From: Streptomyces sp. NBC_00536
Lineage (GTDB): Bacteria > Actinomycetota > Actinomycetes > Streptomycetales > Streptomycetaceae
Assembly: GCF_036346295.1 (NCBI RefSeq)
Contig: NZ_CP107819.1
Location: forward strand, 1,612,001 to 1,676,000
Reading direction: 5' to 3'
Length of the DNA stretch: 64,000 bases
The position numbers and the translations under genes were made by a program. This document shows, piece after piece, positions 1 through 64,000 of this stretch. Under the pieces are notes generated by a model that searched no databases, was not told the origin of the DNA, and saw nothing but the letters and a program-made list of their open reading frames with translations. Within the stretch, counting starts at the first letter, position 1. Every line of letters begins with the position of its first letter.

Positions 1-1023
1 CTCGGTGCCGTCGCCCGGCTCCTCGGTGAAGTCGTCAGGCGACTCCCCCTTGGCCTCGGCGGCCGCCCGCTTGGCGAGCACCCGCTTCTTGAGGGCCTTC
101 ATCGCCGGCTCGCGCTCCTTGAGGTCGACGACCAGCGGGGTCGCGATGAAGATCGAGGAGTACGCACCGGCCGCGAGGCCGACGAACAGCGACAGCGAGA
201 TGTCGTTGAGCATGCCCGCGCCCAGGAAGCCGCCGCCGATGAACAGCAGCGCGCCGACCGGGAGCAGCGCCACGACGGTGGTGTTGATCGAGCGGACCAG
301 GGTGCCGTTGATGCTGCGGTTGGCGATCTCGCTGAAGGTCCAGCGGGTCTGCTTGGTGATGTCCTTCGAGCCCTCCTTGAGACCGTCGAAGACGACGACG
401 GTGTCGTAGAGGGAGTAACCGAGGATGGTCAGCAGACCGATCACGGTGCCCGGGGTGACCTCGAAGCCGACGAGCGCGTACACGCCGACGGTGATGGTGA
501 GGTCGTGGATCAGGGCGACGAGCGCGGCGACGGCCATCCGCCACTCAAAGGCGATCGCGAGGTAGATCACCACGAGGATCATGAAGACGCCGAGGCCGGT
601 CCAGGCCTTGTTGGCGATCTCCTCGCCCCAGCTCGCGCCGACCTGGTCCGAGTTGATGTCCGCCGCGTTGACCTTGAGGTCGGTGGCGAGCTGCTTCTTC
701 ACCGCGGTGGAGGCGTCGGGGTCCAGGTCGGAGATCTGGATCCGCAGGCCGCCGGTGCCCAGCTTCTGCACGAGCGCCTCGTGGCCGGAGGCCTTCGCGG
801 CGGAATCGGTGGCCTTGGCGACCGAGGCGGACGTCTTCGGGGTGGTGAAGACGGCACCGCCGCGGAACTCGATGCCCATGTTGAGGCCCTGTACGGCCAG
901 GGCAACGATCGCCGTGATGGTGATCAGGATGGAAACGCCGTACCAGAGGAAACGCTTGCCGACGAAGTCGTATCCGACCTCACCGCGGTACAGCCTGGCG
1001 CCGAGATCTCCCAGCTTCGACAT
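1..1023 (-). CDS. secF: Protein translocase subunit SecF (partial, C-terminus off the left edge)
   Basis: SecF is an integral membrane partner of SecD that uses the proton motive force to help the SecYEG channel release exported proteins. The frame opens with ATG at 1023 (MSKLGDLGARLYRG...) and stays open to base 1, giving 341 visible codons. The first membrane segment lies at about residues 25-45, followed by an external domain and a cluster of C-terminal membrane segments. The family motifs FRGGAVF near residue 52 and the YSLYDTVVVFDG stretch near 205 are visible. A Lys/Ala/Glu-rich cytoplasmic tail runs to the edge. The start sits 3 bases after the secD stop and its ribosome site (GGAGG) lies inside the secD end, so the two are translationally coupled. 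Confidence 0.96.
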   Translation of the reverse strand, partial: MSKLGDLGARLYRGEVGYDFVGKRFLWYGVSILITITAIVALAVQGLNMGIEFRGGAVFTTPKTSASVAKATDSAAKASGHEALVQKLGTGGLRIQISDLDPDASTAVKKQLATDLKVNAADINSDQVGASWGEEIANKAWTGLGVFMILVVIYLAIAFEWRMAVAALVALIHDLTITVGVYALVGFEVTPGTVIGLLTILGYSLYDTVVVFDGLKEGSKDITKQTRWTFSEIANRSINGTLVRSINTTVVALLPVGALLFIGGGFLGAGMLNDISLSLFVGLAAGAYSSIFIATPLVVDLKEREPAMKALKKRVLAKRAAAEAKGESPDDFTEEPGDGTE

Positions 1024-1026
1024 CTC

Positions 1027-2868
1027 TCACGCCTCCTTTGCGTCGATGGGGGCGGAGACTGCGGCGGCGTTCGCGCCGGAACCGGAAGCGGAACCGGTGC
1101 CGGTGCCGGTGCCGGTACGACGGGTCCGGCGCAGCGGCGGCTTGGCGCCGAGCCGCTTCGGGTCCAGGCCGGACCACGGGTGGCCGCTGGAGAAGAACTT
1201 CGTGCGCGCCAGCAGGGTCATGACCGGCTTGGTGAAGAGGAACACCACGACCACGTCGAGCAGGGTGGTCAGACCCAGGGTGAAGGCGAAGCCCTGCACC
1301 TTGCCGACGGTGACGATGAACAGCACCGCGGCGGCCAGGAACGACACGAAGTCGGAGACCAGGATGGTGCGCCGGGCGCGCGGCCAGGCGCGCTCGACGG
1401 CCGGACGCAGGGTGCGGCCCTCGCGGATCTCGTCGCGGATGCGTTCGAAGTAGACGATGAACGAGTCCGCGGTGATGCCGATGGCGACGATCGCACCGCA
1501 GACGGCGGGCAGGTTCAGCGCGAAGCCGATGGCCTTCCCGAGCAGCGCCATGATCGTGTAGGTGAGGACGCCGGACACCATGAGGCTGATGATCGCGATG
1601 AACGCCAGACCCCGGTAGTAGGCCAGCAGGTAGATCACGACGAGGGCGAGGCCGATGGCTCCGGCGATGAGGCCGGCCTTCAGCTGCTCGCCGCCGAGCG
1701 CGGCGGTCACGGTGGTGACGTTGTCCTCCTGGAAGGACAACGGCAGGGCGCCGTACGAGAGCATGTTGCCCAGGTCCTGCGCGGTCTGCTGGGTGAAGCC
1801 GCCGGAGATCTCGGCGCTGCCGCCGGTCAGTGCCTGGCTGACGTACGGGTCCGAGACGACCTCGTTGTCGAGGACGATCGCGAACTGGTTCTGCGGGGAC
1901 TGCTTGGTCGCCAGCTCACCGGTGATCTTGGCGAACTTGCTGGCGCCCTTGTCGGTGAACTGCATGGTGACGATCCACTGGCCGCGCTGGGTGTCGACGA
2001 CACCCTTCGCGTCCTTGACGTCCTTGCCGTCGACACCGGCCGGACCCAGCAGCCACTTGCCCCAGGTGCCGCCGCGCTTGCCGCAGGCGAGCGTGGCGTC
2101 AGTGGGCTTGACGCCCAGGCCGACGTTCGCGCGCTGCTTCTCGTCGGTGCAGTCGAGCGCGATGAACTTCGCCTGCAGGTCGGCGACCGCCGCGTCCGCG
2201 CCCGAGGGGGCGGGAGCCGACGGGGTCGGCGCCTTGTCGTCTGCCTTCTTCGACTCGCTCGCCGAAGGCGTGGGAGTGGGGCTGCCGGTGGCCATCAGGG
2301 CCTCGGGTACGGCGCGGCCCTGGGAAGTGGCGCTGGACGACGGGGTGGGCGAGGCGCTCTTGTCGCCACTGGCCTTCGGGGCACCGGAGGTGCTCGGCGA
2401 GGGCGACGGGCTGCCGGAGGCGCCCGTGGACGGAGTGGGCTGGGGGGCGATCGGCTTGCCGTCCGCGAAGGCGAGCACGGGGCGGAAGTACAGCTGCGCC
2501 GTCGTGCCGACCTGGTCGCGCGCCTGCTTCTCGTTCGTCCCCTTGGGGATGTTCACGATGATGTGGTCGCGGCCCTGGGTCTGGACCTCGGCCTCCGACA
2601 CACCGAGACCGTTGACGCGGCGCTCGATGATGCCGACCGCCGTGTTCATGTTGGTCTCGTTGATCGCGCCCGGCTTGCCGGGTTCGCTCTTGGCCTTGAG
2701 CGTGATGCTCGTACCGCCCGCGAGGTCGATGCCAAGCCGGGGAGTCGTCTGACCGGTCAGGAACATCCCCGCGGTGAGCGCCACCATCGCGATCAGGATG
2801 ATGGCCAGGGCACGCCCCGGCCTCCCCTGAGCCCCCGTGGGCCGCCGGCCCTTCTTCGGTGCTGCCAC
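1027..2868 (-). CDS. secD: Protein translocase subunit SecD
   Basis: SecD is the larger half of the SecDF export-assist complex. I start it at GTG 2868 (VAAPKKGRRPTG) because AGGGAG lies about 11 bases upstream; the frame continues upstream to 2967 but without family-like sequence. This gives 613 residues. Membrane segment 1 is at about 18-38 (LAIILIAMVALTAG). It is followed by the large external domain with LGIDLAGGTSI, and then five C-terminal membrane segments including SFIVYFERIRDE. Residues about 139-226 are an inserted stretch of almost only Ser, Pro, Thr, Ala and Lys inside the external domain; it is probably disordered. The gene follows yajC on the same strand and is coupled to secF. 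Confidence 0.97.
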   Translation of the reverse strand: MAAPKKGRRPTGAQGRPGRALAIILIAMVALTAGMFLTGQTTPRLGIDLAGGTSITLKAKSEPGKPGAINETNMNTAVGIIERRVNGLGVSEAEVQTQGRDHIIVNIPKGTNEKQARDQVGTTAQLYFRPVLAFADGKPIAPQPTPSTGASGSPSPSPSTSGAPKASGDKSASPTPSSSATSQGRAVPEALMATGSPTPTPSASESKKADDKAPTPSAPAPSGADAAVADLQAKFIALDCTDEKQRANVGLGVKPTDATLACGKRGGTWGKWLLGPAGVDGKDVKDAKGVVDTQRGQWIVTMQFTDKGASKFAKITGELATKQSPQNQFAIVLDNEVVSDPYVSQALTGGSAEISGGFTQQTAQDLGNMLSYGALPLSFQEDNVTTVTAALGGEQLKAGLIAGAIGLALVVIYLLAYYRGLAFIAIISLMVSGVLTYTIMALLGKAIGFALNLPAVCGAIVAIGITADSFIVYFERIRDEIREGRTLRPAVERAWPRARRTILVSDFVSFLAAAVLFIVTVGKVQGFAFTLGLTTLLDVVVVFLFTKPVMTLLARTKFFSSGHPWSGLDPKRLGAKPPLRRTRRTGTGTGTGSASGSGANAAAVSAPIDAKEA

Positions 2869-3021
2869 CTTGTCGTATCTCCCTGTCCAACCGCCCCGCG
2901 CCGGGTCAGCGCGCAGACGGCCACGAAATGTGTGTGGGGACCCCTGCCCCCCGCAGAATCGGGTCACTGAAGGGGACCGCCGCGGCCGCCGGTCAGGCGT
3001 CGTGCGGTCCCCCGCCGAGCG

Positions 3022-3486
3022 CTACTTGGCGCCGGCCTCGCCGTCGGTCTTGCCGTCGGTGTCCTCGGCCGCCTTCTCGTCCTTCTTGCCCAGGTCGAGC
3101 TTGGGGGCTTCCGCCTGGTCGGCGTCGGCGGGCTCGTCCTTGAGCAGCGAGGACGCGTCGTCCGGGACGACCGGCGTGTCGATGTTCAGATCATCGGCGG
3201 TGCCGTGGACGATGCGGTTGTACTCGTCGTCCTCCAGGACGGCGCCGATGGCGTTCTTCGCGTAGACCGCGTGGACGCCCGGGGCCACTTCCAGGGTGAC
3301 GGTGTCGTCACCGATCTCCTTCACCGTGGCGTACATGCCACCGATGGTGCGCACGCCGGAGCCGGGGCCCAGCTGGTCGCGCATGGACGCCGCCGCCTGC
3401 TGCTTCTTCTTGGCGGAACGCGTCATCAGGAACATCGCCCCGATGAGCACGACGAACGGGAGGAAGGTCAAGAGGCTACTGTTCAC
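3022..3486 (-). CDS. yajC: Preprotein translocase accessory subunit YajC
   Basis: YajC is a small membrane protein that associates with SecDF. The GTG start at 3486 (VNSSLLTFLPFVVLIG) is chosen because it directly precedes the single membrane helix (about residues 3-22) and has AAGGA upstream. Longer starts would add unrelated sequence. The protein has 154 residues: helix, a Lys-rich stop-transfer (SAKKKQQ), the conserved YajC core (GPGSGVRTIGGMYATV, then DDTVTLEVAPGVHAVYAKNAIG), and an acidic/Lys-rich tail longer than in E. coli YajC, which is typical of actinobacteria. It sits between ruvB and secD in the same orientation. Confidence 0.95.
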   Translation of the reverse strand: MNSSLLTFLPFVVLIGAMFLMTRSAKKKQQAAASMRDQLGPGSGVRTIGGMYATVKEIGDDTVTLEVAPGVHAVYAKNAIGAVLEDDEYNRIVHGTADDLNIDTPVVPDDASSLLKDEPADADQAEAPKLDLGKKDEKAAEDTDGKTDGEAGAK

Positions 3487-3650
3487 GGGACGAAGATCCT
3501 TCGCACGACCGCACGGGAAGCGGCCTTTTTCTACGGGGGGTGGGCAGCCGGCCGTTACGGCCAGCATCGGCGGAGTCTAGGCGAGTCCACACCGATGGAA
3601 CAACGCCCAGCATGGCACCGCAGTTCCTGACCCGGCGAACCTCCGCGCCG

Positions 3651-4751
3651 TCAGGCCCCGAACAAGCCACCCTGTCCGGCCGATCCGGTCCCGGGCCGGG
3701 CCGGCGGTACGAGCCCCAGGTGAGCCCATGCGGCGGGCGTCGCCACGCGTCCCCGGGGCGTCCGCGCGAGCAGGCCCTCCCGCACCAGGAAGGGCTCGGC
3801 GACCTCCTCGACGGTCTCCCGCTCCTCCCCCACCGCGACCGCGAGGGTCGACAGTCCCACCGGACCGCCGCCGAACAGCTTGAGCAGCGCCTCCAGCACG
3901 GCCCGGTCCAGCCGGTCCAGTCCGCGCTCGTCCACCTCGTACACCTTCAGGGCGGTCGCGGACACCTCGCGGTTGATCACCCCGTCCGCGCGGACCTGGG
4001 CGTAGTCGCGGACCCGGCGCAGCAGCCGGTTCGCGATGCGCGGCGTGCCCCGGGAGCGGCCGGCGATCTCGGCGGCGCCCGCGGTGTCGATCTCCACGTC
4101 GAGCAGGCGCGCGGAGCGGTGGATGACCCGTTCCAGCTCCTCGGGCGCGTAGAACTCCATGTGCCCGGTGAAACCGAAGCGGTCGCGCAGCGGCGGCGGC
4201 AGCAGCCCGGCCCGGGTGGTCGCGCCGACGAGGGTGAAGGGCGGCAGTTCCAGCGGGATGGCGGTCGCGCCCGGCCCCTTGCCGACGATGACGTCGACGC
4301 GGAAGTCCTCCATGGCCATGTAGAGCATTTCCTCGGCGGGCCGCGACATCCGGTGGATCTCGTCGAGGAAGAGGACCTCGCCCTCCTGGAGGGAGGAGAG
4401 GATCGCGGCGAGGTCGCCCGCGTGCTGGATGGCGGGGCCGGAGGTGATCCGGATCGGGGCGCCCATCTCGGCCGCGATGATCATCGACAGGGTGGTCTTG
4501 CCGAGGCCGGGCGCGCCGGAGAGCAGCACGTGATCGGCGGTGGCCCCGCGCTGACGGGCCGCCTTGAGGACCAGGTCGAGCTGCTGGCGCACCTTCTCCT
4601 GGCCGACGAACTCCCCGAGGTCCTTGGGGCGCAGGGCCGCCTCGACCGCGCTGTCCTCGCCGTCGGCGGCGGCCGCGACGATCCGGTCCGGCTCGTCGTC
4701 CGTGCGGAAGTCGTCGTCCTCGCGGAAGTCGCTCTCGTCGTACCCGTTCAC
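3651..4751 (-). CDS. ruvB: Holliday junction branch migration DNA helicase RuvB
   Basis: RuvB is the hexameric AAA+ motor that drives branch migration of Holliday junctions together with RuvA. The GTG start at 4751 ([12 protein letters not shown]) gives 366 residues, slightly longer than usual because of an acidic N-terminal extension of about 25 residues. Walker A is GAPGLGKTT (about 84-92), Walker B is LFLDEIHR (about 138-145), sensor 1 is GATTRAG, the arginine finger region is PLRDRFG, and a C-terminal winged helix carries the RTPRGR loop that contacts DNA. It lies 71 bases after ruvA in the ruvCAB order. Confidence 0.97.
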
Positions 4752-4822
4752 GGTGTCTGTCTGCCTTCTCGGTCTGTGCGGTGCGCGCGGCGCGTACGTG
4801 GTCGGGGGCCTCGCCCGGGGTG

Positions 4823-5458
4823 TCAGCGGGCGCGGTTCAGGGTCTGCAGGGCGGCGCGCAGCAGCTGCGGGACGGGGGCCGGGCCACCGGCGGCGAGGGC
4901 TTCCTCGGCCTGCGGGGTCACCGCGGACACCGCCTCTTCCGCCTCGCGGGAGGCATAGCCCAGACCGATCAGGGCGGCCTGGAGCTGCTCCGTCCACGGC
5001 GCGGGTCCGGCGGCCGCCGCGGCCCGCTGCGCCCCGACCAGGGCGCCGGTGCCCAGCGGCTGGCCCAGCTTGTCCTTGAGCTCCAGCAGCAGCTTCTGGG
5101 CGCCCTTCTTGCCGATGCCGGGCACCGCCATCAGGGATTTCTCGTCCCCGGTGGAGACGGCGAGGCGCAGCGCGTCCGGGCTGTGCACGCCGAGCATGGC
5201 CTGGGCGAGGCGCGGACCGACCCCGCTCGCGGTCTGGAGCAGCTCGAAGACCTGCCGCTCGTCGTCGTCCGCGAAGCCGTACAGGGTCAGCGAGTCCTCC
5301 CGGACGACCAGGGAGGTCGCGAGCTTCGCTTCCTTGCCCAGGCGCAGTCCGGCGATGGTGCCGGGCGTGCAGTGCACGGCCATGCCCACGCCGCCGACCT
5401 CGATGACGGCCGTGGTGGGGGCGAGCGCGGCGACGGCGCCGCTGACGAAGGCGATCAT
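4823..5458 (-). CDS. ruvA: Holliday junction branch migration protein RuvA
   Basis: RuvA forms the tetramer that holds the four-way junction and loads RuvB. The protein has 211 residues and starts [15 protein letters not shown]. The N-terminal OB fold spans about 1-62. The two helix-hairpin-helix motifs are visible as [17 protein letters not shown] and [17 protein letters not shown] (about 75-130). An Ala/Pro-rich linker leads to domain III (about 160-211), which binds RuvB. The ATG overlaps the ruvC stop by four bases (ATGA), indicating coupled translation. Confidence 0.97.
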
Positions 5459-6015
5459 CGGGTACGGCCTTTCAGGGCGTTCGGAGCGTTGGCGGCATGG
5501 GCCGCGGCGTGCAGGGCCACGGCCTGCTGGAGCCGGTTCTGGGCGGGGGCGCGCCAGATGTGGCAGATGGCGAGGGCGAGCGCGTCGGCCGCGTCGGCGG
5601 GCTTGGGGGGCGCGTCGAGCCGTAGCAGCCGGGTCACCATGGCCCCGACCTGCGCCTTGTCGGCGCGGCCGCTGCCGGTGACGGCGGCCTTGACCTCACT
5701 GGGGGTGTGCAGGACGACGGGCAGTCCGCGGCGGGCGGCGCAGAGCATGGCCACCGCGCTGGCCTGGGCGGTGCCCATGACGGTGCTGACGTTGTGCTGG
5801 CTGAAGACGCGTTCGACGGCGACCACCTCGGGCCGGTGTTCGTCGAGCCAGGCCTCCAGTCCGGCCTCGATGGCGACCAGCCGGTGGCCGATGTCGGCGT
5901 CCGCCGGGGTCCGTACGACGCCGACGCCGAGCATCGTCAGGGGCCGCCCCGCCACCCCTTCGACGACGCCGACACCGCACCGGGTCAAGCCGGGGTCCAC
6001 CCCAAGCACACGCAC
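5455..6015 (-). CDS. ruvC: Crossover junction endodeoxyribonuclease RuvC
   Basis: RuvC is the resolvase that nicks Holliday junctions symmetrically. The GTG start at 6015 ([14 protein letters not shown]) is preceded by a strong GGGGGAGGGGG ribosome site and matches the family N-terminus. The protein has 186 residues. Catalytic acidic residues are visible: Asp7 in GVDPG, Glu in VERVF (about 69), and the Asp pair in [10 protein letters not shown] (about 143-147) within an RNase H-like fold. It is the first gene of the ruvCAB set and its stop overlaps the ruvA start. Confidence 0.97.
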
Positions 6016-6132
6016 CTGGCCCCCTCCCCCTTTGCGGCTAAACCGCCGCCGCTCTCGCGGAGGTGGTACCTCGCCGTCGTGGCTGCTCAATTGATGGTTG
6101 CGGTCGTCAGACTAATCGCTGCCTCTGACAAC

Positions 6133-6172
6133 GCAGCGGGCCGACGGGGTGTGTCCCCCGTCGGCCCGCTGC
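6133..6172 (-). terminator. Strong stem-loop after the YebC/PmpR gene
   Basis: Two perfect 17-base arms (GCAGCGGGCCGACGGGG and its complement) enclose a six-base loop just downstream of the YebC/PmpR stop at 6199 and upstream of ruvC. No long T run follows, as is usual in Streptomyces. It separates the pdxST-yebC unit from ruvCAB. Confidence 0.75.
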
Positions 6173-6198
6173 TCCACACTGTGAGCGGTCTACGCCTC

Positions 6199-6951
6199 TC
6201 AGGCGTCGACCGCCTCCATGACCTCGTCGCTGACGTCGAAGTTGGCGAAGACGTTCTGCACGTCGTCGCTGTCCTCCAGCGCGTCGATCAGCTTGAAGAT
6301 CTTGCGCGCGCCCTCTTCGTCCAGCTCGACCTGCATGGTCGGCAGGAAGTTCGAGTCGGCCGAGTCGTAGTCGATGCCGGCCGTCTGGAGGGCGGTACGG
6401 ACCGCGACCAGGTCGGTGGCCTCGCTGATGATCTCGAACTGCTCGCCGAGGTCGTTGACCTCTTCGGCACCCGCGTCGAGGACCGCGTCGAGGACGTCGT
6501 CCTCGCTCAGCTCGCCCTTGGGCAGCAGGACGACGCCCTTGCGGTTGAACAGGTACGAGACCGAACCCGGGTCGGCCATGGAGCCGCCGTTGCGGGTCAT
6601 GGCGACGCGCACGTCCGAGGCGGCACGGTTGCGGTTGTCGGTGAGGCACTCGATGAGCACCGCGACACCGTTCGGGCCGTAGCCTTCGTACATGATCGTT
6701 TCATAATCGGCGCCGCCCGCTTCGAGACCGGCACCGCGCTTGAGCGCGGAGTCGATGTTCTTGTTCGGGACGGAGCTCTTCTTGGCCTTCTGAACGGCGT
6801 CGAAGAGCGTCGGGTTGCCGTCGAGGTCGGCGCCGCCGGTACGCGCCGCGACCTCGATGTTCTTGATCAGCTTCGCGAAGAGCTTGCCGCGCTTGGCATC
6901 GATCACGGCCTTCTTGTGCTTCGTCGTAGCCCATTTAGAGTGGCCGGACAT
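6199..6951 (-). CDS. YebC/PmpR-type DNA-binding transcriptional regulator (TACO1 family)
   Basis: This family binds DNA in bacteria (PmpR) and a mitochondrial relative activates translation; recent work also links YebC to ribosome stalling relief. The exact role here is not shown by the sequence. The protein has 250 residues and opens with the hallmark [15 protein letters not shown] and [14 protein letters not shown]. Other family blocks are [36 protein letters not shown] and the acidic C-terminal domain ending [18 protein letters not shown]. The gene is between pdxT and ruvC on the same strand, an arrangement common in actinobacteria. Confidence 0.94.
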
Positions 6952-7020
6952 CTGCCTGTCTCCTTCGCGTAACCAACGGTGTTCGCCACAGATCCTACCG
7001 GGACTCCTCCCGGGAGCGGA

Positions 7021-7614
7021 TCAGGACCCCGCGCGCACCATGTCCACGAAGTACGCGTGCACCCGGTGGTCGCCGGTCAGCTCCGGATGGAAGGACGTGG
7101 CCAGCACATTGCCCTGGCGTACGGCGACGGTGTGGCCGTCGTACGTCGCGAGGACCTCGGCGGCGGCGCCGACCGATTCGACCCAGGGTGCGCGGATGAA
7201 GACGCCCTCGACCGGGCCGCCCGCTATGCCGGCGAAGTCGATGGAGGCCTCGAAGGACTCGTTCTGACGGCCGAAGGCGTTGCGGCGGACGATCATGTCG
7301 ATCCCGCCCAGCGTCTCCTGGTCGTCACGGCCGCCGAGCAGCTTGTCCGCGAGCATGATCATGCCGGCACAGGTGCCGTAGACCGGCATCCCGGCCCGCA
7401 CGCGCTCGCGCAGCGGCTCCAGCATGCCGAACAGAACAGCGAGCTTCGACATGGTCGTCGACTCGCCGCCGGGGATCACCAGGGCGTCGACCTCGGCGAG
7501 CTCCTCGGGGCGCCGGACCGGCCTGGCCACGGCGTCCGCCGAGGCCAGGGCGATCAGGTGCTCCCGTACGTCGCCCTGGAGTGCCAGGACGCCGATGACC
7601 GGGGGATTGTTCAT
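7021..7614 (-). CDS. pdxT: Pyridoxal 5'-phosphate synthase glutaminase subunit PdxT
   Basis: PdxT hydrolyses glutamine and passes ammonia to PdxS for ribose-5-phosphate-dependent PLP synthesis. The protein has 197 residues and is a class I glutamine amidotransferase fold. The nucleophile Cys82 is in YGTCAGMI, the oxyanion-region motif is IPGGESTT (about 47-54), and the His/Glu of the triad are in SFHPELTG near residue 178. It begins 12 bases after the pdxS stop, so the two subunits are co-transcribed. Confidence 0.97.
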
Positions 7615-7626
7615 GGGTGGAGTGCC

Positions 7627-8538
7627 TTACCAGCCGCGGTTGGCGTAGCGCTCGGACTCGGGGAGGGTGTCGCAGTTGATGCCGACCATGGCCTCGCCCA
7701 GGTTGCGGGACGCGTCCGCGATGATCTTCGGGTCGTCGTAGAAGGTGGTGGCCTTCACGATGGCGGCGGCGCGCTTGGCCGGGTCGCCCGACTTGAAGAT
7801 GCCGGAGCCGACGAAGACGCCCTCGGCACCGAGCTGGCGCATCAGCGCGGCGTCCGCGGGGGTGGCGACGCCACCGGCGGAGAACAGCACCACGGGGAGC
7901 TTGCCGAGCTCGGCGACCTCCTTGACCAGCTCGTACGGGGCGCGCAGGTCCTTGGCGGCGGCGTACAGCTCGTTGTTGTCGAAGCCGCGCAGGCGGGCGA
8001 TCTCGTTCTTGATCTGGCGCAGGTGGCGGACGGCCTCGACGACGTTGCCGGTGCCGGCCTCGCCCTTCGAGCGGATCATGGCCGCACCCTCGGCGATGCG
8101 GCGCAGGGCCTCGCCCAGGTTGGTGGCGCCGCAGACGAAGGGGGTGGTGAAGGCGAACTTGTCGCTGTGGTTGACCTCGTCGGCCGGGGTCAGGACCTCG
8201 GACTCGTCGATGTAGTCGACGCCGAGGGACTGGAGCACCTGGGCCTCGACGAAGTGGCCGATGCGGGACTTCGCCATGACCGGGATGGAGACGGCCTCGA
8301 TGATCTCTTCGATCATGTTCGGGTCGGACATGCGGGCGACCCCGCCGTCCTTGCGGATGTCGGCCGGAACCCGCTCCAGGGCCATGACGGCCACGGCGCC
8401 CGCGTCCTCGGCGATCTTCGCCTGCTCGGCGTTGACCACGTCCATGATCACGCCGCCCTTGAGCTGCTCGGCCATGCCCCGCTTGACGCGCGCGGTGCCG
8501 GTCTCGGGGTTCTGCGGGGTGTGGGAAAGCGTGCTCAC
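7627..8538 (-). CDS. pdxS: Pyridoxal 5'-phosphate synthase lyase subunit PdxS
   Basis: PdxS condenses ribose 5-phosphate, glyceraldehyde 3-phosphate and ammonia into PLP; it forms a (beta/alpha)8 dodecamer capped by PdxT. The GTG start at 8538 ([14 protein letters not shown]) gives 303 residues and has a GAGGTCA ribosome site. Family blocks are [39 protein letters not shown] (Lys90 would form the Schiff base), and [27 protein letters not shown]. Upstream bases to 8700 hold no gene and are the likely promoter region of pdxST. Confidence 0.97.
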
Positions 8539-8700
8539 GGCGGTGACCTCACTCGGAGAAAGACGGGCTACTGCACTGAGCAAACCCTTCCGACCAGTCC
8601 ACTGCAAGGGCCAATGCACAGCCGGTGGCCTGTCCCGCCCGCTCGGCCCAGTGGCCGCACGGGATCGGCCACCGCGGTTCAGGGGTGGCCCAGGGGGCCT

Positions 8701-9240
8701 CTAGGGGCGGTCCGCGAGGAAGACCGGGGGCTCGTCGTCCATCTCGAAGGCGAGCGGGAAGGGGGCATGACCGGCCAGCCGGAACCAGCGGACCTTGCGG
8801 TGGCGGCGCAGGGCGCGCGCCGCGCGGACGGCGTCGTTGTGGAAGCGCCGGGCCATCGGAACCCTGCGTACGGCGGCCGCCAGCTCCTCCGCGGCGACCT
8901 CGCCGCCGGGGGCCCGCTTGAGTTCCTCAACCTGATCGGCGTCCTCGAAGACCGCCCGCAGCGCCTGGGACAGCTCGCTTTCGGCCACCTCGCGGTGCTC
9001 CTCCTCCGCCTGGCGGGCGCCGTGCGCGGCCTCGTACAGCACGAGGGAGGACGCGGGGTCCAGTACGCCGGAGGTGGCCACCTCCAGGACCACCGAGGCC
9101 CGCCGGACGAGCTGTGCGTCGAGGGCGGCCCGGGCGGCGTCCATCCGCGAGTGGAGCCGGTCGAGACGGCCGGCGGTCCAGCTGAGGTAGACCCCGATGA
9201 CGCCGAGCGCCAGGGCGATCCATACGAGGGTTTCGATCAC
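8701..9240 (-). CDS. LemA-like membrane-anchored protein of unknown function
   Basis: A 179-residue protein with one N-terminal membrane helix (IETLVWIALALGVIGVYLSW, about 2-21) followed by a charged helical region. The order of helix, then DAQLVRRASVVLEVA, then RFHNDAVRAARALRR and RKVRWFRLAGHAPFP, resembles the LemA layout (anchor, long coiled helices, Asn-x-Ala-Val motif, hydrophobic patch), but identity is weak and I infer the relation from pattern only. Function of LemA-like proteins is unclear. The gene lies between pimA and pdxS in the same direction and starts with GTG. Confidence 0.7.
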   Translation of the reverse strand: MIETLVWIALALGVIGVYLSWTAGRLDRLHSRMDAARAALDAQLVRRASVVLEVATSGVLDPASSLVLYEAAHGARQAEEEHREVAESELSQALRAVFEDADQVEELKRAPGGEVAAEELAAAVRRVPMARRFHNDAVRAARALRRHRKVRWFRLAGHAPFPLAFEMDDEPPVFLADRP

Positions 9241-9307
9241 GGGCGGCGACTTTACCCGGCCTGCGCCGTCCCCCCGCCCGAATCCGGGCGGGGGCGGAGA
9301 GCGGGGA

Positions 9308-10489
9308 TCAGGAGAACGACGACGGGGTGGCGCCGCGGGTCAGGCCGAAGCGGGCGCGCAGGCCGACGCGTTCGTCCGTGGCCACGGAGGCCGCGCCGTC
9401 CGTCACCGTCTCGTACACGGCCAGGATGTCCGCCCCGACCGTCGACCAGTCGAAGCGGCGTACGTGGGCGGAGCCGCGGGCGCTCAGGGCGGCCCGCCGC
9501 GCGGGGTCCCGGAGCAGGGCGATCGCGCCCGCCGCGAGCGCGTCGGCGTCCTCGTTGGCGAACAGTTCGCCCGCCGCGCCCTTGTCCAGGACCTGGGCGA
9601 AGGCGTCGAGGTCGGAGGCGAGCACCGGGGCCCCGGCCGAGAGCGCCTCGACCAGGATGATGCCGAAGCTCTCGCCGCCGGTGTTGGGGGCGACGTACAC
9701 GTCGACGCTCCGCAGCAGCCGCGCCTTGTCCTCGTCGGAGACCATGCCGAGGAACTCCACCCGCGCGCGCAGGGCCGGCGGCAGCGAGGCCACCGCCTCT
9801 TCCTCGTCGCCGCGGCCGGCGACCAGCAGCCGTACGTCCGGGCAGGCCTCCACGATCTTCGGGAAGGCGGCCATCAGCACCGGCATGCCCTTGCGCGGTT
9901 CGTCGATGCGGCCGATGAAGCCGAGGGTGGCGCCCTGCCACTCGGGCTTCGGCTCGGCGCGGGCGAAGAAGCCGACGTCGACGCCGTTGGGGATGACGAC
10001 GGCGTCTCCGCCGAGGTGTTCCACCAGCGTGCGCCGGGCGTACTCGCTCACCGCGATCCGCGCGCTGATCTTCTCCAGCGCGGGCTGCAGGATGGGGTAC
10101 GCGGCGATCATGGCTCGCGAGCGCGGGTTCGAGGTGTGGAAGGTGGCCACGATCGGGCCCTGGGCCGCCCAGCAGGAGAGCAGGCCGAGCGAGGGCGAGG
10201 TCGGTTCGTGGATGTGGATGACGTCGAAGGTGCCCTCGTGCAGCCAGCGGCGCACCCGGGCGGCCGAGATGAAGCCGAAGTTCAGCCGGGCCACGGAACC
10301 GTTGTAGGGCACCGGCACCGCGCGTCCCGCCGAGACCACGTAGGGCGGCAGCGGGGTGTCCTCGTCCGCAGGGGCGAGCACGGACACCTGGTGGCCGCGG
10401 TCGATCAGGTGTTCGGCCAGGTCGCGGATGTGGAACTGGACGCCGCCGGGGACGTCCCAGGAGTACGGGCACACGATGCCGATCTTCAT
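9308..10489 (-). CDS. pimA: Phosphatidyl-myo-inositol mannosyltransferase (PimA-like, GT4)
   Basis: PimA transfers mannose from GDP-mannose to phosphatidylinositol on the inner face of the membrane. The ATG at 10489 (MKIGIVCPYSWDVPGGVQFH) gives 393 residues; it overlaps the acyltransferase stop by four bases. GT-B/GT4 features are the N-terminal GGVQFHIRDLAEHL loop, the HIHEPTSPS segment (His about 118), the C-terminal domain starting GFIGRIDEPRKG, and the nucleotide-sugar motif ESFGIILVEALSAG (Glu pair of the EX7E motif) near residue 288. Together with the PI synthase and acyltransferase upstream it forms a phosphatidylinositol mannoside unit. Confidence 0.92.
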   Translation of the reverse strand: MKIGIVCPYSWDVPGGVQFHIRDLAEHLIDRGHQVSVLAPADEDTPLPPYVVSAGRAVPVPYNGSVARLNFGFISAARVRRWLHEGTFDVIHIHEPTSPSLGLLSCWAAQGPIVATFHTSNPRSRAMIAAYPILQPALEKISARIAVSEYARRTLVEHLGGDAVVIPNGVDVGFFARAEPKPEWQGATLGFIGRIDEPRKGMPVLMAAFPKIVEACPDVRLLVAGRGDEEEAVASLPPALRARVEFLGMVSDEDKARLLRSVDVYVAPNTGGESFGIILVEALSAGAPVLASDLDAFAQVLDKGAAGELFANEDADALAAGAIALLRDPARRAALSARGSAHVRRFDWSTVGADILAVYETVTDGAASVATDERVGLRARFGLTRGATPSSFS

Positions 10490-11424
10490 CCGGCCCCCTC
10501 CCCGCGGTCCGCCGCCCGGTGGGGTTCCCGGGGTTCGAGGTCGTCCAGCCACAGGCGCTGCAGCATGTGCCAGTCCTCGGGGTGCTCGGCGATCCCGGCG
10601 GCGAAGGCGTCGGCCACGGCCTGGGTCATCGCCGTCGTCTTCTCGTCCCTGGTGCCGGTCCCGGGCACCTGGACGGGCGGGTGGAAGCGGCCCCGCATCA
10701 CGGGCGCCTCCTCGTACCAGAGCGTCACCGGCACCAGCAGCGCGCCGGTCTGCTGCGCGAGCAGCGCGGGACCGGCGGGCATCCGGGCCGTGGAGCCGAA
10801 GAAGTCCACCTCGACGCCGGAGGAGGACAGGTCGCGGTCGGCGACCAGGCAGATCAGTCCGCCCGAGCGCAGCCGGCGGGCGAGGGTGCCGAAGGCGGCG
10901 CCGCCGCTGTGCGGCAGCACCTCCATGCCGAGGCTCTCGCGGTAGGCGACGAACCGGTCGTAGAGGCTCTCGGGCTTGAGGCGCTCGGCGACCGTGGTGA
11001 ACGGGATGCCGTGGTGGCTGGTGACCCAGGCCCCGGCGAGGTCCCAGTTGGCCAGGTGCGGCAGGGCGATGATCACACCGTTGCCGGCCGCCATGCCGTC
11101 GAGCAGGATCTGCTCGTCGGCCAGGCCGACCTCCCGGCCGAAGCGTTCCTTGTCCATCGCGGGCAGCCGGAAGGATTCCATCCAGTAGCGCATGTACGAG
11201 CGCATGCCCGCCCGGGACAGCTCCCGCAGCCGCTGCGGCCCCGCGTCCGGCACCACCCGGGCCAGGTTCGCCTCCAGCCGCAGCACGCTCTTGCCGCGCC
11301 GCTTCCAGGCACGGTCCGCGATGGTGCGTCCGAGGGCGACCGCCACCGGCTCCGGCAGCTTCTTCACGCCGGCCCAGCCGAGCCCGAAGACGCCGTCCGT
11401 GAGCCGGTCCGTCAGGGCGCCCAT
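10486..11424 (-). CDS. Phosphatidylinositol mannoside acyltransferase (HtrB/LpxL-like, PatA type)
   Basis: The protein is a membrane-associated lysophospholipid-type acyltransferase of 312 residues beginning MGALTDRLTDGVFGLG. The family catalytic H-X4-D/E is seen as HLANWD (about 128-133), followed by FTTVAERLKPESLYDRF and the ADRDLSSSGVEVDFFG segment. Mycobacterial PatA, in the same gene order, puts a palmitoyl group on the mannose of PIM1; I infer the same here. The start ATG shares one base with the stop of the PI synthase gene (TGATG) and the stop overlaps the pimA start, so all three genes are translationally coupled. Confidence 0.88.
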   Translation of the reverse strand: MGALTDRLTDGVFGLGWAGVKKLPEPVAVALGRTIADRAWKRRGKSVLRLEANLARVVPDAGPQRLRELSRAGMRSYMRYWMESFRLPAMDKERFGREVGLADEQILLDGMAAGNGVIIALPHLANWDLAGAWVTSHHGIPFTTVAERLKPESLYDRFVAYRESLGMEVLPHSGGAAFGTLARRLRSGGLICLVADRDLSSSGVEVDFFGSTARMPAGPALLAQQTGALLVPVTLWYEEAPVMRGRFHPPVQVPGTGTRDEKTTAMTQAVADAFAAGIAEHPEDWHMLQRLWLDDLEPREPHRAADRGEGAG

Positions 11425-12089
11425 CAGGCGGCGCCGCCTTCGGCGGCTGCCGCGGCCGCGTCGGCCTCGGCGGCCTCGCGGCGCACGGTCACCACGCGCT
11501 GGATCAGCGTGACCAGCGAACCGACCGCCACCACCCAGAGCGCGACCGGCAGCAGCACCCCGATCCACGAGGGCACGCCGAAGGTCTCCAGGCCCGACAG
11601 ACCGGCCGCGACCAGCGTGATCACCAGGCGTTCGGCGCGCTCGATGAGCCCGTTGACGGCCACCGGCAGTCCGATCGCCTCGCCGCGGGCCTTGGTGTAC
11701 GAGACCACCTGGCCGCTCGCCAGGCAGAAGATGGCCACGGCGCACAACATGTTGTCGTGGCCCGATCCGGCGTACCAGAGCGCCAGGCCGCCGAAGATCG
11801 CGGCGTCCGCCACCCGGTCCAGCGTCGAGTCCAGGAACGCGCCCCACCGGCTGGAGACTCCGGCCTGCCGCGCCATGTTCCCGTCGACCAGGTCGGAGAA
11901 CACGAAGAGGGTGATCGTGATCGTGCCCCAGAAGAACTCTCCCCGTGGGAAGAAGACCAGCGCTCCGGCCATCACTCCGGCCGTGCCGATCAGGGTGACC
12001 GCGTCCGGGCTCACCCCCCGACGGAGCAGAAACGCGGCGAACGGTGTGAGGACACGCGTAAAGAATGCACGCGCGTACTTGTTCAGCAT
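11424..12089 (-). CDS. pgsA: Phosphatidylinositol phosphate synthase (CDP-alcohol phosphatidyltransferase)
   Basis: The enzyme transfers the phosphatidyl group from CDP-diacylglycerol to inositol phosphate, the first committed step to phosphatidylinositol in actinobacteria. It starts at ATG 12089 (MLNKYARAFFTRVLTPF), 221 residues. The CDP-alcohol phosphotransferase signature D-G-x2-A-R-x8-G-x3-D-x3-D is complete: DGNMAR, then G and the D...D pair in GAFLDSTLDRVAD (about 65-92). Five to six membrane segments follow. The C-terminal tail is Ala-rich. It is the first gene of the PIM unit; the symbol pgsA is the family-level name (pgsA1/pis in other genomes). Confidence 0.92.
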   Translation of the reverse strand: MLNKYARAFFTRVLTPFAAFLLRRGVSPDAVTLIGTAGVMAGALVFFPRGEFFWGTITITLFVFSDLVDGNMARQAGVSSRWGAFLDSTLDRVADAAIFGGLALWYAGSGHDNMLCAVAIFCLASGQVVSYTKARGEAIGLPVAVNGLIERAERLVITLVAAGLSGLETFGVPSWIGVLLPVALWVVAVGSLVTLIQRVVTVRREAAEADAAAAAAEGGAA

Positions 12090-12325
12090 GGCCTTCCCAG
12101 GGGGTCGCTGGGCCGCACGGCCACCACGGCCACCGGCTGGCCCATCGTAGCCAGCGCCCGGGGCCCGTACCGCCGCGCACCCACCGTGGGGCCCCGGCAA
12201 TACCCGGATCGCGCCACACGGGCCCTTCGCCGGGGGTGGCCGGGTACGACGTATGGACGCAGTGTGACGCCAGTGCAAAGCTCGAAGGATCCCACCTCAC
12301 CGTTGCACCGGGAGGAACGAGAATC

Positions 12326-14566
12326 ATGGGTGACAAGACGCAGCAATCCGGGGCCGCCGGCAGGGCACTGACGGCCGACCGCCCCGCTTCGATACGCAAT
12401 GTGGTGCTGGTCGGCCACAGTGGAGCCGGAAAGACCACCCTGGTCGAAGCCCTCGCCCTGACCGCCGGAGCGGTCGGCCGGGCCGGCCGGGTCGAGGACG
12501 GCGCGACCGTCTCCGACTACGACGAGATCGAGCACCGGCGCCAGCGCTCGGTCCAGCTCTCGCTCGTCCCCGTCGCCTGGGGCGACATCAAGATCAACAT
12601 CCTGGACACCCCCGGATACGCCGACTTCGTCGGAGAACTCAGGGCCGGTCTGCGCGCCGCGGACGCGGCCCTCTTCGTCGTCTCGGCCGCCGGGGGCGCC
12701 ACGGACGGCGAGGACGGCGTCGGGCTCTCCGGCGCGACCCGGATGGTCTGGGACGAGTGCGCGGCCGTCGGGATGCCCCGCGCCATCGTCGTGACCCACC
12801 TGGAGGCCGCCCGCGCCGACTACGGCCGGATGGCCGCCGTCTGCGGGGAGACCTTCGGCGCCGACGACCCCGACGCCGTCCTCCCCCTGTACCTGCCGCT
12901 GCACGGACCCGCCGGGCCCGACGGCCACGCCCCCGTCGCCGGCCTGCTCGGGCTGCTCTCCCGGCGCGTGTACGACTACACCTCCGGCGAGCGCGTCGAG
13001 CGCGACCCCGACCCCGCCGAGCTGGCCCTGATCACCGGCGCCCGGGCCCGGCTGATCGAGGGGATCATCGCCGAGAGCGAGGACGAGACCCTCATGGACC
13101 GCTACCTCGGCGGCGAGGAGATCGACGTCAAGACCCTCGTCGACGACCTGGAGCGCGCCGTCGCCCGGGGCACCTTCCACCCCGTGCTGATGGCCGCGCC
13201 CGCCGCCGACGGCGCCCGCCAGGGCCTCGGCACGGTCGAACTCCTCGAACTGATCACCGGCGGCTTCCCCACCCCCCTGGAGCGCCCCGCCCTCGCCGTC
13301 ACCGACCCGGGCGGCGCCCCCCGCCCCGCGCTCACCTGCGATCCCGACGGCCCGCTCCTCGCCGAGGTCGTCAAGACCTCCTCCGACCCCTACGTCGGCC
13401 GGGTCTCCCTCGTCCGCGTCTTCTCCGGCACCCTGCGCCCCGAGGAGACCCTGCACGTCTGCGGCCACTTCCCCGGCGCCGACGGGGCCGCGCCCCGCGA
13501 CCTGCACGAGGCCGACGAACGCGTCGGCACCCTCACCGCCCCCTTCGGCAAGCAGCAGCGCACCCTCACCCGGTGCATCGCGGGCGACCTCGCCTGCGTG
13601 GCCAAACTCACGCACGCCGAGACCGGCGACACCCTCTCCGCGAAGGCCGACCCCCTGCTCATGGAGCCCTGGGCGATGCCCGACCCGCTGCTCCCCCTCG
13701 CGATCGAGGCCCACAGCAAGGCCGATGAGGACAAGCTCTCGCAGGGCCTCGCCCGGCTCGTCGCCGAGGACCCGACCATGCGCCTGGAGCAGAATCCGCA
13801 CACCCACCAGCTGGTCCTGTGGTGCCTGGGCGAGGCCCACCAGGAAGTCGCCCTCGAACGCCTGCGCAGCCGCTACGGCGTCCGGGTCGACGCCGTCCCG
13901 CACCGGGTGAGCCTGCGCGAGACCTTCGGCGCGAGCGCCACCGGCCGCGGCCGCCACGTCAAACAGTCCGGCGGCCACGGCCAGTTCGCCATCTGCGAGA
14001 TCGACGTCGAGCCGCTCCCGGCGGGCAGCGGCATCGAGTTCGTGGACAAGGTGGTCGGCGGCGCCGTCCCGCGCCAGTTCATCCCGTCCGTCGAGAAGGG
14101 CGTACGGGCCCAGGCCGCCCGCGGCGTGGCCGCCGGGTACCCGCTGGTCGACGTACGGATCACGCTGCGCGACGGCAAGGCGCACTCCGTGGACTCCTCC
14201 GACGCGGCCTTCCAGACCGCGGGCGCCCTCGCCCTGCGCGAGGCCGCCGCCGAGGCCGCCATCCAGCTCCTCGAACCCGTCGCCGAACTCGTCGTCCTGG
14301 TCCCCGACGCCTACGTCGGCCCCGTCATGAACGACCTCGCCGGCCGTCGCGGCCGGGTCGTCGGCACCGAACCGGCGGGCCCCGGACGCTCCGTGGTCCG
14401 CGCCGAGATCCCCGAGATCGAGATCGGCCGCTACGCCGTCGAACTGCGCTCGGTCTCCCACGGAACCGGCGGCTTCAGCCGCAGCTACGCCCGCCACGAG
14501 CCCATGCCGCCGCAGCTGGCGGACAAGATGCGCGAACAGGCAGAGAAGGGAAGCCAGTTGACATAG
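12326..14566 (+). CDS. Elongation factor G-like GTPase (EF-G2 family)
   Basis: A 746-residue paralogue of translation factor EF-G. ATG 12326 has GGAGGAA nine bases upstream. Domains in order: GTPase domain (1-290), domain II (about 310-400), domains III-V (about 415-740). G1 is GHSGAGKTTL (about 31-40), G3 is DTPGYADF (about 93-100). The G4 position has THLEAARAD instead of the usual NKxD, so guanine specificity is unlikely to be classical. The similar actinobacterial protein EF-G2 does not replace EF-G in translation in what is known; its role is unsettled. The gene is divergent from pgsA and monocistronic, ending before a terminator. Confidence 0.9.
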   Translation: MGDKTQQSGAAGRALTADRPASIRNVVLVGHSGAGKTTLVEALALTAGAVGRAGRVEDGATVSDYDEIEHRRQRSVQLSLVPVAWGDIKINILDTPGYADFVGELRAGLRAADAALFVVSAAGGATDGEDGVGLSGATRMVWDECAAVGMPRAIVVTHLEAARADYGRMAAVCGETFGADDPDAVLPLYLPLHGPAGPDGHAPVAGLLGLLSRRVYDYTSGERVERDPDPAELALITGARARLIEGIIAESEDETLMDRYLGGEEIDVKTLVDDLERAVARGTFHPVLMAAPAADGARQGLGTVELLELITGGFPTPLERPALAVTDPGGAPRPALTCDPDGPLLAEVVKTSSDPYVGRVSLVRVFSGTLRPEETLHVCGHFPGADGAAPRDLHEADERVGTLTAPFGKQQRTLTRCIAGDLACVAKLTHAETGDTLSAKADPLLMEPWAMPDPLLPLAIEAHSKADEDKLSQGLARLVAEDPTMRLEQNPHTHQLVLWCLGEAHQEVALERLRSRYGVRVDAVPHRVSLRETFGASATGRGRHVKQSGGHGQFAICEIDVEPLPAGSGIEFVDKVVGGAVPRQFIPSVEKGVRAQAARGVAAGYPLVDVRITLRDGKAHSVDSSDAAFQTAGALALREAAAEAAIQLLEPVAELVVLVPDAYVGPVMNDLAGRRGRVVGTEPAGPGRSVVRAEIPEIEIGRYAVELRSVSHGTGGFSRSYARHEPMPPQLADKMREQAEKGSQLT

Positions 14567-14577
14567 CGACCGGGATG

Positions 14578-14607
14578 CCGCCCACCCAACCGGCTTGCGG
14601 TGGGCGG
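14578..14607 (+). terminator. Stem-loop after the EF-G-like gene
   Basis: Nine-base arms CCGCCCACC and GGTGGGCGG enclose a 12-base loop, 12 bases after the EF-G-like stop, and are followed by TATTTCCC. It reads as a factor-independent terminator. Confidence 0.65.
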
Positions 14608-14736
14608 TATTTCCCTGTCCCATGACCATCGGGGGGCGACCCTCGCTAGGCTCTTTCAGGCTCGGCGGGGCGGGGCAGAACACAGGTGGCGCACCACAGG
14701 TGGCGGGACGCCGGGCACGGCACAAAGGGCACAGCG

Positions 14737-16404
14737 ATGGGGGCAGCGGTGGCGGACGACGGTTTCGACTTCAGGCCGGGGGCGCAGATCCCCCTCCAGG
14801 GCGGCGGCGGCCAGACCGCGGCGACCAACGCGCTGGCCTCCGCCGCGTACCGCGACGGCAAGCCGGACGAGATACTCAAAGCCAACAACGAGCACTACGA
14901 ATCCACCGTGAAGAAGGGAAAGCTCTCCCTCTTCGAGCCCAATTTCGGCGAGGCCTTCTGCCGGGCCGTCGAGGCCCGCATGCTCGGCGCGGGCCGCAAA
15001 CCCCTGATCCAGTCCTTCGGCGCCGACCCGCAGACCGTCGTCGAGCACTGCCTCGCCGCCACGCGCCTGCGCAAGGAGCGCGACCGCAAGCTCCGGCTGA
15101 TCATGCTGGTCTGCGGACTGGTCTTCCTTCCCGGACTCCTGTTGTGGCTGGGCCTGTTCCAGCTGCGCAAGACCCTCGCCAAGGACGCGGGCAAGCGCGC
15201 CTCCTGGATGGGCACCGCCCTGCTCGTCGGCATCGCGCTGGTGGTGGCCGTACTGATGTTCCGGCTGCCCCTCACCGGCTTCTGGGGCCTCTACCTGCGC
15301 GCGATGGTGATCGCGCCCGCCGCGGGCTGGCTGCTGGCCTCCCGCATCGCCGAGGCCGCCGCCAAGGACATGCGCGCCCGCTGGGACGGCCTGCTCGGCG
15401 GCGCCTCCGTCGGCGCCAAGATCCCCGAGGCGGTCCCCGGCAACCCGGACGAGACCGCCCGCGAGGACCTGCGCCACCAGCTGGCGAAACTCACCGCCGA
15501 GGGCCGCAGCAACTCCGTCTTCTACGCCGGCCCCAAGGGCATCCTCGGCATGGGCACCCGGTGGGGCAGCTGGCAGCTGGCCGAGGACCTCGCCCCGAAG
15601 ACCGCGGGCACCGAGATCCACCCCTTCCGCAGCTGGGACGTGATCCGCGCGATCCAGGACCAGCTGCGCATGCTGGAACGCGGCCCCCTGCACACCGGCG
15701 GCTTCCCGCCGCCCTCCATCACCCACTGGATCGTCACCCCGGTCGGCGAGGGCGCCAAGGAGGTGGCCCGCCCCTCCGGCGCGGACGTGGACACCTTCCT
15801 CATCAAGCAGCACGAGATCACCCGGATCTGCAACGAGCAGCAGTTCGGCGCGGGCAACCGGCACTACCTCGGGGTCCAGTGGCCGCTGTGGGACGGCCAG
15901 TTGGTGATCACGATGATGGTCACCGTGACCGTGCTCTACAAGACCCTGCGCGTGGACGTCACCGCCCACTCGCTGGGCCCGGTGCACGGCCTGTTCACCA
16001 CCAAGTCCGCGCCGAAGACCACCGAGGTCGCCAAGACCGTACGGTTCTGGGAGACCGTGGAACGCACCCACGCCCTCGTGGACGCCTCCGAGGTGGTGCG
16101 CCTCGCCGTCCGCGCCCCCTTCACCTGGTACCCGCCGCTGCTCGACTTCCTGGGCGGCAAGCTGGTGCTCCCCGAGCCGTTCGGCGTCCGCCACGTGTGG
16201 GCCGGTTCGATGTGGCGGCACCGCTTCATGGCCGACGACGCGATGCGCACGGCCACCCCGGTGCTGCGGGCCGTGCACGCGGCCGCCATGCGCGTGCTGG
16301 ACGAGAACGGCGTCGACACGGAGCGCTTCGCCAACCGCTCGATGATCGTCAGCGGCATGGTCCAGGACGCCTCGCCGCGCAAGGCCGACGCCTACGACGC
16401 GTAA
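14737..16404 (+). CDS. Large conserved membrane protein of unknown function
   Basis: A 555-residue protein that I cannot place in a named family. The ATG at 14737 follows AAAGGG at a good distance; an in-frame GTG lies 12 bases later. The N-terminal ~105 residues are soluble and charged, then three or four membrane helices occupy about residues 117-205 (LIMLVCGLVFLPGLLLWLG, then LLVGIALVVAVLMF). A long soluble part follows (GILGMGTRWGSWQLAEDL, and SITHWIVTPVGEGAKE), with another hydrophobic stretch near residue 390 (LVITMMVTVTVLYKTL). There are no catalytic motifs I recognise. It sits between the EF-G-like gene and helR. Confidence 0.8.
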   Translation: MGAAVADDGFDFRPGAQIPLQGGGGQTAATNALASAAYRDGKPDEILKANNEHYESTVKKGKLSLFEPNFGEAFCRAVEARMLGAGRKPLIQSFGADPQTVVEHCLAATRLRKERDRKLRLIMLVCGLVFLPGLLLWLGLFQLRKTLAKDAGKRASWMGTALLVGIALVVAVLMFRLPLTGFWGLYLRAMVIAPAAGWLLASRIAEAAAKDMRARWDGLLGGASVGAKIPEAVPGNPDETAREDLRHQLAKLTAEGRSNSVFYAGPKGILGMGTRWGSWQLAEDLAPKTAGTEIHPFRSWDVIRAIQDQLRMLERGPLHTGGFPPPSITHWIVTPVGEGAKEVARPSGADVDTFLIKQHEITRICNEQQFGAGNRHYLGVQWPLWDGQLVITMMVTVTVLYKTLRVDVTAHSLGPVHGLFTTKSAPKTTEVAKTVRFWETVERTHALVDASEVVRLAVRAPFTWYPPLLDFLGGKLVLPEPFGVRHVWAGSMWRHRFMADDAMRTATPVLRAVHAAAMRVLDENGVDTERFANRSMIVSGMVQDASPRKADAYDA

Positions 16405-16465
16405 CTCCCGTAGGCCCGTGGGCCCGTAGGCCCGGAAAACAGGAAGGGCCCCGGAAAACAGGAAA

Positions 16466-16492
16466 GGCAAGGAGGGAAAAGCTCTCCTTGCC
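16466..16492 (+). terminator. Stem-loop downstream of the large membrane protein gene
   Basis: Arms GGCAAGGAG and CTCCTTGCC (9 bp) around a 9-base loop, 62 bases after the stop at 16404. It is preceded by short direct copies of GGAAAACAGGAA and a triplicated GTAGGCCCG-like string. It should insulate helR from upstream transcription. Confidence 0.55.
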
Positions 16493-16513
16493 ACTCCCAA
16501 CTTATAGCGCACG

Positions 16514-16536
16514 GGGGGTCTTGCGGCAAGGCCCCC
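16514..16536 (+). promoter_or_regulatory. Palindrome resembling the rifamycin-associated element (RAE)
   Basis: Arms GGGGGTCTTGC and GCAAGGCCCCC flank a single central G; 10 of 11 positions pair. The core CTTGCGGCAAG is what I remember as the heart of the 19-bp RAE found before rifamycin-inducible genes (rph, rgt, helR) in actinomycetes. It ends 58 bases before the helR GTG. A TTGCGG hexamer (16521-16526) inside the element and CAGAAT (16546-16551) are separated by 19 bases and could be the -35 and -10 of the helR promoter. The palindrome is seen; the identity is from memory and the function is inferred. Confidence 0.8.
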
Positions 16537-16594
16537 GCCCTGGGGCAGAATCGCGGACCGAGGCCAGATCCTGCCGAATTGGGAGATTCACCAC

Positions 16595-18787
16595 GTGCGT
16601 CTGCTTTCGCCCCTGTCCACCTCCGCGTTCGACCTGCCCGCCGCCCTCGACCCCAAGGCCGACCCGGCGCTGACCGACGGCGACGAGAGGCACTTCGCCG
16701 ACCTCTCGGCCAGCCTGGAACAGACGATCGCCGAGCTGTCCGACCAGCTCGCGGTCACGCGCAAGGCACCCGGCGGCATCGGCCGCGGAGCCATGGACCG
16801 GGACGCGGAGATCCACCGCCTGACCGCCCGCCTGCGCACCCTGCGCCGCTTCGGCCTGGACCTGTGCCTGGGTCACATCGTCCCCGCGGACGGTTCCGGG
16901 CCCGTCTACGTCGGACGTCTCGGCCTCACCGATGCCACCGGGCGCCGGCTGCTCCTCGACTGGCGCTCCCCCGCGGCCGAGCCGTTCTTCGCGGCCACCC
17001 ACGGCAACCCGATGGGGCTGGCGAGCCGCCGCCGCTACCGCTGGACCCGCGGCCGGATCAGCGACTACTGGGACGAGGTGTTCACCGCCGACGGCCTCGA
17101 AGGGCGCGCCGCCCTCGACGACCAGTCCGCCTTCATCGCCAGCCTCGGCAGCAACCGCTCGGCCCGCATGCGCGACGTGCTCGCCACCATCCAGGCCGAC
17201 CAGGACGAGATCATCCGGGCCGGATCCCGCGGCGCCCTCGTCGTCGACGGCGGCCCGGGCACGGGCAAGACCGTCGTCGCCCTGCACCGCTCCGCCTACC
17301 TGCTCTACTCCGACCCCCGCCTCGGGCACCGTCGGGGCGGGGTCCTGTTCGTCGGTCCGCACCAGCCCTACCTGTCCTACGTCGCCGACGTCCTGCCCAG
17401 CCTCGGCGAGGAGGGCGTACGGACCTGCACCCTGCGCGACCTCGTCGCCGAGGGAGCCGCGGCGGTGGCCGAGACCGACCCGGAGGTGGCCCGGCTGAAG
17501 GCATCCGCGGAGCTGGTGAAGGCGATCGAACCGGCCGTCCGCCTCTATGAGGAGCCGCCCACCGAGGGCATGACGGTGTCGACCCACTGGTCCGACCTCT
17601 GGCTGAGCGCCGACGACTGGGCGGCCGCCTTCGAGGCGGTCGAGCCCGGCACCCCGCACAACGAGGCCCGTGAGCAGATCCTGGAGGAGCTGCTGACCCT
17701 CCTGATGGACAAGGACGACAGCGAGGCCGCCCCCCACCTGGTCCGGCGCTCGCTCCTCCAGGACCAGGACCTGATCCGCACCCTCCACCGTGCCTGGCCG
17801 ATGCTCGACGCGGCCGAGCTGGTCGCGGACCTGTGGTCGGTGCCCGCGTACCTGCGCAAGTGCGCGCCGTGGCTCGCCCCCGAGGACGTACGCAGGCTGC
17901 GGCGCCCGGACGGCCAGGCCTGGACCGTGTCCGACCTGCCCTTCCTCGACGCGGCGCGGCAGCGGCTCGGTGACCCGGAGGCCTCCCGCCGCAAGCGCCG
18001 CAACGAAGCGGCCGTCGCCGCCGAACGCGCGCGCCGGGCCGACGCCATCGACAGCCTGCTGCAGAACACCGTGATCGACGAGAGCGAGGGCGCGCTCGGC
18101 ATGCTGCACGGACGCGACCTCCAGGACACCCTGATCGACGACAGTGCGCTGGACGGCGCCGCGTCCGATCCGCTCGCCGGACCGTTCGCGCACGTCGTCG
18201 TGGACGAGGCCCAGGAACTGACCGACGCGGAATGGCAGATGCTGCTGCTGCGCTGCCCGTCCCGCAGCTTCACCATCGTCGGGGACCGCGCCCAGGCCCG
18301 GCACGGGTTCACGGAGTCCTGGGGAGAGCGGCTGGAGCGGGCCGGGCTCGACCGGATCACCGTGGCGTCCCTGAGCGTCAACTACCGGACACCGGAAGAG
18401 GTCATGGCGCAGGCCGAACCGGCCATCCGGGCCGCGCTCCCCGACGCCAACGTGCCGACGTCCATCCGCAGCAGCGGCATCCCCGTCGTCCACGGACCGG
18501 TCACGGACCTGGACGCCGTCCTCGACGGCTGGCTCGCCGAGCACGCCGAGGGCACCGCGTGCGTCATCGGCGCGGGCGGAGCCGGCCTCGCCGCGCGGCA
18601 GGAGACCGCCCGCGTCCGGTCGCTCACCCCGGAACTGTCGAAGGGCCTCGAATTCGACCTGGTCGTCCTCATCGACCCGGACTCCTTCGGAGGGGGCATC
18701 GAAGGAGCCGTCGACCGCTATGTCGCGATGACCCGCGCGACCCGGCAGCTCGTCGTCCTGACGAGCGCCGGACGATCGGAGGGCTAG
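16595..18787 (+). CDS. helR: RNA polymerase recycling motor ATPase, HelD/HelR family (rifamycin resistance)
   Basis: HelR-type proteins enter RNA polymerase, release stalled complexes and, in Streptomyces venezuelae, dislodge rifamycins and confer resistance. The protein has 730 residues with a GTG start preceded by GGGAG. Residues about 28-90 form a charged helical arm expected to enter the secondary channel. A UvrD-like ATPase core follows: Walker A GGPGTGKT (about 219-226), an inserted helical region (about 290-500), Walker B VVVDEAQEL (about 533-541), GDRAQARHGF, and the C-terminal motor motif ELSKGLEFDLVVL (about 676-688). It lacks the 2A/2B features of true repair helicases. The RAE-like palindrome upstream supports the HelR assignment over housekeeping HelD. 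Confidence 0.9.
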   Translation: MRLLSPLSTSAFDLPAALDPKADPALTDGDERHFADLSASLEQTIAELSDQLAVTRKAPGGIGRGAMDRDAEIHRLTARLRTLRRFGLDLCLGHIVPADGSGPVYVGRLGLTDATGRRLLLDWRSPAAEPFFAATHGNPMGLASRRRYRWTRGRISDYWDEVFTADGLEGRAALDDQSAFIASLGSNRSARMRDVLATIQADQDEIIRAGSRGALVVDGGPGTGKTVVALHRSAYLLYSDPRLGHRRGGVLFVGPHQPYLSYVADVLPSLGEEGVRTCTLRDLVAEGAAAVAETDPEVARLKASAELVKAIEPAVRLYEEPPTEGMTVSTHWSDLWLSADDWAAAFEAVEPGTPHNEAREQILEELLTLLMDKDDSEAAPHLVRRSLLQDQDLIRTLHRAWPMLDAAELVADLWSVPAYLRKCAPWLAPEDVRRLRRPDGQAWTVSDLPFLDAARQRLGDPEASRRKRRNEAAVAAERARRADAIDSLLQNTVIDESEGALGMLHGRDLQDTLIDDSALDGAASDPLAGPFAHVVVDEAQELTDAEWQMLLLRCPSRSFTIVGDRAQARHGFTESWGERLERAGLDRITVASLSVNYRTPEEVMAQAEPAIRAALPDANVPTSIRSSGIPVVHGPVTDLDAVLDGWLAEHAEGTACVIGAGGAGLAARQETARVRSLTPELSKGLEFDLVVLIDPDSFGGGIEGAVDRYVAMTRATRQLVVLTSAGRSEG

Positions 18788-19348
18788 CTAGCCGACGGGC
18801 CAGGAGTCGGCGAGCATCTGCCGGGTGTCGGCGAGGAGTTGGGGCAGCACCTTGGTGTGTCCGACCACCGGCATGAAGTTCGTGTCCCCGCCCCAGCGGG
18901 GCACGATGTGCTGGTGCAGGTGCGCGGCGATCCCGGCTCCGGCGGCGGCGCCCTGGTTCATCCCGATGTTGAAGCCGTGCGCGCCGGAGGCCTTGCGGAG
19001 CGCGACCATGGCCCGCTTGGTGAGGTCGGCGAGCTCCGCCGTCTCCAGGGAGTCCAGCTCGGTGTAGTCGGCGACGTGCCGGTAGGGGACGACCATGAGG
19101 TGTCCGCCGTTGTACGGGTAGAGGTTGAGCACGGCGTAGACGTGCTTGCCCCGGGCCACGATCAGCCCGTCCGCGTCGGACATCTCCGGAATCCCGCAGA
19201 AGGGACAGCCGTCCCCGGCCTCCGGGCCGGTCGGCTTGTTCTCCCCCTGGATGTACGCCATCCGGTGGGGCGTCCACAGCCGCTGGAACGCGTCCTGCGT
19301 GCCCACACCGATCTGCTGCTCCGGCTCACTCGTCATGGGATGCAGCAT
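18788..19348 (-). CDS. HIT family nucleotide hydrolase/transferase
   Basis: HIT proteins cleave or transfer nucleotidyl groups (for example Ap4A phosphorylase, AMP-lysine hydrolase); the substrate here is not evident. The protein has 186 residues. The signature H-x-H-x-H is HLHQHIVPRW near residue 143-152. A zinc-type pair CPFCGIPE sits near residue 44, as in the Ap4A phosphorylase-like actinobacterial branch, and NGGHLMVVPYRHV is the second conserved block. The first ATG (19348) has AAGG close upstream; an ATG 12 bases later is possible. The gene follows thrS and its stop abuts the helR stop with no base between them. Confidence 0.9.
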   Translation of the reverse strand: MLHPMTSEPEQQIGVGTQDAFQRLWTPHRMAYIQGENKPTGPEAGDGCPFCGIPEMSDADGLIVARGKHVYAVLNLYPYNGGHLMVVPYRHVADYTELDSLETAELADLTKRAMVALRKASGAHGFNIGMNQGAAAGAGIAAHLHQHIVPRWGGDTNFMPVVGHTKVLPQLLADTRQMLADSWPVG

Positions 19349-19376
19349 ATGACCTTGCCGTGGCGGACGAGGAAGG

Positions 19377-19404
19377 CCCCCGGGAAGTGATCACTTCCCG
19401 GGGG
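19377..19404. terminator. Perfect 28-bp palindrome between thrS and the HIT gene
   Basis: CCCCCGGGAAGTGA and its exact complement meet without a spacer, so the RNA would fold with a small loop. It lies 30 bases after the thrS stop and just before the HIT gene. Termination of thrS is the likely role; an operator is an alternative because the palindrome is symmetric. Confidence 0.65.
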
Positions 19405-19433
19405 GGCGGACCCCGCGCTGCGGTGCGTACGGA

Positions 19434-21413
19434 TCAGACCTGGACGCGGTCCTGGACGACCTGGACCAGCTTCGCCAGGGCATCGGCCTTGGGTACGCCG
19501 TTCTCCTGCGAGCCGTCGCGGTAGCGGAAGGAGACCGTGCCGGCCGCCATGTCCTCGTCACCGACGATGATCATGAACGGGACCTTGAGCTTCTGCTGGT
19601 TGCGGATCTTCTTCTGCATCCGGTCGGACGAGGCGTCCACCTCGACCCGCAGGCCCTTCTTCTTCGCCTCGGCGGCGAACTCCTGGAGGTACTCGATGTG
19701 CGCGTCGCCGATCGGGATGCCGACCGCCTGCACCGGGGCGAGCCACGGCGGCATGACACCCGCGTAGTGCTCCAGCAGCACCGCGAAGAACCGCTCGATG
19801 GAACCGAACAGCGCGCGGTGGATCATGACCGGACGCTGCTTGGTGCCGTCGGGGCCGGTGTACTCCAGGTTGAAGCGCTCCGGCAGGTTGAAGTCGAGCT
19901 GCACGGTCGACATCTGCCAGGTGCGGCCGATGGCGTCACGGCACTGGACCGAGATCTTCGGGCCGTAGAACGCGGCGCCGCCCGGGTCCGGGACCAGCGG
20001 CAGGCCCTGCTTCTCGGCGACCTGGCGCAGGGTCTCGGTGGCCTCTTCCCAGACCTCGTCCGAGCCGACGAACTTCTCCGGGTCCTTGGTCGACAGCTCC
20101 AGGTAGAAGTCGGTCAGACCGTAGTCGCGGAGCAGGTTCAGCACGAAGGTCAGGGTGCGGTCGAGCTCCTCCGCCATCTGCTCCTTGGTGCAGTAGATGT
20201 GCGCGTCGTCCTGGGTGAAGCCGCGCGAGCGGGTCAGGCCGTGCACGACGCCCGACTTCTCGTACCGGTACACGGTGCCGAACTCGAAGAGGCGCAGCGG
20301 CAGTTCGCGGTAGGACCGGCCGCGCGCGTCGAAGATCAGGTTGTGCATCGGGCAGTTCATGGGCTTGAGGTAGTAGTCGGTACCACCGTCGAGCTGCATG
20401 GGGGGGTACATGCCGTCCGCGTACCAGTCCAGGTGGCCGCTCTTCTCGAAGAGGGCGCCCTTGGTGGCGTGCGGGGTGTAGACGAACTCGTAGCCCTCTT
20501 CCTCGTGCCGCTTGCGCGAGTAGTCCTCCATGACCCGGCGGATGGTGCCGCCGCGCGGGTGGAAGACGGCGAGGCCGGAGCCGATCTCGTCCTGGACGGA
20601 GAAGAGGTCCAGCTCGACGCCGAGCTTGCGGTGGTCGCGCTTCTCGGCCTCGGCGAGGAAGTCGAGGTGGGCCTTCAGCTCGTCCTTCGACGGCCACGCG
20701 GTGCCGTAGATGCGCTGGAGCATCGGGTTCTTCTCGCTGCCGCGCCAGTAGGCGGCCGCGTTGCGCATCAGCTTGAACGCCGGGATGTTGCGGGTGGTCG
20801 GCAGGTGCGGGCCGCGGCACAGGTCCGACCAGCACAGGTCGCCGGTCTTGGCGTCGATGTTGTCGTAGATGGTCAGCTCGCCGCCGCCCACCTCGACGTC
20901 CGCGCCGTCGTCCGAGGTCGCCGCCGAGCCCTTGAGCCCGATCAGCTCCAGCTTGTACGGCTCGTGCGCCAGCTCCTCGCGGGCCGCCTCGTCGGTGACG
21001 ACGCGGCGGGAGAAGCGCTGACCGCGCTTCTGGATCTCCTGCATCTTCTTCTCGACGGCCTTGAGGTCGTCGGGGGTGAAGGGCTTCGCGACGTCGAAGT
21101 CGTAGTAGAAGCCGTCCCGGACCGGCGGGCCGATGCCCAGCTTGGCCTCGGGGAACAGCTCCTGCACGGCCTGCGCCATGACGTGCGCGGTCGAGTGGCG
21201 CAGGATGTTGAGCCCGTCCTCGGAGGAGATCTCCACCGGCTCGACGGTCTCGCCGTCCTTGACCTCGTAGGCGAGGTCCTTCAGCTCGCCCGCGACGCGC
21301 GCCGCGACGACGGTGCGTTCACCGGGGAAGAGGTCGGCCGCCGTAGTGCCCGTGGCCACCACGCGCTCGTCCCGCTCGGAATCGCGTTGGATGATCACAC
21401 GGACGTCTGACAC
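19434..21413 (-). CDS. thrS: Threonine--tRNA ligase
   Basis: ThrS charges tRNA-Thr and edits mischarged Ser-tRNA-Thr. The protein has 659 residues from GTG 21413, which has AGGAGA upstream. Domains: TGS (about 1-65), editing domain with [11 protein letters not shown] (about 74-84), linker with the CRGPHLP block, class II catalytic core (about 270-535) with the zinc-ligand motif [11 protein letters not shown] near 355 and [12 protein letters not shown] (motif 2) near 390, and motif 3 [10 protein letters not shown] near 535. The anticodon-binding domain ends [10 protein letters not shown]. It is followed by a terminator and the HIT gene. No T-box is seen in the short leader. Confidence 0.98.
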
Positions 21414-21528
21414 CGGTCTCTCCTGACTCAGGGGGTGCGCGAGCGAACACTGCGCGCCTGAATCGTACCGAGCCGGACCGCTCAGCCGCTAAACGGTTAC
21501 CGCGCGGCCCCCGGCCGCGGGGCGGACG

Positions 21529-21534
21529 TACCGT
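21529..21534 (+). promoter_or_regulatory. Candidate -10 box for a leaderless acetyltransferase mRNA
   Basis: TACCGT fits TANNNT and ends 7 bases before the ATG at 21542. No Shine-Dalgarno precedes that ATG, so transcription may begin at or next to the start codon. Confidence 0.35.
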
Positions 21535-21541
21535 ATGACGG

Positions 21542-22036
21542 ATGAGCGACACCTCTCTGACCGTCCGCCCGCTGGACCTCGGCGACGACGCCACCGCCGC
21601 CGCCGTGCACCGGATCGGCCGGGCCGCCTACACCGTGGAAGTGGAACTGATCGGCTTCGACGGCATACCGGCGCTGCGCGAGAGCCTGGCGGAGCTGCGG
21701 GTCCAGCCACTGAACTGGCTCGGCGCGGTGTCGGCGGCCGGTGAGGTCGCCGGTTTCCTCGCCTGGAAGGCGCAGGACGCACCGCAAGCGGAGGACGGGC
21801 GCGGGGCGGTCTCCATCGACCGGCTCTGCGTCGATCCGGCCTGGTTCCGCCGCGGGATCGGCTCGCTGCTGCTGCGCCACCTGCTCCGGGAGGTGGACCC
21901 CGGCCGCGCGGTCGAGGTCACCACGGGAGCCGCGAACGCGCCCGCCGTCACCCTCTACGAGCGCCTGGGCTTCGTCCGGGGCGCGGACTTCTCCCCCGTC
22001 CCCGGACTGGTGATGGCCTCCTTCACCCGTCGTTGA
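21542..22036 (+). CDS. GNAT family N-acetyltransferase
   Basis: A 164-residue acetyl-CoA-dependent transferase of unknown substrate. The acetyl-CoA loop is visible as RRGIGSLLLRHLL (about 104-116; Q/R-x2-G-x-G/A), preceded by IDRLCVDPAWF on beta-4 and followed by VTLYERLGFVRG, the classical C-terminal GNAT block. It is divergent from thrS and convergent with the following two-gene operon; the stop at 22036 overlaps the end of the next gene (22023) by 14 bases. Confidence 0.88.
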   Translation: MSDTSLTVRPLDLGDDATAAAVHRIGRAAYTVEVELIGFDGIPALRESLAELRVQPLNWLGAVSAAGEVAGFLAWKAQDAPQAEDGRGAVSIDRLCVDPAWFRRGIGSLLLRHLLREVDPGRAVEVTTGAANAPAVTLYERLGFVRGADFSPVPGLVMASFTRR

Positions 22037-23273
22037 GGTCCCGGTCCCCTTCCGCATCGCCGAAGGGGGGCAGGTCGTCCGAGGCCGGGAAGTCCGCGTA
22101 CAGGGACTTCATCAGCCGGTCCCGCTCGACCTCGTCGAGCGGGACCGGGGTGATGTCCGCCGCGTCGGTCAGCCGCCGGAAGCCGCCGCGCCGCTGGAGC
22201 CGGCCGCTGAGCCGGACCGGCAGCCCGGCGAGGTGGGCGTGGCCCGCCACCCGGTACGCCTCCTCGTCGAGCACGGCCCGGACGTACGGGACCTCCGCGC
22301 CCGACAGGACGCGCAGCCGGACCGTGCCCCCGCCGCCCGGCTCCGAGCGCCGCATCCGCACCACCGCCCCGGCGATCCGCACCGGTACGGCGGGCTCGTC
22401 CCGGGTGTAGCGGGCCGCCGCCTCGCGCAGCACCGGCAGGTCGCCCGGGGAGAACTCCACCGGCTCCGGGCGGGCCGCGCAGCCCGCCGGGACCCCGGCG
22501 GCGGGCGCCCAGGCCAGCGCGATGCGGGCGCCCCCCGAGCCCCGCACCAGGGCGATCAGCGCGTCCGCCAGTTCCCGGCTGACCCCGGCCTCGACGGCGG
22601 CGTCGAACGCTTCCATGCCCCCGGTGGCCCGCCGGTAGTCCACGGCCTCGCGGGCCGCGTGCAGCGCGTGGTGGAGGCGGGTCACCGGCCCCCGGCCCCC
22701 GTCGACGGGTACGTACGCGGTGAGCCTGCGGCCGCCGGGCGCGGGTCCCACCAGCACCCCGTCCAGGGCCCGTTCGGCCTGCCGCCGGTGCCGGGCGCCG
22801 TGGTACCCGGCGCGGGCCCGGTCGGCCAGGGCACCGGCCAGCAGCAGCTGGCGGGCCGCGGTGCGCAGCTGCTCCTGCGCCGACCACGAGGCCTCGCCCC
22901 CGGGCCCGTACAGCCCCTCGGCCTCGGGGATCTCGCGGGTCCAGCGGACCTCGTCGCTGGGCACGCTCAGCCCGTAGAGCACCTCGCGCGCCGAGGACAG
23001 CCCGCAGCGCGAGAGGGCGGTGAGGGCCTCCTCGACCAGGTCGGCGCAGTCGGGGAAGGCCCGGTCCTCGGGGACGAGCAGGCTGGCCGCGGCCGACCCG
23101 GGCGGGGTCCAGCGGCCGTACCGCCCGGCGGGCCCGCCGCGGCGCAGCCAGCCGTGCCTGCGCAGCAGCGCGCCGAGCACGGCGGGGTCCACCTGCGCGG
23201 GGTCGGGCGTCTGCGCCCGGTCGAGGTCGACGACGTCCGGCGACGGCGCCGGTTCCAGGTTCGGCCAGTTCAT
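22023..23273 (-). CDS. Protein of unknown function with an OB-fold-like C-terminal region
   Basis: A 416-residue protein that I do not recognise. The start ATG shares one base with the stop of the upstream DUF4365-like gene (TGATG), so the two are made together. The N-terminal part is helical and Arg/Ala-rich (LLRRHGWLRRGGPAGRYGRW). Residues about 305-395 show a beta-rich pattern (VRIAGAVVRMRR, GTVRLRVL, GLPVRLSGRLQRRGGFRRL, DITPV) that looks like an OB fold, suggesting nucleic acid or ligand binding. This is a pattern-based inference. The tail is acidic (SDDLPPFGDAEGDRD). Confidence 0.7.
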   Translation of the reverse strand: MNWPNLEPAPSPDVVDLDRAQTPDPAQVDPAVLGALLRRHGWLRRGGPAGRYGRWTPPGSAAASLLVPEDRAFPDCADLVEEALTALSRCGLSSAREVLYGLSVPSDEVRWTREIPEAEGLYGPGGEASWSAQEQLRTAARQLLLAGALADRARAGYHGARHRRQAERALDGVLVGPAPGGRRLTAYVPVDGGRGPVTRLHHALHAAREAVDYRRATGGMEAFDAAVEAGVSRELADALIALVRGSGGARIALAWAPAAGVPAGCAARPEPVEFSPGDLPVLREAAARYTRDEPAVPVRIAGAVVRMRRSEPGGGGTVRLRVLSGAEVPYVRAVLDEEAYRVAGHAHLAGLPVRLSGRLQRRGGFRRLTDAADITPVPLDEVERDRLMKSLYADFPASDDLPPFGDAEGDRDLNDG

Positions 23274-23857
23274 CAAGGCGTCCCTCCCGACCCGACCCGG
23301 GTCATGATCTCGCACAGCGCCCGGTCGTCGAAGATCCGCGCGGTCGGTATCCGTACGGTGGTCCGGCGCCGCCCGGTCACGGGGTGGCCGGCCAGGTTGG
23401 TCCAGTAGCAGCAGTGCCGCAGGTCGAGCCGGTCGTGCCCGGCGCTCAGCCACTGCGCGCGGTCCCGCGGTACGAGCATCACCACGAGGATCTTGGGCAC
23501 CGCGGCCGGTGTCCGGGCGAGCTTGACCAGGTGCTCGTTGTCGAGGGTGAAGGAAAAGGTGGGTCCCGGCGGGTTCGGCGGGGTCTGGTAGGTGGCCTTC
23601 AACTGCACCTTGACGGTGACCTCGTCGTCGATGACGTGGTCGGGCGAGCCGTGGCTGACGTGCCAGTCGATGCCGTTGTCCGGAAAGGGCTGGGAGAGGG
23701 AGCAGCCGGCCGCGGCCGCGACGGCGTGCAGGTAGCCCACCTGGAGGGTCTCCATGCAGGCGGTGGTGGCGAGTGTGCCGCGCAGCGGTCCGGTCACGGT
23801 TCCCGGTTCGGTCCGCCCGCGCAGCGCCCCACCCGGTTCGGGATGCGCGAGCGCCAT
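23273..23857 (-). CDS. DUF4365-like protein, probable PD-(D/E)XK-type nuclease fold
   Basis: A 194-residue protein starting MALAHPEPGG. From residue ~35 it has the DUF4365 layout: VGYLHAVAAAAGCSLSQPFP, then NGIDWHVSH (metal-type Asp), then VKVQLKATYQ (Q-x-K in place of E-x-K), then FTLDNEHLVKL, PKILVVMLVP and HCCYWTNLAG. DUF4365 is grouped with the PD-(D/E)XK nuclease superfamily, so DNA cleavage is possible but unproven. It is the first gene of a two-gene operon with the OB-fold-like protein and is divergent from the DEDDh exonuclease. Confidence 0.78.
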   Translation of the reverse strand: MALAHPEPGGALRGRTEPGTVTGPLRGTLATTACMETLQVGYLHAVAAAAGCSLSQPFPDNGIDWHVSHGSPDHVIDDEVTVKVQLKATYQTPPNPPGPTFSFTLDNEHLVKLARTPAAVPKILVVMLVPRDRAQWLSAGHDRLDLRHCCYWTNLAGHPVTGRRRTTVRIPTARIFDDRALCEIMTRVGSGGTP

Positions 23858-24104
23858 GGCTCCCCATGCCTTTCGGGCTCTGCGTGAGGCGTTGTGCTCA
23901 TGAGGGCGGGGGTACCGCGCCGCGACAGCGGTGACATGGCGGTGACGATCGCTCACCCGTGCGGTCCCCCAAGGAAGTTGTCTCCGCACCCGGCACCCCG
24001 CAAACGGCGTACACGGCAAACAGCACGGGTATCACCGATGCGGGCAGGGGTCGCGCGCCACAGGCGTCGGCGCCCATCTGCCGATCGGGGACGAGGAGTT
24101 CGCC

Positions 24105-24830
24105 ATGACGCGCTGGTACGAGGGCCCGCTGGCCGCATTTGACACCGAGACCACCGGGGTGGACGTCGAGCGGGACCGGATCGTGTCCGCCGCGCTCGTC
24201 GTGCAGGAGTGTGCGGGCGGCCGGGCCCGTTCCACCCGGTGGCTGGTCAACCCGGGGATTCCGGTACCCCCCGGCGCCACGGAAGTGCACGGACTGACCG
24301 ATGACCACCTCCAGCGCAACGGACGCTGGCCGGCGCCGGTCGTGGACGAGATAGCGCAGGCGCTGTCGGAGCAGCAGGCCGCGGGCCGGCCGGTGGTGGT
24401 GATGAACGCGCCGTTCGACCTGACCCTGCTGGACCGGGAGTTGCGCCGCCACCGGGCGTCGCCGCTGAGCCGCTACCTGGACGACCGGCCGCTGACCGTG
24501 CTGGATCCGCGGGTGCTGGACAAGCATCTGGACCGCTACCGCAAGGGCCGCCGGACGCTGACGGACCTGTGCGCGCACTACGGGATAGAGCTGGAGACGG
24601 CGCACGACGCGGCGGCGGACGCGATGGCCTCCCTGGAGCTGGTCCGCGCGGTGGGCCGCCGGTTCGCGGGGCGGCTGGAGCGGCTGTCCCCGGCCGAGCT
24701 GCACACCTTGCAGGCGGTGTGGCACGCGGCACAGGCGCGCGGGCTGCAGGCCTGGTTCGCGCGCAACGGCACCCCGGAGCCGGTGGATCCGCACTGGCCG
24801 CTGCGCCCGGAGATTTCCGCCGCCGCGTGA
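24105..24830 (+). CDS. DEDDh 3'-5' exonuclease (DnaQ/epsilon-like)
   Basis: A 241-residue exonuclease of the DnaQ superfamily. ATG 24105 has GAGGAG upstream. The metal-binding residues are visible in order: ExoI DTETTG (about 13-18), ExoII with NAPFDLTLLD (about 102-111), and ExoIII HDAAADAMAS (His about 166, Asp about 171), which makes it the DEDDh type. HGLTDDHL (about 64-71) is the usual epsilon-like block. There is no polymerase or helicase domain. It is divergent from the DUF4365-like operon, and a tRNA-Val on the other strand follows. Confidence 0.92.
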   Translation: MTRWYEGPLAAFDTETTGVDVERDRIVSAALVVQECAGGRARSTRWLVNPGIPVPPGATEVHGLTDDHLQRNGRWPAPVVDEIAQALSEQQAAGRPVVVMNAPFDLTLLDRELRRHRASPLSRYLDDRPLTVLDPRVLDKHLDRYRKGRRTLTDLCAHYGIELETAHDAAADAMASLELVRAVGRRFAGRLERLSPAELHTLQAVWHAAQARGLQAWFARNGTPEPVDPHWPLRPEISAAA

Positions 24831-24862
24831 CCCGGGCCCGCGCGCGGGCCCCGACATGCGGA

Positions 24863-24892
24863 AGGCCGGTCCGTCTTTCGACGGACCGGCCT
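24863..24892 (-). terminator. Stem-loop downstream of tRNA-Val(CAC) copy 1
   Basis: Perfect 13-bp arms AGGCCGGTCCGTC and complement around TTTC. It lies 7 bases beyond the tRNA 3' end and 32 bases after the exonuclease stop, so it can serve both convergent units. Confidence 0.75.
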
Positions 24893-24899
24893 GTCCCGG

Positions 24900-24971
24900 T
24901 GGGCGATACTGGGATCGAACCAGTGACCCCTTCGGTGTGAACGAAGTGCTCTCCCGCTGAGCTAATCGCCC
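24900..24971 (-). tRNA. tRNA-Val (anticodon CAC)
   Basis: A complete cloverleaf of 72 bases: acceptor stem GGGCGAT paired with ATCGCCC, anticodon stem CTTCG/CGAAG with loop TTCACAC (anticodon CAC, reads GUG), T arm CTGGTTCGATCCCAG, and discriminator A. The CCA end is not encoded. A second, almost identical copy in the same orientation lies 3.2 kb downstream on the map. Confidence 0.97.
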
Positions 24972-25010
24972 GGGAACGGATCGAACAATACAGGCCCGGG
25001 GGCCGTGCGT

Positions 25011-25469
25011 TCAAACCGCCTCCGGCCGGCCCGCCAGATGGGCGGCCAGACCGCGCCGACCGGCCCGCATCATCAGCGCGTGGTTGAGGCGGAAGAACGG
25101 CCGCCCGGGCACCGCGAGCCGCCGCATCAGGGCCCGGCGCACCTCGACCTCCTGCTCGTACACGGCCCGCGTGCCGCGCCCGCGCGGGCGTACGGTCCAG
25201 CGCGCCCACCCTTCGAGGTCGCCGTGCAGGGCCACCTCCAGGACTCCCCCGGCCGGGTCGCGCAGCAGCTCGGTGGCGGTGACCTTGATCTCGTAGGGCA
25301 GGAACGAGCGGAAGTACCCGGCGCCGGTGCGCGGCCCGAGCGACTCGACGGCCCGGACCTGCGGCCACCAGCGCGGGTACTCCTCGGCCTGTTCGAGCAC
25401 GGCGTACACCCGCGCGGGCGGGGCCGCGAGGTCCCACACGCTGCGGAAGCGGTAGTGGCTCCAGTCCAT
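25011..25469 (-). CDS. SRPBCC family protein (polyketide cyclase/START-like fold)
   Basis: A 152-residue helix-grip protein. The family start pattern is clear: MDWSHYRFRSVWDLAAPPARVYAVLEQAEEYPRWWPQV, seen here in pieces, with the W-PQV region at about 34-39. It is followed by the beta strands GYFRSFLPYEIKVTATEL and GWARWTVRP. The ligand is unknown and no catalytic residues can be assigned. It lies between the two tRNA-Val(CAC) genes and is divergent from the 804-residue membrane protein. Confidence 0.82.
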   Translation of the reverse strand: MDWSHYRFRSVWDLAAPPARVYAVLEQAEEYPRWWPQVRAVESLGPRTGAGYFRSFLPYEIKVTATELLRDPAGGVLEVALHGDLEGWARWTVRPRGRGTRAVYEQEVEVRRALMRRLAVPGRPFFRLNHALMMRAGRRGLAAHLAGRPEAV

Positions 25470-25593
25470 GCGTCCAGTGTGAACTGCCGGGGCCCGCGCG
25501 GGTACTCACTCGGGGAATGAGCACGGGCGTGAGCACACCTCTGAGTACGCGCACCCATGTTCCCGGGGCGTGAGCGGCGCCACACTGCGCGGT

Positions 25594-28008
25594 ATGGAGA
25601 ATCCGCTGACGCCCGCCACGGAGCTGGCGCTCATCGACCGGGAGCTGGCCCACCTCGACGCGCGGCGGCTGCAGTTGCTCGGCCGCCGGGAGTGGCTGGT
25701 GCGGCTGCTGAGCGCGCCGGTGGCGCCGGCCGCGGGGGTCTGGGGGCCCGGGCCGTCCTGGACGCCCCCGCCGCCCGCTCCGGTCGCGCGGGAAGCCTCG
25801 GCGCCCGGTGCGCAGAACGTGCTGCTGGTGCTGGGCGCGGTGCTGCTCGCGGTGGCCGCGCTCGCCTTCACGCTGGTCAGCTGGGGGTCCCTGGGGATCG
25901 GCGGGCGGGCGGTGGTGCTGGCCGTGCTGACCGGGACGGCGCTGGCGGTGCCCGCGGCCCTGCTGCGCCGGGGGCTGGCCTCGACCGCGGAGTCGGTGGC
26001 GGCGGTGGGGCTGCTGCTGACCGTGCTGGACGTCTACGCGCTGCACGAGGTGGCCTTCGGGGACGTCCCGCGCGCCTGGTACGCGGCGGGCGCGTCCGCC
26101 GCACTGGCCGCGCTGTGGGCGGGGTACGGGATGACCCTGCGGAAGCTGTGGCTGCCGCTTCCGGGCGCCCTGTTCGCGGCCCAGTGGATCCTGCCCTGCC
26201 TCGCCTTCTCCCTGCACGTCGGCCGTACGGCGGGCGGCTGGACCCTGCTGGCGCTGGCGGTGCTGAACGCGGGGTTCGGGCTGTGGGACGGTCCCCCGGC
26301 CGCGCTGCGGCCGCGCGTCTGGCCCGCGGTGCGGATCCTGGCCGGGGTGTTCGGCGGCCTGACGGCCATGGGCGCCGTCGGCGTCGGCCTGGCGCTGGCC
26401 GCCGACGCGGACACCGGGACCGGCCGGCTGTCCGCCGCGGCGCTGCTGGTCACGGTGGGGGCCGCCTGCGTGGCGGTGGCGTGCCGGATCCGCCAGGAGC
26501 AGCTCGCGGCGCTGCTCGCCGGGGCGGGCGGCCTGGTGTGGACGCCGGCCGCGCAGACGCTGGTGGTCCCCCGGGGCTCGGCGTGGGCCCAGGTGCTCTT
26601 CGTGCTGCTGTCGCTGCCGCTGCTGGCGGCCCTGCGGGTGAGCGGGCTGCCGGTGCGGGTGCGGCACGGGCTGGCGGGGGCCGGGGTGGCGGTGGCCGGG
26701 CTCGGCGGGCTGATCGCGTTCCTGCTGGCGCTGCGGGTGCTGCCGGCGCCCGCTCCGGTGCTGGACGCGGTGTGGACCGCGTCGAGCCCGCGGGCGGAGA
26801 TCGACTGGAGCGGGCCGCAGACCGTGACGGTGGCACTGGTCGCGGCCGGGGTGGCGCTCTGGCTGGACGGGGTGTCCGCGAAGCGCGAGGCGCGGGTGGT
26901 CGCGGTGCCGCTGCTGTGGAGCGCCCTGTTCGCGGCCCCGGTGGCCTTCGCGCTGCCGGTGGCGGCGGTGCTCGCGGCCCAGCTCGCGGTGACGGCGGCC
27001 GCGCTGGTGGTCGCCCTCGGGTTGGTACGGGCGCCTTCCGCCGCAGGGGTCCGGATCGCGGCGGGGGCGTGCGGGGTGGCGGGCGCCGCGAGCGTGTCCG
27101 TGGCCGCGCTGGACGCGCGTACGGCGACCTTCGCGGTGTGGGCGGCGCTGGGCGCCCTGTGCGGCGCGGGGGCGGCGTACGGGCGCGGTCCGCTGGTGCT
27201 GCGGACGGTGGCCGTCGTGGTGGCCACCGGGTACGCGGCGGGGCTGCTGCTCGCCCTGGGCGCGGTGCTGGAGCTGCCGGTGCGGCAGTGGCCGCTGCTG
27301 CTCCTGGCGGTCCCGGCCGTGGCCGCGGCCCCCGGGCCCCGGGCGGGGGCGCTGCGGGTCCCGGTGGAGGTGTCGGGGGCGGCCGTCGGCGCTCTGGCGC
27401 TGGTCCTGGCCCTGGGGGCGGGGCACGCGCCGATGCTCGCGCTGGTGCTGGGCCTGGCGGGCGTGGTGTGCGCGGCCACGGCCGTACGGGCGGACCGGCG
27501 TCCGGTGGGCTGGGCGGCGGGGGCGCTGTTCCTGGCGGCCGCCTGGGTCCGGCTGGCGGCGTCGGGGGTGAGCGTGCCGGAGGCGTACACGCTGCCGGTG
27601 ACGGTGCCCGCGCTGGTGGTGGCGTGGCTGCGGCGGCGCCGGGATCCGGCCGCGGCGTCCTGGGCGACGTACGGCCCGGGGCTGGCGGCGACCCTGCTGC
27701 CGAGCCTGATCGCGGTCTGGGCCGATCCGCACTGGACCCGCCCGCTGCTGCTGGGGCTGGGCTGCCTCGCGGTGACGCTGGCCGGGGCGCGGTGGCGGCT
27801 GCAGGCCCCGCTGGTGCTGGGCGGGGTCACGCTGGGGCTGGTGGCGCTGCACGAGCTGGCGCCGTACGTCCTGCAGGTGGTCGGCGCGCTGCCGCGCTGG
27901 CTGCCGCCGGCCCTGGCGGGGGCGCTGCTGCTGGCGGTGGGGGCGACGTACGAGAAGCGGCTGCGGGACGCGCGGCGGCTGCGGGCGGCCCTCGGGAAGC
28001 TGCGCTGA
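25594..28008 (+). CDS. Very large multi-helix membrane protein of unknown function
   Basis: A protein of 804 residues from ATG 25594 (MENPLTPATELALI); an in-frame GTG at 25570 would add eight residues, and neither start has a strong ribosome site. The first ~55 residues form a charged helix (DRELAHLDARRLQLLGRREW) followed by a Pro-rich linker. From residue ~80 to the end there are about 20 hydrophobic helices made mostly of Ala, Leu, Val and Gly, separated by short Arg-containing loops. The C-terminus is basic (KRLRDARRLRAALGKLR). This matches Streptomyces proteins annotated as SCO7460-like/DUF2157-like membrane proteins. No transport motif is visible. Confidence 0.82.
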   Translation: MENPLTPATELALIDRELAHLDARRLQLLGRREWLVRLLSAPVAPAAGVWGPGPSWTPPPPAPVAREASAPGAQNVLLVLGAVLLAVAALAFTLVSWGSLGIGGRAVVLAVLTGTALAVPAALLRRGLASTAESVAAVGLLLTVLDVYALHEVAFGDVPRAWYAAGASAALAALWAGYGMTLRKLWLPLPGALFAAQWILPCLAFSLHVGRTAGGWTLLALAVLNAGFGLWDGPPAALRPRVWPAVRILAGVFGGLTAMGAVGVGLALAADADTGTGRLSAAALLVTVGAACVAVACRIRQEQLAALLAGAGGLVWTPAAQTLVVPRGSAWAQVLFVLLSLPLLAALRVSGLPVRVRHGLAGAGVAVAGLGGLIAFLLALRVLPAPAPVLDAVWTASSPRAEIDWSGPQTVTVALVAAGVALWLDGVSAKREARVVAVPLLWSALFAAPVAFALPVAAVLAAQLAVTAAALVVALGLVRAPSAAGVRIAAGACGVAGAASVSVAALDARTATFAVWAALGALCGAGAAYGRGPLVLRTVAVVVATGYAAGLLLALGAVLELPVRQWPLLLLAVPAVAAAPGPRAGALRVPVEVSGAAVGALALVLALGAGHAPMLALVLGLAGVVCAATAVRADRRPVGWAAGALFLAAAWVRLAASGVSVPEAYTLPVTVPALVVAWLRRRRDPAAASWATYGPGLAATLLPSLIAVWADPHWTRPLLLGLGCLAVTLAGARWRLQAPLVLGGVTLGLVALHELAPYVLQVVGALPRWLPPALAGALLLAVGATYEKRLRDARRLRAALGKLR

Positions 28009-28022
28009 ACGGTCCGGAAACG

Positions 28023-28061
28023 CCAGAGGCCCGGAGACTGTGAAAGTCTCCGGGCCTCTGG
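28023..28061. terminator. Bidirectional 17-bp stem-loop
   Basis: Perfect arms of 17 bases (28023-28039 and 28045-28061) around GTGAA. It lies 14 bases after the membrane protein stop and 6 bases beyond the 3' end of tRNA-Val copy 2, so it can end both transcripts. Confidence 0.8.
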
Positions 28062-28067
28062 TCCGGG

Positions 28068-28139
28068 TGGGCGATACTGGGTTCGAACCAGTGACCCCTT
28101 CGGTGTGAACGAAGTGCTCTCCCACTGAGCTAATCGCCC
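28068..28139 (-). tRNA. tRNA-Val (anticodon CAC), second copy
   Basis: 72 bases with the same acceptor (GGGCGAT/ATCGCCC), D and anticodon arms as the copy at 24900-24971. Differences are one base in the D loop region (AGTGGG versus AGCGGG) and one in the T loop (TTCGAACC versus TTCGATCC). The anticodon loop is TTCACAC, and CCA is not encoded. Confidence 0.97.
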
Positions 28140-28198
28140 GGACGCACCGCAAACATTACCGCATGTCAGCGGTGCTCCCGACCAGCGTCGGGCGGCCG

Positions 28199-28666
28199 CT
28201 ACTTCTTGGCGTTCCAGGGCAGGGTCAGCCCGTACTTCCACAGGTAGAAGCCGATCAGCACGCCCGCGATGACGAGGCCGACGCTGGTCAGGATGATGTT
28301 GCGGCGGCGGACCTTCGGGTCGAGGGCCTTCTGGGCCGCCTCGGACACCTTGCGCTTGGTCCAGCGCAGCACGACCTGGGCCCAGGCGAACTCGGTGGCC
28401 CAGATGACCAGGCCCGCGAAGATCGCGACCCAGCCCGGGCCGGGCAGGACGAGCATCGCGATGCCCGCGGCGATGACGGCCAGACCGACGATGAAGACGC
28501 CGACCTGCCAGCTGAGGTGCAGGCCGCGGCGGGCCCGGATGAAGGCGGGCGCCTTCGACACGTGACGCTCTTCGTCCGGAGCCGCGTCCGATGGAGTGGA
28601 TTCGGCGGATTCCGGCGATGCGCTGGTCGCGGACTCATCGGTCTCGCGGTTACTCCCCGTATTCAT
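28199..28666 (-). CDS. TIGR02611-family actinobacterial membrane protein
   Basis: A 155-residue protein starting MNTGSNRETDESA at 28666. The N-terminal ~45 residues are acidic/Ser-rich. Two close membrane segments occupy about 60-100 (WQVGVFIVGLAVIAAGIAM, then LPGPGWVAIFAGLVIWATEF), followed by the WTKRKVSEAAQKALDP linker and a third helix near 132-150. The LPGPGW motif and the layout match the small Streptomyces family TIGR02611, whose function is unknown. It is divergent from ssgB. Confidence 0.85.
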   Translation of the reverse strand: MNTGSNRETDESATSASPESAESTPSDAAPDEERHVSKAPAFIRARRGLHLSWQVGVFIVGLAVIAAGIAMLVLPGPGWVAIFAGLVIWATEFAWAQVVLRWTKRKVSEAAQKALDPKVRRRNIILTSVGLVIAGVLIGFYLWKYGLTLPWNAKK

Positions 28667-28769
28667 GGGGTCGAATCTACCGGAGCCCGATGCCCGTCTG
28701 AAGCACACACGAATCGTCGTTTGGATCCGCCGTCCGAGGGACCCAGAGGTCCGCAAAACGGTCAGAGGG

Positions 28770-28793
28770 GTTTACAACGGCACCGTAGGTGGC
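28770..28793 (+). promoter_or_regulatory. Weak candidate stress-sigma promoter for ssgB
   Basis: GTTT (28770) and GGTGGC (28788) are 14 bases apart, loosely fitting the GTTT-N14-16-GGGTAT pattern of SigH/SigB-like factors. In S. coelicolor ssgB is known to depend on SigH. The -10 match is poor (3 of 6), so this is only a candidate. Confidence 0.25.
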
Positions 28794-28854
28794 ATGTCGA
28801 TTTCGCCGACGTGCGAATCCCCGAGCGCACACTGAGCGAAAGGCCCTGGCGCTT

Positions 28855-29268
28855 ATGAACACCACGGTCAGCTGCGAGCTGCACCTGCGCCTCGTTGTGT
28901 CGAGCGAGTCCTCACTGCCTGTACCCGCGGGCCTGCGGTATGACACGGCCGACCCCTACGCCGTGCACGCCACCTTCCACACCGGCGCCGAGGAGACGGT
29001 CGAATGGGTATTCGCCCGCGACCTCCTCGCGGAGGGCCTTCACCGGCCCACCGGTACCGGCGACGTCCGCGTCTGGCCGTCCCGCAGCCACGGTCAGGGC
29101 GTCGTATGCATCGCCCTGAGCTCACCGGAGGGAGAAGCACTGCTCGAAGCACCCGCACGAGCACTCGAGTCGTTCCTCAAGCGGACGGACGCCGCGGTCC
29201 CACCCGGGACCGAACACCGGCACTTCGACCTCGACAAGGAGCTCTCCCACATCCTGGCCGAAAGCTGA
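28855..29268 (+). CDS. ssgB: Sporulation-specific cell division protein SsgB
   Basis: SsgB recruits FtsZ to future septum sites in aerial hyphae together with SsgA, and so starts sporulation division. The 137-residue protein begins MNTTVSCELHLRLVVSSESS, and its length and sequence agree with what I remember of S. coelicolor SsgB, one of the most conserved Streptomyces proteins. Visible conserved blocks are DPYAVHATFHTG, VEWVFARDLLAEGL, and GVVCIALSSPEGEALLEA, ending in ELSHILAES. AAAGG lies about 13 bases before the ATG. Its presence indicates a sporulating actinomycete. Confidence 0.97.
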   Translation: MNTTVSCELHLRLVVSSESSLPVPAGLRYDTADPYAVHATFHTGAEETVEWVFARDLLAEGLHRPTGTGDVRVWPSRSHGQGVVCIALSSPEGEALLEAPARALESFLKRTDAAVPPGTEHRHFDLDKELSHILAES

Positions 29269-29405
29269 GCCAGGCCTACCACCGCTCGACACCGTCCGAC
29301 TCGGGGCGACGGTGCGGGCGGAACAACCACATACGCATGTACCGGCGCTGTTCCCGCGGAAGCCACCCGCGGGGACGGCGCCGGTGCGCGTGGGGACCTC
29401 TCGGC

Positions 29406-29411
29406 TAAAGT
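29406..29411 (+). promoter_or_regulatory. Candidate -10 box (TAAAGT) before the CGNR regulator gene
   Basis: TAAAGT in CGGCTAAAGTCGG fits TANNNT and lies 62 bases before the TTG start. No good -35 is visible at 17-18 bases. Confidence 0.35.
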
Positions 29412-29473
29412 CGGCGACCAGCGCGGCGGCCCAGTTCAGCGCCGCCGCAAGACCGGCCACCAGGGAGCACCCG

Positions 29474-30109
29474 TTGCAGATCCCCCACGACACCCGGCGC
29501 GCACTGGACGTCGTCGTCGCCGTCGTGAACACCGCGGCCGAGGCCGGCCAGCCCGACGGGCTGGCGGACGTCGGCTCGCTGCGCGCCTTCGTGCACGAGT
29601 TCGCCATCAGCGACGTCGGCGAGCTGAGTGCCCGCGACCTCTCCGGCGTGCGCGCCGTCCGCGCCAAGTTCGCGCAGATCTTCGCGGCACCGAACTCCCG
29701 TGCGGCCTCCGTACTGATCAACGAGCTGGTCGCGACGGCGGGCACCACGCCCCAGCTGACCGACCACGACGGCTACGACTGGCACGTGCACTACTTCGCC
29801 CCGGGCGCCTCGGTCGGCGACCACCTGGCGGCGGACGGCGGGATGGCGCTCGCCTTCATCGTGGTCTCCGGCGAGCAGGAGCGGCTGCGCCGCTGCGAGG
29901 CCCCGGACTGCCGGCGCGCCTTCGTCGACCTCTCGCGCAACCGGTCGCGGCGCTACTGCGACAGCCGGACCTGCGGGAACCGGCTGCACGTGGCGGCGTA
30001 CCGGGCCCGCCGCAAGGACGCGGCGGCGGATCCGGTGCCAGGGCAGGTGTCAGAGCAGGAAGAGGTCGTGCACGGCGGCGAGCAGCAGCAGGACGCCGAT
30101 CACCGTTAG
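29474..30109 (+). CDS. CGNR zinc-finger (ABATE-domain) transcriptional regulator
   Basis: The start is a TTG at 29474 (LQIPHDTRRALD) with AGGGAG seven bases upstream; upstream sequence does not look coding. The product has 211 residues. The N-terminal ABATE-like domain (about 5-125) is a stress-type ligand-sensing fold. The C-terminal zinc finger has four cysteines: CEAPDCRRAF (about 143-148), then YCDSRTCGNRLHVAAYRAR, which contains the CGNR signature and a helix that likely contacts DNA. The last ~20 residues (EQEEVVHGGEQQQDADHR) overlap an opposite-strand gene by 60 bases. Confidence 0.88.
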   Translation: MQIPHDTRRALDVVVAVVNTAAEAGQPDGLADVGSLRAFVHEFAISDVGELSARDLSGVRAVRAKFAQIFAAPNSRAASVLINELVATAGTTPQLTDHDGYDWHVHYFAPGASVGDHLAADGGMALAFIVVSGEQERLRRCEAPDCRRAFVDLSRNRSRRYCDSRTCGNRLHVAAYRARRKDAAADPVPGQVSEQEEVVHGGEQQQDADHR

Positions 30110-30361
30110 GAAGATCATCAGCGGCGGCTGGGAGAGCGCGAAGAGACAGCCGCGCGCCTCTTCGGGCGGCGACGGCGGCGACGGGGATCCCGGCGGTGCG
30201 GATCCCGGCGATGGGGGCGGTGCGGACCGTGCGGCCGGTACGGGCGCCTCTGACGGCATGCCGGACCGGGCGGGGGCGGGAACCGGAACGGGCGCGGGAG
30301 CGGCGGCGGGGACGAGGGCCGGGACCGGAACCGGCGGCTCACCCGGCGAAGTGTCGGGCAT
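30050..30361 (-). CDS. Small Pro/Ala-rich protein with a C-terminal membrane anchor
   Basis: A 103-residue protein. Residues 1-65 are almost only Pro, Ala, Ser, Val and Gly. Residues about 68-103 (ARGCLFALSQPPLM, then IFLTVIGVLLLLAAVHDLF) form a membrane helix ending in FLL. The anchored end is conserved-looking while the rest is low complexity. It is convergent with, and overlaps by 60 bases, the tail of the CGNR regulator gene. Function is unknown. The overlap and low complexity lower my confidence. Confidence 0.6.
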   Translation of the reverse strand: MPDTSPGEPPVPVPALVPAAAPAPVPVPAPARSGMPSEAPVPAARSAPPPSPGSAPPGSPSPPSPPEEARGCLFALSQPPLMIFLTVIGVLLLLAAVHDLFLL

Positions 30362-30453
30362 GTCGGGGCGATGATGACGCAGTGCGCCGCGGTTCGCCCC
30401 TCAACACGCCAATGACGACGCGGCAGTTCGTCAGATCCCGTGTTTCCGGCCGG

Positions 30454-30924
30454 TCAGATCCCGTGCTTCTTCAAGATCGCTTCGATGTCGGAGAAGTCCT
30501 CCGTGGGCGCGGCGGCGGCCCGCTGCGGCGCGGCCCGCTGGCCCGTACCGGCGCCGAGCGAGGGCGCCGAGGCGGTCGGCGCGACCGCGGCCTGCTGTTC
30601 GGACCGGCCGGACCGGCCCTTGCGTCCCGCCTTCTCCACCGTCGCGGGCTCCTCGCCCGCCGCACCCAGGCGTCGGCGCTCGACGGCCCGGGTGGCCGTG
30701 AAGAGCAGCCACGCGAAGCCCAGCACCCCGAAGCCGATCCAGGCCGTCAGGCTGAAGGCGGTCCCGGCCGCCCACTTCACCAGGCCCGTCATCGCCAGGG
30801 CCACCGGGACCAGCGCGTACGCGGTGATGCGCGCCGCCGCCAGGAAGCGTCTGCGGTAGGCCGTGAGCGCGGCGATGCCCAGGCCCGCCGCGGACACCGC
30901 GGAGCATATGGTCTCGGCAAGCAT
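30454..30924 (-). CDS. Small membrane protein with a Lys/Arg/Ala-rich cytoplasmic tail
   Basis: A 156-residue protein. ATG 30924 follows GGAGGAA, an ideal ribosome site. Three hydrophobic segments lie at about 4-24, 30-48 and 52-78 (AGLGIAALTAYRRRFLA, YALVPVALAMTGLVKWA, LTAWIGFGVLGFAWLLF). The tail is charged and Ala/Pro-rich, ending in DFSDIEAILKKHGI, which looks like a short conserved amphipathic end. I do not recognise the family. Confidence 0.78.
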   Translation of the reverse strand: MLAETICSAVSAAGLGIAALTAYRRRFLAAARITAYALVPVALAMTGLVKWAAGTAFSLTAWIGFGVLGFAWLLFTATRAVERRRLGAAGEEPATVEKAGRKGRSGRSEQQAAVAPTASAPSLGAGTGQRAAPQRAAAAPTEDFSDIEAILKKHGI

Positions 30925-31090
30925 GGGTTCCTCCAGCCCTGGGCGATCCGTCCCCTCCATCGTGCACCGGGGACGGCCGCGGGGGCCATGCGCCGGAGCG
31001 GAACGGGGCCGATCTCCGGGAGATCTCCGGGTCGTCCCTCCTCCCCAGGTCGCGGTCGGGGCCGGGCGCCGGGGCTGGGAGACTGTCCGC

Positions 31091-31630
31091 ATGACCGATT
31101 CCCAGCCCGCAGGCTCCCCCTCCCCGGACTCCCCCTCCCCCGTGACCCTTGAGGTCTGGTGCGAACTGCAGTGTCCGGACTGCACCAGCGCCCTCGACGA
31201 CGTGCGCGCCCTGCGGGCCCGGTACGGCGACCGGCTGGACATCGTGCTGCGCCACTTCCCGCTGGAGAAGCACAAGCACGCCTTCGCCGCCGCGCAGGCC
31301 GCCGAGGAGGCCGTGGCCCAGGGCCAGGGCTGGCCGTACGTGGAGGCCGTGCTGGCCCGCACCGCGGAGCTGGCCACCCGCGGCGAGGCGCTGCTGCTCG
31401 ATGTCGCGCGCGAACTGTCGCTGGACGTCGAGGAGTTCGACGTGGCGCTGATCGACGGGCGGCACATCCTGATCGTCGACGCCGACCAGGCCGAGGGCAA
31501 GGCGATCGGCGTGACCGGTACGCCGACGTACGTGATCGGCGGCGAGCGGCTGGACGGCGGCAAGAGCCAGGAGGGGCTGCGCGAGCGGATCGAGGAGATC
31601 GCCGACCGGCTCCTCGCGCACCCCGCCTGA
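31091..31630 (+). CDS. DsbA-family thioredoxin-fold oxidoreductase
   Basis: A 179-residue cytosolic protein (no signal peptide) of the DsbA/FrnE-like clan. The active-site motif is CPDC in ELQCPDCTSAL (about 27-30), differing from the CPHC of DsbA. The cis-Pro loop is GVTGTPTYVIGGERL (about 143-157), and the helical insert with EKHKHAFAAAQAAEEA lies between them. GGGAG precedes the ATG by nine bases. The redox partner is not evident. Confidence 0.88.
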   Translation: MTDSQPAGSPSPDSPSPVTLEVWCELQCPDCTSALDDVRALRARYGDRLDIVLRHFPLEKHKHAFAAAQAAEEAVAQGQGWPYVEAVLARTAELATRGEALLLDVARELSLDVEEFDVALIDGRHILIVDADQAEGKAIGVTGTPTYVIGGERLDGGKSQEGLRERIEEIADRLLAHPA

Positions 31631-31674
31631 GCACCGGACACCCCCTGGGTCATCAGGTCATCTCCGGCCGTCGG

Positions 31675-32502
31675 TCACACCAGCTCCTTGGCGAAGTTGA
31701 CCAGGGTGGTGCGGTAGCCGAGGGACTCGTACAGGCGCTCCGCCGGGGTGTTGCCCGCGAAGACGTGCAGGCCGAGGGTGTCCAGCCCGGCCGCGCGGGC
31801 GGCGCCCTCGGCGAGCAGCATGAGGGAGCGGCCGTGGCCCCGGCCGCGCATGTCCTCGGCGACCTCGACGTCGAAGACGTAGGCCTGCCCGGCGGACCGT
31901 CCGATCCAGATGTGCCCGGCGCGTATCCCGGCCGCTTCGAGGACGAGGATGTCCACGCCGGGGGTGTCCGGCCCCTGGGGCAGCTGGCCCGCGTGGTCGG
32001 CGACCGATTTGGCGTGGGCGGCCTCCGGTGACAGGCCCCGGTCCTCCCAGTTGCCGGCGTACCGGTCGGTGGCGGCGGCCAGCCAGGGTCCGTACTCCTC
32101 GGCCGTGATCGGACGGCCGGTGATCCCCGCGGGCAGCGGGACCGGTTCGCGGGCGAGGTCCTTGACCATGTTGCGGCCGGTCCGCGCGTACCCGAGGACC
32201 GCGGCCAGCCGCAGGCCGCCGTCGGAATCCGCCGGGACGGAGACCGTCACCCGCCGACAGCCCCAGGAACGCAGCACTTCCTCCGCGGCGAGCCCCGCCA
32301 CCGTGGCGCGGCCGCGGCGGCGGTCGGGTTCGTCGACGGACAGGTCCTGGATCTTCCCGACGACGAGGGATCCCAGCGGTTCCGCCGCGGTCAGCAGCAG
32401 GGCGCCGACCCGTCTGCTGTTGACCCGGATCTCGTACGGACGCGAACGCGCCCCCGACGGACTGTGCTGGAGCGGCGCGGACGGCCGCAGGGTGGTGGTC
32501 AT
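31675..32502 (-). CDS. Tandem GNAT acetyltransferase
   Basis: A 275-residue protein with two acetyltransferase-like halves. The first (about 25-115) has KIQDLSVDEPDRRRGRATVAGLAAEE. The second (about 125-275) is the better preserved, with AYVFDVEVAEDMRGRG, then HGRSLMLLAEGAARAAG and the C-terminal NTPAERLYESLGYRTT. Such double-GNAT proteins resemble mycothiol synthase-like enzymes, but substrate cannot be read from the sequence. It is convergent with the DsbA-like gene and follows the pab genes. Confidence 0.85.
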   Translation of the reverse strand: MTTTLRPSAPLQHSPSGARSRPYEIRVNSRRVGALLLTAAEPLGSLVVGKIQDLSVDEPDRRRGRATVAGLAAEEVLRSWGCRRVTVSVPADSDGGLRLAAVLGYARTGRNMVKDLAREPVPLPAGITGRPITAEEYGPWLAAATDRYAGNWEDRGLSPEAAHAKSVADHAGQLPQGPDTPGVDILVLEAAGIRAGHIWIGRSAGQAYVFDVEVAEDMRGRGHGRSLMLLAEGAARAAGLDTLGLHVFAGNTPAERLYESLGYRTTLVNFAKELV

Positions 32503-32577
32503 CAGGGTCTTTCTACCCGCCGTACGGGCCCCAGTCAGCCCGGTTTTCGCCGCCGCGGCAGCGGACCGCCGGACCGA

Positions 32578-33423
32578 TCACGGATCGAGGTCGGCCCCGG
32601 ACCGCTCGTCGAAGATCCGCAGGGCCTTCGCGGTGACGGGACCGGGCACCGCGCCCAGCGTCCGCCCGTCGATCCGGTGGACGGCCTGGACGTCGCGCAG
32701 CGAGGAGGTCACGAAGATCTCCTCGGCCCGCTCCAGGGCCTCGAAGGGCAGGTCGGTCTCCTTGGCGCCCGTCCATGCGACGACGAGGTCGCGGGTGATG
32801 CCCGCCAGGCAGCCGGAGGCGAGCGGCGGGGTGTGCAGTTCCCCGTCGAGGACGACGAAGACATTGGATCCGGTGCCCTCGCAGAGCCGGCCGACGGTGT
32901 TGGCGAAGAGGGCCTCGGAGGCTCCGGCCCGGTGGGCGGCGGCCAGCGCGACGACGTTCTCCGCGTAGGAGGTGGTCTTCAGGCCCGCGACGGCGCTGCG
33001 CTCGTTGCGCACCCAGGGGACGGTGATCACGGCGGTGGCGTCGGGGCGCCGGGTGGCCGGGGCCAGCGCGACGATCAGGGTGGGTCCGGCCTCGCCGCGG
33101 TCGGAGCCGAGGGGCGAGAGCCCTCCGGTGTAGGTGATCCGCAGCCGCCCGAACGGGGTGGCCGCGGAGCCCGCCTCCAGTACGGCGGCGCAGGCGCGCC
33201 GGACCTCGTCGAGATCGGGGTCGGGCAGTCCGAGGCCCCGGGCGGAGCGGGTCAGCCGGTCGAGGTGGCGGGTGAGGGCGAACGTACGGCCGCCCTCGGC
33301 CTTGAGCGTCTCGAAGACGCCGTCGCCGACGGTCAGCCCGTGGTCGAACACGGACACCTTGGCGCTGTCGGCGTCGCGCAGCGCTCCATCGAGCCAGATC
33401 GGCGTCGCAGTCGGCATCGTCAC
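32578..33423 (-). CDS. pabC: Aminodeoxychorismate lyase / class IV aminotransferase-like (PabC)
   Basis: PLP-dependent fold-type IV enzyme that cleaves 4-amino-4-deoxychorismate to 4-aminobenzoate and pyruvate. The protein has 281 residues. DHGLTVGDGVFETLKAEGG (about 27-45) is the N-terminal block, the PLP lysine is in GLKTTSYAENVVAL (Lys about 148), and EALFANTVGRLCEGTGSNVF and TSSLRDVQAV are the C-terminal blocks. The ATG overlaps the pabB-like stop by four bases, so the two act together in folate precursor synthesis. A branched-chain aminotransferase role is less likely given this partner. Confidence 0.88.
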   Translation of the reverse strand: MTMPTATPIWLDGALRDADSAKVSVFDHGLTVGDGVFETLKAEGGRTFALTRHLDRLTRSARGLGLPDPDLDEVRRACAAVLEAGSAATPFGRLRITYTGGLSPLGSDRGEAGPTLIVALAPATRRPDATAVITVPWVRNERSAVAGLKTTSYAENVVALAAAHRAGASEALFANTVGRLCEGTGSNVFVVLDGELHTPPLASGCLAGITRDLVVAWTGAKETDLPFEALERAEEIFVTSSLRDVQAVHRIDGRTLGAVPGPVTAKALRIFDERSGADLDP

Positions 33424-34499
33424 TGAACGGTCCCTCCACTTGCACTGTCACTGTGCTGGTACGTGCCCGACGCTACCGCGAGCAGCCGGGCCGCCTTGAG
33501 TTCGGTCTCCGCCCACTCGCGGTGGGGGTCGGAGCCCCAGGTGATGCCCGCGCCGGTGCCGAAGCACAGGCGGGGGCCGCCCGCGGCCTCGCGGTCGATC
33601 CAGAAGGTGCGGATGCCGACGGCCAGCTCGGCGGTGCCGCGGTCGGCGTCGACCCAGCCGATGCCGCCGCAGTAGGGGCCGCGCCGGGCGGTCTCCAGGG
33701 CCTCGATGATCCGCAGGGCGGAGGACTTGGGGGCGCCGGTGACGGAGCCGGGCGGGAAGGTCGCGGCGAGCAGTTCGGGCCAGCCCGCGCCGTCGGCGAG
33801 GTCCCCGCTGACGGTGGAGACGAGGTGGACCAGGCCCGGGTGCTCCTCGACGGCGCACAGCTCGGGGACGGTGACGGAGCCGGTGGCGCAGACCCGGCCG
33901 AGGTCGTTGCGCACCAGGTCCACGATCATCACGTTCTCGGCGTGGTCCTTCTCCAGCAGGTCGGCGGCGGTGCGGCCGGTGCCCTTGATGGGGCCGGACT
34001 CGATCCGGCGGCCGGTGCGGCGCAGGTACAGCTCGGGGGAGGCAGTGGCGATCTCGACGCCGTGCGCGGGGAGGCGAATCGTTCCGGCATAGGGGGCCGG
34101 GTTGCCCCGGGCGAGCAGCGCGGTGAGCGCGTCCACATCGGCCGCGCCGCTGCCGGCCGCGACCGGCAGCGGCGCGGACATCACCCGGCAGAGATTGGCC
34201 TGGTAGACCTCACCGGCGGCGATGTGCTCGCGGATGCGCCGTACGCCCGCGACGTACGCGGCCCGGTCGAGCGAAGAGGACCAGTCCCCCGCGGCGGGCC
34301 CGCGCCAGGCGCCGGGAACGGGCGCGGGAACGGGGTCGGGGCGTATGTCCCCGAAGCGCGCGCAGGTCAGCCGCCCCTCGAAATCCGCGGACACCGCCCA
34401 GAAGCCGGTGGAGTCCAGGGCCGAGGGATCGCTGGTGACATCGCGGAGGTCGGTTGCGAGGAGGCCGCCGAAGCGGGCCATGGGAGCCAGGTCGTGCAC
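33420..34499 (-). CDS. pabB: Chorismate-binding protein, aminodeoxychorismate synthase component I (PabB)
   Basis: Converts chorismate and ammonia to 4-amino-4-deoxychorismate. I start it at GTG 34499 (VHDLAPMARFGG), 359 residues, because a TAGACT box ends seven bases upstream and no Shine-Dalgarno is present, pointing to a leaderless message. Family motifs are PIKGTGRTAADLLEKDHAEN and VDLVRNDLGRVC (about 200-230), and PPGSVTGAPKSSALRIIE (about 270-287). The PIKGT lysine motif favours PabB over anthranilate synthase. The N-terminal domain is short. No glutaminase subunit gene is adjacent. Confidence 0.88.
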   Translation of the reverse strand: MHDLAPMARFGGLLATDLRDVTSDPSALDSTGFWAVSADFEGRLTCARFGDIRPDPVPAPVPGAWRGPAAGDWSSSLDRAAYVAGVRRIREHIAAGEVYQANLCRVMSAPLPVAAGSGAADVDALTALLARGNPAPYAGTIRLPAHGVEIATASPELYLRRTGRRIESGPIKGTGRTAADLLEKDHAENVMIVDLVRNDLGRVCATGSVTVPELCAVEEHPGLVHLVSTVSGDLADGAGWPELLAATFPPGSVTGAPKSSALRIIEALETARRGPYCGGIGWVDADRGTAELAVGIRTFWIDREAAGGPRLCFGTGAGITWGSDPHREWAETELKAARLLAVASGTYQHSDSASGGTVQ

Positions 34500-34506
34500 G
34501 GCTGCG

Positions 34507-34512
34507 AGTCTA
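34507..34512 (-). promoter_or_regulatory. Candidate -10 box of leaderless pabB-pabC
   Basis: On the minus strand TAGACT is followed by seven bases and then the GTG start of pabB. There is no ribosome site, so initiation at the 5' end of the mRNA is likely. Confidence 0.45.
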
Positions 34513-34585
34513 TGACCGGTGACGGGTCGGCGCCGGTGGGGTGACCTGTGGTGATCGGGCGGCAGCACGCTGCGGAAACGCGTTT

Positions 34586-34613
34586 TTGAGCTGGCTCGGG
34601 AATCCGCTAGAGT
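34586..34613 (+). promoter_or_regulatory. Promoter of the tRNA cluster
   Basis: TTGAGC (34586-34591) and TAGAGT (34608-34613) are 16 bases apart, a good housekeeping-sigma promoter. The first tRNA starts 55 bases after the -10 box. Confidence 0.6.
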
Positions 34614-34668
34614 TCAACACGTCGCCAGGGAGCGCCGGGGGAAACCCCAGCCGCGAACACGGTGACCT

Positions 34669-34741
<73 letters not shown>

Positions 34742-34782
34742 CGAAGTGGGGGATCTTCCCGAGAACCCTTGCTCAGCTCCAT

Positions 34783-34856
34783 GGTGGAGTGGCCGAGAGG
34801 CGAGGCAACGGCCTGCAAAGCCGTCTACACGGGTTCAAATCCCGTCTCCACCTCCA
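34783..34856 (+). tRNA. tRNA-Cys (anticodon GCA)
   Basis: Acceptor GGTGGAG pairs with CTCCACC, discriminator T, and CCA follows directly and is encoded. Anticodon stem ACGGC/GCCGT with loop CTGCAAA gives GCA. T arm CGGGTTCAAATCCCG. The variable region is short. Confidence 0.96.
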
Positions 34857-34857
34857 A

Positions 34858-34929
34858 GGACGATTAGCTCAGCGGGAGAGCGCTTCCCTGACACGGAAGA
34901 GGTCACTGGTTCAATCCCAGTATCGTCCA
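34858..34929 (+). tRNA. tRNA-Val (anticodon GAC), copy 1
   Basis: 72 bases. Acceptor GGACGAT pairs with ATCGTCC, discriminator A. Anticodon stem CTTCC/GGAAG with loop CTGACAC gives GAC. It starts one base after the encoded CCA of tRNA-Cys. The acceptor stem differs from copies 2 and 3 by compensated changes; the rest is identical. Confidence 0.97.
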
Positions 34930-34950
34930 CTTGATCCGCAAGGATCACCC

Positions 34951-35022
34951 GCGCGATTAGCTCAGCGGGAGAGCGCTTCCCTGACACGGAAGAGGTCACT
35001 GGTTCAATCCCAGTATCGCGCA
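34951..35022 (+). tRNA. tRNA-Val (anticodon GAC), copy 2
   Basis: 72 bases, acceptor GCGCGAT/ATCGCGC, anticodon loop CTGACAC, discriminator A. Identical to copy 3 over the full tRNA length. Confidence 0.97.
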
Positions 35023-35061
35023 CGCTGTACAGTTACAAGCTGTGGTTCTGCCGCAGTCCCC

Positions 35062-35133
35062 GCGCGATTAGCTCAGCGGGAGAGCGCTTCCCTGACACGG
35101 AAGAGGTCACTGGTTCAATCCCAGTATCGCGCA
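35062..35133 (+). tRNA. tRNA-Val (anticodon GAC), copy 3
   Basis: 72 bases, identical to copy 2. It is the last gene of the cluster and is followed after six bases by a strong terminator. Confidence 0.97.
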
Positions 35134-35139
35134 CCGCCC

Positions 35140-35173
35140 GAAAGCCCCGGCCGTTTCGACGGCCGGGGCTTTC
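35140..35173 (+). terminator. Terminator of the tRNA cluster
   Basis: Perfect 15-bp arms GAAAGCCCCGGCCGT and complement close a TTCG tetraloop, six bases after the last tRNA. The descending arm ends in TTTC. Confidence 0.88.
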
Positions 35174-35182
35174 GCGTTCCCC

Positions 35183-35221
35183 AACGGAACGGAACGGAAC
35201 GCGAACGGAACGGAACGCGAA
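35183..35221. repeat. Short tandem GGAAC/CGAAC repeat
   Basis: About 39 bases made of repeats of AACGGAAC and AACGCG between the tRNA terminator and the next hairpin. It is a simple-sequence tract without coding potential. Confidence 0.7.
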
Positions 35222-35267
35222 AAGGGTGCTGCCCGTACGACGTCTCCGTCGTACGGGCAGCACCCTT
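35222..35267 (-). terminator. 21-bp perfect stem-loop after the 61-residue membrane protein gene
   Basis: Two 21-base complementary arms (35222-35242 and 35247-35267) enclose TCTC. It lies 88 bases downstream of the minus-strand small gene at 35355. It is unusually long and without mismatch. Confidence 0.75.
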
Positions 35268-35354
35268 CTCCTGCCGTCCGCCGCACCCCCGTCCCCACGG
35301 GGCTGAAGGCCGATGTCCCGGCCCGGGCCGCTCTCCCGGGCCTGGGGGCGCCGC

Positions 35355-35540
35355 TCAGCGCCCCAGCATCGCGCCCACGGACGACGCTTGTGCCGCCACC
35401 TGGTCCCATCCTCCGAAGAGGAAGAACAGGACGGCGGCCAGGGGGAGGACCATCGCCGCGGCGACCAGCGGGTGCCGCGTACCGGACTCGTGGCCGTTGA
35501 ACGCGAATGCCTTGCGTCCCTGCCGTGCGAAGCCCGCCAT
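35355..35540 (-). CDS. 61-residue single-pass membrane protein
   Basis: A short protein beginning MAGFARQGRKAFAFNGHESG with an AGGGAGAGG ribosome site seven bases before the ATG. One membrane helix (about 25-43, LVAAAMVLPLAAVLFFLFGGW) follows a basic N-terminus. The tail is QVAAQASSVGAMLGR. The good ribosome site, a downstream terminator and a plausible upstream TAGTGT box (35616-35621) support a real gene. No function can be assigned. Confidence 0.75.
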   Translation of the reverse strand: MAGFARQGRKAFAFNGHESGTRHPLVAAAMVLPLAAVLFFLFGGWDQVAAQASSVGAMLGR

Positions 35541-36091
35541 GGCCCTCTCCCTGTGGTTGGCAGCGGCAGGCTTGTGACCTCGGGGGACGAGTGCGCCACC
35601 CGCCGCTTGTCTTCAACACTAGGGGGGCGGGCGGCTCCTGGCCTCATGCCCTCGTACCCATGACGGGCCTCCAGGAGGATGACTGCGGGGAGCCCCGTGT
35701 ACACCCCTGGGTGGAGACCGCTCCCCCGGTCTGGGGGTCATCCCTGAGGGGGTGGGCGGGGAGGGCGGCCGGGGTCGTCACCCGGGGTGACTTCTCTCAC
35801 GTCCGCCGCTTCCGGTGCCCGGTCGCGCGCCGCGCGTACGCCGGGCCCGTGCCGCTCGGCGTTCCGGGCCCGGTCCGGGCGGGGGTGCTGCCAATCCCCT
35901 TGGCTCAAGGGCCGTTTGGGGGAACGGCCGTTACCCCGGACCCCTGACGCTCGTACCCCTGATTCTCCCTCAAGTGGCCTTCCCCGCACAGACAATCGAA
36001 TCTCCCGGCGAGGGCGCGGCCTCTGAGCGGACACGCCGGATGGTCCGTAAGCTGTGGCAGGTCAACAGGACGACCGGTCAGCGGGGTGGAC
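35541..36091. other. Gene-free stretch upstream of the Ser/Thr kinase
   Basis: About 550 bases between the divergent small membrane protein and kinase genes. A TAGTGT box on the minus strand (35616-35621) could serve the small gene. TAAGCT (36048-36053) could be the kinase -10. Open frames across it have poor third-base G/C bias and no family likeness. Otherwise I see only G-rich runs and CCCCTGA-type short repeats near 35940-35965. Confidence 0.5.
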
Positions 36092-37366
36092 ATGGCGATG
36101 ATGCGGCTCCGGCGGGAGGACCCGCGTGTCGTCGGTTCGTTCAGGCTGCACCGGCGGCTCGGTGCCGGCGGCATGGGCGTGGTCTACCTCGGCTCGGACC
36201 GGCGCGGTCAGCGCGTGGCGCTCAAGGTGATCCGCCCCGACCTCGCCGAAGACCAGGAGTTCCGCTCGCGCTTCGCCCGCGAGGTGTCCGCCGCCCGGCG
36301 GATCCGCGGCGGGTGCACGGCCCGGCTGGTGGCCGCGGACCTGGAGGCCGAGCGGCCGTGGTTCGCCACGCAGTACGTCCCCGGGCCCTCGCTGCACGAC
36401 AAGGTGGCCGAGGAGGGTCCGCTCACCGCCGCCCAGATCGCCGCGATCGGCGCCGCGCTCTCCGAAGGGCTCGTCGCGGTCCACGAGGCGGGGGTGGTCC
36501 ACCGCGACCTCAAGCCGTCGAACATCCTGCTGTCGCCGAAGGGCCCCCGGATCATCGACTTCGGGATCGCCTGGGCGACCGGCGCCAGCACGCTCACGCA
36601 CGTCGGCACGGCCGTCGGCTCCCCCGGCTTCCTCGCCCCTGAGCAGGTGCGCGGCGCCGCCGTCACGCCCGCCACCGACGTCTTCGCGCTGGGCGCCACC
36701 CTCGCCTACGCCGCGACCGCCGACTCGCCCTTCGGGCACGGCAGTTCCGAGGTGATGCTCTACCGCGTGGTGCACGAGGAGGCGCACCTGCTCGGCGTAC
36801 CGGACGCCCTCGCCCCGCTCGTACAGGCCTGCCTGGCCAAGGACCCGGAGGACCGGCCGAGCACGCTCCAGCTGTCGATGCGGCTCAAGGAGATCGCGGC
36901 GCGCGAGGCGCAGGGGATCACGGACGGGCGGCCCCCCGCCCAGCGCGCCCGGCCCGAGCGGCCGACGGGACGGCTCGCGGACGATTACGTCGACCAGCGC
37001 ACCGAGCGGCGTACGGCGGGCACCCCGGCGCTGCGGCCCCACGGCTCCCCCGGTGCGCCGTCCGCGAGCGGCTCGCACGGCGCACAGGACGGAGCGCACG
37101 GCGCGCACGGCTCGCACAGTGGTCCGCATGCACGCCCCTCGGGCCCGCGCGAGCCCGGCGGCCCGTCCTCCCGGCCCACGGCGGGACGCACGGGCGAGCG
37201 CACGGCCGGACGGCGTACCGACGGCGGGCGCACGGGACCGCGCACGACGGGCACGGGCCGCAGGCCCTCCCGGCCGGACCCGCGGCTGATGCGGCAGCGG
37301 CTGATCGTGTTCGTGCTGGTCACGCTGATCGTGGCGCTGGGGATCGCGGTCGCCCAGAAGCTCTGA
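36092..37366 (+). CDS. Tail-anchored serine/threonine protein kinase (PknB-like)
   Basis: A 424-residue Hanks-type kinase. I use ATG 36092; a GTG six bases earlier and two ATGs just after it are alternatives. The Gly loop is LGAGGMGVVYLG (about 25-36), the ATP lysine is in VALKVI (about 46), the catalytic loop is VHRDLKPSN (about 136-144), DFGIAWA follows near 155, and SPGFLAPEQ is the activation-segment end. After residue ~275 a long Arg/Thr/Pro/His-rich low-complexity region leads to one membrane helix (about 403-421, LIVFVLVTLIVALGIAVA) at the very C-terminus. There is no external sensor domain. Substrates are unknown. Confidence 0.92.
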   Translation: MAMMRLRREDPRVVGSFRLHRRLGAGGMGVVYLGSDRRGQRVALKVIRPDLAEDQEFRSRFAREVSAARRIRGGCTARLVAADLEAERPWFATQYVPGPSLHDKVAEEGPLTAAQIAAIGAALSEGLVAVHEAGVVHRDLKPSNILLSPKGPRIIDFGIAWATGASTLTHVGTAVGSPGFLAPEQVRGAAVTPATDVFALGATLAYAATADSPFGHGSSEVMLYRVVHEEAHLLGVPDALAPLVQACLAKDPEDRPSTLQLSMRLKEIAAREAQGITDGRPPAQRARPERPTGRLADDYVDQRTERRTAGTPALRPHGSPGAPSASGSHGAQDGAHGAHGSHSGPHARPSGPREPGGPSSRPTAGRTGERTAGRRTDGGRTGPRTTGTGRRPSRPDPRLMRQRLIVFVLVTLIVALGIAVAQKL

Positions 37367-37371
37367 ACCAC

Positions 37372-37409
37372 GACCCTGACCCCCCGGCCTCAGCCGGGGG
37401 GTCAGGGTC
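37372..37409. terminator. Bidirectional terminator between kinase and methyltransferase genes
   Basis: Perfect 17-bp arms GACCCTGACCCCCCGGC and complement around CTCA, located 6 bases after the kinase stop and 10 bases before the convergent methyltransferase stop. Confidence 0.88.
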
Positions 37410-37418
37410 GGCCCGGGA

Positions 37419-38237
37419 TCAGCCCCGGGGACGGGTCGCGTAGAAGGCCACGGCCGAGGCCGCCGCCACGTTCAGCGAGTCGATCCCCTCCGCCATCGGG
37501 ATGCGCACCCACTCGTCCGCGGCGCGCAGCGCGTAGGTGGAGAGGCCGTGGCCCTCGGAACCGAGCATGATCGCGGACTGCTCGAAGCGCTCCGGCGGGA
37601 CCTGGTCCAGCGGGGTGGCCTTCTCGCTCGGCGTCATGGCGAGGATCCGGTACCCGGCCTCGCGGACCTGTTCGAGGTCGGCGGGCCAGTCCGTCAGCCG
37701 CCCGTAGGGGACGGAGAAGACGGACCCCATCGAGACCTTGATGGCCCGCCGGTACAGCGGGTCGGCGCAGTCCGGGGACAGCAGGATCGCGCTGATGCCG
37801 AGGGCCGCCGCGCTGCGGAAGGCGGCGCCGAGGTTGGCGTGGTCGACGAAGCCCTCGAAGATCGCGATCCGGCGGCCACCGGGCTCGCCGCCCAGCAGCT
37901 CCTCGGCGGTCGGCAGGGGCTTGCGCTGCATGGAGGCGAGCGCGCCCCGGTGCACGTGGTAGCCGGTGACCCGTTCGGCCAGCTCGGGGCTGACGGCGTA
38001 CACCGGTGCCGGAAGCTCGTCGATGACGTCGCGCATGACGTCGACCCACTTCGCGGAGAGCAGCATCGAGCGCATCTCGTACCCGGCGTCCTTGGCCCGC
38101 CGGATGACCTTCTCGCCTTCCGCGATGAAGAGTCCCTCGGCGGGCTCGCGCCGTCGGCGCAGCTCGACGTCGGTCAGGCCCGTGTAGTCGCGCAGGCGCG
38201 GGTCGTCGGGGTCTTCGATGGTGATGAGATCAGCCAC
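37419..38237 (-). CDS. TrmH/SpoU-family RNA 2'-O-methyltransferase
   Basis: A SPOUT-fold methyltransferase of 272 residues. The N-terminal domain (about 1-110) resembles the RNA-binding SpoU_sub_bind fold (LFIAEGEKVIRRA). The catalytic knot shows motif 1 VDHANLGAAFRSAAALG (Asn and Arg about 134-140), motif 2 IMLGSEGHGLS (about 222-232) and motif 3 IPMAEGIDSLNVAAASAVAFY (about 247-267). The target (rRNA or tRNA) cannot be told; some relatives give thiostrepton-type resistance but lack this sequence. It is convergent with the kinase gene. Confidence 0.92.
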   Translation of the reverse strand: MADLITIEDPDDPRLRDYTGLTDVELRRRREPAEGLFIAEGEKVIRRAKDAGYEMRSMLLSAKWVDVMRDVIDELPAPVYAVSPELAERVTGYHVHRGALASMQRKPLPTAEELLGGEPGGRRIAIFEGFVDHANLGAAFRSAAALGISAILLSPDCADPLYRRAIKVSMGSVFSVPYGRLTDWPADLEQVREAGYRILAMTPSEKATPLDQVPPERFEQSAIMLGSEGHGLSTYALRAADEWVRIPMAEGIDSLNVAAASAVAFYATRPRG

Positions 38238-38331
38238 AGGGTGATACTGCCTTGTCCTGGGTGTGGTGCCAACGGCTTGGCCGTACGGGGGGCGTGCGGG
38301 GCCTGTGCGGGGATCGTGCGGCCCGAGCGGG

Positions 38332-39555
38332 TCAGGCGGCCGGGGGGCCGACGTTCACGACGTCACCGATGACGATCACCGCGGGCGGCCGGACCTCCTG
38401 GGCGCGGACCGTCTCGCCGACCGTGGCGAGGGTGGCGTCCACCCGGCGCTGGGCGGCGGTCGTGCCCTCCTGGACCACCGCGACCGGGGTGTCGGCGGAG
38501 CGGCCGTGCCGGACCAGGGCCTCGGCGATCAGCCCGATCTTGTCGACGCCCATGAGGATCACCAGGGTGCCGGTCAGCTTGGCGAGCGAGGCCCAGTCGA
38601 CCAGCGACCGCGGGTCGTCCGGCCCGACGTGACCGCTGACGACCGTGAACTCGTGCGCCACCCCGCGGTGCGTCACCGGGATGCCCGCCGCGCCCGGCAC
38701 CGAGATGGAGCTGGAGATGCCGGGGACCACGGTGCAGGGGATGCCCGCCTCGGCGAGCGCCTGGAGCTCCTCCATGCCGCGGCCGAAGACGTACGGGTCC
38801 CCGCCCTTGAGCCGGACCACCGACTTGCCCGCCCTCGCGTGCTCGATCAGCGCGTTGTTGATGGCCTCCTGGGCCATGAACCGGCCGTACGGGATCTTCG
38901 CGGCGTCGATGACCTCGACGTGCGGGGCCAGCTCGTCCAGCAGGCCCCGGGGGCCGAGCCGGTCGGCGATCACCACATCGGCCTCGGCCAGCAGCCGGCG
39001 GCCGCGGACCGTGATCAGGTCCGGGTCGCCGGGGCCGCCGCCGACCAGGGCCACGCCCGGGTTGCGCTTCGCGCGGCCGTGGGCCGGAGCGGCGAGGGTG
39101 CCGTCGCGCAGCCCCTCGACGATCGCGTCGCGCACGGCGGCGGAACGGCGCGGGTCGTTGCCGGTGAGCACGGCGACGGTGACGCCCTCGCTGCGGCCGG
39201 TGGCCGGGGTCCAGGCGGTGGCCGCGTCGGCGTCGTCGGCGCGCACGCACCAGACCCGCTCGCGCTCGGCCTCGGCGGAGGCGGCGTCGTTGGCGGCCTT
39301 GTCACGGGTGGCGATCAGGGCGTACCAGGTGTTCGCGAGGTCGCCGTCCTGGTAGCGGCGGCGCTCCCAGCGGATCTCCCCGGTCTCGGCCATGACGTCC
39401 ACGGAGGGGGTGGCCGACGGGGAGATCAGCAGCACGTCGGCACCGGCCGCGACCAGCGCGGGCAGCCGGCGCTGTGCGACCTGGCCGCCGCCGATGACGA
39501 CGACCCGGCGGCCCGCCAGACGGAGGCCTACGGGATAGGCGGGGTGTGCGGCCAT
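38332..39555 (-). CDS. cobA: Bifunctional siroheme synthase / uroporphyrinogen-III C-methyltransferase
   Basis: A 407-residue two-domain enzyme. Residues 1-155 form a CysG-type Rossmann domain (precorrin-2 dehydrogenase/ferrochelatase; VVVIGGGQVAQRRLPAL at 18-34). Residues about 165-400 form the SAM-dependent uroporphyrinogen-III methyltransferase (VALVGGGPGDPDLIT, VVRLKGGDPYVFGRG, PGISSSISVPGAAGIPVTHRG in parts, ending VIVIGDVV). It makes precorrin-2 for cobalamin and siroheme. The adjacent bluB-cobT fusion and cobL suggest cobalamin. Unlike E. coli CysG the C-terminal domain order is the same but the N-terminal domain is short. Confidence 0.93.
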   Translation of the reverse strand: MAAHPAYPVGLRLAGRRVVVIGGGQVAQRRLPALVAAGADVLLISPSATPSVDVMAETGEIRWERRRYQDGDLANTWYALIATRDKAANDAASAEAERERVWCVRADDADAATAWTPATGRSEGVTVAVLTGNDPRRSAAVRDAIVEGLRDGTLAAPAHGRAKRNPGVALVGGGPGDPDLITVRGRRLLAEADVVIADRLGPRGLLDELAPHVEVIDAAKIPYGRFMAQEAINNALIEHARAGKSVVRLKGGDPYVFGRGMEELQALAEAGIPCTVVPGISSSISVPGAAGIPVTHRGVAHEFTVVSGHVGPDDPRSLVDWASLAKLTGTLVILMGVDKIGLIAEALVRHGRSADTPVAVVQEGTTAAQRRVDATLATVGETVRAQEVRPPAVIVIGDVVNVGPPAA

Positions 39556-39758
39556 GCGGGGCTCCTCGTGCGGGGGGTTCCGGTGCGGGCGGATCTCGCG
39601 GCGGCGGTGGCGCGAATCGCGGGGTCAACGTTACGGGCCGGGGCGGGCCGGTGCCGGTCCGGGGGCGGGATTTGCCGCCCCCTCCCCCGCCCTCCGCCCT
39701 CCGGGCGGGCCGGTCGCCCCGGCGGCGGGCGAGCGCCGTCGCCCGGGCGCGGCCCGGT

Positions 39759-40290
39759 TCGCCCTCCGGGGGCGCCTCAATCGCCGGCGAGGCTGAAATG
39801 ACCGCCCCCGGCGGTAGCCGGAGAAGCTTGATGCGCCACCCCCCGCAGCGGGGCGATATCGGCCCCGCTGCGGGCAATTCCAGCCCCGCCAGCGGGCAAC
39901 CTCAGCCCCGCCGCGGGCAATTCCAGCCTCGCCGGCGTTTGAGGCGCCCCCGGAGGGACCACCCCACCGCAGGGCGATTCCAGCCCCGCAGCGGGCAACC
40001 TCAGCCCCGCCGGCGATTGAGGCGCCCCCGGAGGGCACCCCAGCCGCAGCGGGGCAATTTCAGCCCCGCAGCGGGCAATCTCAGCCCCGCCGGCGTTTGA
40101 GGCGCCCCCGGAGGGACCACCCCACCGCAGGGCGATTCCAGCCCCGCAGCGGGCAACCTCAGCCCCGCCGGCGATTGAGGCGCCCCCGGAGGGGACTCGA
40201 GCCGCGGCGGCGTTCGGACGGGGCGTGTCCGCGGGCGGGGGCCATTTCAGCCTCGTCGGCGATTGAGGCGCCCCCGCCCCCGGAGGGGCG
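39759..40290. repeat. Tandem array of a 78/80-bp GC-rich unit with one inverted copy
   Basis: The core CCGCCGGCG(T/A)TTGAGGC followed by GCCCCCGGAGGG occurs near 39931, 40009, 40089, 40167 and, degenerate, 40255, spaced 78, 80, 78 and 88 bases. An inverted copy (GCCTCAATCGCCGGCGAGGC) is at 39773-39792. Bases 39931-40035 and 40089-40193 are identical over 105 bases. Between cores are CAGCCCCGCAGCGGGCAA-type sub-repeats. The T/A of the core alternates between units. This resembles dispersed Streptomyces intergenic repeats, here locally amplified. Confidence 0.85.
39842..39874. repeat. 13-bp inverted repeat inside the array
   Basis: CCCGCAGCGGGGC and its complement GCCCCGCTGCGGG enclose GATATCG. 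It lies between the inverted and the first direct copy of the array core, and can form a hairpin on either strand. Confidence 0.7.
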
Positions 40291-40306
40291 GACCGGTGGG
40301 CCGGGG

Positions 40307-43300
40307 CTACTTTTCGGTGACGCCTGCCGAGTCGAAGGTGGCGACCTCGTGCATCGCGCGGGCCGCGCTCTGGACCAGCGGGAGGGCCAGCAGCGCACCG
40401 GTGCCTTCGCCGAGGCGGAGGTCGAGGTCGACGAGCGGGCGCAGGCCGAGGGTGTTCAGGGCCGCGACATGCCCCGGCTCCGCACTGCGGTGGCCCGCGA
40501 TGCAGGCCGAGAGGGACTCCGGAGCGATCGCCCGGGCGACCAGCGCCGCCGCGCCCGCGCTCACGCCGTCCAGGATCACGGGGGTGCGGAGGGAGGCCCC
40601 GCCGAGGAGCAGGCCGACGATCGCCGCGTGCTCCAGGCCGCCGATGGCCGCGAGGACGCCGACCGGGTCCGTCGGGTCCGGCTGGTGGAGTTCCAGCGCC
40701 CGGCGGACGACCTCGACCTTGCGGGCGTGCGTCTCGTCGTTGATGCCGGTGCCGCGCCCGGTGACCTCGGCCGGGTCGACCCCGGTGAACACCGAGATGA
40801 GGGCCGCGGACACGGTGGTGTTCGCGATGCCCATCTCACCGGTGAGCAGCGCCTTGTTGCCCGCCGCGATGAGGTCGCGGGCGGTCTCGATGCCCACCTC
40901 GATGGCGGCCACGGCCTCCTCGCGGGTCATCGCGGGCTCGACCGACAGGTCGGCGGTGCCCGGACGGACCTTGCGCGGGAGCAGTCCCGGGGTCGCGGGC
41001 AGGTCGCCCGCGACGCCCACGTCGATGACGCAGACCTCGGCGCCGACCTGGTTGGCGAAGGCGTTGCAGACCGCGCCGCCGCCGAGGAAGTTGGCGACCA
41101 TCTGCATGGTCACCTCCTGCGGCCACGGCGTGACGCCCTGGGCGTGCACGCCGTGGTCACCGGCGAAGATCGCGACGGCGGCGGGCTCCGGGATCGGCGG
41201 CGGGCAGACCCGGGAGAGACCGCTGAGCTGGGCGGAGATGATTTCGAGCATGCCCAGGGCCCCGGCGGGCTTGGTCATGCGCTTCTGCCGCTCCCAGGCC
41301 TCGCCGAGCGCCTTCGCGTCGAGCGGGCGGATGCTCGCGACCGTCTCGGAGAGCAGGTCGTGCGGCTCCTCGCCGGGCAGCGCGCGGCGGCCGTACGTCT
41401 CCTCGTGGACCACCCAGGACAGCGGGCGCCGCTTGGACCAGCCGGCCTGCATCAGTTCGGGCTCTTCGGGGAACTCGTCGACGTACCCGACGCACAGGTA
41501 GGCCACGACCTCCAGGTGCTCGGGCAGGCCGAGCGTACGGACCATCTCGCGCTCGTCGAAGAAGCTGACCCAGCCGACGCCGAGGCCTTCGGCACGGGCG
41601 GCGAGCCAGAGGTTCTCGACGGCGAGCGCGGAGGAGTACGGGGCCATCTGCGGCTGGGTGTGCCGGCCGAGGGTGTGGCGGCCGCCGCGGGTGGGGTCGG
41701 CGGTGACGACGATGTTCACCGGGGTGTCGAGGATCGACTCGATCTTCAGTTCCTTGAACTGCTTCGCCCGGCCCTTGGGCAGCGACTTGGCGTACGCCTC
41801 GCGCTGCCGCTGGGCCAGTTCGTGCATCGTCCGGCGGGTCTCGGCGGAGCGGATGACGACGAAGTCCCAGGGCTGGGAGTGCCCGACGCTGGGCGCGGTG
41901 TGGGCCGCCTCCAGGACGCGGAGCAGCACCTCGTGCGGGATCGGGTCGGTGCGGAAGCCGTTGCGGATGTCGCGGCGCTCGCGCATGACGCGCAGCACGG
42001 CTTCGCGCTCGGCGTCGTCGTACGCCGGGGCGGCTGCGCCGCGCTCAGCGGGTTCGGCCTCTTCCGTGGCCACGGGCTCGTGTTCGGGCTGCGGCGCCGG
42101 TTCGGCCGCTTCCGCGGCCACGGGCTCCTGCTCGGGCTGCGGCGCCGGTTCCGGCTCGGCCGGGGCCTCGGCGGCGGGCACGGCCACCGGCTCGGGGAGC
42201 GCCTCGACGGAAGCGGCGGCCTCGATGACCTCGATGACCTCGACGGGTGCGGCCACGGGGGCCGGGGCGGGGGCCTGCTCGGGCTCCGGCACGGCCACCG
42301 GCTCGGGCACCACGGCCAGGACGGGCTCCGCGACCGGCTCGGCAACGGGTTCCGCGACGGGCGCGGGGGCCACCGGGGCGGGCTCCACGACGGCCACGGG
42401 CTCGGCCACGGCGACCGGTTCGGGCTGCGGGGCGGCCGGGACGACCGGCTCCGCCGTCCACGGGGTGCCCGCCTGGAGCGGGATCTCGCCCAGCTGGGGG
42501 CCGGGCAGCGCACCGGTCTCCGGACGCGGGACGTCCAGGTATTCGACGCCGCCGAGGGTCGCCGGAGCGGTCTGGACGACCGGCACCGGCACCGCTGCGG
42601 GGGCCACGGCCACGGCCACGGGAACCTCGACGGGCGCGTCCGCCGGTACCTCGACCGGCACCTCGACGGGCGCCACCACGAGCGCTTCGGCGGGGACTTC
42701 GAGGGGGGCTTCGGCCGGTGCCGGGACCTCGACCACGACCTCGGCCGGAGCCTGCGCCGGGGTCTCCGCCGGGGGCTCGACAGGAGCCTCGACCGGCGCC
42801 GGGACCTCGGCGGCGGCCTCGGGGGCCGGGACCTCGGCCGGAACCGGAACAGGAACAGGAACAGCAACAGGAAGCGGGGCCTCTGCCGGCGCTTCCACGG
42901 CTTCCACCGCTTCTGCCACCACGGCTTCGGCGGGGGCCACGGGCGCGGCCGGGGCCGGGGCCGCCGGGGCGGTCACGACCGGGGCGAGCGGGGCCGGGGC
43001 GACGGGGGCCACGGGCGCCGCCGGGCCGCGGTCGGCGAGGGACCGTACGACGCCACCCGAGGCGTCGGGGACCGGCGGGCCCATGTGCAGCGGGCGCCGG
43101 GCCGGGGTCACCGGGGCGGCGGCGGGCGCCGTCACCGGGGCGGCCGGGGGCGGCAGCAGGCCGCCGAGGTCGAGGGCGCCGGAGTCGCGGCCGCCCGCCT
43201 CGTGCGCGCCGTGCGTGTAGGACCCGGTGTCGGTGGGGCCGGGCTCCGCGAAGCCGGGCGCGGGCGCGGGCTCGTAGAACCCGTCGGAGTAGCCGCCCTC

Positions 43301-43570
43301 GACGGGGAAGACGGGGGCCGGGGGCACCACCTGCGGGTCGCTCCACGCGCCCTGGCCGCTGGGCATCAGCAGCAGCTCGTCGTCCTCGGCGGGGTTGTCC
43401 ATCAGGTCCTGGAACGCGTACCCGCCGGTGCCGTGCGGCGGAACCTGCGGAGTCTGCGGGACCTGCGGAGTCTGGAGCGGCTGCGGGACCGGCGCGGGGA
43501 TGCCGTGCTGATCCACCATGCCCGCGCTGTCCGGGAGGCCCTCGCCCGGAACCTGGCCGGTGTCAGTCAT
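40307..43570 (-). CDS. cobT: Fusion: disordered N-terminus + BluB-type DMB synthase + CobT phosphoribosyltransferase
   Basis: A 1087-residue protein from ATG 43570 (GAGGGG eight bases upstream). Residues 1-~515 are low complexity, mostly Pro, Ala, Val and Glu, with imperfect repeats such as EPAPQPEQEPVAAE / EPAPQPEHEPVATE. Residues ~520-725 match BluB, the flavin-destroying enzyme that makes 5,6-dimethylbenzimidazole (RRDIRNGFRTDPIP, TAPSVGHSQPWDFVV). Residues ~745-1087 are CobT, which joins DMB to nicotinate mononucleotide for the lower ligand of cobalamin (MTKPAGALGMLE, FAGDHGVHAQGVTPWP, and catalytic Glu in LGEGTGALLALPL). The fusion would channel DMB to its activation. No B12 riboswitch is visible upstream. 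Confidence 0.93.
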   Translation of the reverse strand: MTDTGQVPGEGLPDSAGMVDQHGIPAPVPQPLQTPQVPQTPQVPPHGTGGYAFQDLMDNPAEDDELLLMPSGQGAWSDPQVVPPAPVFPVEGGYSDGFYEPAPAPGFAEPGPTDTGSYTHGAHEAGGRDSGALDLGGLLPPPAAPVTAPAAAPVTPARRPLHMGPPVPDASGGVVRSLADRGPAAPVAPVAPAPLAPVVTAPAAPAPAAPVAPAEAVVAEAVEAVEAPAEAPLPVAVPVPVPVPAEVPAPEAAAEVPAPVEAPVEPPAETPAQAPAEVVVEVPAPAEAPLEVPAEALVVAPVEVPVEVPADAPVEVPVAVAVAPAAVPVPVVQTAPATLGGVEYLDVPRPETGALPGPQLGEIPLQAGTPWTAEPVVPAAPQPEPVAVAEPVAVVEPAPVAPAPVAEPVAEPVAEPVLAVVPEPVAVPEPEQAPAPAPVAAPVEVIEVIEAAASVEALPEPVAVPAAEAPAEPEPAPQPEQEPVAAEAAEPAPQPEHEPVATEEAEPAERGAAAPAYDDAEREAVLRVMRERRDIRNGFRTDPIPHEVLLRVLEAAHTAPSVGHSQPWDFVVIRSAETRRTMHELAQRQREAYAKSLPKGRAKQFKELKIESILDTPVNIVVTADPTRGGRHTLGRHTQPQMAPYSSALAVENLWLAARAEGLGVGWVSFFDEREMVRTLGLPEHLEVVAYLCVGYVDEFPEEPELMQAGWSKRRPLSWVVHEETYGRRALPGEEPHDLLSETVASIRPLDAKALGEAWERQKRMTKPAGALGMLEIISAQLSGLSRVCPPPIPEPAAVAIFAGDHGVHAQGVTPWPQEVTMQMVANFLGGGAVCNAFANQVGAEVCVIDVGVAGDLPATPGLLPRKVRPGTADLSVEPAMTREEAVAAIEVGIETARDLIAAGNKALLTGEMGIANTTVSAALISVFTGVDPAEVTGRGTGINDETHARKVEVVRRALELHQPDPTDPVGVLAAIGGLEHAAIVGLLLGGASLRTPVILDGVSAGAAALVARAIAPESLSACIAGHRSAEPGHVAALNTLGLRPLVDLDLRLGEGTGALLALPLVQSAARAMHEVATFDSAGVTEK

Positions 43571-43830
43571 GCGTACCCCTCGCCCATCGGTGTTGCTGCT
43601 TCGATCGCCCGGCGCCCGTATGACCAACGAGCGTGGCCGCCGTGCGGCACGAGCCCCTCGGGCACGCCGCCGCCGACAACCACTAAGCATTGTCGCGCCC
43701 GTTCGCCACCATGGCGGCCATAACTGCCACGGACTGCTGTGGACTGCGCCACGTCGGGCGTCCTGTGGTGCCGCTGTGCCCGGAGTGACAGGGCAGTACG
43801 ACGATCGGCCAGCCTACCCCGGGGCTTGTC

Positions 43831-45066
43831 CTAGGTCTTAGGGGGGCGTTCGGCGGCGATGAGGAAGACGACGGAGCGTTCCTGTTCGCGCCAGGTCCGG
43901 GTGTCCATGCCCACGGACTGCAGGAGCGCGCAGTCGACGGCGTACCCGCGTTCGGTCAGGGCGCGGCCGATCGCCTCCGCTTCGTCGCGGGTGGAGGCGT
44001 GGGTGACGATCCGTTCGGGACGGCGGTCGGCGCAGGCCTCGACGACCGGGACTCCCCCGCCGCCGATGCGGATGACGTCGGGTTCGGGGAGGTTCTCCAG
44101 TACGTGCGGTGCGCGGCCCGCGACGGCCTGGAGGAGCACGCCGCGGCGGCGGGCGGCGACTTCGATCCGGTCGCAGGCGCGGGGGTCGGCGTCGACGGCG
44201 ATGACGGCCGCGCCGAAGGCGGCCGCGTCCACGGCGAGCGCGCCGGTTCCGGCGCCGATGTCCCAGACGAGGTCGCCGGTGCGGGGGCCGAGCCGGGCCA
44301 GTTGGGCGGCGCGCAGCAGCGCCGATTCCCCTTCCCCGCCCGGGGTTCCCCGGTGGTGCTCGCCCGGGTGGCCGGGGTGGGCCCAGCCGCGGGCGCCCGC
44401 GGCGGCCACGGCGACGGCGGTGGGCTGGCCCATGAGCCAGCCGGGGTCGGCGGAGACGGGTCCGCCGCCGCCGACGACGATCACGACGTTGGGGTCGCGC
44501 CAGCTGTGGTCGGCGGCCCGGTCGGAGGTGAGGACGGTGACGCGTTCCTTGTCGGTGCCCAGTTCCTCGCAGATGACGAAGGTCCGGTGGACTCCTTCGA
44601 GCAGCAGGGCGAGTTCGGCGGGGCCGGCGCCGGGCGAGGTGAGGACGGCGACCTTGGTGTGGGCGCGGCAGACGTTGACCGCGCGGCGCAGGGTGCGGCG
44701 CTGGGCCACGACGACCTGGGCGTCGTCCCAGGGCATGCCGGCGCGGGCGAAGGCGGCGGCCACGGAGGAGACGGCCGGGACCACTTCCACTTCGAGGCCG
44801 TGCTCGGGGGCGCGCAGGGCCCGTACGACGCCGAAGAAGCCGGGGTCGCCGTCGGCGAGGACCACGGCGGTGCCGCGGTGGCCCGCGATGCGGCGGGCGG
44901 CGAGGCCGAGGCTGCCGAGGCGGATGCGTTCGGCGGCGGGCGGGATCTCGGGGAGCGCGAGGTGGTGGGCGGCTCCGGCCACGAGGGTGGCGGCGGAGAG
45001 CGCTGACCGGGCGGCCGCGGTCAGGGGCGAGCCGTCCCAGCCGATCACCGTGACCCGGTCGGCCAT
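43831..45066 (-). CDS. cobL: Precorrin-6Y C5,15-methyltransferase/decarboxylase (CbiE-CbiT fusion)
   Basis: Bifunctional cobalamin enzyme of 411 residues acting on the corrin ring. Residues 1-200 are the CbiE-type tetrapyrrole methylase (VTVIGWDGSPL, VVLADGDPGFFGVVRAL, VVPAVSSVAAAFARAGMPW in parts). Residues ~235-411 are the CbiT-type Rossmann methyltransferase/decarboxylase (VWDIGAGTGALAVDAAAFG, VIAVDADPRACDRIEVAA, RIGGGGVPVVEAC). A TAGTCT box about 70 bases upstream on the minus strand could be its promoter. It precedes the bluB-cobT fusion in the same direction. Confidence 0.93.
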   Translation of the reverse strand: MADRVTVIGWDGSPLTAAARSALSAATLVAGAAHHLALPEIPPAAERIRLGSLGLAARRIAGHRGTAVVLADGDPGFFGVVRALRAPEHGLEVEVVPAVSSVAAAFARAGMPWDDAQVVVAQRRTLRRAVNVCRAHTKVAVLTSPGAGPAELALLLEGVHRTFVICEELGTDKERVTVLTSDRAADHSWRDPNVVIVVGGGGPVSADPGWLMGQPTAVAVAAAGARGWAHPGHPGEHHRGTPGGEGESALLRAAQLARLGPRTGDLVWDIGAGTGALAVDAAAFGAAVIAVDADPRACDRIEVAARRRGVLLQAVAGRAPHVLENLPEPDVIRIGGGGVPVVEACADRRPERIVTHASTRDEAEAIGRALTERGYAVDCALLQSVGMDTRTWREQERSVVFLIAAERPPKT

Positions 45067-45202
45067 CGTCGTCGGTCTCCCTGGTGTGGGTGGTGCGGGG
45101 GCGGCCCGGCGGTGTGGGCGGGCACGGTGAGACTACCTGCTGAGCGGGGGGCCGGGGGTCGCCGGGCGGCGCGGGCGGGTTCCGGTCTGCCCCGGTGCCG
45201 GA

Positions 45203-45934
45203 TCAGTTCCGGTCCGCCCCGGCGGCGGTGCGGCGTTCGGGCGCGGGGGCGGTTCGCGGCTCGGGCTCGGGGGCGCTGCGCTGTGCCGGCGCGGGGGCGG
45301 TTCGCTGTTCGGGCACGGCGTGGAACTCGCCGTAGCCGTCGAGCACATCGAGGTCGTCGAGGTCCTCGGGGACCAGGCCCCAGACGAGCAGATCGGTGCG
45401 GGTGTCGGCCCATCTGCCGTCGGCCGTCTGGGTGCGCACTATCCAGGCGTTGCGCAGGACGCCCTCGCTGATGCAGCCGATCTTCTGGGCGACCTGCTGG
45501 GAAGCGGCGTTGTCGGCGGCGGTGCGCAGTTCGAGGCGCTCGAAGCCGTGGTCGCGGAAGAGCCATTGGGCGACGGCGAGTACGGACTCGCAGGCGTAGC
45601 CCTCGCCGCGGGCCCAGGGGGCGGTGGCGTAGCCCACCTCGGCGCTGAGGCAGCGCCAGTCGGTGTGGCGGACGTGGACGGTGCCGACCAGCCGGTGGGT
45701 GAGGAACTCGGTGACGGCGAAGATGATGCCGCGGCCCTCGGTGCGCTCGCGGTCGGCGCCGCCGGTGGCCCAGCGGTGGGCGTCGGCGCGGGTGTAGGGG
45801 TGCGGGACCTCGGTCCAGGCCGTGATGAGTTCGTCGTTCATCATCTCGATGAGCGCGGCGACGTCCTCTTCCTCGAAGGGGCGCAGCACCAGCCGGTCCG
45901 TGCTGATGGAGACGTCCGGGAAGGTGGTTGTCAT
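45203..45934 (-). CDS. RimJ/RimL-type GNAT acetyltransferase with a charged C-terminal tail
   Basis: A 243-residue protein; ATG 45934 (MTTTFPDVSISTDRLVLRPF) is preceded by GGAG at a good distance, whereas an ATG 12 bases earlier is not. The first ~185 residues are a RimJ/L-like GNAT fold: TDRLVLRPFEEEDVAALIE, then SAEVGYATAPWARGEGYACE and ELRTAADNAASQQVAQKIG. The last ~55 residues are a Pro/Ala/Arg/Glu repeat (RTAPAPAQRSAPEPEPRTAP) that is probably disordered. The protein or small-molecule target is unknown. The gene lies between cobL and metQ, all on the same strand. Confidence 0.85.
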   Translation of the reverse strand: MTTTFPDVSISTDRLVLRPFEEEDVAALIEMMNDELITAWTEVPHPYTRADAHRWATGGADRERTEGRGIIFAVTEFLTHRLVGTVHVRHTDWRCLSAEVGYATAPWARGEGYACESVLAVAQWLFRDHGFERLELRTAADNAASQQVAQKIGCISEGVLRNAWIVRTQTADGRWADTRTDLLVWGLVPEDLDDLDVLDGYGEFHAVPEQRTAPAPAQRSAPEPEPRTAPAPERRTAAGADRN

Positions 45935-46054
45935 GCGCAGCTCCATGCCTGAGACCGTGGCCGTAGAGCCACAGCATGCAGTATCGGTCCTGTGGTGTGC
46001 AGGGCCGGGCTGCCCGGATGCGGGCAGGCCGTGGCGGTGCGGGCGCAGCGCGCG

Positions 46055-46089
46055 CGGCCCCGCCCGCCCGGGGAGGGCGTGCGGGGCCG
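46055..46089 (-). terminator. Terminator of the metNIQ operon
   Basis: Outer arms CGGCCCCGC/GCGGGGCCG (9 bp) with an inner CGCCC/GGGCG stem form a continuous GC-rich hairpin about 46 bases after the metQ stop. Confidence 0.6.
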
Positions 46090-46134
46090 GGGCGGCGTTG
46101 CCGGACCTGGACGAGGGTCAGGACGTGACCGGGG

Positions 46135-46998
46135 TCAGGAGGCCGGGGCACCGAAGGCCGGGATGACCGAGCCCTGGTACTTCTCCTCGATGAACTTCTT
46201 GACCTCGTCGGAGTTCAGGAGCTTGGCGAGCTTCTGGATCCGGGGGTCGTTCTGCTTGCCGTCCTTCACCGCGAGGAGGTTGGCGTAGGGGTTGCCCTCG
46301 GCCTTCTCCAGGACCAGCGCGTCCTTGGCGGGCACGAGCTTCGCCTCGATGGCGTAGTTGCCGTTGATGACGGCGGCGTCGACGTCGTTCAGGGCGCGCG
46401 GGACCGTGGCGGCCTCCAGCTCCTTGAACTCCAGGCCCTTCTTGTCGGTGATGTCGGCCAGCTTGGCGGCGGTGCCGACACCCTCCTTGAGGGTGATGAG
46501 CTTGTTCGCGGCGAGCAGCTGGAGCGCGCGGCCCTCGTTGGTGGGGTCGTTCGGGACGGCGACGGTCTGGCCGGCCTTGATCTCCGTGAGGGACTTGACC
46601 TTCTTGGAGTAGAGGCCGAGCGGCTCCAGGTGGACGTTGACCACCGGGACGATGTGGGTGCCGTTCTTCTTGTTGAAGTCGTCCAGGTACGGCTTGTGCT
46701 GGAAGAAGTTCGCGTCGACCTGGCCCTGCTCGGTGGCGGTGTTGGGCAGGACGTAGTCGGTGAACTCCTTGACCTCGATCTTGAGGCCGTCCTTGGCCGC
46801 CAGCTTGTCCTTGACGAAGTTCAGGATGTCGGCGTGCGGGCTCGGGGAGGCCGCGATGACGAGGGGCTTGCTCTCGTCGGTCTTGCCGCCGTCGGACTTC
46901 GTGGAGGACGGGTCCGAGGAGGTGCCGCAGGCGGTGAGGCCGAGGGCGAGGGCCGCGGTGGTGGCGGCGAGGGCGGTGAACTTGATGGAGCTGCGCAC
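46135..46998 (-). CDS. metQ: Methionine ABC transporter substrate-binding lipoprotein MetQ
   Basis: A 287-residue NlpA/MetQ-family lipoprotein that captures methionine for MetNI. The GTG start at 46998 (VRSSIKFTALAATT) has GAGG upstream. The signal peptide ends in a lipobox LTAC (Cys about 24), followed by a Ser/Thr-rich linker. The family blocks are VIAASPSPHADIL, VKEFTDYVLPNTATEQGQVDANFFQHKPYL and NYAIEAKLVPAKDALVLEKAEGNPYAN in parts, ending SVIPAF. It closes the metN-metI-metQ operon. Confidence 0.95.
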   Translation of the reverse strand: MRSSIKFTALAATTAALALGLTACGTSSDPSSTKSDGGKTDESKPLVIAASPSPHADILNFVKDKLAAKDGLKIEVKEFTDYVLPNTATEQGQVDANFFQHKPYLDDFNKKNGTHIVPVVNVHLEPLGLYSKKVKSLTEIKAGQTVAVPNDPTNEGRALQLLAANKLITLKEGVGTAAKLADITDKKGLEFKELEAATVPRALNDVDAAVINGNYAIEAKLVPAKDALVLEKAEGNPYANLLAVKDGKQNDPRIQKLAKLLNSDEVKKFIEEKYQGSVIPAFGAPAS

Positions 46999-47096
46999 GA
47001 AGAGTGCCTCTTTCCTGGTGGTGCGGATAACGCCCGAGCACGACGAGTGCGGGCTGTGGGAGGAGAGAAAGTCTGTGGGGGGGCGCCGTGCCCCGG

Positions 47097-47765
47097 TCAG
47101 GCTGTCCGGCCGCGGCGGGCGAGGAGGCGGACCACGCCGTCGCCGAGCAGCTGGATCACCGTGACGAGCAGGATCAGTACGACCACCGTGGCGACCATGA
47201 AGCCGGTCTCGAAGCGCTGGAAGCCGTAGGTGATCGCCTTGGAGCCGAGGCCTTCGCCGCCGACCGCGCCCGCCATGGCGGAGTAGCCGACGAGGGTGAT
47301 CACGGTGGTGGTGACGGCCGCGATCAGCGAGGGCAGCGCCTGCGGGAGGAGCACCTTGCCGACGAGGGTGGGGACGCCGCCGCCCATGGACTCGACGGCC
47401 TCGACCAGTCCGTGGTCCACGCCGCGGACGGAGGTCTCGACGAGCCGGGCGAAGAAGGGGATGGCGCCGATGGCGAGCGGGACGATCATCGCGGTGGGGC
47501 CGATGAAGGTGCCGACGACGGCGGTGGTCACCGGGATCAGGAAGATCAGCAGGATGATGAACGGCATCGAGCGGCCGACGTTCACGATCGCCCCGAGGAC
47601 CTTGTTGACCACCCGGTTCTGCAGCAGGCCGCCGGTGTCGGTGAGGACGAGCAGGATGCCGATGGGCAGGCCGCCGAGGACGGTCACCAGGGTGGACCAC
47701 AGGACCATGTAGAGGGTGTCGTACGTGCCCTGCGTGAGCAGGGGCTGCATCTCGGACCAGGTCAC
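47097..47765 (-). CDS. metI: Methionine ABC transporter permease MetI
   Basis: A 222-residue permease with five membrane helices. The EAA-like coupling loop is seen as LVEAVESMGGGVPTLVGKVLLPQALP (about 125-150, in parts). The GTG start overlaps the metN stop (GTGA), so translation is coupled. The DRPxxxIL-type N-terminus (WSTLVTVLGGLPIGILL) is typical of MetI. metQ follows after 98 bases. Confidence 0.95.
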   Translation of the reverse strand: MTWSEMQPLLTQGTYDTLYMVLWSTLVTVLGGLPIGILLVLTDTGGLLQNRVVNKVLGAIVNVGRSMPFIILLIFLIPVTTAVVGTFIGPTAMIVPLAIGAIPFFARLVETSVRGVDHGLVEAVESMGGGVPTLVGKVLLPQALPSLIAAVTTTVITLVGYSAMAGAVGGEGLGSKAITYGFQRFETGFMVATVVVLILLVTVIQLLGDGVVRLLARRGRTA

Positions 47766-48850
47766 TTGGCACCATCCTTGACCAGCTGGGCCGGGACGGT
47801 GCCGGCGACTGCGGAAGCTTCGGGGGCTTCAGCGCCTTCGGGGGCTTCAGCGTCGACCCTGTCGACCTGGAGGCCCCGCTCGCGCAGGAAGCCGACCGGG
47901 ACGACGTTGTCCTCGTAGCGGCCGGGGAGTTCGATGCGCATCCGGCCGACCTGGCGGCCAGCGACGGTGTCCATCGCGGCGCCGAGGATCGAGATGTCGA
48001 CGTTGTAGGTGCGCGCCAGCTGGGAGATGACCGGCTGGGCGGCGGCCTCGCCGTGGAAGGTGACGTCGACCACGGTGCGGTCGATGCCGGTGGCGGCGCC
48101 GCTGACCGGGAAGAGTTCGTCGGCGAGTTCGGAGCCGGGGGTGGCCAGCAGTTCGGAGACGGTCCCGGACTCGACGATCCGGCCGCGCTTCATCAGGGCG
48201 GCGGAGTCGCAGACGGCCTTGACCACGTCCATCTCGTGCGTGATGAGCAGGACGGTCAGGCCGAGCTGCCGGTTGAGGTCGCGCAGCAGCTGGAGGATCG
48301 AGCGGGTGGTCTCGGGGTCGAGGGCGCTGGTGGCCTCGTCGGAGAGCAGCACCTTGGGGTCGCCGGCCAGGGCGCGGGCGATGCCGACGCGCTGCTTCTG
48401 GCCGCCGGAGAGCTGGCCGGGGTAGGACTTGGCCTTGTCGGCGAGGCCGACGAGGTCGAGGAGTTCCAGGGCCTTGCGGGAGCGCTCGCGGCCGGAGATC
48501 CCGAGGATCTCCAGGGGCAGCTCGATGTTGCCCTGGACGGTGCGCGAGGACAGCAGGTTGAAGTGCTGGAAGACCATGCCGATGCGGCTGCGGGCCTCGC
48601 GGAGTTCCCTGCCCGCGCGGCGGCCGCGGCCGGCCAGCGCCGTGAGGTCGACGCCGTCGACGGTGACGCTGCCGGTGGTGGGGCGTTCCAGCAGGTTCAC
48701 GCAGCGGATCAGGGAGGACTTTCCGGCGCCGCTCTGGCCGATGACTCCGTAGACCTCGCCCTCGCGGACATGGAGGTCGACGCCGTCCAGGGCGGTGACC
48801 TCGCGGCCACGGGACTGGTAGACCTTCGTGAGGCCCGATGTGGTGATCAC
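47762..48850 (-). CDS. metN: Methionine ABC transporter ATP-binding protein MetN
   Basis: A 362-residue ATPase of the methionine importer. I start at GTG 48850 (VITTSGLTKVYQSRG); the longer frame upstream looks non-coding. Walker A is GQSGAGKSS (about 38-46), the signature is LSGGQKQRV (about 146-154), Walker B is VLLSDEATSALD (about 165-176; the residue after Asp is Glu). From about residue 260 there is the NIL/ACT-like domain that binds methionine and inhibits transport in MetN (VVDVTFHGEAAAQPVISQLA, NVDISILGAAMDTV). The tail is Ala/Glu-rich. Confidence 0.96.
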   Translation of the reverse strand: MITTSGLTKVYQSRGREVTALDGVDLHVREGEVYGVIGQSGAGKSSLIRCVNLLERPTTGSVTVDGVDLTALAGRGRRAGRELREARSRIGMVFQHFNLLSSRTVQGNIELPLEILGISGRERSRKALELLDLVGLADKAKSYPGQLSGGQKQRVGIARALAGDPKVLLSDEATSALDPETTRSILQLLRDLNRQLGLTVLLITHEMDVVKAVCDSAALMKRGRIVESGTVSELLATPGSELADELFPVSGAATGIDRTVVDVTFHGEAAAQPVISQLARTYNVDISILGAAMDTVAGRQVGRMRIELPGRYEDNVVPVGFLRERGLQVDRVDAEAPEGAEAPEASAVAGTVPAQLVKDGAK

Positions 48851-49334
48851 AGGAATTCCGTCGCTGTCGAGTGCACGGCATGGCAGACCGGGCACGGGGC
48901 AATCATCTGGGGACGCGATACGGGACGAACCGGGATGAATCGGCGGTTCGACGCCGGGCGTGGGGCAGGAGTGATCCGGGGTGACTCTGGGCGGCTCTAC
49001 AGCGTGGAGGCTCTACAGCCGGCACGGTCCGGACGGACTCGGCCGATCTCGCTTCGGGGCGCGAGGCTCAGGAAAGGGGGCCCTCAGAAGGCGCGCATTC
49101 GACACATACAACGAGCACCGGGCGTCATCGTCGCCTCGGTCGCAAGGGTGCGGCTGCTCGTCGTGGTCATGGACCCAGTAAACCAGACACATCCCTTCAC
49201 CGATCAACGCTGTCCGGATAGCGGACAGATTGCGACCGCCATCCGGACGCCGCAGGGCGGCGGCATCCCTTCCATGAAAGCCCCGGCACCGGGGTGGGCG
49301 CATCGGGTCTTTGGACCCGTAATACCCTCGCTGC
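48851..49334. other. Gene-free region upstream of metN, with an 11-bp direct repeat
   Basis: 480 bases between the divergent metNIQ operon and a small membrane protein gene. GGCTCTACAGC occurs twice (48993-49003 and 49009-49019), 16 bases apart start to start, a possible operator. I looked for a SAM-I or SAM-II riboswitch on the metN strand and did not find the conserved cores. Frames across the region do not look coding. Confidence 0.5.
49323..49328 (+). promoter_or_regulatory. Candidate -10 box of a leaderless gene
   Basis: TACCCT ends six bases before the ATG at 49335 and no ribosome site is present, so transcript and reading frame may start together. Confidence 0.4.
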
Positions 49335-49703
49335 ATGCTCGACGCCCTGACGGTCGCCATCGGCGTGGCCGCACTCGCCCTCGCCGCCTGGTGCGGATAC
49401 GCCGCCTGGCGGGACCAGCCGACCAAGGACTGGCACTTCGCCGGCATGGCCGTGGTCACCCTGCTGGTCCTGGCCCAGCTGGTGGTCGGGCTGGTCAAGC
49501 TCGGCCAGGGCGCGCAGGCGCACGACGGGACGGTGCTCTTCGTGGCATACCTCGTCGGTTCCTTCGCGGCGGTTCCGGCCGCCGGGTTCCTCTCGCTGAC
49601 CGAACGCAGCAAGTGGGGTTCGGTGACGGTGGCCGCGGGCGCGGTCGTCCTCGCGGTGCTCGAAGTACGGCTCTACGACATCTGGGGTGGCACCGGTGCC
49701 TGA
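49335..49703 (+). CDS. Small four-helix membrane protein, first of a pair
   Basis: A 122-residue protein with four hydrophobic segments (about 4-24, 37-57, 66-84, 93-112), for example LTVAIGVAALALAAWCGY and AGMAVVTLLVLAQLVVGLV. A KLGQGAQAHDG loop sits between helices 2 and 3. I do not recognise the family. The stop overlaps the start of the next gene (GTGCCTGA), so the two probably form one functional unit. Confidence 0.78.
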   Translation: MLDALTVAIGVAALALAAWCGYAAWRDQPTKDWHFAGMAVVTLLVLAQLVVGLVKLGQGAQAHDGTVLFVAYLVGSFAAVPAAGFLSLTERSKWGSVTVAAGAVVLAVLEVRLYDIWGGTGA

Positions 49704-50139
49704 CACGGACGCTGACACGGCCAAGGACGCGGGAGACGCCGCGGCGCCCGCGGGGCGCACGAAGCTGGTCTCGGGGCCGGGGGTGCTGCTCGTCTGGCTG
49801 TACGGGGTGATCACCGTCGGCGCGGTCTCGCGCTCGGCCTACCAGATCTCCACCGAATTCGACCGGGCTCCGCTGCCGTACGCGCTGAGCGCGGTGGCCG
49901 CGCTCGTCTACGCCTTCATCACCTATTCACTGGTGCGCGGCGGGGAGACGGCCCGCAAGGCGGCGCGGCTGTGCTGCGCCGCCGAGCTGACCGGCGTGCT
50001 CACCGTCGGGACCTGGACCCTGGTGCGGCCCGATTCCTTCCCCGACGCGACGGTGTGGTCGCAGTTCGGGATGGGCTACCTGTTCATCCCGGTGATCCTG
50101 CCGGTCACCGGGATGCTCTGGCTGCGCGCCAAGCGCTGA
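49696..50139 (+). CDS. Small four-helix membrane protein, second of a pair
   Basis: A 147-residue protein. GTG 49696 (VPDTDADTAKDAG) is chosen for the GGGGTGG site seven bases before it; a GTG nine bases earlier is possible. After an acidic N-terminus of about 25 residues there are four membrane segments (GVLLVWLYGVITVGAVS, YALSAVAALVYAFITYSLV, then two more), ending in basic LWLRAKR. It overlaps the previous gene and is probably its partner; the function is unknown. Confidence 0.78.
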   Translation: MPDTDADTAKDAGDAAAPAGRTKLVSGPGVLLVWLYGVITVGAVSRSAYQISTEFDRAPLPYALSAVAALVYAFITYSLVRGGETARKAARLCCAAELTGVLTVGTWTLVRPDSFPDATVWSQFGMGYLFIPVILPVTGMLWLRAKR

Positions 50140-50155
50140 CCGCTCGGTCGGTGGC

Positions 50156-50653
50156 TCAGGCGCTGACGGCGTAGTCGGTGGTTTCCTTCTCCAGCATGAC
50201 CAGCTCCACGCCGTCCGATGCGGTCCGGCCGCCGACGGCGACGTAGCCCGCCTTGCGGTACATGCGCAGGTTCGACTCGCTCTTGCGGCCGGTGAAGAGG
50301 CGGAAGCGGGCGGCCTTGGAGCCGTCGGCCAGCGCCTCCTCCACGCCGCGCAGCAGACGGGCGCCGAGGCCGTGGCCCTGGAGCCGCGGGTGGACGCACA
50401 GTTTGGCGATCTTGCCGGTGCCGTCGTCGTCGGTGCTGCCGCGCACCGCGCCGACGACCTCGTCGCCGAGCCGGGCGACCAGCACGGTGTCGCTGGCCAG
50501 CTCGCCCTTGAGGGAGTCCAGGGACTGGGTGAGGGGCTGGATCAGGTAGTTGCCGTACAGCTCGGCCTCGCTCTGGAAGCACAGGTACTGCAGCTTGAAG
50601 ATCTGCTCCGCGTCCTCGGCCGTCGCTGCCGAAATGGTCACGCTCATGCCCAT
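50156..50653 (-). CDS. GNAT family N-acetyltransferase
   Basis: A 165-residue acetyltransferase. The start MGMSVTISAATAEDAEQI at 50653 has GGGAGG nine bases upstream. The acetyl-CoA motif is CVHPRLQGHGLGARLLRGVEEAL (Q-G-H-G-L-G; about 87-109, in parts), and SNLRMYRKAGYVAVGG is the C-terminal block. The substrate is unknown. It is convergent with the small membrane protein pair. Confidence 0.88.
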   Translation of the reverse strand: MGMSVTISAATAEDAEQIFKLQYLCFQSEAELYGNYLIQPLTQSLDSLKGELASDTVLVARLGDEVVGAVRGSTDDDGTGKIAKLCVHPRLQGHGLGARLLRGVEEALADGSKAARFRLFTGRKSESNLRMYRKAGYVAVGGRTASDGVELVMLEKETTDYAVSA

Positions 50654-50690
50654 GTGCGCATGCCTCCCGCTCACCTGGTAGCCCGTTGGT

Positions 50691-51209
50691 CTACCGCTCC
50701 TTTCCCCGCAGGCCAGGAGCCTCAACCTCTGCAGCCAGCATTCTGCGCAGACATCCCAGGCAACGGGAACGCACCGGCCCCAAACTTCCTTGTGAGATAC
50801 CCAACTCTCCTGCGATTTCACGGTAGGTGAGGTCCCTGGGCGATAGAAAAGCAGTCATGAGTTCCGGGCAGCGTCCGGGCAGCCGGGCGACCGCCGACCG
50901 GACGGCCCGGTCCTGTTCGCGGTGGAGCAGCTCGCCCTCGGGCCCGTGTTCGGGTGCCTCGTCGGCGCAGCCCGCGGGTCCGGCGTACGGGACTTCGCGC
51001 TGGGTCCGGCGCCGGGCGAGGCGGGCCTCGGCGCGCACCGCCCGGCGCAGCCAGCGGGCGGGTTCGGCGGGCGCGGGCCCCTGCCGGTCCCGCTCCAGCA
51101 GCCGCACCCATACCGCCTGTTCCAGATCGGCCGGATCCATCCCGGCGAGCGGTGCTTCGGCGGCGGCCTCCGCCGAGAGCAGGGGTCCGAGTTCCTTGAG
51201 CAGGTCCAT
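50691..51209 (-). CDS. Short sigma-70-like protein (ECF-type, region 4 clear, region 2 degenerate)
   Basis: A 172-residue protein. The C-terminal part is a clear region 4: VARLPGRCPELMTAFLSPRDLTYREIAGELGISQGSLG in parts (about 108-150), ending in RSRCLGCLRRML. The N-terminal half has a helical DLEQAVWVRLLERD and WLRRAVRAEARLARRR that resemble the end of region 2 only, so core-binding and -10 melting segments appear reduced. It may be a divergent ECF factor or a sigma-like regulator. Four Cys are present in total, two at the C-terminus (CLGC). There is no anti-sigma neighbour. Confidence 0.75.
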   Translation of the reverse strand: MDLLKELGPLLSAEAAAEAPLAGMDPADLEQAVWVRLLERDRQGPAPAEPARWLRRAVRAEARLARRRTQREVPYAGPAGCADEAPEHGPEGELLHREQDRAVRSAVARLPGRCPELMTAFLSPRDLTYREIAGELGISQGSLGPVRSRCLGCLRRMLAAEVEAPGLRGKER

Positions 51210-51320
51210 GCCGGGCGGGACGCGAATGCCGCGCCCGGTGGTTTCCCCACCGGACGCGGCACACTCGTACGAGTCCTCGCGCTGCCCCGTTGACGGGTCA
51301 GCGGCGGTTCAGCTGACGGG

Positions 51321-52508
51321 TCAGCGCGGGCGGCGCCCCGGGCGGAAGTCCTCGGCGGCGAGGAGCGCGGTGTCGGCGTTGTCCGTGAAGATCGCGTCGA
51401 TCCCGAGGCCGAAGTAGGCGCGGAAGGCGCCGAAGGCGTCCCCGTAGGCGTTCGGGTCGGTGCCCTTGCGGAAGTCGGCGGGCAGGAAGGTGTTCTCGTT
51501 GCGCGCGGTGTAGGGGTGCAGGATCAGCCCGCGCGCGTGGGCGTCGCGCACCAGGGTGGTCGGCGTCCCCAGCTTGCCCGCGGCGTCGCGCGGCACGATC
51601 AGGTCCATGGTCGGGCCGATGGCCTGCGCGTACCCGGCGATCCACTTCAGGCCCTCGGGCGTGACCAGGTCGGCGACCGTGCGCGGGTCCTTGGCCAGTT
51701 CGAAGTCCCAGGGGCGGGTGTTCGCGGCGCCCAGCAGCACCACGCCGGGCGCCGAGACCAGCTTGGCGAGCCGCTGGATGCTGGAGGGTTCGAAGGACTC
51801 CAGGAACATGGCCGAGTTCCGCCGGTCGCGGCCGTAGCGGCGGAGCAGTTTCGCGAGCGGCTCCTCCAGGCCGAGGCCCAGGGCCCGGAAGTAGCTGGGG
51901 TGCTTGGTCTCCGCGTGCAGCCAGACCCGCTTGCCGCGCCGCTTCCCCTCGCGGTCGGCCCAGCGCAGCACCTCTTCGAAGGTGGGGACCTCCCAGCGGC
52001 CGTCGTAGAGCGTGTTGCGCTGGCGGACCGCGGGGAGACGTTCCTTCGCCCGCAGGGTCTTCAGCTCGGCCAGGGTGAAGTCCTCGGTGAACCAGCCCGT
52101 GATCGAGACCCCGTCCACCGACTTGGTGGTGCGCCGGGAGGCGAACTCGGGGTGGTCGGCGACGTCCGTGGTGCCGCCGATCTCGTTCTCGTGCCGGCAG
52201 ACGAGGTGGCCGTCGCGGGTGGGCACCAGGTCCTGCTCGATGACGTCCGCGCCCAGGTCGAGGGCCAGCTGGTAGGAGCCGAGGGTGTGCTCGGGCCGGT
52301 AGCCGCTGGCCCCCCGGTGTCCGATGACCGTCGGGTACGGCAGCGTCCGGTAGCCCCCGCCGTCGCCGTACGCCTGCGCGTCCGAAGGCTGGGTACCGTT
52401 CGCCTCCGCGGCCGCCGCCGGGCCCGCGCCGAGCCCGAGCGCTCCGCCGCCCGCCGCCAGTACGGCCGCCCCCAGAACCGCGCGCCTGCCTGCCCCGCCC
52501 TGCGCCAT
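51321..52508 (-). CDS. glpQ: Secreted glycerophosphodiester phosphodiesterase (GlpQ-like)
   Basis: A 395-residue exported enzyme that hydrolyses glycerophosphodiesters to glycerol 3-phosphate and an alcohol. The N-terminus GAGRRAVLGAAVLAAGGGAL has a twin-arginine-like pair and a hydrophobic core, ending at AAAAEA. The GDPD catalytic motif is IGHRGASGYRPEHTLGSY (His-Arg and Glu, about 62-78), followed by IEQDLVPTRDGHLVCRHE (about 90-107) and LHAETKHPSYF. GAGGGG precedes the ATG. It is divergent from plsC; phosphate control is known for some Streptomyces glpQ genes but no PHO box is clear here. Confidence 0.93.
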   Translation of the reverse strand: MAQGGAGRRAVLGAAVLAAGGGALGLGAGPAAAAEANGTQPSDAQAYGDGGGYRTLPYPTVIGHRGASGYRPEHTLGSYQLALDLGADVIEQDLVPTRDGHLVCRHENEIGGTTDVADHPEFASRRTTKSVDGVSITGWFTEDFTLAELKTLRAKERLPAVRQRNTLYDGRWEVPTFEEVLRWADREGKRRGKRVWLHAETKHPSYFRALGLGLEEPLAKLLRRYGRDRRNSAMFLESFEPSSIQRLAKLVSAPGVVLLGAANTRPWDFELAKDPRTVADLVTPEGLKWIAGYAQAIGPTMDLIVPRDAAGKLGTPTTLVRDAHARGLILHPYTARNENTFLPADFRKGTDPNAYGDAFGAFRAYFGLGIDAIFTDNADTALLAAEDFRPGRRPR

Positions 52509-52759
52509 GTCTGCCCCTCATCCCGTTCGGGCCGCCCGGGGCCTGTCGCCCCCGGTCGGCGGACCGATGGTAGGCAGCGACCGGTGGCGGGCGGGGGGTG
52601 TGGGGCGGGACGGGCGGAAAACATGGCGGAAACGTGCGTCAACATTGCGTATCGGCCTCGTGAACCCGATGTGCGATCAGAGCGGACCCGCGAGTATCGT
52701 CCTCACCTGCACTGAGCACGCACGGTGCTGAAGACGCATTCGATACCGGAGGGCCCACG

Positions 52760-53431
52760 TTGTCCCGTCTTGCGCTCATCAAAGCCACTGTCGGACCGGT
52801 CATGCGGATGATGTTCCGCACCCGTGTGGAGGGCGTCGAGAACATTCCGGGCAGCGGGCCGGTCATCCTCGCGGGCAACCACCTGACCTTCATCGATTCG
52901 ATGATCCTGCCCCTGGTGTGCGACCGCCAGGTGCACTTCATCGGCAAGGACGAGTACGTCACGGGCAAGGGCCTCAAGGGCCGGGCGATGGCCTGGTTCT
53001 TCACCGGCTCCGGCATGGTGCCGGTGGACCGCGACGGCGCCAACGGCGGGGTCGCGGCCTTGATGACCGGTCGCAGGATCCTCGAAGAGGGCAAGATCTT
53101 CGGCATCTACCCGGAGGGCACCCGCTCCCCCGACGGCCGCCTCTACCGCGGCCGCACCGGCATCGCCCGGCTCACGCTGATGACCGGCGCCCCGGTGGTC
53201 CCGTTCGCGGTGATCGGCACCGACAAGCTCCAGCCCGGCGGCAAGGGCATGCCGCGCCCGGGCCGGGTCACCATCCGCTTCGGCGAGCCGATGGAGTTCT
53301 CCCGGTACGAGGGCATGGACCGCGACCGGTACGTGCTGCGCGCGGTCACCGACTCGGTGATGGCCGAGGTCATGCGGCTCTCGGGCCAGGAGTACGTCGA
53401 CATGTACGCGACCAAGGCCAAGGCCGCCTGA
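52760..53431 (+). CDS. plsC: 1-acyl-sn-glycerol-3-phosphate acyltransferase (PlsC)
   Basis: A 223-residue acyltransferase that converts lysophosphatidate to phosphatidate at the membrane. The start is a TTG at 52760 with GGAGG eight bases upstream. The H-X4-D motif is NHLTFIDS (about 39-46), the glycerol-phosphate-binding motif is YPEGTRSPDGRLYRG (about 116-130), and APVVPFAVIGTDKL is block IV. It is divergent from glpQ, a glycerophosphodiesterase, so both act in phospholipid turnover. Confidence 0.94.
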   Translation: MSRLALIKATVGPVMRMMFRTRVEGVENIPGSGPVILAGNHLTFIDSMILPLVCDRQVHFIGKDEYVTGKGLKGRAMAWFFTGSGMVPVDRDGANGGVAALMTGRRILEEGKIFGIYPEGTRSPDGRLYRGRTGIARLTLMTGAPVVPFAVIGTDKLQPGGKGMPRPGRVTIRFGEPMEFSRYEGMDRDRYVLRAVTDSVMAEVMRLSGQEYVDMYATKAKAA

Positions 53432-53472
53432 GCCCTGGGCCCCGAGCCCGGGTCCGAGGGCGGCCACCCGCC

Positions 53473-54996
53473 CTACTGCCTGCTCAGTGACCGGCTGACG
53501 CCCGCCGCGGTGGTCGTCGCCAGCACCCAGCCCGTCACGATCAGCAGGTACGACAGCCACTGGTACCACCCGCGCGGACCGAAGGCCTCCTCCTGCCCGA
53601 AGCCGATGATCGGCAGCATCAGGTCGAGGGTGTAGAAGACCGGGTTGAACTCGGGTGCCTCGCCGGGTTTGAGCGGGGCCGGGGGCCGGAGCCCGTAGGC
53701 GACGGCTCCCGTGCACAGCAGGGCCATGAGCCAGCCCGCCGCGCGCAGCGGCCGGAAGCCGTACCCCACCGTCACGTCCTGGAGCAGCCCCCACACCCGG
53801 GCGTGCCGGGGCAGGGTGCGCCGGTGCCTGCGGAGCTTGGCGAGCTGCACGCTGCGCGCGGCCCCCTCGTCCCCCGCCGAGCGGTAGGCGGCGGCCAGCT
53901 GCTCGTAGGCGTACGGGAGGTAGCCCGCAGCCTCGCGCTCCAGGGCGGGCAGCCGCTCCTCGGCGGGCAGGTGCGGGACGAGGGTGCGATAGGTGAGGCC
54001 GTCGAAGCGGATCTGCTCCGGCAAGGTGGCGGGCGTGACGTGCAGCATGTCGAACTGGGAGCGACGCAGGTTGACCGCGCCCTGGATGGTCGGGCAGGAG
54101 CGCAGCCAGACCTCGCCCGCCACGCAGCTGGAGGCGCGCAGGGCGACGCCGCCGGGGTTCACGAGCCGGGCGTAGGCGAGGTTGAGCTGACCCGGTATGC
54201 GGGACCCGGTGAGGTTGACCCGGCCGTGGGTCTCCATCCGCATGGCGCGCAGGTCGGTGCCGACCGTCAGGGTCTCGGCGTGCAGGGCGGTCCCGCCGGG
54301 GGCGAGGAGCCGGGCGTCGTCGAGGTTGATCTGGCCGCCGACCGTGGTTCCGTTGATCTTGGTCTGGCCGTGGACGGTGAGTTCCATGGCGATGACGTCG
54401 GTGCCGATGTCGGCGTGGTTGACCTGGAGCTGGGGCTCCTGGTCGGCTTCCTGGTCCTCCCGGTCCTCCCCACCGGTCGCGGGAGTGCCGATGACCGCAC
54501 GGCGGATGAAGAGGCCGCCGGCTATCCGGGCCCCGGCGAGCCGGACGGGTCCGGTGATCGTGCAGCAGGACAGCCTGAGCGTGGTGTCGACCCGGACGGT
54601 GTCCGCGGTCAGGCCGGGAAGGGTCGAGTCGTTGGCCACGAAGACCCGCAACCGGGCTCCGTAGAGCAAGGGCTTGCGTTCGAACCAGCAGGCGCGCAGC
54701 CGGATCGGGTGCTCGACGACGGCGTACTTGAGGTTCAGCTTGCCGGTGATCCGGGCGCCCCGGATGTTGAGGCCGGCGACCTGTCCCTCGGCGGTGGGGC
54801 CACCGAGCAGCAGCGCGCTGAGCACCTCGGCGCGTACGGTCCGCTCCGGACCCCAGGTCTCCCCGCCCGCTCCGGTCGCGTCGGGGTGCTCACGGAAGTC
54901 GACGCCTTCACCGCGCGGGAAGGCGTCCCATACGCGGCGTTCGGCCGGGGTCAGATCGGTGATCTCCATCGCCGGGATGGTGTCCCGGGGTTCCAC
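53473..54996 (-). CDS. Beta-helix-like protein with a C-terminal TM-pore-TM module
   Basis: A 507-residue protein often given vague names; I see no oxidoreductase motif. Start GTG 54996 has GGAG upstream; an ATG at 54969 is possible. Residues ~60-340 repeat a pattern G-L-N-I-x-G-A-x-I-x-G-x-L-N-L-x2-A, which suggests a right-handed beta-helix. An acidic insert GEDREDQEADQEPQ is near 185. The C-terminus has a helix (about 421-436, GWLMALLCTGAVAYGL), a re-entrant-like segment FYTLDLMLPIIGFGQ (about 453-467), and a final helix (about 479-500). The IIGFG string resembles the TVGYG filter of potassium channels. Confidence 0.75.
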   Translation of the reverse strand: MEPRDTIPAMEITDLTPAERRVWDAFPRGEGVDFREHPDATGAGGETWGPERTVRAEVLSALLLGGPTAEGQVAGLNIRGARITGKLNLKYAVVEHPIRLRACWFERKPLLYGARLRVFVANDSTLPGLTADTVRVDTTLRLSCCTITGPVRLAGARIAGGLFIRRAVIGTPATGGEDREDQEADQEPQLQVNHADIGTDVIAMELTVHGQTKINGTTVGGQINLDDARLLAPGGTALHAETLTVGTDLRAMRMETHGRVNLTGSRIPGQLNLAYARLVNPGGVALRASSCVAGEVWLRSCPTIQGAVNLRRSQFDMLHVTPATLPEQIRFDGLTYRTLVPHLPAEERLPALEREAAGYLPYAYEQLAAAYRSAGDEGAARSVQLAKLRRHRRTLPRHARVWGLLQDVTVGYGFRPLRAAGWLMALLCTGAVAYGLRPPAPLKPGEAPEFNPVFYTLDLMLPIIGFGQEEAFGPRGWYQWLSYLLIVTGWVLATTTAAGVSRSLSRQ

Positions 54997-55038
54997 GGAC
55001 TGTCAACTCCGTGCGGGACACCACCCTCTGATGTGTGG

Positions 55039-56586
55039 TCAGTGCTCGATGCCGTCCTGCAGTTCCTGGCCCTTGAGCAGGAACCACGCGGCGGCGGCCG
55101 TGGCGAGCAGGACGGCCGCGCCGACGCCCGAGGCGAGCCGCAGCCCGTCCACGAAGGCGTCCTGGGCCGCGCCCACCATCACCTGGGCGGTGTGCGGGTC
55201 GAGGCTCCTGGCCGCGTCGACGGCGCCGCCGAGGGATTCGTGCGCGGCGTCGGCGACCGGTCCGGAGACCGAGGCGGGGGCCGTGAAGCTCTGGTAGACC
55301 CCGGTGACGATGGAGCCGAGCAGGGCGATGCCGAGGGCCGCGCCGAGTTCGTACGCCGTCTCGGAGACGGCCGAGGCCGAACCGGCCTGCTCCTTGGGCA
55401 CGCTGGAGAGGATCACGTCGGCGGTGACGGTGAAGGAGAAGCCCGCGCCGAGGCCGACGACGAGCAGGGCGGCGCCGAGCAGCGGGTAGCCGGTCTCCTT
55501 GCTGATGACGGTGAGGGCGGCCAGCGCCAGGCCGATCGCGGCGAGACCGCCGGTCACGATGACGCGTACGGAGTACTTGCGCGCGAACTGCCCCGCGAGC
55601 AGGCCGGTGACCACCGCGCCGACGGCGGCGGGCAGTTCGGCCAGGCCCGCTTCCAGCGGCTCGCGGCCCTGGACGAGCTGGAGGAACTGGGAGAGGAAGA
55701 AGACCAGTCCGGAGAGCCCGAAGACGGTCAGCAGGTCGGCGAGGACCGCGCCGGAGAAGCCGCGGTGCTTGAAGAGCTTCATGTCGAGCAAGGGCGCGGC
55801 CAGCGTGTGCTGGCGGCGCACGAAGGCGTAGAGCATGGCGGCGCCGAGGACGGCGGCGGCCCAGACCTCCCAGCTGAGCCCGTGGGTGGCGACCTGCTTG
55901 ACGGCGTAGACGACACCGATGATGCCGATGAGCGAGAGGGCGACGCTGAGCAGGTCCCAGGGGCCCTTCGCGGGGTTCTTCGACTCGGGCAGCAGCTTGA
56001 TGCCGACGACGACCAGGACGATCATCACGGGCAGGTTGATGAGGAAGACCGAGCCCCAGTAGAAGTGCTGGAGCAGGGCTCCCCCGACCACCGGGCCGAT
56101 GGCCGCGCCCGCCGAGGCGGTGGCGCCCCAGATCCCGATGGCGAGGCTGCGCTCCTTGGGGTCGTGGAAGATGTTGCGGATCAGCGCGAGCGTGGACGGC
56201 ATCAGGGTCGCACCGGCGACGCCGAGCAGGGCGCGGGCCACGATCATCATCTCGGGGCTGGTCGCGTAGGCGTTCAGGACCGAGACGAGGCCGAAGGCGG
56301 TGGCGCCGATCAGCAGCAGTTTCTTGCGGCCGATGCGGTCGCCGAGGGAGCCCATGGAGACGAGCAGGCCGGCGATGACGAAGGAGTAGACGTCGCCGAT
56401 CCACAGCAGCTGGGTACCGGACGGCTTGAGGTCCTCGCTCAGGGAGGGAGTGGCGAGACCGAGGACGGTGGCGTCGACCGCGACCAGCAGGACGGCCAGG
56501 ACGAGGACCGAGAGCGCGATCCAGCGCCCGGGGCTCTTGCCGTCCTCCGTCCCCTTCCGCCTGCTCAGCTCTTCGGTTCTGCTCAT
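55039..56586 (-). CDS. DHA2-family MFS drug:H+ antiporter (14 TM helices)
   Basis: A 515-residue efflux pump with about 14 membrane helices. Motif A of the MFS is seen as GSLGDRIGRKKLLLIG (about 79-94), the antiporter motif C-like stretch GPVVGGALL is near 164, and motif D1 is VDATVLGLATPSL (about 38-50). The ATG overlaps the stop of the tetR gene by four bases, so the two are co-transcribed and the pump is probably induced when the TetR protein releases its operator. The drug specificity is unknown. Confidence 0.93.
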   Translation of the reverse strand: MSRTEELSRRKGTEDGKSPGRWIALSVLVLAVLLVAVDATVLGLATPSLSEDLKPSGTQLLWIGDVYSFVIAGLLVSMGSLGDRIGRKKLLLIGATAFGLVSVLNAYATSPEMMIVARALLGVAGATLMPSTLALIRNIFHDPKERSLAIGIWGATASAGAAIGPVVGGALLQHFYWGSVFLINLPVMIVLVVVGIKLLPESKNPAKGPWDLLSVALSLIGIIGVVYAVKQVATHGLSWEVWAAAVLGAAMLYAFVRRQHTLAAPLLDMKLFKHRGFSGAVLADLLTVFGLSGLVFFLSQFLQLVQGREPLEAGLAELPAAVGAVVTGLLAGQFARKYSVRVIVTGGLAAIGLALAALTVISKETGYPLLGAALLVVGLGAGFSFTVTADVILSSVPKEQAGSASAVSETAYELGAALGIALLGSIVTGVYQSFTAPASVSGPVADAAHESLGGAVDAARSLDPHTAQVMVGAAQDAFVDGLRLASGVGAAVLLATAAAAWFLLKGQELQDGIEH

Positions 56587-57134
56587 TTCTCCACACTCCG
56601 TCGTGCGCCACCGAGCAGCAACTCGGTGATCATGTACTGAAAGTCCTTGGCGGCGACCCGGCCGTCCATGACGGCCCAGGCGCAGGTGCCGATGAGGCCG
56701 TACAGGGCCTCGGTGAGCCAGGCGGGGCTGAGGTCGATCCGGATGTCGCCCTCCTGCTGGCCGCGCCGGAAGAGCGCGGAGACCCGCGCGTCGAGCCGGG
56801 CCCAGCCCTCGTGGACCTCGTCGCCCTCGAAGAGCTGGTTCTCGGTGACGAGGAAGGCCAGCAGCAGGGCGTTCGGCTCGGCCTCGGCGACGAGGCGGCC
56901 TAGGGCGTCGACGGCGCTCCCCTGGTCCAGGCGGGCCTTGTCGAAGGCGACCTCGAACTCCCGGATGCCGAGTTCTTCGAGGGCCCGTACGAGGGCGTCG
57001 CGCCCGGCGAAGTGCCGGTGCAGGGTCGCGCGGCCGATGCCGGCCGCACGGGCGACCTCGTCCATCGTCGCGGTCGATTTGCGGGAGAGCAGGGCCGCCG
57101 CAGCGCGGAGCACCTGGTCACGATCCATGGCCAT
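56583..57134 (-). CDS. TetR-family transcriptional repressor
   Basis: A 183-residue regulator of the adjacent MFS pump. I use ATG 57134 (MAMDRDQVLRAAAALL) because a TATGGT box ends six bases upstream and no Shine-Dalgarno is present; a GTG at 57164 lies inside the operator and is unlikely. The helix-turn-helix is TMDEVARAAGIGRATLHRHFAGRDAL (about 23-48, in parts). The rest is the all-helical ligand-binding and dimerisation domain ending in LLGGARRSVEK. It overlaps the MFS start by four bases. Confidence 0.92.
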   Translation of the reverse strand: MAMDRDQVLRAAAALLSRKSTATMDEVARAAGIGRATLHRHFAGRDALVRALEELGIREFEVAFDKARLDQGSAVDALGRLVAEAEPNALLLAFLVTENQLFEGDEVHEGWARLDARVSALFRRGQQEGDIRIDLSPAWLTEALYGLIGTCAWAVMDGRVAAKDFQYMITELLLGGARRSVEK

Positions 57135-57140
57135 GAGACA

Positions 57141-57173
57141 ACCATAACCCGAATGAGACGTCACTGTCTCATT
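57141..57173 (-). promoter_or_regulatory. TetR operator overlapping the leaderless tetR promoter
   Basis: AATGAGAC (57152-57159) and GTCTCATT (57166-57173) form a perfect inverted repeat with a 6-base spacer. A further half-site ATGAGAC lies at 57133-57139. The -10 box TATGGT on the minus strand is next to it, so repressor binding would block its own promoter. Confidence 0.7.
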
Positions 57174-57218
57174 GAATATTCAGATGCCCCCACGGGGCAC
57201 GGAAGGAATCCTGCCGTG

Positions 57219-57734
57219 ATGACGAAGAAGCCGCTGCTGCTGATCGATGTGGACGGCCCGCTGAACCCCTACGCGGCCAAGCCCCAGCGCCGCCCCGAGG
57301 GCTACACCACCCACCGGATGCGGCCCACCGGCTGGTCGCCGGCCGAGAGCGCGAAGCCGCTGCGGGTCTGGCTGAACCCGGGGCACGGCGCGGAGCTGCT
57401 GGCGCTGGCGGACGCCTACGAGCTGGTCTGGGCGACCACCTGGAAGGACGAGGCCAACGACTGGATAGGGCCGCACCTGGGGCTGCCGCGGCTGCCGTTC
57501 ATCGACTGGCCGCAGATGCACGGGCGGGCGCCGCGGGGGACGTTCTGGAAGACGCAGTACGTCCTGGAGTACGCCGGGGAGCGGCCGTTCGCGTGGGTCG
57601 ACGACGACATCACGCCGATGGACCGGGAGTACGTCGGCCAACGCCACCCGGCCCACGCCCTGTTGCTGCGCATCGACGAGCAGATCGGGCTGGTCCGGGG
57701 GGACTTCGCGCGGCTGGCCGCGTGGGCGGCGTAG
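57219..57734 (+). CDS. HAD-like domain protein
   Basis: A 171-residue protein starting MTKKPLLLIDVDGPLNPYAA; a GTG three bases before is also possible and both use AAGGA upstream. The DVDGPLN motif (Asp about 10 and 12) is the HAD motif I. VWATTWKDEAN (about 74-84) carries a motif II-like Thr, and PFAWVDDDITPMDREY (about 123-138) the acidic motif IV. The cap domain is minimal. Phosphatase activity is likely but the substrate is unknown. It is divergent from tetR and its promoter region contains the same operator. Confidence 0.82.
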   Translation: MTKKPLLLIDVDGPLNPYAAKPQRRPEGYTTHRMRPTGWSPAESAKPLRVWLNPGHGAELLALADAYELVWATTWKDEANDWIGPHLGLPRLPFIDWPQMHGRAPRGTFWKTQYVLEYAGERPFAWVDDDITPMDREYVGQRHPAHALLLRIDEQIGLVRGDFARLAAWAA

Positions 57735-57747
57735 AGCGGGCATGCCG

Positions 57748-57784
57748 GAGGGGGCGGACGGGGCGGGGCCCCGGCCGCCCCCTC
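57748..57784. terminator. Terminator between the HAD gene and argH
   Basis: Arms GAGGGGGCGG and CCGCCCCCTC (10 bp) with a G/C-rich loop lie between the two convergent stops. Confidence 0.6.
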
Positions 57785-57797
57785 GGTGCGCTCGCGC

Positions 57798-59237
<1,440 letters not shown>

Positions 59238-59254
59238 TCAAAGGGTGGGTGTAC

Positions 59255-59293
59255 GACGGCCTCCCCGTCGCGGAGGTAACCGGGGAGGCCGTC
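59255..59293 (-). terminator. Stem-loop between argG and argH
   Basis: Perfect 13-bp arms GACGGCCTCCCCG and complement with a 13-base loop. It lies 38 bases after the argG stop and may reduce read-through to argH rather than abolish it. Confidence 0.65.
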
Positions 59294-59330
59294 AAAGCAC
59301 TGCGCGGGCATACCGCCCAACGACTGGACC

Positions 59331-60524
59331 TCAGGCGAGGTCGCGGCGTGCGGCGATCTTCGAGGACAGACCGAAGATCTCGATGAAGCCCTGGGCCTTG
59401 GACTGGTCGAAGGTGTCGCCCGAGTCGTAGGTCGCGAGGTTGAAGTCGTAGAGCGACTCGTCCGACTTCCGGCCGGTGACGACGGCGCGGCCGCCGTGCA
59501 GGGTCATCCGGATGTCACCGGTGACGTGCTGGTTGGCCTCGTTGATGAAGCCGTCCAGGGCGCGCTTGAGCGGGGAGAACCACAGGCCGTCGTAGACCAT
59601 CTCGCCCCAGCGCTGCTCGACCTGCCGCTTGTAGCGGGCCAGCTCGCGCTCGACGGTGACGTTCTCCAGCTCCTGGTGGGCGGTGATCAGCGCGATCGCG
59701 CCCGGGGCCTCGTAGACCTCGCGGGACTTGATGCCGACGAGGCGGTCCTCGACGATGTCGATCCGGCCGATGCCCTGGGCGCCGGCCCGCTCGTTGAGCT
59801 GCTGGATGGCCTGGAGCACGGTGACGGGCTTGCCGTCGATGGCGACCGGGACGCCCTCCTTGAAGGAGATGACGACCTCGTCGGCCTCCCGCGGGATGGC
59901 CGGGTTCGAGGTGTACTCGTAGATGTCCTCGATCGGCGCGTTCCAGATGTCCTCCAGGAAGCCCGTCTCGACGGCGCGCCCGAAGACGTTCTGGTCGATG
60001 GAGTACGGGGACTTCTTGGTGGTCGCGATCGGGAGGTCGGCCTTCTCGGCGAAGGCGATCGCCTTGTCACGGGTCATCGCGTAGTCACGGACCGGGGCGA
60101 TGCACTTGAGGTCGGGGGCGAGGGCGACGATGCCCGCCTCGAAGCGGACCTGGTCGTTGCCCTTGCCGGTGCAGCCGTGGGCGACGGTCGTGGCGCCGTG
60201 CTTCTTGGCGGCGGCGACCAGGTGCTTGACGATGGCCGGCCGGGAGAGGGCCGAGACCAGCGGGTAGCGGTCCATGTAGAGGGCGTTCGCCTTGATCGCC
60301 GGGAGGCAGTACTCGTTGGCGAACTCGTCCGAGGCGTCCGCGACCTCGGCCTCGACGGCGCCACAGGCGAGCGCGCGCTTGCGGATGACGTCCAGGTCCT
60401 CGCCGCCCTGGCCGACGTCCACGGCGACGGCGATGACCTCGGCGCCCGTCTCCTCGGCGATCCAGCCGATGGCGACGGAGGTGTCCAGGCCGCCCGAGTA
60501 GGCGAGTACGACGCGCTCGGTCAC
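59331..60524 (-). CDS. argG: Argininosuccinate synthase
   Basis: ATP-dependent joining of citrulline and aspartate. The protein has 397 residues from GTG 60524 with AAGGAG six bases upstream. The PP-loop motif is [15 protein letters not shown] (about 8-22), the citrulline/ATP block is [14 protein letters not shown] (about 115-128), and [15 protein letters not shown] is the third block (about 175-189). argG and argH are adjacent here; in S. coelicolor, from memory, they are not. Confidence 0.98.
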
Positions 60525-60540
60525 GGGTTTCTCCTTACAG

Positions 60541-60572
60541 GGTGCATCTGACGACAGGCATAACTATGCACC
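60541..60572 (-). promoter_or_regulatory. Candidate ARG box upstream of argG
   Basis: GCATA-AC-TATGC (60558-60569) is a symmetric ArgR-type half-box pair; an outer inverted repeat GGTGCAT (60541-60547) / ATGCACC (60566-60572) surrounds it. The position, 17-48 bases before the argG start, suits repression by ArgR with arginine. The match to a formal consensus was not scored. Confidence 0.5.
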
Positions 60573-60685
60573 ACTCCGTATGTTTCGTCAATCGTGCCCC
60601 GTCGCACCCTCTGACCAGCGCGTATATCGGAGGAACCGGCCACAAGCGGCCGCCTACCATCGGTGGACGACCAGGGGAGGGCGCG

Positions 60686-61848
60686 ATGGGAGCCGGTGTA
60701 CAGCGGGACGTGCCGATCGGGCAGCGGGCCGCGGCGGACCTGCTGGCGGGGCGGGGGGGCGCCCCCGTCGCCCGCGTGCTCGCCCGGAGCGGGCCCGAGG
60801 CCTGGACGGCCTTCGACGAGGAGGTGCGCCGCATCGCCCGGCGCTCCCGCGAGCCGCTGCGCGGCAAGCGGACCGAGGCCCGGCTGTGCCACCCCGACGG
60901 GCGGGTCCGCGCGTCCGCCCTCCACGCGTGGTGGCTCCCGCCGCTCGAACTCCTCCTGCTCCAGTGGGTCGCCTGGATCCCGCCGGTGCGCAGGCGCGTC
61001 CGGCGGGCGCTCGACCGGGCCTCGGCCGCGTACCCGCCGCTCGAACTCGTCCTGATCCGGTGCGCCGACTGGGCCCCGCCGGTACGCCGGCGCGCCCGGC
61101 GGGTGCTCGGCCGGATGGTGGCCAAAGACCCCGTCGAGTGGTTGATCCACCTCACCCCGCTGGTCCTGCGGCTGGGCTCGCGCGCGCACGGAGCCTGGGG
61201 GGTGGAGCAGTTGGAGGCCGCCCTGACCGGCCGGTACTCGCTCCTCGCCGCGTGGTGGCGCCCCGGGCGGCCCTCGACGACCTGGAGCTGGAACTCGCTG
61301 ACCGGGGCGCAGCGCGAGGACATGCTGGACCGCCTGTGCGAGCGGGCCGACCTGCCGACCCGGCGGTTCGCCGCCCGGCTGTCGGTGGAGGCCGGCCGGC
61401 TGGGCGTACGGGAGCTCGCGCTGCGGGCCTCCTGCGAACGGGATCCGGCCACGGCCCGGCTGTGGACCGATGCCGCGCTACGGGCCATGGCCGCCGACGG
61501 GCCCGACGACGCGGCGGTCGACGCCCTGCTGGCGGGGGATCTCCCGATGGTCCGCGCCTGCGGGGTCACCGCCCTGCGCGGGGCCGGGCGGGCGGCCGAG
61601 GCCGAGCGGTACCTCACCGACCGGTCCGACCTCGTACGCGCCTGCGCGCGCCGGCTGGTCCGACAGGGCGGCGGGGACCCGTACGAGCACCACCCTCCGG
61701 CCCGGTGCGGGCCGCCGCCCCGGCCGGGCTGCTCGCGCGGCCGGAGCACCTCTTCCACGCCCTCGACGTGCGGCTGCGCCGGTCCCGGCTCGGTCTCACC
61801 GACTGAAATCGTCCAACCCGACCCCGACACCCGGAGCATAATCCGATC

Positions 61849-61873
<25 letters not shown>
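60686..61873 (+). CDS. HEAT-like repeat protein, probably frameshifted near its 3' end
   Basis: A 395-residue frame starting MGAGVQRDVPIGQR with GGGGAGG before the ATG. The body is Arg/Ala/Leu-rich with helical repeats (TRRFAARLSVEAGRLGVRELALRAS, TARLWTDAALRAMAAD in parts) like HEAT/ARM proteins. WWLPPLELLLLQWV near residue 90 is hydrophobic. After about 61690 this frame turns into Cys/Ser/Pro/Gly-rich sequence (PPARCGPPPRPGCSRGRS), while a second frame becomes better G/C-biased (VRAAAPAGLLARPEHLFHAL) and stops at 61806. A frameshift or internal deletion is likely, leaving a truncated gene. It overlaps the next gene by 25 bases. Confidence 0.6.
61837..61842 (+). promoter_or_regulatory. Candidate -10 box of a leaderless PPOX-fold gene
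   Basis: CATAAT, one base from TATAAT, ends six bases before the ATG at 61849, and no ribosome site is present. Confidence 0.45.
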
Positions 61874-62430
<557 letters not shown>

Positions 62431-62433
62431 CGT

Positions 62434-63135
62434 GTGCTGCGAACCGCCGTCGCCCTCGGCTCACTGCTCGTCACCTCCCTGCTCCTGAGCCCGGGGACGC
62501 CCCCGGGCACCCCGCTGCCCGACCGGCTCGCCGACACCGGAGGCGGAAGTCAGCTGATCACCGCCGTAGCCCCCGCCGCCGGTTCCACCACCGGCCGCCT
62601 CACCTGGTGGGAGCGCCGGTCGGGGCGGTGGGTCGCGATGGGCAGGGCGCCCGCCCGGTTCGGCGCGAAGGGCCTCACCGAGGGCGCCACCCGCGTCCAG
62701 GGCACGAACACCACGCCCACCGGGCTGTACGACCTGCCGTACGCCTTCGGGATCCGGCCCGCGCCCGTGGGGACGGCGTACACCTACCGGCCGGTCCGCG
62801 AGGGCGCCTGGTGGTGCCAGGACAACGCCTCGGTCCACTACAACCGCTGGGTGGACCCGCTGCCCGCCGACTGCGCGCCGGGCGAGGCGGAGCACCTGGT
62901 GGGCTACGCGAAGCAGTACGCGCACGCCCTGGTCATCGGCTTCAACTACGACCGGCCGGTGCACGGGCGTGGCGCCGGGATCTTCCTGCACGTCAACGGC
63001 AAGGGGGCGACGGCGGGCTGCGTGTCGGTGCCGGAGGAGTCCATGCGGGCGATCCTGCGCTGGGCCCGGCCGGAGCGGCGTCCGCACATCGCGGTGGGCA
63101 CGGAGTCGGGGCCGCTGGACGTGACCCGCTACTAG
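62434..63135 (+). CDS. Secreted L,D-transpeptidase (YkuD-fold)-like protein
   Basis: A 233-residue exported protein beginning VLRTAVALGSLLVTSLLLS, a signal peptide of about 20-25 residues. The YkuD-like region is 100-230: GTNTTPTGLYDLPYAFGI (about 88-105), then the catalytic segment GIFLHVNGKGATAGCVSVPEE (His about 186, Cys about 196, in parts). The usual SxGC is TAGC here. Such enzymes form 3-3 crosslinks in peptidoglycan. GTG 62434 follows TACCGT by seven bases and may be leaderless. Confidence 0.85.
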   Translation: MLRTAVALGSLLVTSLLLSPGTPPGTPLPDRLADTGGGSQLITAVAPAAGSTTGRLTWWERRSGRWVAMGRAPARFGAKGLTEGATRVQGTNTTPTGLYDLPYAFGIRPAPVGTAYTYRPVREGAWWCQDNASVHYNRWVDPLPADCAPGEAEHLVGYAKQYAHALVIGFNYDRPVHGRGAGIFLHVNGKGATAGCVSVPEESMRAILRWARPERRPHIAVGTESGPLDVTRY

Positions 63136-63155
63136 AGCCTGGCGTCAACGTGCCG

Positions 63156-63962
63156 TCAGAACGCGCCGCCGCTGTCCACCCAGGTGTCGTACTCCACCGG
63201 GCGCGGCTCCCGGTGGTCGAGGCGGGCCAGCAGCTCCGGGTCCAGGGCGACGACGTCCGGGTGCGGGGGCAGCGCGGCGCAGTACGCGCGGAACGGGTCG
63301 CGCCGCTTCGGCCACACCCGGACCATCACCATCGCCGCGAGCAGCGCGCCGCAGCACCCGACCGCCACCGCGAGGACGAACGTACCCATCAGCACGATCC
63401 CCCGCAGGGTGTCCGGGCGTGACAGCACCACCAGTTGGAAGCTGTACCAGGCGACGACCGCCATGATCAGCAGTATCGCGAGGTCGGCGAGCCGGTCCCG
63501 GTCACGGACCTCGGCGAGACGCGGGTACTTCGCGTCCTCGGCGGCGAGGAAGGCCCCGCGGGCCACCCGCAGCGCCGTGTCCCCCGACAGGTCGGGCACG
63601 CTGGTGGGCCGGTCCCGGCGGACCAGCGCGGCAAGGACGGCGGCGGGCAGCGGGTGCACCGGGGCGGGCCCCGGTTCCGGACCCTGGTGCGGGCCCCCCG
63701 GCGCCAGGGTCAGCAGGCCCCGCTCGTCGATCCGCACGGAGCCGTCGAGCAGCAGCCGGGCGACCGCCGGACGGTGGATGTCCTCGGGGCGCCCCGCCAG
63801 CGCCACCGCGTGGTACGGATCGGGCGGGGCGGGGGCGAGCAGCGCGGCGGCGGCCCGGTCGGCCCGGTCCCGCAGCCGCCACAGCGCTCCGAGCACGGCG
63901 TAACAGGCGAGAGCGACGGCAGCGGCCTCGAACACCGCTGCCCAGAGGGGGTGTTGGCTCAT
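63156..63962 (-). CDS. TIGR04222-like membrane protein
   Basis: A 268-residue protein. One membrane helix is at the N-terminus (about 5-25, AVFEAAAVALACYAVLGAL), and two lie near 161-179 and 188-212 (LAILLIMAVVAWYSFQLVV, GIVLMGTFVLAVAVGCCGALLA). A soluble part between them has PDPYHAVALAGRPEDIHRPAVARLLLDG, the TIGR04222 pattern. The tail is RDPFRAYCAALPPHPDVVALD. The ATG overlaps the stop of an upstream frame by four bases. Confidence 0.82.
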   Translation of the reverse strand: MSQHPLWAAVFEAAAVALACYAVLGALWRLRDRADRAAAALLAPAPPDPYHAVALAGRPEDIHRPAVARLLLDGSVRIDERGLLTLAPGGPHQGPEPGPAPVHPLPAAVLAALVRRDRPTSVPDLSGDTALRVARGAFLAAEDAKYPRLAEVRDRDRLADLAILLIMAVVAWYSFQLVVLSRPDTLRGIVLMGTFVLAVAVGCCGALLAAMVMVRVWPKRRDPFRAYCAALPPHPDVVALDPELLARLDHREPRPVEYDTWVDSGGAF

Positions 63963-64000
63963 TCCCCCAGGGTCGCCCTCAGCCCTCCTTCTGCGCCAGA
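63959..64000 (-). CDS. 3' end of an upstream gene (partial)
   Basis: Thirteen codons and a TGA (…SGAEGGLRATLGE) are open from the right edge, and the TGA overlaps the TIGR04222-like ATG (ATGA). Such proteins are often preceded by a DUF692 gene, but only these codons are visible, so no family is assigned. Confidence 0.4.
   Translation of the reverse strand, partial: SGAEGGLRATLGE

Follow-up and report, generated by a model that had tools for sequence, protein, structure and literature searches.

An RAE upstream of helR in Streptomyces sp. NBC_00536 and the predicted mirror-promoter module around it

The helR locus and its palindrome

The window analyzed here is a single 64-kb stretch (64,000 nucleotides) of the Streptomyces sp. 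NBC_00536 genome. It carries helR, preceded by a palindrome and a set of predicted promoter and hairpin features, listed by position in the window:

16452 to 16465, minus strand: T-rich tail after the hairpin, resembling an intrinsic terminator (from sequence and from A-rich column statistics before the left arm)
16466 to 16492, minus strand: hairpin near the predicted antisense start (about +1), arms GGCAAGGAG / CUCCUUGCC (from folding and arm pairing)
16499 to 16504, minus strand: predicted antisense -10, TAAGTT, at mirror offset 22 in 114/116 copies; TATAAG, in a 17-bp register, is also readable at 16501 to 16506
16514 to 16536, no strand: RAE palindrome GGGGGTCTTGCGGCAAGGCCCCC, center at 16525; the published 19-bp size corresponds to 16516 to 16534
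16521 to 16526, plus strand: predicted sense -35, TTGCGG, inside the RAE, with a 19-bp spacer to the conserved -10
16524 to 16529, minus strand: predicted antisense -35, TTGCCG, from the palindrome on the minus strand and the mirror geometry; overlaps the sense -35
16546 to 16551, plus strand: predicted sense -10, CAGAAT, with A+22 and T+26 in 115/116 copies; start expected near 16556 to 16558
16558 to 16585, plus strand: 5' UTR block of partial conservation, with a ribosome-binding-like GGGAG at its end (16581 to 16585)
16595 to 18787, plus strand: helR, 730 aa, GTG start, class II HelD / HelR motor ATPase

The first-pass annotation had called the downstream gene a HelR-type ATPase, and its product indeed scores 1244.5 bits against the NCBIfam model NF041254 (motor_HelR; cut-off 750). 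Proteins of the HelR family free RNA polymerase from rifamycins. Among solved structures the best match is to the chain of M. smegmatis HelD (PDB 6yxu; 340 bits, residues 33-722), which belongs to the same protein family, but the window protein falls in motor_HelR and not in HelD_MYCSM, the NCBIfam model against which it reaches 380 bits, far under the cut-off of 1051. The 6yxu alignment spans the region ahead of the HVVVDEAQEL motif, where the primary-channel loop would lie. In class II HelD proteins this loop reaches the rifamycin pocket. One rpoB was found in the genome. Its rifampicin region has what we take to be the sensitive form of the sequence, and the polymerase is thus expected to be drug-sensitive. 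The 572-aa ORF at 14686-16404 (plus strand), just upstream of the module, has no Pfam or NCBIfam match. An Rfam search of the stretch gave four matches at E <= 5, all far under the gathering scores. Equivalents of the 5' UTR block occur at other loci with a consensus near GGCCGAAGCCAGGACCTGCGGAAATGGGAG, and the block is repeated in part in L034 and L149.

The first-pass annotation noted the palindrome without its surrounding module, and was correct as to its sequence, coordinates and spacing. GGGGGTCTTGCGGCAAGGCCCCC is a near-perfect 23-bp palindrome with 10/11 complementary arm pairs (the exception is T16519 vs G16531), and the GTG start at 16595 follows after a 58-base gap (16537-16594). It is unique in the window at up to three mismatches, the second listed match being its own reverse complement, and its chance expectation there is 0 (0/100 dinucleotide shuffles). 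The 11-base core is weak evidence on its own, because 1.13 occurrences are expected per window with one mismatch allowed. The exact core occurs five times in the genome, twice (L001, L004) without the module described below. The conserved RAE positions are all present: against GGG-n-CTTGC-n-GCAAG-n-CCC, which we take to be the RAE consensus, 16516-16534 scores 19/19 (three positions free), and the runner-up within the window 15/19.

A whole-genome search with a profile of the module described below returned three full copies and one degenerate copy. Each full copy is directly upstream of a rifamycin-resistance gene. The first is the window's own, before helR; it matches the module profile (R1) at E 8e-25, a value that is not independent since this site is one of the 97 profile rows, R1 having been built from 97/116 copies with this genome's three included. 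The second precedes a rifampin monooxygenase (rox; NF033145, 838 bits, cut-off 800). The third, on contig C2 (267,650 bases), precedes an Rgt-like glycosyltransferase (NF000354, 595 bits, below the cut-off of 800). The genes for which RAEs have been published include, in the accounts available to us, helR, rox and rgt. The degenerate copy, L165 (G000:C1:8193278-8193344, minus strand; E 6e-9, core CTTCCGGCAAG), covers model positions 53-119 only. It precedes a second Rgt-like gene and has the sense half but no antisense half, making it a natural comparison for what the antisense half does.

By our own reading of eight matches, the genome has five HelD-type genes. No RAE-like site was found at the other four loci, where the best score was 14-15/19 (three free positions) vs 19 here. 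In this it resembles S. venezuelae, which also has five helD genes, one of them RAE-bearing and inducible (PMC8655204, available text). The palindrome is likewise comparable to the actinomycete RAE, a 19-bp palindrome before helR in S. venezuelae (SVEN_6029) and M. abscessus (MAB_3189c) (PMC8655204 and PMC10719064, in the portions available). As in the published RAE (PMC10719064, same portion), the element overlaps a downstream sense -35, here that of the putative promoter TTGCGG-19-CAGAAT, predicted from sequence. The identification as an RAE, already put forward in the first-pass annotation, holds on three grounds: the sequence, its place before a HelR-family gene, and its recurrence before rox- and rgt-type rifamycin-inactivation genes. 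The evidence supports 16514-16536 as a genuine RAE that would control helR, and it is fair to expect from related loci that the RAE-helR locus is rifamycin-inducible in this strain. From its relatives S. venezuelae and M. abscessus (PMC10719064, PMC8655204, as available) we also infer that the strain senses and resists rifamycins.

A module family with mirror-image hexamers

The RAE is the center of a conserved module of about 105 bp, which, with its antisense half, comes on top of the palindrome first noted. The pattern used to fetch copies did not include the flanks and fixed most RAE columns. It gave at least 152 physical sites, 149 with flanks. The profile score admitted 118 of these and L119 was a manual addition, making 119; with three near-duplicates removed, 116 non-redundant copies remained. 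Site orientation and score used the flanks, so these counts are not blind to them. Thirty of the 149 sites were dropped, among them L068 (archaeal), which has an rph-like match, and L111, from an isolate of Bradyrhizobium macuxiense, where a strongly diverged module precedes a rox homologue.

All 116 copies have a resistance homologue downstream, assigned by best tblastn score as rox (45), helR (43), rgt (12), rph (10) or arr (6). L140 was scored as helR, yet a full rgt stands first. At L140 and L035 a full-length rgt match stands between the RAE and a helR homologue, an order that suggests an rgt-helR operon. At L149 and L025 the rgt match before helR is short (68 and 59 residues) and possibly a remnant.

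The core with arms, GGNCTTGCGGCAAGNCC, is found in 102/121 same-genus genomes, and the reversed control pattern in 12/121 (our own count). The module profile matches 157/197 genomes of the order at E <= 1e-6 and 63/346 genomes of the phylum at E <= 0.01, several of the latter matches being weak and possibly due to chance. The 116 copies come from Actinomycetota (79), from this genome and same-genus genomes (32; 3 and 29, respectively), and from Chloroflexota bins (L151, L125), Gemmatimonadota (the Gemmatimonadaceae bins L070 and L072) and an uncultured Xanthomonadaceae (L146), these last five being uncultured or binned and perhaps mis-binned. The copies outside Actinomycetota, including L111, which is not one of the 116, precede rox, rph or arr homologues. 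Similar sites also occur in 37 plasmid records (28 from Streptomyces), and no module match was found in phages.

Two -10-like hexamers are mirror-symmetric about the RAE center, each at offset 22 (116 copies). On the sense side, +21 to +26 read CAGAAT (C 92, A 99, G 68, A 93, A 90 and T 99%), 19 bp from TTGCnG. The mirror positions on the antisense side read TAnGTT (T 98, A 98, any base, G 73, T 88 and T 98%). When each offset d was scanned for an A there together with a T at d+4, d = 22 was occupied in 115/116 copies on the sense side and 114/116 on the antisense side; across the other values of d from 12 to 59 the maximum was 27 on the sense side (at d = 43) and 67 on the antisense side (at d = 28). 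The antisense exceptions, L119 and L134, are shifted by one base, their hexamers being ACGTTG and ACCTTG. Both are among the 19 copies left out of an alignment of 97/116, in which A-26, T-22, A-21, A+22 and T+26 alone are invariant beyond the RAE. RAE columns that were free in the search pattern are also kept, with G-9 in 114, C+9 in 110 and G-10 in 104 of the 116. The profile found 21 further loci in other genera, where the key bases are kept in 18-20/21; the profile contains those columns, and the core search at these loci required TTG and CAA. In L182, L186, L188 and L200 (other Actinomycetota) the core is CTTGCTTCAAG or CTTGCGTCAAG, which breaks the inner palindrome and keeps TTG on both strands; this is not a fair test, given that the search required TTG and CAA.

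Covariation between the RAE arms is weak. The observed value was reached by 0/2000 shuffles at +-12, 15/2000 at +-6 and 40/2000 at +-11, in a test that ignores kinship and with the core fixed by the search; at +-10 the same test gave no covariation.

The conserved columns suggest that the RAE core holds the -35 elements of two predicted promoters, set back to back. CTTGCnGCAAG holds TTGCnG on both strands, and the two promoters would thus share one place and be mutually exclusive. A sigma-70 scan (16-18 bp spacers) of 16380-16640 called no promoter, sense or antisense, and a terminator scan of the same region called none; the 19-bp spacer and the 9-nt loop fall outside those rules. The published RAE differs in that two sense promoters are reported and the available text of PMC10719064 describes no antisense half, which is predicted here. 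In M. smegmatis helD the RAE lies over the -35 of the second of these promoters, and deleting the upstream half of the RAE abolished induction (PMC10719064, citing Hurst-Hess 2022; available text). The mycobacterial promoter 1, which starts about 20 bp upstream of the RAE (PMC10719064, available text), has no conserved equivalent in the 116 copies. We found no mention of an antisense unit at the RAE in the available portions of the literature, including PMC10194278, PMC7283461, PMC13246000 and PMC3765725; the founding RAE/HelR papers (Spanogiannopoulos 2014, Surette 2022, Hurst-Hess 2022) entered this comparison at second hand. The RAE-helR locus is a further member of its family, and what appears new to us is the predicted mirror-promoter anatomy of that family.

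The antisense hairpin and its tail

The minus strand of 16450-16492 folds at -18.1 kcal/mol (z -2.9), and on the same measure this genome's other two full copies have z -1.5 (rox) and z -2.5 (rgt). Across the 116 copies, antisense positions +1 to +30 fold with a mean z of -3.3 vs 0.0 on the sense side. The T fraction after the hairpin is 0.34 overall and 0.47 in the window's genus, with 0.19 on the sense side. By order, the hairpin z is -4.7 in Kitasatosporales, -3.8 in Micromonosporales and -1.2 in Mycobacteriales, and the T tail is found mainly in Kitasatosporales (0.40) and is weak in Mycobacteriales (0.24). Out of nine arm positions, an average of 7.2 match in the arm's own partner, 6.25 in the arms of other sites, 5.8 in shuffles and 5.1 in a downstream mirror control. 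At the 75/116 sites with at least seven arm matches, the mean A fraction before the left arm is 0.54 vs 0.18 further up. From these features we predict that the antisense half is a self-terminating antisense unit.

The upstream neighbors, assigned roughly from GC3, lie within 600 bp in antisense orientation at 45 and in sense orientation at 39 of the 116 sites; 20 are farther away and 12 flanks are too short. Hairpins with 8-9 matches occur at 20/39 sense-neighbor sites and 21/45 antisense-neighbor sites. Since the neighbors run both ways, the antisense element is not just a promoter serving some divergent neighbor, a candidate that we reject on this rough assignment.

The RAE could instead be an operator only, bound by a rifamycin-responsive regulator, with TCAACnTATAG as part of the operator or a sense-strand element and the hairpin as an ordinary terminator for the gene upstream. 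A palindrome of 19 bp whose arms are G/C does resemble a dimer site, the promoter scan called nothing where we read an antisense promoter from the letters, and an unknown factor is considered in the available text of PMC10719064 and PMC12802891. We regard this account as unlikely. Both key -10 bases are found at the exact mirror offset of 22, the hairpin is constant in position with its T-rich side facing the antisense direction, and the 8-9-match hairpins are alike in frequency beside sense and antisense neighbors.

How the module could switch helR

We think it probable that an RAE-centered two-promoter module controls helR, with a rifamycin-driven shift to sense firing. In such a module TTGCnG on each strand of the RAE core would serve as overlapping -35s for two mirror-image promoters, and a single polymerase could occupy it at any time. 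The antisense -10, TAnnTT, would lead directly into the hairpin and yield no more than a tiny antisense RNA. Without the drug, antisense firing and/or a regulator bound to the RAE would keep sense output low. Rifamycin would shift the module to sense firing, and HelR would then free the polymerase from the drug. Several observations stand against this two-promoter account: the scans of 16380-16640 called neither a promoter nor a terminator, the G/C arms are unexplained by -35 function, the hairpin and T tail are weak beyond Streptomyces and relatives, and the fold of this genome's rox copy reaches a z of -1.5 only.

Mutual exclusion with drug-arrested polymerase does not suffice as the full mechanism. 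We modeled competition at a single site with a fraction of the polymerase arrested by the drug, using 20,000 random rate sets of our own choosing. With or without a trapped antisense complex, 0/20,000 sets gave induction, and the largest ratio was below 1.0. Promoter competition alone thus cannot induce, and an unlinked rifamycin-responsive regulator, or another step, would still be needed. We lean towards the former, i.e., an unlinked rifamycin-responsive protein on the RAE that makes the switch. A route without such a protein, e.g., a polymerase event outside the model, is somewhat unlikely. Linked reading frames at 83 loci were clustered, and inspection of the 25 largest clusters by eye showed no recurrent regulator; many of the frames are wrong and weakly similar regulators would be missed, and one ABC-transporter-like cluster occurs in 6/83 loci. 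That a few copies lie outside Actinomycetota lowers the odds of a regulator confined to one lineage. The literature, as far as it was available, names no rifamycin-binding regulator for the RAE and describes RAE sensing as unresolved (PMC10719064, 2022; PMC12802891, 2026, where the actinobacterial mechanism is to be elucidated).

Alternatively, the polymerase itself could be the sensor: a strong antisense promoter would suppress the sense one, and arrest by rifamycin would relieve it. A C at -12 makes a weak -10, and the predicted sense -10 has C there in 92% of copies, the antisense one T in 98%. The presence of the module in several phyla, together with the lack of a regulator among the 25 clusters, also favors this account. 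Its precedent is the dual-promoter rifampicin alarm at B. subtilis helD/pps (PMC12802891, available text), in which a strong antisense promoter faces a sense promoter that escapes slowly, the two converging from starts 39 bp apart. As there, the module here would place an antisense promoter with a 19-bp spacer before a HelD-family gene (B. subtilis antisense promoters share 19-bp spacers, and one target is a HelD gene), and the sense promoter would be the weaker. Unlike the B. subtilis pair, however, the promoters predicted here diverge and overlap at their -35s; the sequence predicts no facing sense/antisense pair with starts about 39 bp apart. Shortening the B. subtilis spacing by 17 bp abolished regulation (PMC12802891, available text). 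The failure of all 20,000 rate sets weighs against a polymerase sensor as well, as does the lack of conservation between -150 and -69 (no column above 0.08 bits) that could mark an upstream sense promoter. We consider this account quite unlikely.

A chance palindrome with no tie to rifamycins is a negligible prospect, for although the 11-base core turns up about once per window at one mismatch and 30/149 core-pattern sites lack the module, the full module is present here (the profile E of 8e-25 not being independent), 116/116 copies precede resistance homologues, this genome has a three-copy regulon, and 0/100 shuffles gave the palindrome.

Returning to the two-promoter module, we tentatively extend it to the whole family: every RAE may be a mirror promoter, whose antisense promoter, with its tiny RNA terminated at once, would be integral to rifamycin sensing and kept across Actinomycetota and in the few copies of other phyla. 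If so, loss of the key antisense -10 bases would alter the basal level or the inducibility of the sense promoter. The mirror geometry points to two key bases per side that can be changed singly in a reporter, which makes the open RAE question testable. The family has also gained a profile of about 105 bp, whose 116 source copies all precede rifamycin-resistance homologues, and the search for a mechanism is narrowed, in that two-promoter competition alone cannot explain induction. The mirror-promoter anatomy may be a clue to how rifamycin is sensed.
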